This document shows positions 1 through 22,058 of a stretch of DNA of 22,058 bases, in pieces. The stretch spans positions 1-22,058 of the IMG/VR virus record IMGVR_UViG_3300021964_005484, one strand, 5' to 3'. Position 1 is the stretch's first letter. Every line of letters starts with the position of its first letter. The translations under genes and the position numbers were made by a program. The notes beneath the pieces were generated by a model. It was given only the letters and a program-made list of their open reading frames with translations, did not search any database and was not told where the DNA came from. The stretch comes from a virus.

Positions 1-193
1 ATTCGATTATACAGCTATAGGTGATGCAGTTAATTTAGCAGCTAGACTTGAAAGCTCAACCAAAGAAGTTCAACAAGATATTGTTATTGGTGAGGAGACT
101 ATGAAGGGTTCTTCCTACGATTTAGTGGCTTTAGAGCCTATAAAGGTCAAAGGTAAGGAAAAATCCATCAAAATCTACACAATTTTAGGCTAA
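1..193 (+). CDS. Class III adenylate/guanylate cyclase, C-terminal fragment
   Basis: An open frame enters from the left edge (first full codon at base 2) and stops with TAA at 191-193, leaving 64 codons minus the stop. The visible part matches the end of a class III nucleotidyl cyclase catalytic domain. It has the conserved IGDAVNLAARLE block, in which the Asn and the Arg four residues later are the transition-state-stabilising pair of this family, followed by the usual short C-terminal strands ending in KIYTILG. The enzyme would make cAMP or cGMP from ATP or GTP, but the substrate-specifying residues lie outside the window. It is the only + strand gene at this end and converges on the minus-strand phage arm. 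It may be host DNA next to a prophage, or the last late gene of a circular phage map. The family call is confident; ownership is not. Confidence 0.85.
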   Translation, partial: FDYTAIGDAVNLAARLESSTKEVQQDIVIGEETMKGSSYDLVALEPIKVKGKEKSIKIYTILG

Positions 194-218
194 ACTGCGT
201 AGGAGACTCTCAGAGGCT

Positions 219-282
219 CTGTAACGAATTTCATAGCTTTTTGGACGTATAGTATTCCTTACCTACGATAAATGCGTTACAG
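219..282. repeat. Inverted repeat between convergent genes
   Basis: Arms CTGTAACGAATTT (219-231) and AAATGCGTTACAG (270-282) are reverse complements except at one position, separated by 38 bases. A second pair, CGTAGG (198-203) and CCTACG (262-267), interleaves with the first, so both could not form as one simple stem. No gene lies in 194-322. The position between two converging genes suggests a bidirectional terminator or boundary structure, but there is no T-run directly after the stem; the nearest T-run is at 301-306. An attachment site or genome-end feature is also possible. The repeat is seen; its function is open. Confidence 0.5.
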
Positions 283-322
283 GCGATTCTGTGAGGTCAT
301 TTTTTAAATAATCACCAAAATT

Positions 323-556
323 TTAAGTATTCAAAGCACTAAGTTCATTTTGCATCTGATAATGTAATTTACCAAACTTTATTAGCCCAGAACTGATTAA
401 AGTTTCTATTAACTTTAGATCATGTCCTTTAAAAAATCTTTGAGCTTCTTCTTTTGGTAGATTAGAAATCTCAGTGATGAGTCTTCCTTCAGTATCTAGC
501 AATACTTTAAATGATACAATGTTAGCTTCTTTCGGTGCTGACTGTTTTTTTCTCAT
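323..556 (-). CDS. Hypothetical protein, 77 aa, last gene of the leftward arm
   Basis: A 77-residue soluble protein with a basic start (MRKKQ) and an otherwise mixed composition; I recognise no family. Its ATG overlaps the stop of nrdB (TAATG at 554-558 on the minus strand), and no strong Shine-Dalgarno precedes it, so translation is probably coupled to nrdB. It is the final gene of the minus arm, followed by a 129-base gap and then the converging cyclase gene. The tight coupling and the lack of competing frames support it being real. A role in nucleotide metabolism is only suggested by position. Confidence 0.65.
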   Translation of the reverse strand: MRKKQSAPKEANIVSFKVLLDTEGRLITEISNLPKEEAQRFFKGHDLKLIETLISSGLIKFGKLHYQMQNELSALNT

Positions 557-1527
557 TATTCTATATGTTTAAAGGTTACTTTATTCTCCTTACCCTTTAG
601 TCCAGCTTTCATGTAAGTAGTTGCTCTACCTTCAAAGAAGTTTTGATGTTCAACACCCATAACTTCATCAAGCCATTCCAAAGGATTTTCCTTTTGATTA
701 TAATTTGTCTTTAGTCCTAGCTGTAGTAATCTTCTATCAGCTATGTATCTGTTGTACTTGTACATGTCTTCTTTAGTTAGTCCTTCAATGTTACCCATCT
801 CAAATACTAAATCTAAGAACTTGTCTTCTAACTTAACCATTTCACGACAGATGTCATATATTTCTTTCTTGAACTCATCTGTCCATATTTCTATGTTCTC
901 TTTGATAAACTCTCTAAATACTTTAGTCATAGCTTCAACATGCAAAGATTCATCTCTAATGGAATAGGTAACTATCTGACCCATACCTTTCATCTTACCG
1001 AATCTTGGGAAGTTTAATAAAATAGCAAAGCTAGAAAATAATTGTAAGCCTTCAGTAAAAGCCGAATAAACTGCTAGAGTTTTAGCAATGGTTTTTTTAT
1101 CGGACTTCTTAGGTTTGAACTTACCAACGTAATCGTGTTTATCTGACATCTCTTCGTATTCAGCAAAGGCTCTATATTCTTTAGCTGACATACCTACAGT
1201 ATCTAATAACAAACTGTAAGCATGTTGATGAATAGATTCCATATTAGCAAATGAACCCATCATCATACGAGCTTCAGGCTTTCTGAATATTCTCATATAC
1301 TTATCAGTATATCCAGCTCCAACATCAACATCAGATTGTGTGAAGAGTCTAAATATCTGAGTAATTAAATTCTTTTCATTATCATCTAGCTCTTGCCAAT
1401 CTTTCACATCAGTATGTAGTGGTACCGATTCTGGCATCCAATGCATTTGATTTTGTAAATAGTAGTAATCGAACATCCAGGGATATTCAAATGGTTTGTA
1501 GTAATCTCTTGTTGTTAATAAACTCAT
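556..1527 (-). CDS. nrdB: Ribonucleotide reductase class Ia, small (beta) subunit
   Basis: A 323-residue NrdB that houses the diiron-tyrosyl radical cofactor and passes the radical to NrdA for reduction of ribonucleotides to dNTPs. The metal ligands can be placed by spacing: D66, E97 and H100 (ExxH in MESIHQHAYS), E159, and E193 with H196 (RDESLHVE). Tyr104 sits seven residues after E97, the position of the radical tyrosine (E. coli Y122), so this is a tyrosyl-radical type enzyme rather than a radical-lacking variant. Start choice: ATG follows AAGGAGG closely. The gene overlaps the 73-aa gene upstream by 4 bases and the 77-aa gene downstream by 1. It is separated from nrdA by four small genes. 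Length is somewhat short compared with cellular NrdB (about 375), as in other phage forms. Confidence 0.96.
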   Translation of the reverse strand: MSLLTTRDYYKPFEYPWMFDYYYLQNQMHWMPESVPLHTDVKDWQELDDNEKNLITQIFRLFTQSDVDVGAGYTDKYMRIFRKPEARMMMGSFANMESIHQHAYSLLLDTVGMSAKEYRAFAEYEEMSDKHDYVGKFKPKKSDKKTIAKTLAVYSAFTEGLQLFSSFAILLNFPRFGKMKGMGQIVTYSIRDESLHVEAMTKVFREFIKENIEIWTDEFKKEIYDICREMVKLEDKFLDLVFEMGNIEGLTKEDMYKYNRYIADRRLLQLGLKTNYNQKENPLEWLDEVMGVEHQNFFEGRATTYMKAGLKGKENKVTFKHIE

Positions 1528-1745
1528 TGCTCCTCCTTAAAGTATTTATTTAACATTTCCAATTTATCTGCGTTGTCAGCCATCTTAGCTAACTCTCCCT
1601 CTATAGTTGCCATTATATCAGGATGCTCTGCGACACCAACACCTTTTAATAATAAGTTCTCTATGTTGAGTCTGTGTTTCTCTACTTGTGCTTCGAAGTT
1701 CTTTATAAGTGCTTCGACTATTTGATCTCTAAATTCTTCTAACAT
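1524..1745 (-). CDS. Hypothetical protein, 73 aa
   Basis: A 73-residue, mostly helical-looking protein, rich in Glu, Leu and Lys with heptad-like spacing, so a short coiled coil is plausible. I recognise no family. The start is supported by GGAG seven bases upstream of the ATG, inside the end of the preceding gene, which it directly abuts. Its stop overlaps the nrdB start by 4 bases (ATGA type). It belongs to the reductase operon by position; a direct link to the reductase is not shown. Confidence 0.75.
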   Translation of the reverse strand: MLEEFRDQIVEALIKNFEAQVEKHRLNIENLLLKGVGVAEHPDIMATIEGELAKMADNADKLEMLNKYFKEEQ

Positions 1746-2012
1746 TTATTCTCCATATTCATTTACTAATAAGCCAACTACAAAATCTTTGAATTGATCT
1801 TTAACTGAGTCCATATCAAAGTTTCTACGAGAATGATATATAAACTCATGTATTTGCTCTTTAGTAGCTTTAAAGTTTTTATTCGTTTCTTTTGCTCGTT
1901 CTCTAATACAATCAGGTGTGATAGCCCACATGACTAAAGCTCCATTCTTATCTTCCCAGTCTACTAAGCTATCCCAATTAGGTTTTTTAACTTTCTTGTC
2001 CCATCGGGTCAT
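1746..2012 (-). CDS. Hypothetical protein, 88 aa
   Basis: An 88-residue protein with a Trp-rich, basic N-terminus (MTRWDKKVKKPNWDSLVDW) and a more helical, acidic C-terminal half. I recognise no named family. Its start overlaps the stop of the 50-aa gene upstream in an ATGA arrangement (2009-2012), and its stop abuts the start of the 73-aa gene. Conserved packing between nrdA and nrdB suggests co-expression with dNTP synthesis. No membrane span or Cys motif is visible. Confidence 0.7.
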   Translation of the reverse strand: MTRWDKKVKKPNWDSLVDWEDKNGALVMWAITPDCIRERAKETNKNFKATKEQIHEFIYHSRRNFDMDSVKDQFKDFVVGLLVNEYGE

Positions 2013-2161
2013 TTACCTTGTCCTCTGTATTTTTTCCAAGACTTCTTTTTATTTTTATTCATCGAGGCAAAGGCGACATTCCTACTACCTTGACTTGTTT
2101 TCTTTCCTCTTATACCGGTAACTGGTACATGAGTTGTTCCACTGTTCCACTTAGCTGCCAT
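2009..2161 (-). CDS. Small basic protein, 50 aa
   Basis: This short frame exactly fills the space between its neighbours. It encodes 50 residues, is strongly basic (about a dozen Lys/Arg in the last 25 residues) and ends KKYRGQGK. It overlaps the upstream 80-aa gene by 11 bases and the downstream 88-aa gene by 4 (ATGA), the same coupling style as the rest of the operon. The Shine-Dalgarno is weak. Basic charge and low hydrophobicity would suit nucleic-acid binding, but no domain is recognised. Confidence 0.7.
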   Translation of the reverse strand: MAAKWNSGTTHVPVTGIRGKKTSQGSRNVAFASMNKNKKKSWKKYRGQGK

Positions 2162-2393
2162 CTTTATTATCTATTTTTATAGGAGCTTCCGTTACAATAA
2201 CCACTCTAGCTCCGCAAGGTAATATGGGTTTTTCATTACCACCATACATTACTTTTGAAGGTCCTAATATTTCAACAGTATGACAATAAGTGTTAGTTCT
2301 ACCTTCTTTTATAGTTATAACAGGTTCATTCGTATCGTGTTTTTTATTAGCTCTTATTTTGTGTTGATTGACATGTATATATTTTTTAGCCAT
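2151..2393 (-). CDS. Hypothetical protein, 80 aa, reductase-operon neighbour
   Basis: An 80-residue protein that looks beta-rich, with a basic N-terminus (MAKKYIHVNQHKIRANKK) and a C-terminal half with the pattern of a small beta barrel (VEILGPSKVMYGG, PCGARVVIVTEA). From memory, similar short proteins sit beside phage reductase genes, but I cannot name a family. Start: GAGGGATA precedes the ATG, and the ATG overlaps the nrdA stop by one base. Two Cys residues (in TYCHT and LPCGA) are present but do not form a recognised metal site. Confidence 0.75.
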   Translation of the reverse strand: MAKKYIHVNQHKIRANKKHDTNEPVITIKEGRTNTYCHTVEILGPSKVMYGGNEKPILPCGARVVIVTEAPIKIDNKDGS

Positions 2394-4285
2394 TATCCCT
2401 CACAACTAATACATTCCACTTCATCTAGTTTTATTCTAGGTACTTTGATATTAACATTTTCTGCAGTCTTTGCGGCATTGGACCTAAAATAATACAAGGA
2501 TTTTAATTTGTGCATAGCATACCAGTGAACATCATTAACATACTGTAAGTAATCATCGTGGACTTCTTGCAGTTCTGTTGAGGCTGGAATGTTAAAGAAT
2601 AAATTAACACTCTGAGCCTGGCAGACAAACTCTTGTCTTTTATAAGCATGTTCAACAACCCATATCTGATTGATCTCATCTGCTGTTTTAAAGATTTCTT
2701 TTTCGTCTGCTGTTAGTTCATCAAGCTGTTGTACTGAACCATTATGAGCAGTCATACTTTTCCAGATACTTTCTTGATCTTTTCTACTAATCTTCTTTTT
2801 ATCTAGCAGTTTTTGTAAAGCTTGATTCTTTACTTGGTAGCTCCCTGAAAGAGTTTTGTGCGTATATACGTTAGCCCTAATAGGCTCAATCGAAGGAGAT
2901 GTCCCACCACAAATAATACTAGAAGAGGCATTAGGAGCAATAGCAAGAAGATGAGCATTCCTAGTAGTCCTATCACTTGAATCAGGAAATGCTCCACGAC
3001 TTTCACACAATCGTTTAGTAGCTTTTGTAGCTTTACTCTTAATGTGTTTAAATATTCCGTAGTTGATTCCGGTTGCTTGTAAGCCTTCGAAAGGAATTCC
3101 TTGGCTTTGGAGATATGAATGGAAGCCCATTGCCCCCAAGCCGATAGACCTTTCTCGATAGGCTGAGTAAGCCGCTTTATGTAAACCCATACGTCCTTCT
3201 TTAACATAATTTTTAAACCTCCTGTAATTTAGACTGTATTCTCCGAACTCTGAAGTATCGACAACATATTCAATAAAATGTTCTAAAACATTATCCAACA
3301 TAGTAACTAAGTCATCTATAAATTGTTTATTACCTTTCCAATCATCGTACTTAGCTAAATTGACACTAGATAAACAACAAACTGCTGTCCTCTCTTCGTT
3401 GGTTGGTAAAACTATTTCAGAACATAAGTTGCTTTGTTTAACTTCTAAGCCTAAATCTTTTAGGCATTTAGGTAGATACTCATTACAAGTATCAATGTTT
3501 ATCATGTAGGGTTCTCCTGTCTCTGCTCTAGCATCTATGATCTGCCACCAGAGTTGTCTTGCATTGACTGTCTTTACAGGCTGTTTAGATTTAGGGTCTA
3601 TTAATCTCCACTCTTCATCGTTCTCTACAGCCCTTAAAAAGTCATTCGATATGTTGACTGCATTGTGTAGGTTTAAACATTTACGATGAATGTCACCACC
3701 AGATTCCTTACGCATATTAATAAACTCTTCTACTTCAGGATGTGATATGTCCATGTAAGCTGCATAACTTCCTCTCCTGGTAACACCTTGATTGAAAGCC
3801 ATCATTTGTGAGTCAACTACATGCATAAAAGGTATAGAGCCAGTGGATTTACTACCATGTTTGGTTGCTACTCCATTACTTCTAACGTCACCCCAATAGC
3901 CACCAATACCACCACCCATAGAAGCTAACCAAATGTTTTCATCGTAGTGAGCAGATAAACCTTCTCGGCTATCAGGAACATAGTTTAAGAAACAACTAAT
4001 AGGAAGACCTCTAGAAGTTCCACCATTAGAAAGTATAGGAGTAGAAAACATAAACCAAAACTGAGAAGCATAATCATATAACCTCTGAGCCAACTCAAAG
4101 TCAGTAAGTCCTTTATAAGTTGCACCAAATACACTAGCTCTTGCCAAAGCTTCTTGAGCATGAGTTTCCTCCTTCCAAAAATACCTATCGTTTAAGGTAT
4201 CTAAACTGAATTTATCTAAATCGTTTTCTCGGTTATAGTCAATTACTATACCTAGATATTGTTTCTTTCCTACTTTATCTGTCAT
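2393..4285 (-). CDS. nrdA: Ribonucleotide reductase class Ia, large (alpha) subunit
   Basis: The 630-residue catalytic subunit that reduces ribonucleoside diphosphates using the radical from NrdB. Active-site residues are in place: C98 (PISCFLNY) and C303 (AVCCLSSVNL) form the redox pair, and N286, C288 and E290 (SNLCSE) are the Asn, thiyl Cys and Glu. The tandem Tyr598-Tyr599 carries the radical pathway, and the C-terminal C625-C628 pair would receive electrons from thioredoxin or glutaredoxin. The protein starts directly at the helical N-domain. Compared with E. coli NrdA (761 aa) the ATP-cone is missing, so overall inhibition by dATP is probably lost. Start: AGGAGAATA before the ATG. It overlaps the upstream DUF3310-like gene by one base. 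Confidence 0.97.
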   Translation of the reverse strand: MTDKVGKKQYLGIVIDYNRENDLDKFSLDTLNDRYFWKEETHAQEALARASVFGATYKGLTDFELAQRLYDYASQFWFMFSTPILSNGGTSRGLPISCFLNYVPDSREGLSAHYDENIWLASMGGGIGGYWGDVRSNGVATKHGSKSTGSIPFMHVVDSQMMAFNQGVTRRGSYAAYMDISHPEVEEFINMRKESGGDIHRKCLNLHNAVNISNDFLRAVENDEEWRLIDPKSKQPVKTVNARQLWWQIIDARAETGEPYMINIDTCNEYLPKCLKDLGLEVKQSNLCSEIVLPTNEERTAVCCLSSVNLAKYDDWKGNKQFIDDLVTMLDNVLEHFIEYVVDTSEFGEYSLNYRRFKNYVKEGRMGLHKAAYSAYRERSIGLGAMGFHSYLQSQGIPFEGLQATGINYGIFKHIKSKATKATKRLCESRGAFPDSSDRTTRNAHLLAIAPNASSSIICGGTSPSIEPIRANVYTHKTLSGSYQVKNQALQKLLDKKKISRKDQESIWKSMTAHNGSVQQLDELTADEKEIFKTADEINQIWVVEHAYKRQEFVCQAQSVNLFFNIPASTELQEVHDDYLQYVNDVHWYAMHKLKSLYYFRSNAAKTAENVNIKVPRIKLDEVECISCEG

Positions 4286-4566
4286 TATTCTCCTGTCTTA
4301 AAAAATTTATCTGTTTCATCATGGATATGTAACATAATAATTCCATAATGTAATATCTTCAGTAAGTCTTTTCTATTTCTTCCTTCTTTATTACCATAAC
4401 GTTTAGCATATTTCATAATATTTCCCATGCAGAATCCTGTCCCATGTCCAGAATCAATAATAACATCTGTAGCTTGGTACTTATCTGTAGCATAGTGCTG
4501 ACCATAGGTGTCATATATATATCGTTTTAATTCTTCAACTAACTTATCTTCATTAAACTTGTACAT
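4285..4566 (-). CDS. DUF3310-like protein (T7 gp1.7-like)
   Basis: Start moved to the ATG at 4566 (93 aa, MYKFNEDKL), because the longer frame begins at a TTG with no better signal and GAGGAC lies about 11 bases ahead of this ATG. The core from HYATDKYQATDV through FCMGNIMKYAKRYGNKEGRNRKDLLKI.. has the DUF3310 signature: a leading HY, a central GN.xKYxxR block and a following DL-K helix. In T7 the homologous gp1.7 is a nucleotide kinase, so a role in dNTP supply next to nrdA fits, but activity is inferred. It overlaps the 92-aa gene by 14 bases and nrdA by one. Confidence 0.75.
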   Translation of the reverse strand: MYKFNEDKLVEELKRYIYDTYGQHYATDKYQATDVIIDSGHGTGFCMGNIMKYAKRYGNKEGRNRKDLLKILHYGIIMLHIHDETDKFFKTGE

Positions 4567-4831
4567 AATTTTCAATGTCCTCTACTGATATGTCTTCCAA
4601 CGACTTACTTTTTAATAGTTGTTTAATATTCTTAACAACCCATCTGAAACTCCAGGCACTAAGGATTGTTCTGCCCTGTGCATAAATATGCGTTCCCGTA
4701 TCAGGCATCATATCTAATACAGTGTCTGGAGTAACCTTCTTCCTTTCTTCATCAGGTATGTATTTACATATCCAATCTACTAGAATCTCTTTAGCTTTTC
4801 TTCTTATTGCTTTTGCTTTTTTTGCTCTCAT
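4553..4831 (-). CDS. Hypothetical protein, 92 aa
   Basis: A 92-residue protein with a very basic first 14 residues (MRAKKAKAIRRKAK), then a helical region. A GTHIYAQGRT segment near residues 46-55 and a Trp-rich stretch (SAWSFRWVVK) follow. I recognise no family. AGAGGAAA lies ahead of the ATG. It overlaps the exonuclease gene upstream by 41 bases and the DUF3310-like gene by 14, so it is embedded in the operon. The basic leader may bind nucleic acid; function unknown. Confidence 0.7.
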   Translation of the reverse strand: MRAKKAKAIRRKAKEILVDWICKYIPDEERKKVTPDTVLDMMPDTGTHIYAQGRTILSAWSFRWVVKNIKQLLKSKSLEDISVEDIENYVQV

Positions 4832-5690
4832 AAATTATTTCCTCTACTTTAGGTTCTGATTCTACATGTGTAAAGAATACAGGACCTCTAGCATATTTAA
4901 ATACTCTTAATCCTCTACCATTGTTAGCATCTTTATGACATTCAAACTTATGTCGGCAGTAAGTACATAACCTTGGTAGTTTAAAGTTACCAGAGCTACC
5001 TTCTGCTTCAGGTTGATAACATAACTCAGGTGGAGTTCTCTTCTTTAATATCTTTTTAAGATTCTGTATTCTTAATTTAACATTAGGCTTATCAAACTCA
5101 TTAGGTCTAAACAAGGCTATCTCTCCAGTCTCTTTGTTTAGGGCTAAGAAACCACCTTCATTAGTCTGTTCAGCCTCTTCGTAGCCTGTTAGCTGCGTAA
5201 TGTAACCAAAGGAATCTTCCTCAGATAATGTGCCTTCACTAAACTTTTTAAACGCATAAGAAGAAGCTGTCTTAATATCGACAACTTGACCATCGATCTT
5301 ACAGTCCATGTGACCTTTAATACCTTCGACATTTACTTCCTTTTGTTCATCTTCTACTTTATGTCCAGAAAGTTTGACCAAAAAAAGTAATACAGTCTCC
5401 AATAAGTGACCATATAAAAACTTAATATAAACGGATGGATTTATTATTTCTTGAGGAGCTTCGCTTTTTGCATCAAACCAAAGCTGTCTTTCAGGCTTAC
5501 CAATGTTAGACATTCGTAAGGTAGAGGTTCCCCTCTCTTCAGGCAAAGCCCAATGAGCAAGGGTTTCTTTCATGTCTTTACCGAAGTTCTCGAGGTCTTC
5601 CTCTGTAACTGGTAAAGGTTTGTTGTGAGCCAAAGGCTCTAGTGCTTTGTAGATGTCCTCAACGAGGGTATCAAGATTTTTTTTCTTCAT
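4791..5690 (-). CDS. PD-(D/E)XK exonuclease, RecB/Cas4-like
   Basis: A 299-residue nuclease. Motifs in order: YGHLLE (H95, E98); GHMDCKIDGQVVDIKTAS, with D129, D138, E/D-x-K core D138-I-K140 and following TAS; and QLTGY with Q166 and Y170. These are the catalytic residues of RecB-type PD-(D/E)XK enzymes, which need a divalent metal to cut DNA. A Cys cluster follows (C224; LCTYC at 242 and 245; C251), which resembles the C-terminal part of the Cas4/AddB iron-sulfur cluster. However, the N-terminal Cys of Cas4 is not seen (SNIGKPERQLWFD instead). It takes the place of T7 gp6-type exonuclease: host DNA breakdown or recombination is likely. The Lys/Ser-rich tail overlaps the next gene. Confidence 0.88.
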   Translation of the reverse strand: MKKKNLDTLVEDIYKALEPLAHNKPLPVTEEDLENFGKDMKETLAHWALPEERGTSTLRMSNIGKPERQLWFDAKSEAPQEIINPSVYIKFLYGHLLETVLLFLVKLSGHKVEDEQKEVNVEGIKGHMDCKIDGQVVDIKTASSYAFKKFSEGTLSEEDSFGYITQLTGYEEAEQTNEGGFLALNKETGEIALFRPNEFDKPNVKLRIQNLKKILKKRTPPELCYQPEAEGSSGNFKLPRLCTYCRHKFECHKDANNGRGLRVFKYARGPVFFTHVESEPKVEEIIYESKKSKSNKKKS

Positions 5691-6201
5691 TATATATTAT
5701 ACCATCTAATTCTAAAATTGCATCAACAAAATGGATTTTATACCACTCTTTTTGATGTGGAACCATCTTGGATAGCTTCTTATGCCATAACAGTTCTATC
5801 TTTTTACAGTCAGTAACAAACTTACCATACTCTAATTTGTAATCTCTAAAGGGACTAAAGGTTTGATAGTGTTTAAATCTATCTTGAACATCAGCAGCTC
5901 GTCCTACTTTTATCCAGCCCTGCCAAGCTTTATTACTTATAATGTAAACAAAACCTTCATTAAGTTCTTTATATTTACCAAGACTCTGGAAAGCTGCTTG
6001 TTCAAATGTTTTATAGTTTCCTGGTTTGTGTAAAGGATGTGATTTACTAACATACTTACCAGCAACAAACATTCTGGTATCGTTCTTCTTTAAATAAGAA
6101 GCTACTCGTTCTCGTTTACCATTAGGTCTTATGTACCACCATTCACCATTCTCAAAGCTAGTGCTTCTAACTCTAGTGGGTTTCACTCCAGTTGTTTCCA
6201 A
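5671..6201 (-). CDS. GIY-YIG-type endonuclease (T5orf172-like)
   Basis: A 176-residue protein. An N-terminal segment of about 80 residues, with WYIRPNGKRERV near the start, is followed by a GIY-YIG-like fold from about residue 85. FVYIISN is the first motif, WIKVGRAADVQDRFKHY the second with the catalytic-type Arg, and ELLWHKKL carries a Glu in the right region. The start is TTG at 6201: AGGAG lies nine bases ahead and no in-frame ATG exists before residue 44. It overlaps polA by 29 bases and the exonuclease gene by 20. Free-standing GIY-YIG genes next to polA are often homing endonucleases; a repair or host-DNA cleavage role is the alternative. The family is fairly sure, the role is not. Confidence 0.8.
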   Translation of the reverse strand: METTGVKPTRVRSTSFENGEWWYIRPNGKRERVASYLKKNDTRMFVAGKYVSKSHPLHKPGNYKTFEQAAFQSLGKYKELNEGFVYIISNKAWQGWIKVGRAADVQDRFKHYQTFSPFRDYKLEYGKFVTDCKKIELLWHKKLSKMVPHQKEWYKIHFVDAILELDGIIYNEEKKS

Positions 6202-7900
6202 TCTTATATTCTCCTGTCATAGGACATCTAATCCCTAGTTCTTCTCCTGCTTTGACCATAGCTTCAACAGCTAAGGCACCAGCCTTTGTAGCCTGACAAG
6301 CTCTGACTTCTATCTGCCATTCATCATGTATGTTAGCTACAAATTTAAAATCCATACCTGAAAGTTTTAATCTTTCATTTAATAGTATCAAAGCTTTCTT
6401 CATATAGATAGCCCCAGCACTCTGTAATAACGTATTTAATGCTCCATGCTCAGACCTAATGAATAGTTTCCTACCATCTAGTCCTTTAATCCATCCTTTT
6501 GCTGCAGCTCTTGTAACTTTAAATCGCAGATTTTTAAGTGCAGGGATATTATCGAGAAAATTCTTTCGTAATCGTTGACCATCTTTTGTATTTCCTCCAA
6601 TGATACTGCCAAGCTTTGAATCTCCTGCTCCGTAAACGAAGGCATAGATAAAAGTTTTTGCTTGATCTCTTGATTCAAGTCCTGCCAAGGCTTGATTTGT
6701 TGCATGAATGTCTCCAGTTGAAACATTTTTTATATACTCCTCATCGTTCATGTAGTGTGATAGTAGTCGCAACTCAAGCTGACTAGCATCAACACCTACT
6801 AATTTATATTCGTCTTCGACAACCCAACAAGCTCTACACTCCTGACCATAAGGGGAATGAATGCTAGGAACTTGAGCCATGTTAGGATTTCTATGGGTCA
6901 TTCTACCGGTTATCGTACCATTAGGAATAACAAAACCATGAACTCTACCATCGTCTTCGACTGCATCAACCCAACTTTCTATCTGTGTTAATCGTTTCTG
7001 TACTAATAAATACTCAGCAATAAGCTTAGCTTCAGGAATACCTTCCACTTCATATAGAGTTAATTCATCAACGATGGGCTGACCTGTTGGAGTAAACTTC
7101 TTAGGTTTCCACCCAAAGTCTACTAAGTATTCTCCTATTTGTTTTCTTGAACCTAAGTTAAACTCTTGTAATTCTTTACGATAGAAAGGCTCATAGTCGT
7201 TGGTGTTTAGTATATTCTCATATTCAGAGGGTCTTAGTCCTCGTTTAGATAAAGTGCCATCTTTTTTAAATACAGGTACTACTAACTTGACATCAAGCAT
7301 ACGAGGTTTAAATACTTTCTTGACCTCTGTTTCTATCTCTGTCATGCGTTCACGCAATCGAGCTAAGAGCATAGTGGCATTAACCATATCAAACTTGAAG
7401 CCGTTCTGTTCTTGTTCTTTGATGATAGGAGCTACATCATGCTCCAATCTCATACATTCTTTACTGAAATCTTTAGAAACATTGATCAGATTATTGAATA
7501 TCCTGGTGTTTACTTTGACATCTTGTACGCAGTAATCAAGCATCTCTTCAGAGAAGTTTTCAAAGTCTTCAAACTCTGTCTTAGCTATATTAAGTGTGTT
7601 ACCCCAAGCTTCTAGGCTATGACCACCTTCTCTAACAGGATTGAATAGACGAGAAAGAACTAAAGTATCTATGACATTACCTTTATAATCAAAGGAATGG
7701 AGACTTTTTAAAACAGGTAAGTCAAAGCCTATAATATTATGTCCAATTAACTTTTCAGCTTTACCTAGAAACTCTAGTCCCTTCTCAATCTCATTTGGTC
7801 TAAATTTATATATCTTTTTAGTTTCAATATCTTGAGCTACGATACACCAAACCTTAGTGGCTTTAATGTCATCGGTCTCTATATCAAATACTAATTTCAA
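6173..7900 (-). CDS. polA: Family A DNA polymerase, T7-like
   Basis: A 575-residue replicative polymerase. The 3'-5' exonuclease has D6/E8 (FDIETD), D60 (NIIGFD) and Y123/D127 (YCVQD). The polymerase domain has motif A D371 (VGVDASQLELR), motif B R411-K415-Y419-Y423 (RDQAKTFIYAFVYGAG) and motif C H525-D526-E527. Y419 is the position of E. coli F762 and T7 Y526. At 575 aa it is shorter than T7 gp5 (704), and I see no thioredoxin-binding insert in the thumb region. The start is TTG at 7900. AGAGG lies eight bases ahead, the helicase stop overlaps it, and exonuclease motif I begins at residue 6, so no downstream start is possible. Confidence 0.96.
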   Translation of the reverse strand: MKLVFDIETDDIKATKVWCIVAQDIETKKIYKFRPNEIEKGLEFLGKAEKLIGHNIIGFDLPVLKSLHSFDYKGNVIDTLVLSRLFNPVREGGHSLEAWGNTLNIAKTEFEDFENFSEEMLDYCVQDVKVNTRIFNNLINVSKDFSKECMRLEHDVAPIIKEQEQNGFKFDMVNATMLLARLRERMTEIETEVKKVFKPRMLDVKLVVPVFKKDGTLSKRGLRPSEYENILNTNDYEPFYRKELQEFNLGSRKQIGEYLVDFGWKPKKFTPTGQPIVDELTLYEVEGIPEAKLIAEYLLVQKRLTQIESWVDAVEDDGRVHGFVIPNGTITGRMTHRNPNMAQVPSIHSPYGQECRACWVVEDEYKLVGVDASQLELRLLSHYMNDEEYIKNVSTGDIHATNQALAGLESRDQAKTFIYAFVYGAGDSKLGSIIGGNTKDGQRLRKNFLDNIPALKNLRFKVTRAAAKGWIKGLDGRKLFIRSEHGALNTLLQSAGAIYMKKALILLNERLKLSGMDFKFVANIHDEWQIEVRACQATKAGALAVEAMVKAGEELGIRCPMTGEYKIGNNWSETH

Positions 7901-9513
7901 AAGTCGTCCTCTTCTTGTTCATACTCGTAAAGTCTTCCTGTTTCTCCATTGTATTTGAGATAACAAGCAACACCGACATCACCAGTATATCTAGATTTTA
8001 ACACACGCAGACGAGTTGTGTTGGCTTCTTGAGCATCATCTGCCTGTTGATTTCTCTCCAAAGCAATCACACAATCAGAAAGCTGAGCAATACTTTGTGA
8101 GCCTCTTAAGTGTGATAGGCTAACTTCAATACCATTCTCATGTCCTTTATCAGATGAGGTTCTTCTCAAGTGTGATACTAAGATAACTCCTGCTCCTGTT
8201 TCTTCTACGATACTTCTAAGCCTAGTCATAATATTATCTATGGCTCTTCTTTCATCGCCTTCAGTCACAGCAGTAACTAACATGTGTAAGTGATCAATGA
8301 CTACCCATTTACAATCGCAACTGATAATCATAAATCTAAGCTTACTAAAGATTTCTTCTATGTCATTGGTACCGAAGTGAGCATGAATCCAAACTCTGTT
8401 TTTGTTTTCACCATCATAAAGAATCTCAAAGAACTTATCTATTTGTTCTTCAGTAAACTGTTCTCGCACCTGGTCAATGTAAAGTCTAGCATTAGCTTCA
8501 ATAGAAAGAATACCATCAATGGTTCTTCTCCAATCTTCTTCAAGTGCTATCACTCCTATATTGTCATTGGTACTCTTAATAAGATGGTGTTCAAGCTCTC
8601 TAGTTACAGATGACTTACCAAGTCCTGTACCACCGGTAAGAGTAACTAGCTCTCCTTGTCGTAGTCCATAAAGCTTTTCGTTTAAACCTTCATAAGGATA
8701 AGGCACAGACTTTTTCTTTTCTCTCTTCTTATATTCAGCAGACTTCTCAGATACATTAATAACTCCTGTAGGAGTATAGGTCTTTGAATCCCAATAAGCT
8801 TTAGTAAACTGTCTGATTTCATTCTGTCTGAGCATATCATTAGCATCTTTGAAGCCCTCTGGTATGCACATGATTTTAGCTTTACCTGGTTTAAACAATT
8901 GAGCTACTTTAGCTGAAGCTTCCTTACCATGCTTATCATTATCAAAACAGATAATAACTTCCTCGAACTTGTCTAGAAACTCTAAGCTATTCTTGACATC
9001 ATTGACTGCTCCTTGTGTACCTGTCCGAATAGATACCACTTCCCACTTCATACTAAGTAACTGATAGGCAGCCATAGCATCGCACTCGCCTTCAGTAATT
9101 AGTATTCTTTTACCAGCTTTAAACAGATTTTCACCGAACAAACCAGCACCATGAAAACTACCAGTGCTAAAGAAATTCTTATCTTTAACATATCTAGTCT
9201 TCGTGGCGACTAATTCGTGTTGGTTATAGTAAGGATAATGATGTTGTTTGATCTTACCATTATCATCGAGAGTCACTTTAACCCCATACTTCTGAGCTAC
9301 TTCTTTTGATATGCCTCTATCAGTTAAGGCATAATAATCAGTATCTCCTTCTGGGACAAATGTATCTTCAGTATCTATGGCTGAGGTTGGTTCAGCATAG
9401 TTCTTGAAAAACTTTCCACAACTAAAGCACTTAGCAGACCCATCATCATTGACACTAACAGCATCACTAGAATCACAGGCATGACATGGCTCATGGAGTT
9501 TAACAAAACCCAT
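7897..9513 (-). CDS. DNA primase-helicase, T7 gp4-like
   Basis: A 538-residue bifunctional replication protein. The N-terminal zinc ribbon has C10/C13 and C29/C32 for template recognition. The Toprim primase core has E141 (ILITEGECDAM), D191/D193 (CFDNDKHG) and a KDANDML block near 222-228. The C-terminal RecA-like helicase has Walker A GGTGLGKS (294-301), Walker B WVVIDHLHML, and the later SHLRR and LRGSQSIAQLSD motifs of the DnaB/gp4 family. It would unwind the fork and prime lagging-strand synthesis for the polymerase encoded just downstream. Start: AAAAGGAG eight bases ahead of the ATG. Length is close to T7 gp4 (566), so the protein is complete. Confidence 0.96.
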   Translation of the reverse strand: MGFVKLHEPCHACDSSDAVSVNDDGSAKCFSCGKFFKNYAEPTSAIDTEDTFVPEGDTDYYALTDRGISKEVAQKYGVKVTLDDNGKIKQHHYPYYNQHELVATKTRYVKDKNFFSTGSFHGAGLFGENLFKAGKRILITEGECDAMAAYQLLSMKWEVVSIRTGTQGAVNDVKNSLEFLDKFEEVIICFDNDKHGKEASAKVAQLFKPGKAKIMCIPEGFKDANDMLRQNEIRQFTKAYWDSKTYTPTGVINVSEKSAEYKKREKKKSVPYPYEGLNEKLYGLRQGELVTLTGGTGLGKSSVTRELEHHLIKSTNDNIGVIALEEDWRRTIDGILSIEANARLYIDQVREQFTEEQIDKFFEILYDGENKNRVWIHAHFGTNDIEEIFSKLRFMIISCDCKWVVIDHLHMLVTAVTEGDERRAIDNIMTRLRSIVEETGAGVILVSHLRRTSSDKGHENGIEVSLSHLRGSQSIAQLSDCVIALERNQQADDAQEANTTRLRVLKSRYTGDVGVACYLKYNGETGRLYEYEQEEDDF

Positions 9514-9538
9514 TCTTTGCTCCTTTTAAAATGTAAGC

Positions 9539-9814
9539 TTACTTAGCTTCTTTTGTTTCTTCTTCTACTACAACTTCTTCTTGTGGCTCTACTTCTGCGT
9601 TAGCTTGAACAAGTTCCTGTTTGATACCATTCTCAAGATGTGTTCTAAAGAAACTCAAAGCCTCGACATTAACTGCAACAATATTTTGCTTCTGAATTGC
9701 TACATCAATAGCAGCTCTTGTATCTTGATTTTCTACTTTGTCAGTGTCATACCACACCCATTCGTTAGGAACAACTTGTCCTTTTTCGTCTAATTTTTGA
9801 AATCTAATTTGCAT
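9539..9814 (-). CDS. Hypothetical protein with acidic tail, 91 aa
   Basis: A 91-residue protein. Residues 1-70 are mixed, with MQIRFQKLDEKG and a WVWYD segment; the last 25 are almost all Glu, Val, Gln and Lys and very acidic. It has no recognised domain. GGAGGAATATT precedes the ATG, a strong site. It lies alone between the SSB and primase-helicase genes with short gaps of 12 and 25 bases. The acidic tail resembles those of replication accessory or anti-nuclease mimics, but that is only an analogy. Confidence 0.75.
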   Translation of the reverse strand: MQIRFQKLDEKGQVVPNEWVWYDTDKVENQDTRAAIDVAIQKQNIVAVNVEALSFFRTHLENGIKQELVQANAEVEPQEEVVVEEETKEAK

Positions 9815-9826
9815 AATATTCCTCCA

Positions 9827-10333
9827 TTAAAAATCTAGATTCTCTTCATTACTCTCAGTTGGGTCGTCCTTTTTATCTGGGTCATACTCAACTAAGTCTA
9901 ATATTTTTACACGATTGATCATGTAGTTTGTAAAGACTCCATAATCATTCTTAATTGTATAGATGTAGTATTCGACTCTAGCTCTGGTGCCATTACCAAT
10001 TATTACATCTCTACCATTGTCCTGGAATTTGAAAGGTTGTCCATCTTCGGTTAATACCGGTGGTCTGTTATTCTCACCTCCAGATTTACTCTTTGTGTAT
10101 TGTTTAAAGTAAATACACTCTGGAATCCCTGCGTCCTCCCATTCCTTGACTTTTACTTTTTGTCCTTTAGCTTCAGCTATTTCTTTTTTATCTGTTGGAC
10201 AAAGATAAGTTTCATAAATACCTTCTTTTTTAAACCTAGTATTAGGTCTATTTAGAGAAGGATAATATAGATGTCCTTCTATAGAATATTTAATAAACCT
10301 ACCCTCTTCATCTTTACTTGCTCTCAGCGACAT
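9827..10333 (-). CDS. Single-stranded DNA-binding protein, T7 gp2.5-like
   Basis: A 168-residue protein starting at the ATG at 10333 (MSLRASKDEEG), chosen because GGAGG lies six bases ahead; an ATG 30 bases further upstream lacks this. The body has alternating strands as in an OB-fold (YSIEGHLYYPSL, ARVEYYIYTIKN, NRVKILDLVEYDP). It ends in an acidic tail with a terminal Phe (ESNEENLDF), the hallmark of gp2.5-type SSBs that dock on polymerase and helicase through this tail. The gene order SSB, primase-helicase, polymerase supports the call. No classical bacterial SSB signature is seen. The fold is inferred from pattern, not from a search. Confidence 0.75.
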   Translation of the reverse strand: MSLRASKDEEGRFIKYSIEGHLYYPSLNRPNTRFKKEGIYETYLCPTDKKEIAEAKGQKVKVKEWEDAGIPECIYFKQYTKSKSGGENNRPPVLTEDGQPFKFQDNGRDVIIGNGTRARVEYYIYTIKNDYGVFTNYMINRVKILDLVEYDPDKKDDPTESNEENLDF

Positions 10334-10550
10334 AATTAACCTCCTTTCCCTGTGATATAGCAATTAAATTATCAAAGTGTTCATAAGGTTCATTCTTAAA
10401 AATAATGTTGAACCCTCTGCCACATTTCTCTGCTTCGTAAACTATTTTATTTCTGTAGAAATCTTTATAGTTACGAGCTACATAATCGTCCCATTTACTA
10501 AACTGTTTTTGGCTTAGATAAACAGGTTCAAATTCGTCCCAATAATTCAT
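10314..10550 (-). CDS. Hypothetical protein, 78 aa
   Basis: A 78-residue protein rich in aromatic residues, with several Trp, Tyr and Phe in the first half (MNYWDEFEPVYL, DFYRNK) and a GRGFNIIFKNEPY strand later. I recognise no family. It overlaps the SSB start by 20 bases. Its own Shine-Dalgarno is far (GGAG about 15 bases ahead), so expression may be low or coupled. It is one of the small early-type genes and is probably non-essential, as is usual for this position in T7-like genomes. Confidence 0.65.
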   Translation of the reverse strand: MNYWDEFEPVYLSQKQFSKWDDYVARNYKDFYRNKIVYEAEKCGRGFNIIFKNEPYEHFDNLIAISQGKEVNYVAESK

Positions 10551-10559
10551 AATTAAATA

Positions 10560-10730
10560 TTATACTCCATTATCAATTTCATTAATAGTCTTTTCTGTGA
10601 TTATTATGTCTAAATTATCTTTGATTTTATGACCAATATAATCATTAACTAATAATTCACACAACTCATTCAGCTCAACACTATTCAATCGTTTCAATCG
10701 CTCAGCTAAATTATTAACTTCTATACTCAT
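10560..10730 (-). CDS. Hypothetical protein, 56 aa
   Basis: A 56-residue frame that fills the space between 10550 and the 72-aa gene. It begins MSIEVNNLAERLKRLN and ends TINEIDNGV, and looks helical with a leucine-rich first half (LNSVELNELCELL) that could dimerise. AAAGAG stands directly ahead of the ATG. It overlaps the upstream gene by 17 bases. I recognise no family; the tight packing supports it being a gene. Confidence 0.6.
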   Translation of the reverse strand: MSIEVNNLAERLKRLNSVELNELCELLVNDYIGHKIKDNLDIIITEKTINEIDNGV

Positions 10731-10932
10731 CTCTTTGTATGTATAGGCTTAGGCGATAACCTAAGAAATCTATTAACATCGAGTCAAGATCAGCTCCCCA
10801 ATGATCAAGAGCAAACTCAGCAAACTTATCTTTTAAGCCTTCCTCGTTCTCTAAATCTTTTGGAAAAGAACTATTGATGAACTCACCAATCTCGTCTTTA
10901 ATGCTATCGTTTACCATATCTGGGTCATACAT
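10714..10932 (-). CDS. Hypothetical acidic protein, 72 aa
   Basis: A 72-residue acidic, helical protein (MYDPDMVNDSIKDEIGEF at the start, then a GLKDKFAEFALDHWG helix). No membrane span or metal motif is present. AAAAGGAG is placed six bases from the ATG, one of the best sites in this cluster. Its start lies inside the small frame 10911-11027 of another phase. I recognise no family. Small acidic early proteins of phages often bind host enzymes, but nothing here identifies a target. Confidence 0.72.
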   Translation of the reverse strand: MYDPDMVNDSIKDEIGEFINSSFPKDLENEEGLKDKFAEFALDHWGADLDSMLIDFLGYRLSLYIQRDEYRS

Positions 10933-11027
10933 AATATACTCCTTTTAATTTTTGGCTCAACTGTAAGATATTTTAAGGCTATCTCATTACCCAAGCCGAC
11001 ACCCATCAGCTCTCTATTTCGAATCAT
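10911..11027 (-). CDS. Possible 38-aa overlapping small protein
   Basis: A 38-codon frame that begins in a TAATG overlap with the stop of the 87-aa gene. It spans the whole 94-base gap and stops inside the next gene. AGGAG lies about 12 bases ahead of its ATG. The product begins MIRNRELMGVGLGNEIALKY and is basic overall. For it: start coupling and exact filling of the only gap in this part of the operon. Against it: small size, and a 12-base inverted repeat within the region that could instead mean an RNA signal. Confidence 0.4.
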   Translation of the reverse strand: MIRNRELMGVGLGNEIALKYLTVEPKIKRSILCMTQIW

Positions 11028-11290
11028 TATTTGAGGATTCTCCTATACGATTTTGTTGAGCCAAAACCTTTATCGTGACATTCGTCACATATCCAAAATA
11101 ATTGGACTAACTTTAAGTTCTTTGTTTGTTTCTTACATTCTTTGTTCTCACAAGCAACAGGCTTCTGAGAGCCAAATAAGACTTCTCCTAAGTTTTTATA
11201 AAGAGCCTCACTTGCCCTATCACTTTCATCTATGTATTCGTTACAGAGCCTTACAAGCTCTTGAACATCATCATTTATACTACTCATCAT
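11027..11290 (-). CDS. Zinc-ribbon-like small protein, 87 aa
   Basis: An 87-residue protein. The first 45 residues are acidic and helical (SSINDDVQELVRLCNEYIDESD). The second half carries a Cys motif, CENKECKKQ (C-x4-C) and WICDECHDKG (C-x2-C), about 20 residues apart, as in a zinc ribbon. The C-terminus is basic (KSYRRILK). AGAGGAAAAG precedes a double ATG; either may be used. It overlaps the 45-aa membrane protein gene by 11 bases. A DNA- or protein-binding zinc fold is likely; no specific family is named. Confidence 0.72.
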   Translation of the reverse strand: MMSSINDDVQELVRLCNEYIDESDRASEALYKNLGEVLFGSQKPVACENKECKKQTKNLKLVQLFWICDECHDKGFGSTKSYRRILK

Positions 11291-11417
11291 CTTTTCCTCT
11301 AATCTTATCTAGATTAATTAAAAACAATATAGAAGTCAAGATAGCAAGAAGCACTACTGAAGACATAACAAATAGTGTAATAATTAATTCAATCGTTATC
11401 TGTGTTTCTGTTATCAT
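11280..11417 (-). CDS. Single-span membrane microprotein, 45 aa
   Basis: A 45-residue frame. Residues 1-8 are polar, residues 9-34 form one long hydrophobic helix (IELIITLFVMSSVVLLAILT), and the tail LDKIRGKDDE is charged. This is a clear single transmembrane segment, probably with the charged tail in the cytoplasm. It overlaps both neighbours (29 bases upstream, 11 bases downstream) and fills an otherwise empty stretch. The Shine-Dalgarno is weak. Possible roles are altering the host membrane or a holin-like function; an early-arm location argues against a main lysis gene. I recognise no family. Confidence 0.6.
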   Translation of the reverse strand: MITETQITIELIITLFVMSSVVLLAILTSILFLINLDKIRGKDDE

Positions 11418-11574
11418 GTGTTTTACATAAAGTTTCTGTACATACCGGATTGTAGTTATGGAAAATAATATCTCCTAAGTTTGTAGTATAACCAAAGTTC
11501 ATAAGTGGACTACCACATTCCTTACACTCCTGGTCTAGCACTAGCATTGTTGCTTTGTATGTTCCGTAAGCCAT
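11389..11574 (-). CDS. Cys-rich small protein, 61 aa
   Basis: Start set at the ATG at 11574 (MAYGTYKATM), which overlaps the upstream stop as TAATG and has AAGG nine bases ahead; the longer frame would need a TTG. The 61 residues contain CKEC (C-x2-C) near the N-terminal third and a CTETLCKTH group (Cys, Cys, His) towards the end, which together could bind one zinc ion. The tail is polar (HDNRNTDND). I recognise no family. Confidence 0.65.
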   Translation of the reverse strand: MAYGTYKATMLVLDQECKECGSPLMNFGYTTNLGDIIFHNYNPVCTETLCKTHDNRNTDND

Positions 11575-11774
11575 TAGTTTAATACCTTCAGTACCCAATT
11601 CTCAGCTATCCTTTCAGCATAAGTTTCTGAATGATCGTGAGCATAAACTGTTCTAATATAATCGCCTCTATCAAAAAGGTCTACTTCAAAACCATTCTTG
11701 CCTTTGGTAACTCTAGCAAATCGTTTTTCATTAGTGCCAAATTCGTGTCTGACATCTTTAGTTGTAGTCGTCAT
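11574..11774 (-). CDS. Hypothetical protein, 66 aa
   Basis: Start set at the ATG at 11774 (MTTTTKDVRHEFG), because GGAGG lies six bases ahead; the frame runs five codons further, to an ATG that overlaps that ribosome site. The 66 residues look like a small alpha/beta domain (RVTKGKNGFEVDLFDRGDYI, then a YAERIAENWVLKVLN helix). No motif is recognised. It overlaps the 45-aa membrane protein gene upstream by 17 bases and the next gene by 3 (TAATG). Confidence 0.7.
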   Translation of the reverse strand: MTTTTKDVRHEFGTNEKRFARVTKGKNGFEVDLFDRGDYIRTVYAHDHSETYAERIAENWVLKVLN

Positions 11775-11895
11775 AGTAACCTCCACATATTATTACACAC
11801 CCATATTTAAGGTATTTATAAATTAATATACAACACACTCCAATAGTAAGTAAAGCAAAATACATTCGTTCCATATCTTTAATTTTTAGTTTCAT
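11758..11895 (-). CDS. Second membrane microprotein, 45 aa
   Basis: A 45-residue frame with an excellent ribosome site (AAGGAGAAGAA directly ahead of the ATG). A basic leader (MKLKIKDMER) is followed by one hydrophobic span from about residue 11 to 28 (YFALLTIGVCCILIYKY), and then a polar tail rich in Tyr, Gly and Asp with further Cys. Positive N-terminus and a single span suggest an N-in membrane protein. It fills the space between 11774 and 11905. I recognise no family. The strong start makes it more certain than the other 45-aa span protein. Confidence 0.68.
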   Translation of the reverse strand: MKLKIKDMERMYFALLTIGVCCILIYKYLKYGCVIICGGYYDDYN

Positions 11896-11904
11896 TTCTT
11901 CTCC

Positions 11905-12120
11905 TTAAAATTTGTGGTCTGGTCTGCACTCATAACAAAAGTATGAATGACCACCATTAGGTTCGTGATCGTGTCTTTCTTCGTAGACATCAATACCTTC
12001 TTCGTAATACCAAATTTGCCAAGATAGTCCACAAGGTTTGTAATCATCTGGTGTCCTTTCAAGTTCAACAGTATCGGCTTTGAAAGGTTTTTGACAATCG
12101 TCACATTTATATTGGTTCAT
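11905..12120 (-). CDS. Zinc-finger-like small protein, 71 aa
   Basis: A 71-residue protein with CDDC at residues 6-9 and CYEC near residues 63-66, two C-x2-C pairs with His residues between (ERHDHEPNGGHSYF). The arrangement is that of a small zinc-binding domain whose strands carry acidic loops. The protein is acidic overall, so protein binding is likelier than DNA binding. It starts one base into the upstream stop (TGATG-type overlap at 12120) and GGAGG lies seven bases ahead. No named family. Confidence 0.72.
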   Translation of the reverse strand: MNQYKCDDCQKPFKADTVELERTPDDYKPCGLSWQIWYYEEGIDVYEERHDHEPNGGHSYFCYECRPDHKF

Positions 12121-12341
12121 CAGACACCTCCTTTAACTAAGCCAGAGCCACGCATGATGTCCTCTACTGTGTCAACAATATCTTCAAATTCATCTTGCTT
12201 TTCTGGTGTTCTTGTTTCATTACCGGCTTCATCTTCCACCCAAATATTATCTAGTGAGCTGTATTCAAGAATATGATTTGCTAATGTTGCGTATAATTCC
12301 ACCCATATTTCTGGTGGTACAACTACTTTAGGTCTACTCAT
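12120..12341 (-). CDS. Hypothetical acidic protein, 73 aa
   Basis: Start set at the ATG at 12341 (MSRPKVVVPPEIW), with GGAGG six bases ahead; the longer frame to 12362 has no such site. Of the 73 residues, the first 30 are neutral and the rest strongly acidic (EFEDIVDTVEDIM), ending GSGLVKGGV. It overlaps the 59-aa gene by 8 bases and the zinc-finger gene by 1. I recognise no family. Confidence 0.7.
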   Translation of the reverse strand: MSRPKVVVPPEIWVELYATLANHILEYSSLDNIWVEDEAGNETRTPEKQDEFEDIVDTVEDIMRGSGLVKGGV

Positions 12342-12513
12342 CAGACACCTCCACCCATTCAATGTTTTTTATTTCGTGATCTTCTAAGTCAATATTATGT
12401 TCTTCTTGAAAGGACTGTTTTACCCATTCAATATATTCTTCTTTCGTTTCACACTCTCTACCCATATCAAATACAGAATAAGTAATAGTGCTAGTAAATG
12501 ATTTAAGAGCCAT
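12334..12513 (-). CDS. Hypothetical protein, 59 aa
   Basis: A 59-residue frame in an otherwise unexplained 150-base space. AAGGAGG is placed ahead of its ATG, which overlaps the stop of the first operon gene as TAATG. It begins MALKSFTSTITYSVFDMG and continues as an acidic helix (CETKEEYIEWVKQSFQEEH), so an alpha/beta fold is plausible. No motif is recognised. Its stop overlaps the start of the 73-aa gene by 8 bases. The strong ribosome site and couplings on both sides support it. Confidence 0.7.
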   Translation of the reverse strand: MALKSFTSTITYSVFDMGRECETKEEYIEWVKQSFQEEHNIDLEDHEIKNIEWVEVSDE

Positions 12514-12749
12514 TATTCCACACCTCCTTTCCTTGAATTGTTTAGATAGTCTGTTTGACTGATTCGTCCCAGACGCATTAGCTCCTTATCAAAGCAGACT
12601 GCTTTTTTAAGATCACTAAAGGTTGCAAAGCCCAACTCTTTTTGAGTTGTAACCTGTTGATTTTCGATACTATTAAGCCTACTAATAAGTTCTTTATGTC
12701 TCTTATTAGCTAACTTATTAGCTTTCTTCTTATTAGCTTCTTTATTCAT
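12513..12749 (-). CDS. First gene of leftward arm, 78-aa basic helical protein
   Basis: A 78-residue protein with a Lys/Asn/Ala-rich leader (MNKEANKKKANKLANKRHKE), followed by helical segments and a QTDYLNNSRKGGVE tail. The leader could form a basic helix that binds nucleic acid. AAAAGGAG lies seven bases ahead of the ATG. It is the promoter-proximal gene of the whole minus arm, so it should be among the first proteins made. Its ribosome site and start codon are complementary, with a 3-base bulge, to a segment of the + strand small RNA at 13459-13472. No family is recognised. Confidence 0.75.
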   Translation of the reverse strand: MNKEANKKKANKLANKRHKELISRLNSIENQQVTTQKELGFATFSDLKKAVCFDKELMRLGRISQTDYLNNSRKGGVE

Positions 12750-12795
12750 AGCTACTCCTTTTAAGTTTATGAAGCTCTAGTTGCTTCTAGCTCTA

Positions 12796-12824
12796 TAGTT
12801 ACTCAACAGGTACCACCCTGTCAA
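12796..12824 (-). promoter_or_regulatory. Early promoter of leftward arm
   Basis: A perfect -35 TTGACA lies at 12819-12824 (minus strand), with a weak -10 TAACTA at 12796-12801, 17 bases away. Transcription would begin near 12789, giving a leader of about 40 bases that holds a small hairpin (GAAGC/GCTTC arms) before the ribosome site of the first gene. This is the only promoter-like site found upstream of the arm. The poor -10 suggests help from an activator, or that the true -10 differs. Confidence 0.5.
12806..12821. promoter_or_regulatory. Possible operator in early promoter
   Basis: The inverted repeat ACAGG-N6-CCTGT overlaps the -35 box and spacer of the leftward early promoter, where a bound protein would block the polymerase. 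No repressor gene is visible in the window. The arms are only five bases, so chance is a fair alternative. Confidence 0.35.
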
Positions 12825-12875
12825 TACCCTAAAGAAAAAAAGTAGTAGTTTTTTTAGATGGCTATGAAGCCCTAT

Positions 12876-12901
12876 AAAGAAAAAGCCCTCCGAAGAGGGC
12901 T
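12876..12901 (-). terminator. Rho-independent terminator of RNA A
   Basis: On the minus strand, AGCCCTC and GAGGGCT form a 7-bp stem closed by a TTCG tetraloop, followed by TTTTTC. The tetraloop with GC-rich stem and T-run is a textbook intrinsic terminator. It faces leftward, and the only thing upstream on that strand is non-coding, which implies an RNA gene ending here. Confidence 0.9.
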
Positions 12902-13196
12902 ATACTCATACAAAAATAAGGTTGATAGTTTTTTGGTTACGAAGCAACTATCTAGCTCCTCCAACAGCACCCTTAACCATTCGGTTTTATAGTCCCTGTT
13001 AAGACTGTCCTTCTCTTCTTTAGTTCCACGACTGTTGCAACAATCATTGTGAAACTGCCAATAGTTCCTCAGACTTTGTAGTGTTATAGGCGATGGGTTC
13101 TAGCACTTATCCTAAACTTCATCTTACGACCTACTTCGTCACCCTGTAAACAGTTCAGACTTCTGGATTTTATAGTAAGCTCATCTTACTCTACAA
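12880..13196 (-). ncRNA. Structured non-coding RNA of about 320 nt (RNA A)
   Basis: No protein frame of note exists here, yet the stretch has a promoter, a terminator and raised GC (76 of 180 bases by hand over 12961-13140, about 42%, against 11 of 60 in 13441-13500). Several stems are visible on the minus strand. AGTAAG/CTTACT lies near the 5' end, and AGTTTCAC/GTGGAACT (one wobble) encloses GATTGT/ACAGTC. ACAG plus CTTAAC pairs with GTTAAG plus CTGT, GATAGTT/AACTATC encloses GTTGC/GTAAC, and the terminator hairpin closes the 3' end. It does not look like tmRNA, RNase P or 6S RNA as I know them, and no tag frame is evident. The 5' end is uncertain by about 10 bases. Confidence 0.72.
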
Positions 13197-13201
13197 TATT
13201 T

Positions 13202-13231
13202 ACTTTAACACTAGCAATATTTAAATGTCAA
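13202..13231 (-). promoter_or_regulatory. Promoter of RNA A
   Basis: The -35 TTGACA (13226-13231, minus strand) is followed after 18 bases by TAAAGT (13202-13207). An alternative -10 of the extended type, TGCTAGTGT, lies slightly upstream and shares the string ATTGCTAG with the neighbouring promoter of RNA B. The predicted start is about 13195, or about 13205 if the alternative -10 is used. Confidence 0.6.
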
Positions 13232-13244
13232 TAGTTTTTTAAAC

Positions 13245-13287
13245 TTTTTTAAAAAGGCTCAGCACTTAACTCCATCATGCCGAGCCT
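13245..13287 (-). terminator. Rho-independent terminator of RNA B
   Basis: On the minus strand, AGGCTCGGCA (13278-13287) pairs with TGCTGAGCCT (13255-13264) as a 10-bp stem with one G-T pair and a 13-base loop, followed by a TTTTT run (continuing as A-rich then T-rich). It faces leftward and sits just upstream of the promoter of RNA A, so it separates two minus-strand RNA units. Confidence 0.85.
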
Positions 13288-13325
13288 ACAACGTCTTACA
13301 TTCTTAATACACTCATTAAAATGTA
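13248..13325 (-). ncRNA. Two-hairpin small RNA of about 80 nt (RNA B)
   Basis: Between a good promoter and a terminator on the minus strand lie about 78 bases with no protein frame. The 5' part folds as TACATTTTAAT against ATTAAGAATGTA, 11 pairs with a single bulged base and the 6-base loop GAGTGT. A short linker (AGACGTTG) leads into the 10-bp terminator hairpin, whose 13-base loop contains TGATGGAGTTAAG. A GTTAAG..TGCTG string in this loop and descending arm also occurs in RNA A. This is the layout of a typical bacterial sRNA; targets are unknown. Confidence 0.72.
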
Positions 13326-13330
13326 GTCAC

Positions 13331-13359
13331 ATTCTAGCAATTAATTAGATATAATTCAA
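13331..13359 (-). promoter_or_regulatory. Promoter of RNA B
   Basis: On the minus strand, TTGAAT (13354-13359), a 17-base spacer and TAGAAT (13331-13336) are preceded by TGC, giving an extended -10 (TGCTAGAAT). The -10 matches five of six consensus bases. The -35 lies back to back with the -35 of the rightward promoter, with 9 bases between them. Confidence 0.75.
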
Positions 13360-13368
13360 GTTTATGGC

Positions 13369-13396
13369 TTGACATTATCGCTATCTATACTAATAT
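13369..13396 (+). promoter_or_regulatory. Promoter of RNA C
   Basis: A perfect -35 TTGACA (13369-13374), a 16-base spacer and TAATAT (13391-13396), pointing right. The predicted start is near 13403. It is divergent from the promoter of RNA B, and one regulator bound between them could control both. Confidence 0.65.
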
Positions 13397-13402
13397 TATC
13401 TT

Positions 13403-13513
13403 TGTAAGTTATTCTAAACTTGCAATCTATGAATATTTATTTTCATTAATATTTATTTTTCATAGCTCCTTTGTAAGCCTCTAATTTATTAATTTATTTT
13501 AGAGGCTTTTTTT
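13403..13513 (+). ncRNA. Small RNA of about 110 nt, or leader with terminator (RNA C)
   Basis: Promoter and terminator enclose about 110 very AT-rich bases without a protein frame. Visible structure: AAGTT/AACTT near the 5' end, CTATGAA (13427-13433) pairing with TTCATAG (13459-13465) around a near-exact direct repeat of AATATTTATTTTCAT, and the terminator stem. The stretch at 13459-13472 reads as the complement of a ribosome site plus start codon, and matches that of the first leftward gene. It may be a free sRNA, or an attenuating leader of the rightward gene at 13590, for which no separate promoter is clear. Confidence 0.6.
13475..13513 (+). terminator. Rho-independent terminator of RNA C
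   Basis: AAGCCTCTAA (13475-13484) and TTAGAGGCTT (13499-13508) form a perfect 10-bp stem with a 14-base AT loop, followed by a 7-base T-run. It points right and stands 76 bases before the first rightward gene. Read in the other direction there is no strong T-run, so it is a + strand terminator. Confidence 0.88.
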
Positions 13514-13589
13514 ATTATAAAAATTATTTGCTTTTTTATTTTATTTAGATTAGGCTTTACTTATTCATTAATAAAAGGAGTTATAAAAG

Positions 13590-13994
13590 ATGAATTTAAA
13601 AGAAACTAAAGCCCTCATAAAAGATGGTTACAATCGTTTATATGTTTTAACTAACCTAAGTTGGAAAGACTATAGGGAAGAAATGCTAAAGTATGAAAAG
13701 AAACTAGCCAAAGATTGGCGAGATTCAACAAGAGATAATTGGCGAGTAGATGTTGATTGGTATTTAACAACAACAGAAGAAGCAAAGTTTTTTTGTATTC
13801 AACATATATTAAATGCTTTAAAAGCCAAAGAGCCAATAGCAATTAATAGCATTCTACATTGTAAAGAATCTTATTGTATGGCTCATGCTTTGGTATCTAC
13901 TTATAGGGAAAAGATAGAGGAAGCCTTTAAAGGTTTTGATCTTAATTCTTTTGATCTATTAAACCATACAGAATTTCATAGTGAGGTGGCATAA
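13590..13994 (+). CDS. Hypothetical protein, 134 aa
   Basis: A 134-residue soluble protein, helical and rich in Lys, Glu and aromatic residues (NLSWKDYREEMLKYEKKLAK, then a VDVDWYLTTTEEAKFFC segment). I recognise no family. AAAGGAG lies ten bases ahead of the ATG. It is the first gene of the rightward arm, divergent from the early leftward arm, and its start lies 76 bases after the terminator of RNA C. Its expression may therefore depend on read-through or on an undetected promoter in 13514-13575. Its stop directly abuts the next ATG. Confidence 0.8.
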   Translation: MNLKETKALIKDGYNRLYVLTNLSWKDYREEMLKYEKKLAKDWRDSTRDNWRVDVDWYLTTTEEAKFFCIQHILNALKAKEPIAINSILHCKESYCMAHALVSTYREKIEEAFKGFDLNSFDLLNHTEFHSEVA

Positions 13995-14210
13995 ATGGAA
14001 TCATGGAGTATAAAAGAATTAACTGAGATTTTAAAAACTCATACTAACTATTATTTTTATAATGGCATTAAGTATTTTACGAATCATACTGACACCATAA
14101 CAGAGAAACATATTAATTATTATATGGGTGGATTCTCAGCAGAGGAACTACAAAATATAAATGAATTACTAAAAGAAAAACTAGCATTAAAAGGAGTAGT
14201 TACAACATGA
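13995..14210 (+). CDS. Hypothetical protein, 71 aa
   Basis: A 71-residue protein with a Tyr- and Asn-rich middle (THTNYYFYNGIKYFTNHTD) and a C-terminal helix (AEELQNINELLKEKLAL). No family recognised. GAGGTG lies nine bases ahead of the ATG, inside the end of the previous gene. It is the last gene of its unit, followed by a strong terminator at 14240. Confidence 0.75.
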   Translation: MESWSIKELTEILKTHTNYYFYNGIKYFTNHTDTITEKHINYYMGGFSAEELQNINELLKEKLALKGVVTT

Positions 14211-14239
14211 ACTAATTAATATTTGATCTCCCCTTGAAG

Positions 14240-14267
14240 CCCTCATTAATTTGAGGGTTTCTTTTTT
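14240..14267 (+). terminator. Rho-independent terminator
   Basis: CCCTCA (14240-14245) and TGAGGG (14252-14257) form a stem with a 6-base loop, followed by TTTCTTTTTT. It ends the unit 13590-14210. Confidence 0.9.
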
Positions 14268-14268
14268 G

Positions 14269-14298
14269 TTGCATTTAAAATTGTTTTGAGCATATAAT
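14269..14298 (+). promoter_or_regulatory. Promoter for 14332 unit
   Basis: A perfect -10 TATAAT (14293-14298) has a weak -35 TTGCAT (14269-14274) at 18 bases. It begins right at the end of the preceding terminator and lies 33 bases before the next ATG, so it fits as the start of the following two-gene unit. Confidence 0.6.
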
Positions 14299-14331
14299 AA
14301 GTCATTAACTACTTAAAAGGAGTAATTGAAA

Positions 14332-14595
14332 ATGCTTATTTATAAAGATAAAAATAACGCAAACTTTAAACCTATCATTAAAGAAATGACAGGGGATCAA
14401 TTTAAAATATCTAAGTATGTTGTAGAGCATACGGATATTAATACATTCCAAGTTGAACTCTTCACTAGAGATGAATTTGGCTACAATGTAGATATTTATA
14501 CAGATGAAATTGTTTTGTTCGAAGATGTAGAGAAACTATTTCAAGATTTAAGATTTAACTATCTTAATAAATTACAAGGGGTAAACAATGAATAA
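14332..14595 (+). CDS. Hypothetical protein, 87 aa
   Basis: Start set at the ATG at 14332 (MLIYKDKNNANFK), nine bases after AAAAGGAG; a TTG two codons earlier is less likely. The 87 residues look alpha/beta (FQVELFTRDEFGYNVDIY as strands, then a VEKLFQDLRFNYLNKL helix). No family recognised. The stop region overlaps the next start by 8 bases. It lies between a promoter and a terminator in a two-gene unit of the rightward arm. Confidence 0.78.
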   Translation: MLIYKDKNNANFKPIIKEMTGDQFKISKYVVEHTDINTFQVELFTRDEFGYNVDIYTDEIVLFEDVEKLFQDLRFNYLNKLQGVNNE

Positions 14596-14860
14596 ATATA
14601 TAAAAGAAGCTAACCTTACATTGCATAAAGATGGTGGTCATGGTTGGCTTAAAGTAAGTAAAGATTTTTTTAATAGAACTAATTTAACTATAAAAAATAT
14701 AAGCTCTTATTCTTATCAAGATAATGATAACTATTATTTAGAGGAAGATTTAGACGCAACTTTATATATAAGAAATTTAGAAGCTGAGGGTATAAAAATT
14801 AATCTTAGTTTTAAAGATGATGGGGATTATTCACCTATAAGACAATTAGAAAGAGTATAA
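14588..14860 (+). CDS. Hypothetical protein, 90 aa
   Basis: A 90-residue protein, probably beta-rich with an acidic middle (DNDNYYLEEDLDATLYIRN) and a final KDDGDYSPIRQLERV tail. No family recognised. Its ATG lies within the end of the previous gene, with AAGGGG eight bases ahead. It is followed after 21 bases by a terminator, so it closes the small rightward unit before the gene-free repeat region. Confidence 0.75.
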   Translation: MNKYIKEANLTLHKDGGHGWLKVSKDFFNRTNLTIKNISSYSYQDNDNYYLEEDLDATLYIRNLEAEGIKINLSFKDDGDYSPIRQLERV

Positions 14861-14881
14861 GCCCTAAAGATTCCCCTTAAT

Positions 14882-14908
14882 AGCCCCATTCATTTGGGGC
14901 TTTTTTTT
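14882..14908 (+). terminator. Rho-independent terminator
   Basis: AGCCCCA (14882-14888) and TGGGGCT (14895-14901) form a 7-bp stem with a 6-base loop, then eight T. It ends the unit 14332-14860 and marks the left edge of the repeat region. Confidence 0.93.
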
Positions 14909-14965
14909 GCCCTCTAAAAGGCTCTAATCTTTGCCCTAGTGGTTGAGTACCTTTAAAACTCTTTA

Positions 14966-15323
14966 GAGCTTCTGAGGGCTTAATATTGTTGTTTCCTTTG
15001 TTGATCTTGTAAGCCCTATAAAGTTATAGCTTGTAAGCCCTATAAAGTTTATAAACATATAAGAGCTTTAAAGGGCTTCTTAGGGCTTGTAAACTAGTAA
15101 CTTGATACTTGATAGCCCTATAGAGCTTTAAAGAGCTTGTAAGAGCTTGTAAGGGCTTAGATGGTTGGTCTTGATAGCCCTATGAAGAGGGAGGGCAGGA
15201 GCCACCCCCTACCCCCTGTGGATATATACACATGCATCTACATTTTGAGCTAGTTTAGGATGGTAACTAGGCGGGGCTTTATAGGGCTTATTAGTTACTT
15301 AAAAGGCTTAATAGTTACTAGTT
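14966..15323. repeat. Decamer repeats phased at 10 bases
   Basis: Blocks of a loose decamer close to GRGCTTNTAA follow each other at exact 10-base steps. There are two units at 14966-14985, three at 15063-15092, four at 15123-15162 (units 2 and 3 identical, GAGCTTGTAA), and five at 15274-15323 with GTTACT alternates. The related string AGCCCTATAAAG and its complement also recur (15011, 15036, 15114, 15176, 15275 complement, 15355). There is no protein frame in 14861-15519. Ten-base phasing puts the same base pairs on one face of the helix, as in iterons, bending tracts or packaging-recognition arrays. Confidence 0.65.
15006..15049. repeat. 20-base exact tandem duplication
   Basis: The 20-base unit CTTGTAAGCCCTATAAAGTT occurs at 15006-15025 and again at 15030-15049, a period of 24 bases with a 4-base spacer (ATAG). 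It is the longest exact direct repeat I noticed in the window and lies at the left part of the decamer region. Confidence 0.9.
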
Positions 15324-15374
15324 ATAAGGTTTTGCTTCATAGTTATAGCTATATAACCCTATAAAGTAGGGGGC

Positions 15375-15393
15375 TATATAGTATTACTATATA
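15375..15393. repeat. Perfect 19-base AT palindrome
   Basis: TATATAGTA and TACTATATA flank a single central T. It lies between two G-rich runs (GGGGG before, GGGGGGG at about 15408-15414 after). A second, imperfect palindrome, TGTGGATATATACACA, is at 15217-15232. An easily melted AT palindrome beside phased repeats fits an origin of replication; a cleavage or operator site is possible too. Confidence 0.75.
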
Positions 15394-15445
15394 TATACTT
15401 CACCGCTGGGGGGGATAACTCCCATTATACACCTGAGATTTAAAC

Positions 15446-15485
15446 TTGTCAAGCCCATTCAGCATTTAAGCTTGACAAATGTCAA
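15446..15485. promoter_or_regulatory. Inverted operator-like sites over terminase promoter
   Basis: TTGTCAAG (15446-15453) is the exact reverse complement of CTTGACAA (15471-15478), 17 bases apart. The second site contains the -35 box and is followed by TGTCAA (15480-15485), making the inverted pair TTGACA-AA-TGTCAA. Three half-sites on this promoter suggest control by a dimeric regulator that would cover the -35 region. No such regulator gene is identified in the window. Confidence 0.5.
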
Positions 15486-15500
15486 TTCTAGCCCTATAAT
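15472..15500 (+). promoter_or_regulatory. Consensus sigma70 promoter of late arm
   Basis: TTGACA (15472-15477), 17 bases, then TATAAT (15495-15500): a full match to the sigma70 consensus in both boxes and spacing. The start is predicted near 15507, only about 13 bases before the small terminase ATG. It should drive the packaging and head genes to its right. Confidence 0.9.
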
Positions 15501-15519
15501 AGATAATATCTAATACATT

Positions 15520-15945
15520 ATGAGCTACTTACCAAAACAATATCAAAAAGATAAGAAACTAACAGAAAAGCAACAAAAGTTTTTAGATGCGATTTTAGAG
15601 ACTAATGGCGATATAGCAGAAGCAGGTAAACTTGCAGGATACTCAGGCAACTACCATCAACCATTGAAGGCATTAAAAGAAGAAGTGATAGATTTAGCCT
15701 CGGATGTATTAGCAAGGTCTGCCCCTCAGGCAGCTTTTAAATTACTTGAAGTATTGAACTCCAATAAGCCAATACCTCAAGCGAATAATAAACTACAAGC
15801 TGCTCAAACTATATTGGATAGAGTTGGTTTAGCCAGGACCGATAGGGTTCAGGTTGACCACAATGTTTCTGGTGGGATATTTATTCTGCCAGAGAAGGAG
15901 ACGATAGAAGCAGAGGTAGCAAATTATGAAGATATTCCTGACTGA
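15520..15945 (+). CDS. terS: Terminase small subunit
   Basis: A 141-residue DNA-recognition subunit of the packaging motor. Residues 14-45 (KLTEKQQKFLDAILETNGD then IAEAGKLAGYSG) form the helix-turn-helix pattern of small terminases, followed by helices for oligomer formation (LLEVLNSNKP, LQAAQTILDRVGLA) and a C-terminal acidic stretch that would contact the large subunit. No Shine-Dalgarno precedes the ATG and the predicted leader is about 13 bases, so translation may start almost leaderless. It follows the repeat-rich region, which could hold its binding site, and begins the run that leads to the large terminase. No other in-frame start would keep the helix-turn-helix. Confidence 0.85.
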   Translation: MSYLPKQYQKDKKLTEKQQKFLDAILETNGDIAEAGKLAGYSGNYHQPLKALKEEVIDLASDVLARSAPQAAFKLLEVLNSNKPIPQANNKLQAAQTILDRVGLARTDRVQVDHNVSGGIFILPEKETIEAEVANYEDIPD

Positions 15946-16108
15946 GATAGAAGACGCAGCTTCAGATAAAATCTTTGTTGGACCCTATATTAAGGCACAA
16001 AGCTTTGAAGAGGCTCTAGAGATAGCCAATGATCACGATTTGGTTTTAGTTGGTGAACTCCAAGAGCTAATAACATTTAAAGAACCAATTAAGGACACGA
16101 TACATTAA
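15926..16108 (+). CDS. Hypothetical protein, 60 aa
   Basis: A 60-residue acidic protein (MKIFLTEIEDAASDKIFVG, then AQSFEEALEIANDHDLVLVGELQEL), probably a small alpha/beta fold. It overlaps terS by 20 bases and the next gene by one base (TAATG). GAGG lies eleven bases ahead. No family recognised, though the pattern resembles small conserved proteins found near terminases in marine phages. Confidence 0.75.
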   Translation: MKIFLTEIEDAASDKIFVGPYIKAQSFEEALEIANDHDLVLVGELQELITFKEPIKDTIH

Positions 16109-16395
16109 TGAGTAAAAAAGACCCAAGACTTGCCCGAGTAGGAGTTTCAGGTTACAATAAACCTAAAAGAACTCCAAGCCATCCTAAGAAATCACATGTG
16201 GTGGTTGCTAAGGTGGGTGATAAGGTTAAGACCATTCGTTTTGGCGAACAAGGTGCCAGTACAGCTGGTAAGCCTAAAGCAGGTGAATCAGAACGAATGA
16301 AGAAAAAAAGGAAGAGCTTTAAGGCTCGTCATGCGAAGAATATCGCAAAAGGCAAAATGTCGGCTGCCTATTGGGCTGACAAAGTAAAATGGTAA
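16108..16395 (+). CDS. Small basic conserved phage protein, DUF6321-like
   Basis: A 95-residue, strongly basic protein with GVSGYNKPKRTPSHPKKSHV, a VKTIRFGEQG block and a C-terminal RKSFKARHAKNIAKGKMSAAYWADKVKW module. I recall this architecture as a conserved phage protein of unknown function, filed as DUF6321; the name is from memory. It probably binds DNA or is a minor virion component, by charge and location in the head module. ATG overlaps the preceding stop (TAATG). The nearest Shine-Dalgarno, AAGGA, is 12 bases away. Confidence 0.8.
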   Translation: MSKKDPRLARVGVSGYNKPKRTPSHPKKSHVVVAKVGDKVKTIRFGEQGASTAGKPKAGESERMKKKRKSFKARHAKNIAKGKMSAAYWADKVKW

Positions 16396-16404
16396 GGAAA
16401 TAAC

Positions 16405-16515
16405 ATGGAATATTTATTATTAGGACTATTTGCAGTTGCAGTTGTTGTAGTTGCAGTTAATGCATGGAAGCCAGAGTGGCTAGAACCTGTAAAAAAATTA
16501 ATTAATAAGAAGTAA
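16405..16515 (+). CDS. Single-span membrane microprotein, 36 aa
   Basis: A 36-residue frame with AAGGAA seven bases ahead of the ATG. MEYLLLGLFAVAVVVVAVNA is one hydrophobic helix, then WKPEWLEPVKKLINKK forms a basic amphipathic tail. Its stop overlaps the next start as TAATG. Late-arm position and size would suit a small holin-like or virion membrane protein, but no lysis partner is visible nearby. Confidence 0.65.
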   Translation: MEYLLLGLFAVAVVVVAVNAWKPEWLEPVKKLINKK

Positions 16516-16673
16516 TGCCACAAATCGGAAGTCCGGACAAACCGGTGACATTTAAGTCAGGTACCATCGCAGGGAAGGGTTCTAAAGCCCGTCCCGGTGT
16601 TTACACACAAGAATACAGAAATAACTTTGATAGGATATTTGGTCATGCCAAGAAAAGCAAAAACAAAAAGTAA
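16515..16673 (+). CDS. Hypothetical small protein, 52 aa
   Basis: A 52-residue frame linked to its neighbour by a TAATG overlap. MPQIGSPDKPVTFKSGTIAG is followed by VYTQEYRNNFDRIFGHAKK and a short basic tail (SKNKK). No recognised family. It overlaps the following 62-aa gene by 29 bases. The close packing and lack of any other frame in 16515-16644 support it. Confidence 0.65.
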   Translation: MPQIGSPDKPVTFKSGTIAGKGSKARPGVYTQEYRNNFDRIFGHAKKSKNKK

Positions 16674-16833
16674 AGTAAATCAAGCTGGTAATTATACGAA
16701 ACCAGCAATGCGTAAGAGGCTTTTCGAGAAAATCAAAGCCGGTTCTAAAGGTGGTAAACCCGGACAATGGTCGGCTCGGAAAGCCCAGCTTTTAGCTTCT
16801 GAATACAAGAAGAAAGGCGGAGGCTATAAGTAA
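16645..16833 (+). CDS. Small basic protein, 62 aa
   Basis: Start set at the ATG at 16645 (MPRKAKTKSKVNQAGNYTKP), because the upstream part of the longer frame overlaps the 52-aa gene and has a different composition. The 62 residues contain MRKRLFEKIKAGSKGGKPGQ and WSARKAQLLASEYKKKGGGYK. This repeats the style of small basic phage proteins seen beside terminases, and I recall the WSARKAQLLA..YKKxGGGY string from many phage genomes without a firm family name. DNA binding is likely. A weak AGGA lies nine bases ahead. Confidence 0.72.
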   Translation: MPRKAKTKSKVNQAGNYTKPAMRKRLFEKIKAGSKGGKPGQWSARKAQLLASEYKKKGGGYK

Positions 16834-16958
16834 TGTTGTATGGAGTCGAAGAAGCATTTAGATTTGTTAAGGAATGGTTAAGAAACGATGCCGTTGAAAA
16901 AGGGAAAAAGTCAAAAGGTCGTCAGCGAAAACATTCGCAGACTAAGAAAAGAAGGTAA
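16833..16958 (+). CDS. Possible 41-aa small basic protein
   Basis: A 41-residue frame starting in a TAATG overlap with the previous gene. MLYGVEEAFRFVKEWLRNDA is a good amphipathic helix, then a run of Lys, Arg, Gln and His ends the protein. It shares 71 bases with the 50-aa gene in another frame. Overlap coupling supports it; the lack of a known relative keeps confidence moderate. Confidence 0.5.
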   Translation: MLYGVEEAFRFVKEWLRNDAVEKGKKSKGRQRKHSQTKKRR

Positions 16959-17040
16959 ACCACAGAAACAAGCTGTGGCGATTGCCTTATCAAAAAGTAG
17001 AAAGTATGGCAAAAGCAAAGTCGCAAAGAAGTCTAGATAG
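16888..17040 (+). CDS. Small phage protein MPLKKGKS-type, 50 aa
   Basis: A 50-residue protein beginning MPLKKGKSQKVVSENIRRLR, then KEGKPQKQAVAIALSKSRKYG. The pattern (MPLxKGKSxKxxSxNIxxLxxxGKPQKQAVAIAL) is familiar from many phage genomes as a short conserved protein of unknown function. AAGGAATGG lies ahead of the ATG, and the frame ends inside the next gene with a 35-base overlap. Highly basic; DNA association is likely. Confidence 0.75.
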   Translation: MPLKKGKSQKVVSENIRRLRKEGKPQKQAVAIALSKSRKYGKSKVAKKSR

Positions 17041-17248
17041 ATGGACCAAACAAAAATGGACCACAGCCAGTGGTAAACCCTCTGGTAAAACAGGTGAAGT
17101 TTACGCACCTAAGAAGACCATAGAAAAATTAAAGTCAACAGCAGCTGGTCGTAAGAAATTAACAGCAGCAAATAAAAAGAAAAGAGCAGCTACCAGAAAA
17201 GGCAAACAATATGCCAAACATGGGTTACATAAAGGCAAGAAACGATGA
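17006..17248 (+). CDS. Small basic conserved protein, DUF5872-like
   Basis: Start set at the ATG at 17006 (MAKAKSQRSLDRWTKQKW), which opens the conserved part; the frame continues eight codons further upstream. The 80 residues contain WTTASGKPSGKTGEVYAPKK, a Lys/Ala-rich middle and a KGKQYAKHGLHKGKKR end. The W-T..SGKPS.KTGE.Y.PKK layout resembles the DUF5872 group known from phages and large viruses; this name is from memory. Strong basic charge suggests packaging of DNA or nucleoprotein binding. It overlaps the following gene by four bases. Confidence 0.75.
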   Translation: MAKAKSQRSLDRWTKQKWTTASGKPSGKTGEVYAPKKTIEKLKSTAAGRKKLTAANKKKRAATRKGKQYAKHGLHKGKKR

Positions 17249-17502
17249 TGATGTTACCCGATGGTTATATCAAAAGAAAAACCTCTACTATTCCTTTTGG
17301 TTATCAAGTATCAAAAATAGAAGGTTATCTAGAACCGATTGACGAACAACTAGAAGCTTTAGACGTAGCTGAAGCCATGATCAACAATCAAGAAGTTAGT
17401 TTAAGAGATGCAGCTTATTGGCTGACATCAGAAACAGGTCGTTATATTTCCCATGTTGGTTTGAAACAATATGTCGACAAACGCAACGACTATGACGAAT
17501 GA
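17245..17502 (+). CDS. Hypothetical protein preceding large terminase, 85 aa
   Basis: An 85-residue protein with MMMLPDGYIKRKTSTIPFGY, a helix (EPIDEQLEALDVAEAMINNQ) and then SLRDAAYWLTSETGRYISHV followed by GLKQYVDKRNDYDE. This last part reads like a helix-turn-helix of the recombinase-helper kind. I recall similar proteins upstream of marine phage terminases. Three in-frame ATGs begin the gene; the true one is not fixed. Stop and start overlap TerL by four bases (ATGA). A regulatory or packaging adaptor role is possible. Confidence 0.75.
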   Translation: MMMLPDGYIKRKTSTIPFGYQVSKIEGYLEPIDEQLEALDVAEAMINNQEVSLRDAAYWLTSETGRYISHVGLKQYVDKRNDYDE

Positions 17503-19193
17503 GAAAAAAACTAAATGATTGGGACATTAATCCTAATAAATACCTAACCGATGCCAAAGGTGAGTTTGTTTTAAAAAAAGATGGTACACCAAAAAGAAAG
17601 ACAGGTAGACCTACAGGCACAACACTTAAAGAAAAATACAAAGACAAAGAAGCTTATGAGTCAGCAAGACGAGCATTAAAGCATAAAAAAGATGGAATCG
17701 CCAAACTTGAAAAAGCTCTGGAGGCAAAGCGACAGACCTTTAACAGACAAAAGAAAATCTTATCAGAACTTGACTCAGACAAACCTACAAGAGCTGGAAA
17801 AATCACAACAGATCAAGAAATATCAGCTCTGCCTCCTACAGTTCAAGAACAAATAAAAGATTCTAAAGTTCTATTTCATCCCAACGAAGGACCCCAAACC
17901 AATTTCCTAGCAGCACCAGAAAAAGATGTGCTGTATGGTGGAGCAGCTGGTGGTGGTAAAAGTTTTGCTATGTTGATAGACCCTTTGCGTAATTGTCATC
18001 GCAAAGCTCATAGGGCTTTAATCCTCAGACGTTCTATGCCTGAGTTACGAGAACTAATAGATAAGTCTAGAGAAATATACCCTAATGCTTTTCCAGGTGC
18101 TAAGTTTAGAGAAGTTGAAAAAGTTTGGAACTTTCCTTCCGGAGCTAAGATTGAATTTGGGTTCTTGGAAAAGGATGCTGATGTTTATAGATATCAAGGA
18201 CAAGCATATTCTTGGATAGGCTTTGATGAGATAACCCACCTCCCTACAGAATTTGGTTGGAACTATTTGGCATCTCGTTTAAGAACTACAGACCCAGAAC
18301 TACAAACTTATTTAAGATGTACTGCTAACCCAGGCGGTGTTGGTTCACATTGGGTTAAAAAAAGATACGTTGAAGCCAACGAACCAAACAAAAGCTTTAT
18401 AGGGACCGATGGACTATCTCGTAAGTTTATTCCTGCAAAGTTATCTGATAATCCATACTTAGCCCATGATGGTGTTTATGAAACCATGCTTAAGTCCTTA
18501 CCAGCAACACAAAGGAAACAGTTGCTTGAAGGTAATTGGGATGTAGCTGAAGGAGCAGCCTTTACTGAATTTGATTTTAACTTACATGTTATAGACCCTT
18601 TTGAGATTCCAATGCACTGGAGTAGAACAAAAGGTATCGACTATGGTTATGCTTCTGAGTCTTGCTGTTTATGGGGAGCTGTTGATATAAACGATGGTAC
18701 TTTAATAATATATAGGGAATTATACCAAAAAGGCTTGACAGGTCAAGATTTAGGCAGTATAATAAGTAATATGGAGGTCGAAGACCCCATGAGTGTACCT
18801 GGAGTGCTTGACACTGCTGCTTGGTCAAGAACTGGAACTACAGGTCCTACAGTTGGAGAAACTCTACAACGCATGGGACATAAACTCCGTAGAGCAGATA
18901 AAAATAGAGTTCAGGGTAAAATACAAATACACGAGTATTTAAAAGAACAACCTAGTGGAAGACCTAGATTACAAATATTTAGATCATGCCAAAACTTGAT
19001 TAGAGAGTTACAAAGCATACCACTAGCTAGAAATAATTCTGAAGATGTTGATACACATGCTTCAGACCATGCTTATGATGCATTGCGATATATGATTATG
19101 AGTCGTCCACGAGTTACCAGCACAGTGGATGAACTTAGAAGAATCAAACAGGATTTGTCATTTGCCCCTGCAGACTCTACGTTTGGATATTGA
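17499..19193 (+). CDS. terL: Terminase large subunit
   Basis: The 564-residue ATPase-nuclease that pumps DNA into the prohead. Walker A is GGAAGGGKS (147-155), Walker B WIGFDE (239-244), and the coupling motif RCTANPGG (273-280). The nuclease domain has D381 (KGIDYGY), D438 (GVLDTAAW) and D523/D527 (SDHAYDALRY). The ATPase begins later than usual, after an N-terminal extension of about 100 residues that is Lys-rich, has a KRKTGRPTG string like an AT-hook core, and then a likely coiled coil (residues 45-95). The portal gene follows three bases after its stop. The start overlaps the upstream gene by four bases; a shorter form starting after the extension cannot be excluded. Confidence 0.96.
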   Translation: MRKKLNDWDINPNKYLTDAKGEFVLKKDGTPKRKTGRPTGTTLKEKYKDKEAYESARRALKHKKDGIAKLEKALEAKRQTFNRQKKILSELDSDKPTRAGKITTDQEISALPPTVQEQIKDSKVLFHPNEGPQTNFLAAPEKDVLYGGAAGGGKSFAMLIDPLRNCHRKAHRALILRRSMPELRELIDKSREIYPNAFPGAKFREVEKVWNFPSGAKIEFGFLEKDADVYRYQGQAYSWIGFDEITHLPTEFGWNYLASRLRTTDPELQTYLRCTANPGGVGSHWVKKRYVEANEPNKSFIGTDGLSRKFIPAKLSDNPYLAHDGVYETMLKSLPATQRKQLLEGNWDVAEGAAFTEFDFNLHVIDPFEIPMHWSRTKGIDYGYASESCCLWGAVDINDGTLIIYRELYQKGLTGQDLGSIISNMEVEDPMSVPGVLDTAAWSRTGTTGPTVGETLQRMGHKLRRADKNRVQGKIQIHEYLKEQPSGRPRLQIFRSCQNLIRELQSIPLARNNSEDVDTHASDHAYDALRYMIMSRPRVTSTVDELRRIKQDLSFAPADSTFGY

Positions 19194-19196
19194 TAG

Positions 19197-21434
19197 ATGG
19201 CGGAAGACAACACGAACAATACTTTTTTAAATGCTGACTACATATATGAAGATGTAGAAGGTGAAGCTGGTAAAAATCTAAACTTAATCCCTGATCAAAA
19301 AATAAATTTAGTTGGACTTATTCAAAGTCGTTTCTCTGTAGCTGAAGATTCTCGAGATGCAGATGAAAGAAGATGGTTAGAAGCTTACGAAAATTATCGT
19401 GGGCTTTATGGTAAAAGAGCTAAATTTAGAGAATCTGAAAAATCAAGAGTATTTGTAAAAATTACTAAGACCAAAGTATTAGCAGCATTTGGTCAATTAG
19501 TAGATGTTTTATTTGGTACTGGTAAATTTCCTATTGGTATTAATGAAACAAAAATCCCTGAAGGCGAAAAAGCCAATGCTCATTTAGACTTTCAAAATCC
19601 TCAACCAGGAATTGAAATGTCTGAACCACAAGAGATGCCAGATAACATTGGCAATCAAATAGGTGGACCTTACGACATTGGTTACGAAGGCGATGGACGA
19701 GTTTTGAAAGCTGGAGCTACATTTGGCGATGGTATGTTTGAAGACTCAGAAAAGTCTTTAGAAGATATAGCTGAAGAAGCTGGAGTAGTTAGAGAAGGTT
19801 ACAGTCCTGACCCACAAAAGTTAGAACTGTCTCCAGCCCAAAGAGCTGCAAGGAGAATGGAAAAATTAATCCATGATCAGATTGAAGAATCAAATGGTTC
19901 TTCTGAAATGAGAAGTGCTTTATTAGAAGGAGCATTATTAGGAACAGGTATTATTAAGGGTCCTTTCAATTTCAACAAAACCCTTAATCAATGGCAAGTT
20001 AATGAAGCAGGTGAAAGAGAATATTCACCAATACAAGTTAGAGTACCAAGAATTGAATTTGTTAGTTGTTGGGATTTTTACCCTGACCCCGGAGCAACTA
20101 ACATTGAAGAGTGTGAGTATGTAATTCATAGACACAGAATGAATACTTCACAATTAAGAGCATTGAAAAATATGCCTTACTTTGATAAAGAGGCTATTCG
20201 TGAAGCAATTCAGAATGGTCCTAACTATGTAGAAAAAGACTTTGAAAGTCAAATCAAAGATGATTACGATGCTGAAGACGCATATTCTAATGCTTTTGAA
20301 GTAATAGAATATTGGGGCATTATGGATGCTCAGTATGCTAGAGAAGTAGGTATCGAGTTAGAAGAAGACATTGATGATTTAGATGAGGTTCAAATCAATG
20401 CATGGATATGTGGAGATAAACTACTAAGAGCAGTTATCAATCCATTTACTCCATATAGAATACCTTATCATGCATTCCCTTATGAAAGAAATCCTTACAA
20501 TTTCTTTGGAGTAGGAATAGCTGAGAATATGAATGATTCACAGCAAATTATGAATGGTCATGCTAGAATGGCTATTGATAATCTTGCTTTGTCTGGTTCA
20601 TTAGTATTTGATATTGATGAATCAGCATTGGTTGCTGGTCAGAACATGGAAATATATCCCGGTAAAATCTTTAGAAGACAAGCCGGAATGCCCGGTCAAG
20701 CTATTTATGGTTTGAAGTTTCCAAACACTGCACCTGAAAACATGATGATGTTTGATAGGTTTAGACAGTTAGCTGATGAGCAAACAGGCATACCAAGTTA
20801 CTCACATGGTCAAACAGGAGTACAAAGTATGACAAGGACTGCCTCTGGTATGTCCATGTTATTAGGAGCTGCAAGTTTAAATATAAAAACTGTTGTTAAG
20901 AATCTTGACGACTTTTTATTAAAACCTTTAGGAGAATCATACTTCCAATGGAATATGCAATTCTTTGAAGGCGATATAGATGTAAAAGGTGATTTAGAAG
21001 TTAAAGCAACAGGTACTAATAGCTTAATGCAGAAAGAAGTTAGAAGTCAAAGACTGACAATGTTCTTACAGACTGCACAAAGTCCAGCTATTGCACCTTT
21101 TGTTAAGATTTCTAAATTGGTTAGTGAACTTGCCTACAGCTTGGATTTGGACCCTGATGAAATACTCAATGACCCAGAGGAAGCTGCAATGATGGCACAA
21201 ATAATAGGAATGCAAAATGTTAGACAAGAAATTGGCGAAGAAGCTCAACTTGGTGGTGAACAACAAGGAGCTATGGGCGGCATTGGTGGAACACCTCAAC
21301 AACCAACGGAACTTGGACCTACAGGCACTGGTGGTGGCAACATCGGAACTGGAAATGTACCGGTTGCAGGGGAAACTACGTTTAGTGGGACAGTTGGAGC
21401 AGCTCCCCAACCAGGTGGCGGAAGCCCTGAATAG
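19197..21434 (+). CDS. Portal protein
   Basis: A 745-residue protein. This is the size of portals of short-tailed phages, larger than the usual 450-550 of long-tailed phages. The N-terminal part has the RRWLEAYENYRGLYG region typical for portals, then DQIEESNGSSEMRSALLEGA and the EYVIHRHRM part of the core. A MTRTASGMSMLLGAASLNIK segment at about 545-565 belongs to the inner loop/crown part of this portal type, and an acidic stretch with LDLDPDEILNDPEEA follows. The last 65 residues are low-complexity Gly, Pro, Thr and Gln. It forms the dodecameric ring where TerL docks. The weak Shine-Dalgarno (GGA) suggests coupling to terL, whose stop is three bases upstream. Confidence 0.92.
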   Translation: MAEDNTNNTFLNADYIYEDVEGEAGKNLNLIPDQKINLVGLIQSRFSVAEDSRDADERRWLEAYENYRGLYGKRAKFRESEKSRVFVKITKTKVLAAFGQLVDVLFGTGKFPIGINETKIPEGEKANAHLDFQNPQPGIEMSEPQEMPDNIGNQIGGPYDIGYEGDGRVLKAGATFGDGMFEDSEKSLEDIAEEAGVVREGYSPDPQKLELSPAQRAARRMEKLIHDQIEESNGSSEMRSALLEGALLGTGIIKGPFNFNKTLNQWQVNEAGEREYSPIQVRVPRIEFVSCWDFYPDPGATNIEECEYVIHRHRMNTSQLRALKNMPYFDKEAIREAIQNGPNYVEKDFESQIKDDYDAEDAYSNAFEVIEYWGIMDAQYAREVGIELEEDIDDLDEVQINAWICGDKLLRAVINPFTPYRIPYHAFPYERNPYNFFGVGIAENMNDSQQIMNGHARMAIDNLALSGSLVFDIDESALVAGQNMEIYPGKIFRRQAGMPGQAIYGLKFPNTAPENMMMFDRFRQLADEQTGIPSYSHGQTGVQSMTRTASGMSMLLGAASLNIKTVVKNLDDFLLKPLGESYFQWNMQFFEGDIDVKGDLEVKATGTNSLMQKEVRSQRLTMFLQTAQSPAIAPFVKISKLVSELAYSLDLDPDEILNDPEEAAMMAQIIGMQNVRQEIGEEAQLGGEQQGAMGGIGGTPQQPTELGPTGTGGGNIGTGNVPVAGETTFSGTVGAAPQPGGGSPE

Positions 21435-21450
21435 AAAAGAGGAGAATTAA

Positions 21451-22058
21451 ATGGCATTATTAGGAGACCAAAAGAAAATAGACGCAAATAAAGATGGCGA
21501 AATTACAGCCAAAGATTTTGAAATGTTGAGAGAACAAAGAAGAAGCGGTGGTCTCTTAGATGATGACATGATGAGAATGGGTTATGCCAATGGTAATATG
21601 GTAGGTCCTGAAGAACGAGAAGTTAATTTTGGCATGAGAGATGATTATGTCAACAGAGAAATACTTACAGGTATTGTTAATGAATCCAAAATGATTGGTA
21701 AATACAAAGACAAAGAAAAATACAGCAATCCTGAAAAATTAGAAGCTCATTTAAATAAATACATGGATAAAGTAGAAAAGAATACTAAGAATCAAGGAAC
21801 ACTTGATAGAGGAGCCATGTTAGATGAGTTTATGAAAGAATTAAATCTTTATGGTGTAGGTAGAGAACAAAAAGCTGAAGGTGGCGAAATGGATGAAATG
21901 GAAGGTTTACCATTTGCTCCAGAATATGAAATGGAAGAAGAAAATGAAATGCTACCTGACGAAGAAATGGAACAAAACTTTATAGACTTTATAGTGGACG
22001 AAGCATTGTCCGAAGAAGAAGAGTCTATGTTAATGGAACAACTAGAAGCTAATCCTGA
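21451..22058 (+). CDS. Acidic virion or scaffold-type protein with EF-hand loop, 5' part
   Basis: The gene starts at the ATG at 21451 (GAGGAG is nine bases ahead) and runs off the right edge after 202 codons. Near its start it has DANKDGEITAKDFE, a full EF-hand calcium loop (D at 1, N at 3, D at 5, G at 6, I at 8, D at 12) within the first 25 residues. The middle is mixed (REILTGIVNESKMIGKYKDK). The end is very acidic, with Met and Glu rich stretches and FIDFIVDEALSEEEESMLM. Placement directly after the portal, and the acidity, point to a scaffold or internal virion protein. The C-terminus lies outside the window, so length and class are unknown. Confidence 0.7.
   Translation, partial: MALLGDQKKIDANKDGEITAKDFEMLREQRRSGGLLDDDMMRMGYANGNMVGPEEREVNFGMRDDYVNREILTGIVNESKMIGKYKDKEKYSNPEKLEAHLNKYMDKVEKNTKNQGTLDRGAMLDEFMKELNLYGVGREQKAEGGEMDEMEGLPFAPEYEMEEENEMLPDEEMEQNFIDFIVDEALSEEEESMLMEQLEANP

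Follow-up and report, generated by a model that had tools for sequence, protein, structure and literature searches.

The IMES and Ocean-V RNAs are structured noncoding RNAs, known chiefly from environmental or phage DNA, for which no function has been established. The put RNA of phage HK022 consists of stem-loops in the early region; it modifies RNA polymerase and brings about processive antitermination in cis, with indifference to the gene downstream. Type III antitoxin RNAs (ToxI) are tandem pseudoknot repeats located upstream of a ToxN-like gene. GOLLD and ROOL are likewise presented as structured noncoding RNAs of environmental and phage DNA without an established function (PMC12286853). 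Ocean-V has been listed as marine only (PMC2864571).

The window, which is the whole stretch of 22,058 nt analyzed here, belongs to a marine tailed phage. Its terminase is ~63% identical to those of the Pelagibacter phages HTVC115P and HTVC103P, and the HMO-2011 group is more distant kin. A preliminary description of the window had put forward a structured RNA gene that is conserved in phages, and this proposal was upheld by the discovery of homologues and by covariation in domain D1, in the subfamily to which the window's D1 belongs, and in the pseudoknot of domain D2. It is almost certain that the structured RNA family is real and is read on the strand first proposed. The best reading of the sequences is that it is a new family of marine tailed phages, absent from Rfam and from isolated phages.

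A search of Rfam 15 at gathering thresholds gave no matches in the window or in 10 loci with well-scoring members. In a permissive search of the window region nothing was significant at E up to 10, and the matches lay far below the gathering scores. No Rfam family for tmRNA, RNase P or 6S RNA matches, as the preliminary description had stated, and ARAGORN found no tmRNA or tRNA in the window. The families put forward there for comparison (IMES, GOLLD and ROOL) were compared through Rfam and none matches. A literature search of partial coverage found no description of the RNA family.

The RNA unit in the window

The transcript is expected to be ~320 nt long, with the order D1, middle module M, D2 and terminator (12877..13196, minus strand), as judged from the promoter, the first stem, the terminator and the homologues. 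Gene directions on either side confirm its placement between divergent arms: the replication arm runs leftward from ~12.75 kb and the packaging arm rightward from ~13.59 kb. The stretch had been said to have no protein frame; the RNA strand indeed contains no ORF of ≥40 aa, and the opposite strand has one 44-aa ORF. The contrast in GC content was correct for the ~18% of 13441-13500, but the 42% given for the RNA was slightly high, the value being ~39% over 13196-12907.

A sigma-70-like promoter (13202..13231, minus strand) precedes the RNA and has the same arrangement in the near relative L001. It reads leftward, as first described. TTGACA at 13231-13226 is separated by an 18-nt spacer from TAAAGT, which ends at 13202 and has a TG in front of it. 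In a test that required the -10 to lie 4-10 nt before the first stem of the RNA, this promoter beats 300/300 dinucleotide shuffles of the 60 nt upstream of the RNA. The likely start site is 13196, the 5' nucleotide of stem P1. The UUCG-type leftward terminator was also found as described; it is an intrinsic terminator (12877..12901, minus strand) with the hairpin AGCCCTC-TTCG-GAGGGCT at 12901-12884 plus a T-run (z -3.2). Another leftward intrinsic terminator (13250..13287, minus strand), also present in L001, is an 11-bp hairpin (-18.0 kcal/mol, z -4.7) followed by TTTTT. Since it lies just upstream of the promoter, the RNA unit is insulated on both sides. A pairing of D2 GGAGGAGCU with the terminator arm AGCCCUC, which would be antiterminating, is possible by eye; comparison gives it no support.

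Folding energy gave no signal for the whole RNA (321 nt, z -0.53), as 29/100 shuffles fold equally well, and the MFE z-scores of D1, M and D2 were also uninformative. Therefore, the stems visible to the preliminary description are no evidence by themselves, including the wobble-containing stem AGTTTCAC/GTGGAACT, which was found and is part of M. The support for a structured RNA comes instead from homologues and covariation.

Other elements surround the unit. The leftward early operon opens with a 78-aa ORF (12513..12749, minus strand) that has no PHROG match. A second leftward -35, TTGACA (12819..12824, minus strand), with a weak -10, lies 3' of the RNA terminator and is also found in L001; it is possibly a separate promoter of the early operon. 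The dyad CAGG-N6-CCTG overlaps this TTGACA within 12806-12824 (minus strand), in the gap that separates the RNA terminator from the first early ORF. It does so in L001 too, and could make this a regulated promoter with an operator. Farther upstream, a promoter (TTGAAT-17-TAGAAT with TG, 13359-13331) precedes 13250-13324 (minus strand), which ends at the 11-bp terminator and is conserved in L001; it possibly encodes a second short leftward RNA of ~75 nt. A rightward promoter with TTGACA at 13369 is followed ~110 nt on by a strong terminator hairpin AGCCTCTAA..TTAGAGGCT plus T7 (z -5.1), so that 13369-13515 (plus strand) may be a short rightward RNA ahead of the packaging arm.

Homologues, modules and their exchange

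The starting loci were fetched from IMG/VR around the primase-helicase, a neighboring gene and the terminase, and in these loci blastn and nhmmer showed two segments of the RNA to be conserved between otherwise differing phages. Three pattern scans of IMG/VR (both ends of part 1, and part 2) returned 109 to 117 contigs each; among 77 inspected matches to the part-2 pattern, 63 looked genuine and 14 did not. The relatives in IMG/VR amount to ~90 distinct D1 and ~50 distinct D2 sequences, some from near-identical phages. These counts are lower bounds that lean to the canonical type, because the alignments were anchored on patterns from the first homologues. About 100 viral fragments from the ocean, unrelated phages among them, keep the folded shape.

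Domain D1 (13076..13196, minus strand) was defined by the covariance model R1 and by covariation. On the minus strand it has a closing stem P1 (13196-13191 with 13081-13076), stem P1b (13185-13182 with 13095-13092) and stem P3 (13179-13175 with 13127-13123), together with a variable hairpin P2 and a conserved purine-rich internal loop, AAAAGUAAAUGAGAACUAAACC, which is nearly invariant in canonical members. In an alignment of 25 distinct canonical members, covariation backs P1, P1b, P3 and the basal part of P2, with 93.6% of cells paired and both-side changes in 9/20 pairs; 0/500 shuffles were as good, in controls that, like those for the subfamily and D2, ignore phylogeny, and slid structures were far worse. 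P1 ranges in sequence from GUAGUUAG/CUAACUAC to AGCUUUAUAG/CUAUAAAGCU. Its own arms pair at 8.5/10 positions, and arms exchanged in 2000 permutations reach at most 7.8. The 2-bp variants of P1b include GU/AC, AU/AU, AA/UU and GC/GC. G-U pairs outnumber A-C mismatches 47 to 15, which points to the originally named strand as the transcribed one.

R1, which was built without the window sequence, scores 21.0 bits on the window (E 2.6e-4 in a search of 901 nt and E 0.006 in one of the whole record) and gave 96 matches at E ≤0.1 in 95 loci. The window's D1 falls in a divergent subfamily shared with L001, L104, L184 and others. This subfamily (11 sequences) also passes the covariation test, as in GAU/AUC in the window versus GAC/GUC in L001.

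Domain D2 (12921..13009, minus strand) was recognized by blastn and nhmmer matches to L032, L107, L151 and L096 and by covariation. It consists of a hairpin AGUC/GACU followed by a pseudoknot in which GGUUA/UAACC crosses GAUAGUU/AACUAUC, with an AAAA loop. Covariation in 42 distinct sequences supports the first hairpin and two crossing stems; the latter make up an H-type pseudoknot whose loop is A-rich. No sequence breaks the pseudoknot stem (100% paired), and 4/5 of its pairs show both-side changes. The covariance model R2 scores 78.5 bits on the window, which is in its training set. In other RNAs of the set, A-rich H-type pseudoknots of other sequence follow D1 in 21/38 regions, where shuffles give an expectation of 8.5. 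The invariant D2 segment GUUGGAGGAG (~12960 in the window) includes a strong Shine-Dalgarno-like stretch, which no conserved start codon follows. A role as a CsrA sponge was considered and rejected, as GGA motifs are just moderately enriched (7 versus 5.0 in the window, up to ~twofold elsewhere).

The middle module M (13007..13072, minus strand) directly follows D1 and is a hairpin GUUUCAC..GUGGAAC within a GUC..GAC stem. Four distant phages have its 36-nt core: L351, L396 and L405 match it exactly, and L414 differs by two substitutions that compensate each other. L001, otherwise close to the window, lacks M through a clean deletion. The D1 of L104 is 98% identical to that of the window over 114 nt; its flanks are unrelated and its TerL is 75% identical. 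Together, the pattern of identity and loss of M and the L104 D1 in unrelated flanks suggest that modules have been gained, lost and exchanged as units, and horizontal exchange between phages appears to have occurred. The proposal of a structured RNA gene was right about structure, with the refinement that the gene is a chain of apparently exchangeable modules and not one fixed fold.

R1 found exactly one D1 match in 13 of 20 long records and none in seven, and R2 found at most one strong D2 match per searched record. D1 is present in phages whose terminase is of the window's type, and also in near-50-kb records that have no such terminase. Four D1-bearing records (G002, G003, G006, G015) have neither the window-type terminase nor the window-type DNA polymerase (PolA), the terminase of G002 being phrog_38. 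Two others (G005 and G012), also without the window's terminase, have just a distant window-type DNA polymerase. Therefore, the RNA is common to several phage lineages. A blastn search with the RNAs of the window and its relatives against 50,697 isolate phages gave no genuine match, and the isolates HTVC115P, HTVC103P, HTVC033P and HMO-2011 have no convincing copy. A scan of bacterial genomes gave six exact 19-mer matches, none with a convincing D1; they were therefore taken as chance.

Genomic setting and mode of action

The RNA lies between genes and points the same way as the early genes (58 scored as +/+; other calls look like spurious ORFs). The genes 3' of the RNA differ among phages, and its neighbors include a primase, an SSB-like gene and many small ORFs. 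A riboswitch or cis-regulatory leader would be expected beside one particular gene family or pathway throughout; the neighboring genes show no such constancy. An RBS and start codon lie ≤60 nt 3' of D2 in 48/62 copies, but not in the window, L425 or L309, and the 3' pseudoknot ends a median of ~30 nt ahead of the start codon. A strict terminator occurs within 300 nt in just 2/82 canonical D1 copies. A promoter at P1 is better than shuffles in 11/43 upstream regions, or about a quarter; such promoters include consensus-like and non-homologous ones (TTGACA-17-TATATT in L015 and L344, TGCTATAAT in L309 and L170). Units of promoter, RNA and terminator were found in the window, L425 and L309, and L001 is terminator-closed too. 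The claim that the RNA has its own promoter and terminator is therefore true of the window, whereas most relatives appear to be co-transcribed with the next gene and have no terminator of their own. Directly 5' of the D1 promoter, L107 (9080-9210, reverse strand) and loci like it carry clustered TGTTACA/TGTAACA or TGTCACA/TGACACA repeats that look like operator arrays.

The preferred reading, held with about even confidence, is that of a new stand-alone structured phage RNA acting in trans. The RNA would begin at the 5' nucleotide of P1, fold D1, an optional hairpin M and the 3' pseudoknot D2, and end at an intrinsic terminator. It would be transcribed early in infection and would act as a free RNA in trans. 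The conserved D1 loop would capture a host factor (a protein or ribonucleoprotein), and the pseudoknot modules may make additional contacts or shield the 3' side. Trans action is favored by the terminated units in at least three settings, the variable neighbors, the low copy number and the occurrence in unrelated phages. The horizontal exchange of modules and the indifference to neighboring genes fit a target in the host and not an adjacent phage gene. Against trans action, an RBS and start codon after most D2 copies, along with rare terminators, form the layout of a 5' leader, and just 11/43 regions have a P1 promoter better than shuffles.

The RNA might instead be a cis-acting 5' leader of an early transcript, affecting stability, translation or put-like processive antitermination. 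This is possible but less probable, and it stays the main rival because most phages appear to co-transcribe the RNA with the gene that follows. A leader would suit an RNA that is always co-directional with neighboring genes, has promoters sited so that transcription begins at P1, places its 3' pseudoknot a median of ~30 nt before a start codon and, in the window, precedes the early operon. However, the downstream genes are not conserved, and no searched record has more than one copy of the RNA, which often lies within the operon and not at its head. It also argues against a leader that the RNA of the window, L425 and L309 is followed by a strong terminator and that more -35 or promoter-like sequences come before the next gene.

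It is doubtful that the RNA is an exchangeable set of decoys, in which the D1 anchor would take a common host factor and the swapped pseudoknots would neutralize different host RNA-binding or defense proteins; such a role would explain the swapping of modules among unrelated phages. A DNA-level element, such as a replication origin or a recombination or packaging site with inverted repeats acting in DNA, is very unlikely. The presence of at most one intergenic copy per searched record, often near replication genes, agrees with such an element, but the tolerance of G-U above A-C mismatches holds for just one strand, the stems agree with the promoters and terminators, and the crossing pseudoknot pairings covary. 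An unannotated small protein gene, or an ordinary spacer with chance hairpins, is scarcely credible despite an MFE not below that of shuffles, given a strand without an ORF of 40 aa, P2 length changes that are not multiples of three, and strong covariation and homology across distant phages.

An unrecognized structured RNA is apparently common to abundant marine phages; it crosses phage lineages and combines strictly conserved loops with compensatory change in the stems. If confirmed, it would rank with the more widespread noncoding RNAs of phages and would help to show how abundant marine phages take over hard-to-culture hosts. With the covariance models and motif patterns, metatranscriptomes can be searched for it directly.

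Comparison with described RNAs

The closest company of this RNA is GOLLD, ROOL, IMES and Ocean-V, which are likewise orphan structured RNAs from phages or metagenomes. It differs from GOLLD and ROOL in being smaller and in being made of modules common to several phages. Like HK022 put, it is a stem-loop RNA of the phage early region that would not depend on downstream genes; unlike put, it is longer, contains pseudoknots, occurs at most once per record and is followed by a terminator in the window. It shares short H-type pseudoknots with A-rich loops, such as ACAGUUGCUAGACCUGUAAAACUAGC in L354, with ToxI and other H-type pseudoknot RNAs. In contrast to ToxI, its modules differ in sequence and are not tandem repeat copies, and D1 has no counterpart there. 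The marine and cyanobacterial glnA and Downstream-peptide riboswitches resemble it in their 5'-UTR-like place, seen in many relatives, and in a conserved loop held in variable covarying stems, but the phage RNA has no Rfam match and no consistent downstream gene or pathway. Its modular, exchangeable and pseudoknot-rich build sets it apart from the orphan phage and metagenome RNAs.
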